Shown here in pieces: positions 1 to 6,834 of a stretch of 6,834 nucleotides of DNA (its first letter is position 1; every line of letters begins with the position of its first letter). The position numbers and the translations under genes were made by a program. The stretch comes from a candidate division TA06 bacterium SM23_40 (GTDB lineage: Bacteria > LJUI01 > SM1-40). A model generated the notes under the pieces. That model ran no database searches and had not been told where the DNA came from. It worked only from the letters and a program-made list of their open reading frames with translations. Location: the NCBI GenBank assembly GCA_001303705.1, contig LJUI01000181.1, forward strand, positions 1-6,834. Reading direction: 5' to 3'.

Positions 1-70
1 CCTCGCTCACATACCTCGCTCACATACCTCGCTCACATACCTCGCTCACATATCTCGCCCACATACCTCG
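1..70. repeat. 13-bp tandem repeat array at the window edge
   Basis: The unit CCTCGCTCACATA (TATGTGAGCGAGG on the minus strand) occurs in four identical head-to-tail copies at 1-52. A fifth copy at 53-65 has two changes, and a partial sixth (CCTCG) at 66-70 runs into the palindrome. Copies degrade toward xerC, as terminal copies of tandem arrays commonly do. The array reaches position 1, so its full length is unknown. The period is not a multiple of three and the minus-strand unit contains ATGTGA, so it is not coding. No spacers are present, so it is not a CRISPR. Confidence 0.9.
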
Positions 71-92
71 CACCCGGAATCGATTCCGGTGC
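70..92. other. Perfect 16-bp palindrome just after xerC
   Basis: CCGGAATCGATTCCGG at 74-89 is a perfect palindrome. With one bulged base at 73 the pairing extends outward by three more pairs to 70 and 92. As RNA it could form a 6-bp stem with a TCGA loop plus the outer pairs. It begins 14 bp past the xerC stop. No T-run follows on either strand, so it is not a clear intrinsic terminator. A dimeric DNA-binding protein site is an alternative. Confidence 0.5.
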
Positions 93-105
93 TTCGCCAC
101 GGCGC

Positions 106-1071
106 CTAGGCTCGAGGATGGGCCTGCCGATATGCCTTCTTGATCCGGTCAGTCGTCACATGTGTATAGACCTGAGTTGTCGATAGCGACTCGTGTCCGA
201 GCAGTTCCTTCACCGCTCTGATGTCCGCCCCCCGGTCGAGCAGGTGTGTGGCGAACGAATGCCGCAACGTATGAGGGCTCGCCTCGCTCAGCCCCACAGC
301 CAGCGCGAGGTACTTCTTCACTATGCGCTGGATGCTCCGCGTAGTGAGGCGCCTGCCGAAGCGGTTGAGGAACAGAGCTCGCTCGTCACCGCCTCTGCTT
401 CCGTCTGGCGGGAGAAGCTTGCACCTCAGTTCCATATATCGCCTGACGGCCCCCTCGGCAGCCCGCCCGATGGGCACGACGCGTTCCTTACCGCCCTTGC
501 CCCACACCCTCACCAGGCCCGTCGACAGGTCGACGTCCTCTCTGTCGAGCGCGACGAGCTCCCCCGCCCTGATCCCTCCCCCGTACAGCACCTCGAGGAT
601 CGCCCGGTCGCGCCTTCCTGTGGGGTCGCTGCCGCTCGCTGCCTCGAGTACCGTCGCCGCCGACTCCTCGCTCAGGAACGTCGGCAACATCCGTCCCCGC
701 CGGGGGCCGCGCAGCGCGGCCGCGGGACTCACCTCCACCGCTCCCTCCTCCACCAGATACCGAAAGAAGACCCGGATCGTCGACAGCTTCCGCTCTATCG
801 AGCGTCTGCTCCTCCCCCGAGCGATCAGGTCGCTCAGGAAGCGCCTCACCACGCCACTGTCGACCTCTCGCGGCGTGATATCGTCGCGCCCCAGTAGCCC
901 TCTGGCGAAGTCACGGAGCTGGTTCAGATCAGACCGATATGCGGCGACCGTCCGGGCGGAGAGATTCCGCTCTGCCCGAGCGGCGGCAACGAACCGTTCG
1001 ATCATCCGTTCCATCGATGTTCGTCTCATTGGCGGGACTGCACACCGGGGGTGGCTCTCGTCGAGGGACAA
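106..1071 (-). CDS. xerC: Tyrosine recombinase XerC
   Basis: XerC works with XerD at the dif site to resolve chromosome dimers at division. The N-terminal SAM-like core-binding domain starts around MIERFVAAARAERNLSARTV (residues about 23-42). The catalytic domain has the full set of active-site residues: Arg168 in GGGIRAGEL, Lys192 in GKGGKERVVP, His267 and Arg270 in SPHTLRHSFATHLL, His293 in LLGHESLSTTQ, and the nucleophile Tyr302 in VYTHV. The protein ends in the typical HPRA. The length of 321 counts a TTG start at 1071, chosen because GGAGGG lies 10 nt upstream, just after the trmFO stop. ATG codons at 1029 and 1014 would give 307 or 302 residues, nearer the usual 295-305, but lack good ribosome sites. 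Position after trmFO, as in Bacillus, favours chromosomal XerC over a phage integrase. A XerD identity is less likely but not excluded. Confidence 0.92.
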   Translation of the reverse strand: MSLDESHPRCAVPPMRRTSMERMIERFVAAARAERNLSARTVAAYRSDLNQLRDFARGLLGRDDITPREVDSGVVRRFLSDLIARGRSRRSIERKLSTIRVFFRYLVEEGAVEVSPAAALRGPRRGRMLPTFLSEESAATVLEAASGSDPTGRRDRAILEVLYGGGIRAGELVALDREDVDLSTGLVRVWGKGGKERVVPIGRAAEGAVRRYMELRCKLLPPDGSRGGDERALFLNRFGRRLTTRSIQRIVKKYLALAVGLSEASPHTLRHSFATHLLDRGADIRAVKELLGHESLSTTQVYTHVTTDRIKKAYRQAHPRA

Positions 1072-1080
1072 CGAGGAGTC

Positions 1081-1090
1081 ACCCTCCCTC
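1081..1090 (-). promoter_or_regulatory. Shine-Dalgarno site for xerC, supporting a TTG start
   Basis: GAGGGAGGGT on the minus strand begins at the last base of the trmFO stop and contains GGAGGG, with 10 nt to TTG at 1069-1071. It is the strongest ribosome-binding match near this gene. The later ATG candidates at 1029 and 1014 have nothing comparable. Confidence 0.55.
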
Positions 1091-2499
1091 TAGGTGGACC
1101 AACCCATCTGGAGACGCGGCGCGGCTCCTGACCCGGACGCGGGCCAGGTCTCACCGCTCTCCTCCTGACGGCCCATCCATTCCTCCAGCTCCCGGAGGGC
1201 CCGCTCGGCCTTCGCTTTCCGGCGTGCCTTGCCCCTCACATCCTCATCGGGGGAGGGAAGTATGCCGAAATTCGCGTTCATCGGCTGGTGCCGCCAGGGT
1301 GCATCGCGGGTTACATAATTGAGAAGAGCACCGACCATCGAGGTCAAAGGAAGAACGGCCGGAGGAAGCGCCCTCGCCAGGCGTGCCGCGTTGATGCCGG
1401 CGACGAGGCCGCTCGCCACGGACTCAACATACCCTTCGACCCCACATAGCTGCCCGGCGATATATGTTCGTGCGCGGGCCCGCAGCTCGAGTGTCTGTTT
1501 GAGACAGCGGGGACCGTCGATGTAGGTGTTGCGATGTACGCTCCCATAGCGCAGGAACTCCGCACGCTCCAACCCCGGTATCATTCGGAAGACGCGTCTC
1601 TGATCCTTCCTGACGAGCTTCGTCTGGAATCCGACGAGATTATACATCGTGCAGGCCCGGTTCTCCGGCCGCAATTGAACGACCGCGTACGGCCTGCGCC
1701 CCGTCTTCGGATCTGTCAGCCCCACTGGCTTCATCGGACCGAACCGGAGGGTGTCCTCTCCCCGGCGCGCCAACTCCTCTGCCGGCAGACATCCCTCGAA
1801 GTAGGGCACGTCGCGCGACGCCTCCTCCAGCGATTCGAACTCCCGCAGCGGGAACCGCTCGCCATCGAGGAGTGCAGTCCGGAAAGCCCTGTACTCGCTC
1901 TCCCCCATCGCCGCATTGAGGTAGGCAGGGTACCCGCCGTAGCGTGACGCAGCGAACAGGGCGGCCATGTCCAGACTGCCGGAGGATACGATCGGCGAGA
2001 TGGCGTCGTAAAAGTAGAGGTAGTGGTCGCCGATCACCTCTCCCAGGGCTCGCGCCAGCGTCGCGCTCGTGAGCGGACCGCTGGCCACGACCGTGATCCC
2101 CTCCGGCAGCTCCTGCACCTCATCCCGGACCAGAGAGATCGACGGATGCGATTCGATCAGGTTCGAGATCCGCTGAGAGAACTCCTCGCGATCGACTGCC
2201 AGCGCCTTGCCAGCGGGAACTGAGGTCTGGTCAGCAACACGCATGACGAGAGAGCCAAGCCGCCGGAGCTCTTCCTTCAGCAGCCCGGGCGCGCTCCCCG
2301 GTTCGTCAGAACGGAGCGAATTGCTGCATACCAACTCGGCGAGCTTCGAGGTCCGGTGGGCCTCGGTCATCGTCCCCGGCCGCATCTCCCGGAGGATGAC
2401 CTGGAGACCCCGTTCCGCTATCTGGTAGGCTGCCTCGCATCCCGCCAGGCCGCCTCCAACGACCGTAACGGCCGGCAGCCCCTCGTGGCGCTTACTCAT
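1090..2499 (-). CDS. trmFO: Methylenetetrahydrofolate--tRNA-(uracil-5-)-methyltransferase TrmFO
   Basis: TrmFO is a flavoprotein that makes m5U54 (ribothymidine) in the T-loop of tRNA, taking carbon from 5,10-methylenetetrahydrofolate. The 469-residue product is at the long end of the usual 435-470. It begins with the dinucleotide-binding motif VVGGGLAGCEAA (about 13-24). Family signatures follow: REMRPG (about 37-42), ELVCSNSLRSDE (about 55-66) with Cys58, YFYDAISPIV (about 162-171), PYFEGCLP (about 232-239) with Cys237, FGPMKPVGL (about 253-261), and the C-terminal GGA-type region QLCGVEGYVESVASGLVAGINAA, quoted here in parts at about 350-372, then MNANFGILP (about 407-415). The two cysteines match the conserved pair studied in Bacillus TrmFO. 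The ATG at 2497-2499 lies inside the end of topA (8-bp overlap), with no strong ribosome site, so coupling to topA is likely. A short Gly/Ser/Ala-rich tail (about 447-469) extends beyond the conserved part. Confidence 0.96.
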   Translation of the reverse strand: MSKRHEGLPAVTVVGGGLAGCEAAYQIAERGLQVILREMRPGTMTEAHRTSKLAELVCSNSLRSDEPGSAPGLLKEELRRLGSLVMRVADQTSVPAGKALAVDREEFSQRISNLIESHPSISLVRDEVQELPEGITVVASGPLTSATLARALGEVIGDHYLYFYDAISPIVSSGSLDMAALFAASRYGGYPAYLNAAMGESEYRAFRTALLDGERFPLREFESLEEASRDVPYFEGCLPAEELARRGEDTLRFGPMKPVGLTDPKTGRRPYAVVQLRPENRACTMYNLVGFQTKLVRKDQRRVFRMIPGLERAEFLRYGSVHRNTYIDGPRCLKQTLELRARARTYIAGQLCGVEGYVESVASGLVAGINAARLARALPPAVLPLTSMVGALLNYVTRDAPWRHQPMNANFGILPSPDEDVRGKARRKAKAERALRELEEWMGRQEESGETWPASGSGAAPRLQMGWST

Positions 2500-4018
2500 G
2501 TTCGGTCTCTGCCCCGCACCGCAGACACTTCTCGATCTCGCCCTTGACGCGACTGCGCTTCAGCACGAGAAAGGGCGCCCCGCATTTGGCGCAGCGTGTC
2601 GGGATGGGCTTGTCCCACGTGGCGAAATCGCACTTGGGATAGCGGCTACACCCGTAGAAGGTCCGTCCCTTCACGTGACGTTCCACCAGCTCCCCCTTGC
2701 ATCCCTCTCGCCCGCACGGGATGCCCAGTCCCAGCGGGCGCGTATGCCGGCAATCCGGATATCGGGAGCAGGCGAGAAAGCGTCCGTACCGGCCGCGCTT
2801 GATGATCATCGGCGCGCCGCATTCCTCGCAGACCTGATCTGTTGTCTCCTCCTGCTCATCGAGGGGCCGAGTCTGCTTGCATTCCGGGTATCCCGAGCAC
2901 GCGATGAACTTCCCGTACCTGCCCCACTTGATGACCATCGGCTTTCCGCATGCAGGGCATGCCTCGTCAGTCTCTTCCTGTAGGCTGTTCTTCAACTCAG
3001 CACTGATCGACTCGGCCCTGTCGAGGGTGTGTCGAAACGGCTCGTAGAATTCCCGGATCACGGCGATCCATTCGATATCTCCGGATTCGATTCGGTCGAG
3101 CTCCTCTTCCATCGTCGCCGTGAATCCGATGTCGAATATCTCCGGGAAGTTGGCGATAAGGAGGCCATTCACCGTCTCGCCCAGCTCAGTCGGTGCAAAC
3201 CGCCCTTTCTCCTTCGTCACATAGCGCCTGGTCTGGATGATACTGACTATCGGTGCATAGGTGCTCGGCCGCCCGATGCCCTTCGACTCCAGCTCCTTCA
3301 CCAAGGTGCCCTCGGTGTACCGGGAAGGCGGCTCGGTGAAGTGTTGCTCGCACGTCACATCGACGAGCTCAACGCGTTGACCCTTGGTCAGCTTCGGCAG
3401 CCGACGCTGCTCTCCCTCGCGCGCCCGTCGCTCCTCACTGCCGCCGCGCAACACGAGGAAGCCCTGGAAGGAGATGACGGATCCCGTGGCCCGAAGGGAG
3501 AACCGTCCCGCTCTGATCTCGGCCCGCGCGGTATCATAGACCGCGTTCGCCATTTGGCTGGAGCAGAAGCGCTGCCAGATGAGTTCATAGAGTCGGTACT
3601 GGTCGCGGTTCAGGTACTGCTTGATCGACTCGGGTGTCCTTTCGATGTGCGTCGGGCGAATCGCCTCGTGGGCCCCCTGTGCCGTCTTCTTGGTCGCGAA
3701 CACACGTGCTCGCGGTGGAAGGTACTGTTGACCGAACTCTTTTTTGATGAACTGGCGCACCGCGCCCACCGCCTGGCTCGAGACGCGGGTGGCGTCGGTA
3801 CGCATATAGGTTATGAGTCCAACGCTCCCTTCGCTTCCCAGCTCGACACCCTCGTACAGCTGTTGCGCCACTACCATCGTCTTCCTGGCGGTAAACCGAA
3901 GCCGGCGCGAGGCATCCTGTTGCAGTGTACTCGTTATGAACGGCGGGGGCGGCCGACGCTCTTTCTTCTTCTCTTCGAATTCGTCTAAGCTTCGCCTGAA
4001 ATGTCTCGCCGCTATCAT
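2492..4018 (-). CDS. topA: topA C-terminal fragment (catalytic Tyr and four zinc ribbons, frame B)
   Basis: This 508-codon frame is real TopA from about 3985 to the TAA at 2492-2494. Its first roughly 10 codons after ATG 4016-4018 are out-of-frame reading of the Toprim half. Visible in order are [42 protein letters not shown] with the nucleophile Tyr at fragment residue 71, [32 protein letters not shown], and [20 protein letters not shown]. Four zinc-binding modules follow from about residue 353 to 502. The first two have the classic CxxCG...GRYGxFxACSxYPxC pattern, the third begins CGREGC and ends CSRYPKC, and the last is CAKC...CLRC. No Shine-Dalgarno precedes ATG 4018, so independent translation is doubtful. 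Confidence 0.65.
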
Positions 4019-4610
4019 CGGAGAGCGTTGTCAGGATCGACCAGTACTCGGTCGTCTCGAATGATCTGATCTCCCCTTCCCGCTCGCATATCAACCTGAG
4101 AGCCACGGTCTGAACACGCCCCGCACTCAGGCCTGAGCGCACCGTTCTCCACAGGAACGGACTCACCTTATACCCGACGAGCCTGTCGAGGATCCTCCTC
4201 GCCTGCTGAGCATCGACCTTTCGTTGATCGATCTGCTGGGGATCGGCGAGCGCCGCCTCGACAGCGGCCTTCGTTATCTCATAGAAGAGAATCCGACGGA
4301 CCTTATCGCCGTCCTGTAACTCGCGCGAGATGTGGAACGCGATCGCCTCCCCCTCCCGATCCGGGTCGCAGGCAACCCAGATGTGAGACGCGTCCTTGGC
4401 CGCCGTCTTGAGCTGCTTGAGTATCTTCCCCTTCCCGCGGACCGTGATGTACTGCGGCTGGAATCCGTTCTCGATATCGACACCGAGCTTCGACTTGGGG
4501 AGATCCTTGAGGTGCCCCATAGAGGCCAGCACCCGGTATCGAGAGCCCAGTATCCTCCCGATAGTCCGCGCCTTTGTGGGGGATTCGACGATCACCAGTT
4601 CTCGCGCCAT
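3585..4610 (-). CDS. topA: topA N-terminal fragment (Toprim domain, frame A)
   Basis: This 341-codon reading frame is genuine TopA only to about 3987, where FQAKL ends the recognisable sequence. The remaining 130 or so codons down to the stop at 3585 are out-of-frame translation of the downstream TopA coding region, rich in Arg, Ala and Thr and unlike any family I recognise. The real part holds the whole Toprim fold and the beginning of the domain around the gate. It lacks the catalytic tyrosine, so on its own it could not cleave DNA. If the lesion is real, this is the product made from the native ribosome binding site. Confidence 0.6.
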
Positions 4611-4617
4611 CCCGCTG

Positions 4618-4627
4618 CTTCCTTCCT
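4618..4627 (-). promoter_or_regulatory. Shine-Dalgarno site for topA
   Basis: The minus strand reads AGGAAGGAAG here, 7 to 10 nt before the ATG at 4608-4610, depending on which purine block pairs. It supports the chosen topA start, which also matches the family N-terminus exactly. Confidence 0.65.
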
Positions 4628-4650
4628 CTCACGGCTGACTATGTTGAACC

Positions 4651-4673
4651 ACGCGGCCGATCCGGCGCCGCGT
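4651..4673 (-). other. GC-rich hairpin in the rluD-topA gap
   Basis: A perfect 7-bp inverted repeat (ACGCGGC and GCCGCGT) encloses a 9-nt loop, between the rluD stop and the topA ribosome binding site. No T-run follows on the minus strand, so it is not a standard intrinsic terminator. It could be a weak pause or attenuation site, an RNA-processing site, or chance in GC-rich DNA. It sits about 40 bp ahead of the topA start. Confidence 0.35.
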
Positions 4674-4682
4674 CTCGATTGC

Positions 4683-5651
4683 CTAACCACCGCCAAGGAG
4701 CTCGAGCACCGCCTCCATGTCGGCGGGCAGGGGAACCTCACATCGAATGCGCTCTCCTCCCACGGGATGGATGAACGCCAATCTCACCGCGTGGAGGAGC
4801 TGCCGCCCGGCGGCGCTGCGAACCGCCGTCGCCCTCTCCCACAGCGGCCGCTCTATCGGCAGAGAGGCCAGCCTGCCACGCCCTCCGTATGTCGCATCCC
4901 CGACGACCGGATGGCCCATGTGCGCGCAGTGGACGCGTATCTGATGAGTGCGCCCGCTCTCGAGTGATAGCTCCAATAAGGTCGCGACATCGAACCGCAC
5001 CACGACACGGAACCGCGTCGCCGCATGTCGCGCAGCAAGCGGGGTCACTGCCATCCGTGTCCGGTCGACGACGTGCCGACCGATGGGAGCCTCGATCCGA
5101 CCTTCATCGACGCCGACCGATCCCCAGACAATGGCACGGTAATCACGTTTCATCTCCCGCGTGGAGAGCTGACGGCTCAACACCCGGTGCGCGCGGTCGG
5201 TCTTGGCGACGACGAGAAGTCCAGAGGTATCTTTATCGAGCCGGTGAACGATCCCCGGCCGCAACCCTCCCCTGTTCGCGAGTTCCGGCGAGTGGTAGAG
5301 GAGCGCATTGACAAGCGTCCCTGTCCGCACAGGCCCCGCCGGATGGACAATCATCCCTGCCGGTTTGTTCACAACCAGAAGGTAGCTGTCTTCGTACGGG
5401 ATCTCGAGCGGCATCTGTTCCGCCTCGAGCACCGCTGCCTCGGGCGCGGGGAGATGGATCGATATCTCCTCCCGGGGCCTGACCCTATAATGGGGCTTTA
5501 CCCGGCCTCCGTCAACCAGTATCTCGCCTGCGTCGATGAGGTGACGAATCTGCGTGCGTGAGAGGGGAATGCCGATCGTAACGAGGTAACGATCGATCCG
5601 GGTAGGCCGTTGATGGGTCGGTACAGCGTGCGTCTTCAGCTTGTGCTTCAT
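4683..5651 (-). CDS. rluD: RluA-family 23S rRNA pseudouridine synthase (RluD-like)
   Basis: The enzyme isomerises uridine to pseudouridine, most likely in 23S rRNA. The 322-residue length is close to the roughly 325 typical of RluD. Residues about 18-67 form an S4 RNA-binding domain ([18 protein letters not shown], then [12 protein letters not shown]). The catalytic domain follows: [12 protein letters not shown] (about 93-104), [19 protein letters not shown] (about 133-151) with the catalytic Asp at about 139, then [10 protein letters not shown] (about 232-241) and [11 protein letters not shown] (about 247-257). All the diagnostic motifs are intact. The ATG at 5649-5651 overlaps the rph stop. 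No strong Shine-Dalgarno is visible before it, so translation probably depends on ribosomes finishing rph. The S4 domain and length favour RluD over short RluA-type enzymes, but RluC also has an S4 domain, so the exact target uridines are inferred. Confidence 0.9.
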
Positions 5652-6394
5652 CGATGCTGCCCGAGCGAGGCTATGCCGAGCGCCTCCTGCTGGGCCTTTA
5701 TGAGGAGACGGATCGAGCGCTCTGCCTGTGTGACCATCGTACGGAGTTCTTCCACGGTGAAGGGACGGCCCTCCGCAGTGCCCTGGATCTCGACCAGTCT
5801 CATCGATCCGGTCATGACGACGTTCATGTCGACTTCGGATTGGCTGTCTTCCTCGTAGTTCAGATCGACGATGATCGCAGAATCGATGATGCCTACGCTC
5901 ACAGCCGAGACGAAATCCTCGAGCGGTATGTGATCGAGCACCCCCCCGCGCCGCAATCCCTCGAATGCGTCATAGAGCGCCACGAATCCGCCTGTGATGG
6001 AGGCTGTCCTCGTTCCGCCGTCAGCCTGGATGACGTCGCAGTCGATGGTGATCATGCGCTCTCCCAGGGCGGATAGGTCCGTCACCGCACGCAGCGAACG
6101 GCCGATAAGCCTCTGGATCTCATGTGTCCTTCCCGAGGCCCGCCCGCGCGCGTGCTCCCTGGGCACTCTCTCTCTCGTGCTGCGGGGGAGCATGCCGTAC
6201 TCGGCGGTCACCCATCCCTGACCGGCACCCCGCAGCCACCCGGGAACCTGATCGATGACCGTGGCGGCGCATATCACCTTCGTCTCACCCATCTCCATCA
6301 GGACCGAACTCTCTGCATGTTTCAGATAGTTCCTGCTGATGGTGACAGGACGGATCTCATCTGGTGCTCTTCCGTCTACTCGCTCCCAGTCCAC
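5648..6394 (-). CDS. rph: Ribonuclease PH
   Basis: RNase PH is a phosphate-dependent 3'-5' exoribonuclease that trims tRNA 3' ends; in the family it forms a hexameric ring. The 248-residue product matches the usual length of about 240-250. It opens with the family pattern [11 protein letters not shown] (residues 8-18). It has [16 protein letters not shown] (about 58-73), the basic [20 protein letters not shown] stretch (about 83-102), the phosphate-binding [13 protein letters not shown] loop (about 124-136), and [18 protein letters not shown] (about 176-193) with the acidic metal-binding residues. No key motif is missing. The start is GTG at 6392-6394, chosen because GAGGA lies 7 nt upstream and the conserved N-terminus begins immediately. 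Its TGA stop overlaps the ATG of the next gene (ATGA, 4 bp), implying translational coupling. Some RNase PH proteins carry a fused RdgB-like domain; this one does not. Confidence 0.96.
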
Positions 6395-6401
6395 AGGCTA
6401 T

Positions 6402-6406
6402 TCCTC
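6402..6406 (-). promoter_or_regulatory. Shine-Dalgarno site for rph
   Basis: On the minus strand GAGGA is followed by a 7-nt spacer and then GTG. This spacing supports the non-ATG start of rph at 6394. The rest of the 62-bp murI-rph gap shows no convincing promoter or terminator. Confidence 0.7.
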
Positions 6407-6456
6407 TTCGTAAGGCCCGTCGCAGTCCGGTCCGCCCGTCTCGGCTCCAGACCGCA

Positions 6457-6834
6457 CTAGTCGTCAATGCTCAATTTCATCAGATGATCGATCGCCTCGC
6501 CGAGAAATCGCTGACCGATCTCGCCGAATCGGGGCGGAATGTCGCTCAGATAGAATCGGTGTGGTGCCCGCTCTCCCTCTTCTTTTCCGAGATTGAGAGA
6601 GTCCAGGGCCGATTGTACTGCGAGCGCCGTCTCCACGGCAGAATCGACGAGGATCACCTTGTGCCCGATTGTCTCGGAAATGACGGGTTTGAGCAGGGGA
6701 TAGTGCGTGCACCCGAGGACGAGGGCTCCGATCTCAGCCTCTTTGAGGGGATCGAGGTATTCCTCGGCGATCAGTCTGGTCGCGGGGCGCAGAAGCCAAT
6801 TCTCCTCGGCGAGCGGGACGAACAGGGGACAACT
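6457..6834 (-). CDS. murI: Glutamate racemase, C-terminal part (5' end outside the window)
   Basis: MurI interconverts L- and D-glutamate in the cytoplasm and supplies D-Glu for peptidoglycan precursors. Reading the minus strand from 6834 gives 125 uninterrupted codons ending in TAG at 6457-6459. The fragment starts inside a CPLFVPL segment typical of the family. It then carries LGCTHYPLL at about local residues 40-48, whose Cys (codon 6709-6711) is the second of the two catalytic cysteines. The tail (ILVDSA, then FYLSDIPPRFGEIGQRFLG) is also family-typical. The N-terminal half with the first catalytic Cys lies beyond 6834, so whether the gene is intact cannot be judged. Its stop is 62 bp before the rph start, on the same strand, which suggests co-transcription. 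Family assignment is secure; the in-frame ATG at 6657 is internal and not a real start. Confidence 0.93.
   Translation of the reverse strand, partial: SCPLFVPLAEENWLLRPATRLIAEEYLDPLKEAEIGALVLGCTHYPLLKPVISETIGHKVILVDSAVETALAVQSALDSLNLGKEEGERAPHRFYLSDIPPRFGEIGQRFLGEAIDHLMKLSIDD

Follow-up and report, generated by a model that had tools for sequence, protein, structure and literature searches.

We wanted to establish whether the bacterium represented by this DNA has lost its topA gene, which encodes topoisomerase I, a nearly universal enzyme that untwists DNA, and which lies here in two pieces, or whether the gene was broken in the making of the draft genome. The stretch analyzed (6,834 nucleotides; G000:C180:1-6834), referred to here as the window, belongs to a 2.88 Mb draft made up of 189 contigs, with an estimated completeness of 89.8% and contamination of 1.3%. 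Its fragmentation and isolated position suggest that it was put together from a metagenome. This draft is the sole member of its phylum within the genome collection compared, and the collection thus offered no other genome of the same phylum for comparison of topA. All genes of the window lie on the minus strand, and all are intact except topA and a racemase gene truncated by the edge of the window (Table 1). At its extreme end (positions 1-71), the window carries a tandem array of 5.5 copies of the 13-base unit CCTCGCTCACATA; a search for this unit in the other 1.65 Mb of the draft did not find it, and tandem arrays also terminate two other contigs.

The topA gene starts at position 4610, and its coding sequence is distributed over two reading frames, A and B. 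The homology of frame A to TopA can be traced to approximately position 3978, through FQAKL(RRI) at approximately 3987-3978, where AKLRRI resembles the AKLFKI of relatives; past this point, the frame is non-homologous up to its stop at 3585. The match of frame B to TopA begins at approximately 3985, at (D) and the ten residues that follow it, and continues to the stop at 2492. Frame A contains the Toprim domain expected of a bacterial TopA (PF01751, E = 3.2e-18; VESP..K and DxDxE motifs), and frame B contains the type IA core with the active-site tyrosine (PF01131, E = 2e-89; ITYMRTD). The Pfam Topoisom_bac profile is itself divided between the two, with positions 2-103 in frame A and 111-410 in frame B (2-104 and 110-410 in a second search). 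The gene lacks a single continuous frame, and the region ahead of the active-site domain is incomplete. Across the two halves, the catalytic motifs VESPTKA, DPDREGE, SAGRVQ, ITYMRTD, and AHEAIRP are intact, and both halves share approximately 55-62% identity with their best relatives, which is the most found with any relative. Further, the open lengths are considerable (approximately 1,490 nt in frame B and 625 nt in frame A), the coding signal is strong on both sides of the junction, and topA contains no further stop or frame change of the kind that would mark an old pseudogene.

To locate the frame change, we trained a hexamer coding model on 782 long frames from the draft. The best fit put the switch at 3985-3986 and improved on a single frame by 116 nats. 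When the same two-frame fit, with a calling threshold of a gain of 20, was applied to 300 intact genes, false calls were made in 11, the highest with a gain of 30, whereas simulated deletions of 89 nt were recovered in 291 of 300 cases. We conclude that the frame change in topA is neither chance nor misreading, and the claim of an earlier, sequence-only reading that topA is split in this way into two open reading frames is borne out.

Table 1. Genes of the window, parts of topA, and lesions counted elsewhere in the draft. Positions are those of the window except in the last four rows.
Feature	Location	Strand	Remark
topA frame A ORF	4610..3585	-	341 aa
topA frame B ORF	4018..2492	-	508 aa
TopA N-terminal part, frame A	3987..4610	-	Toprim and start of Topoisom_bac, by homology
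TopA remainder, frame B	2492..3985	-	Rest of type IA core, ITYMRTD, three C4 zinc ribbons, and stop codon, by homology
Frame A out-of-frame tail	3585..3977	-	Stretch given to frame B by coding model
Deletion junction	3973..3989	-	7 nt versus 96 nt in relatives
MurI-like racemase gene (end)		-	Cut by window's end
rph		-	Intact
rluD-like gene		-	Intact
trmFO		-	Intact
xerC/D-type recombinase gene		-	Intact
Group 1 glycosyltransferase gene	C6, L109:2446-3403, frame change ~3202	+	Profile 82 to 129 across 37 nt
SAM-dependent methyltransferase gene	C20, L123:2459-3165, frame change ~2906	-	Domain residues missing
Gingipain-type (C25) propeptide gene	C3, L106 ~574, contig end	-	Plain frameshift, no residue loss
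M14 carboxypeptidase-like gene	C43, L146 ~1316	-	Frame change falls exactly on a 13-nt tandem duplication (ATTACCGCGGCGG twice)

To define the extent of what is missing, we used a multiple alignment of 97 intact TopA homologues as the reference for motif spacing. The distance from the L of FQAKL to the residue matching the F of LDEF is exactly 32 residues in 85 of the 97 homologues and at least 27 in every one; the same interval in the draft topA is 7 nt. Likewise, the distance from EYW to xPF is 103 nt in the draft topA and 64 amino acids (192 nt) in most relatives, and it is never below 63 amino acids in those that were correctly anchored. The net loss is therefore approximately 89 nt (96 - 7, or 3 × 29 + 2), and because this is of the form 3n + 2, the frame changes. 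The deletion of 80-100 nt and of this phase that had been proposed from the sequence is thus confirmed in size, and an equally short linker in an intact frame, which would have made the spacing a normal variant, was seen in none of the 97 homologues. In alignments with solved structures, frame A ends near residue 240 of E. coli TopA and frame B starts at residue 272, so that the missing part corresponds to approximately residues 241-271, which we take to lie within hinge domain II of the E. coli structure. Some ten bases (3978-3987) match TopA in either frame, which prevents an exact placement of the breakpoint.

The good conservation of both halves would be accounted for if they were still in use, either as one protein made by programmed +1 frameshifting or as a split enzyme of two interacting fragments, in each case working without the missing piece. 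Split type IA proteins occur in some reverse gyrases, and a +1 shift at CTT-A-GAC would link frames A and B. However, the joined product would not be full length, as expected for a programmed frameshift, but would still be without the approximately 30 residues that are common to all 97 relatives (at least 27, usually 32). No way of joining the frames supplies these residues, and the earlier view that a frameshift alone could not restore them was correct. Further, a long non-homologous tail would remain attached to fragment A, and fragment B has no convincing start of its own: reading by eye, we saw at the junction no start codon accompanied by an obvious ribosome-binding site. We therefore regard continued use of the two halves in either form as extremely improbable.

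We also considered that the contig might be chimeric, with the halves of topA derived from two different genomes. The best relatives do differ between the halves, whose homologue scores correlate poorly by rank (0.32); however, the same test gave values from 0.08 to 0.74 for the intact TopA of other isolated lineages, and the two halves agree in composition (GC of 0.60 and 0.61; GC3 of 0.77 in both). As the correlation falls inside the range of intact distant lineages and GC and GC3 agree, a two-genome chimera was rejected, and we give it next to no credence.

The sequence around the junction was inspected for traces of the event. Repeats in positions 3900-4080 all fall short of 8 nt. The two CGAAG pentamers that the sequence-only reading had suggested might, along with a purine-rich tract, have promoted slippage or misassembly are present where it placed them, 17 nt apart, but only one copy is left when direct repeats bound a deletion and here both are kept, so these copies do not mark the deletion. 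Repeat-mediated deletion was accordingly rejected, and neither the pentamers nor the purine tract finds support as the cause. The junction contains neither Ns nor a long repeat, nor any other typical signature of a misjoin, a point against an assembly error. No Rfam match that would indicate an RNA element at the site was obtained anywhere in the window. We note that an EcoRI site (GAATTC) and a HindIII site (AAGCTT) lie 10 bases apart at the junction (3977-3992); the window contains two of each, and their placement here is probably a coincidence.

Topo I is said to occur in all bacteria, and E. coli strains null for topA depend on compensatory mutations, growing with changes in gyrase or parC/parE (PMC7140829). 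We asked which other topoisomerases the draft encodes. A second topA, for which the earlier reading had proposed a search, was not found, nor was any further type IA enzyme (topA, topB, or reverse gyrase; PF01131) in this 89.8% complete draft; there was no match to a type IB topoisomerase (PF01028), and one GyrA-type gene was found. These results bear on the view that a real out-of-frame deletion of approximately 89 nt very recently inactivated topA in the sequenced strain or in part of its population. What is missing is a clean deletion of defined size, and such a loss might be tolerated through compensating changes (e.g. a weaker gyrase), given that E. coli topA nulls of this kind are viable (PMC7140829), or through a topoisomerase encoded in the roughly 10% of the genome that is unassembled. 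Against this, the absence of a second lesion in approximately 2.1 kb of coding sequence would require the deletion to be recent; the draft yielded neither a further type IA enzyme nor a type IB one; and internal out-of-frame losses of similar size are present elsewhere in it. We consider a genuine deletion unlikely, although it deserves to be kept in mind. The stronger proposition, that a recent deletion truly deprived a bacterium of an isolated phylum of its sole type IA topoisomerase and left it to live with gyrase alone, appears highly doubtful; if it held, the universality of type IA topoisomerases would be called into question by a natural genome that has none.

The losses elsewhere came to light in a scan for frame changes that covered 1.66 Mb of the draft and in which four other lesions were counted (Table 1). 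The loss in the glycosyltransferase gene is estimated at approximately 101 nt and, being 3n + 2, is of the same phase class as that in topA; the loss in the methyltransferase gene, estimated from domain length, is approximately 80 nt. Other calls proved to be ordinary neighboring genes, such as ScpB followed by an S4/pseudouridine synthase or a 7TM-HD protein followed by YbeY, and were not counted. The broken genes other than topA are of dispensable types. Comparable lesions in the same draft are what assembly error would produce, but pseudogenes are also real in genomes, and four other lesions per 1.66 Mb are compatible with biology; we therefore treat them as supportive of an artefact and not as decisive.

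Both halves of topA keep their motifs and coding signal and there is no second lesion, indicating a break that happened very recently, if it happened at all. The fragmentation of the draft, the absence of decay elsewhere in topA, the lack of a substitute enzyme, and the similar losses elsewhere favor an artefact, though indirectly. Overall, we conclude that a local assembly or consensus error probably removed approximately 89 nt from the draft and that the organism's own topA is most likely intact; such an error could be, for example, a join closed wrongly or reads misplaced within the one gene. The loss, its size and phase, and the undamaged state of the two topA halves and of the flanking genes can be seen in the window as it stands; we infer that the loss itself is a product of the assembly and did not happen in the cell. 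The biological loss of TopA that the sequence-only reading had thought would be striking is possible, but, for the fragmentation, the lack of decay, and the similar losses just given, it is less likely than an assembly error. With such an error the most likely origin, biological interest in the locus is low unless reads support the junction. The main lesson is that read support is needed before gene loss is claimed from a draft genome; the case also marks this draft as one with several frame-breaking local losses.

Local assembly errors in metagenome assemblies are well described (PMC7111523), and spurious pseudogenes made by assembly are common in public genomes (PMC11017572). The topA case shares with such spurious pseudogenes and local errors of draft and metagenome assemblies (PMC11017572, PMC7111523) a conserved gene that is pristine but for one frame-breaking lesion, a fragmented draft, and more lesions elsewhere; it differs in that their defining test is read support, whereas topA was judged here on the consensus sequence. 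Compared with bacterial TopA (PF01751, PF01131, and PF01396), the draft gene has a broken frame and is without approximately 30 residues (approximately 241-271 in E. coli). Spread over its two frames, however, are the Toprim domain, the catalytic core, the active-site tyrosine motif, and the three C4 zinc ribbons of that family, and the two halves match solved TopA structures of E. coli and T. maritima.
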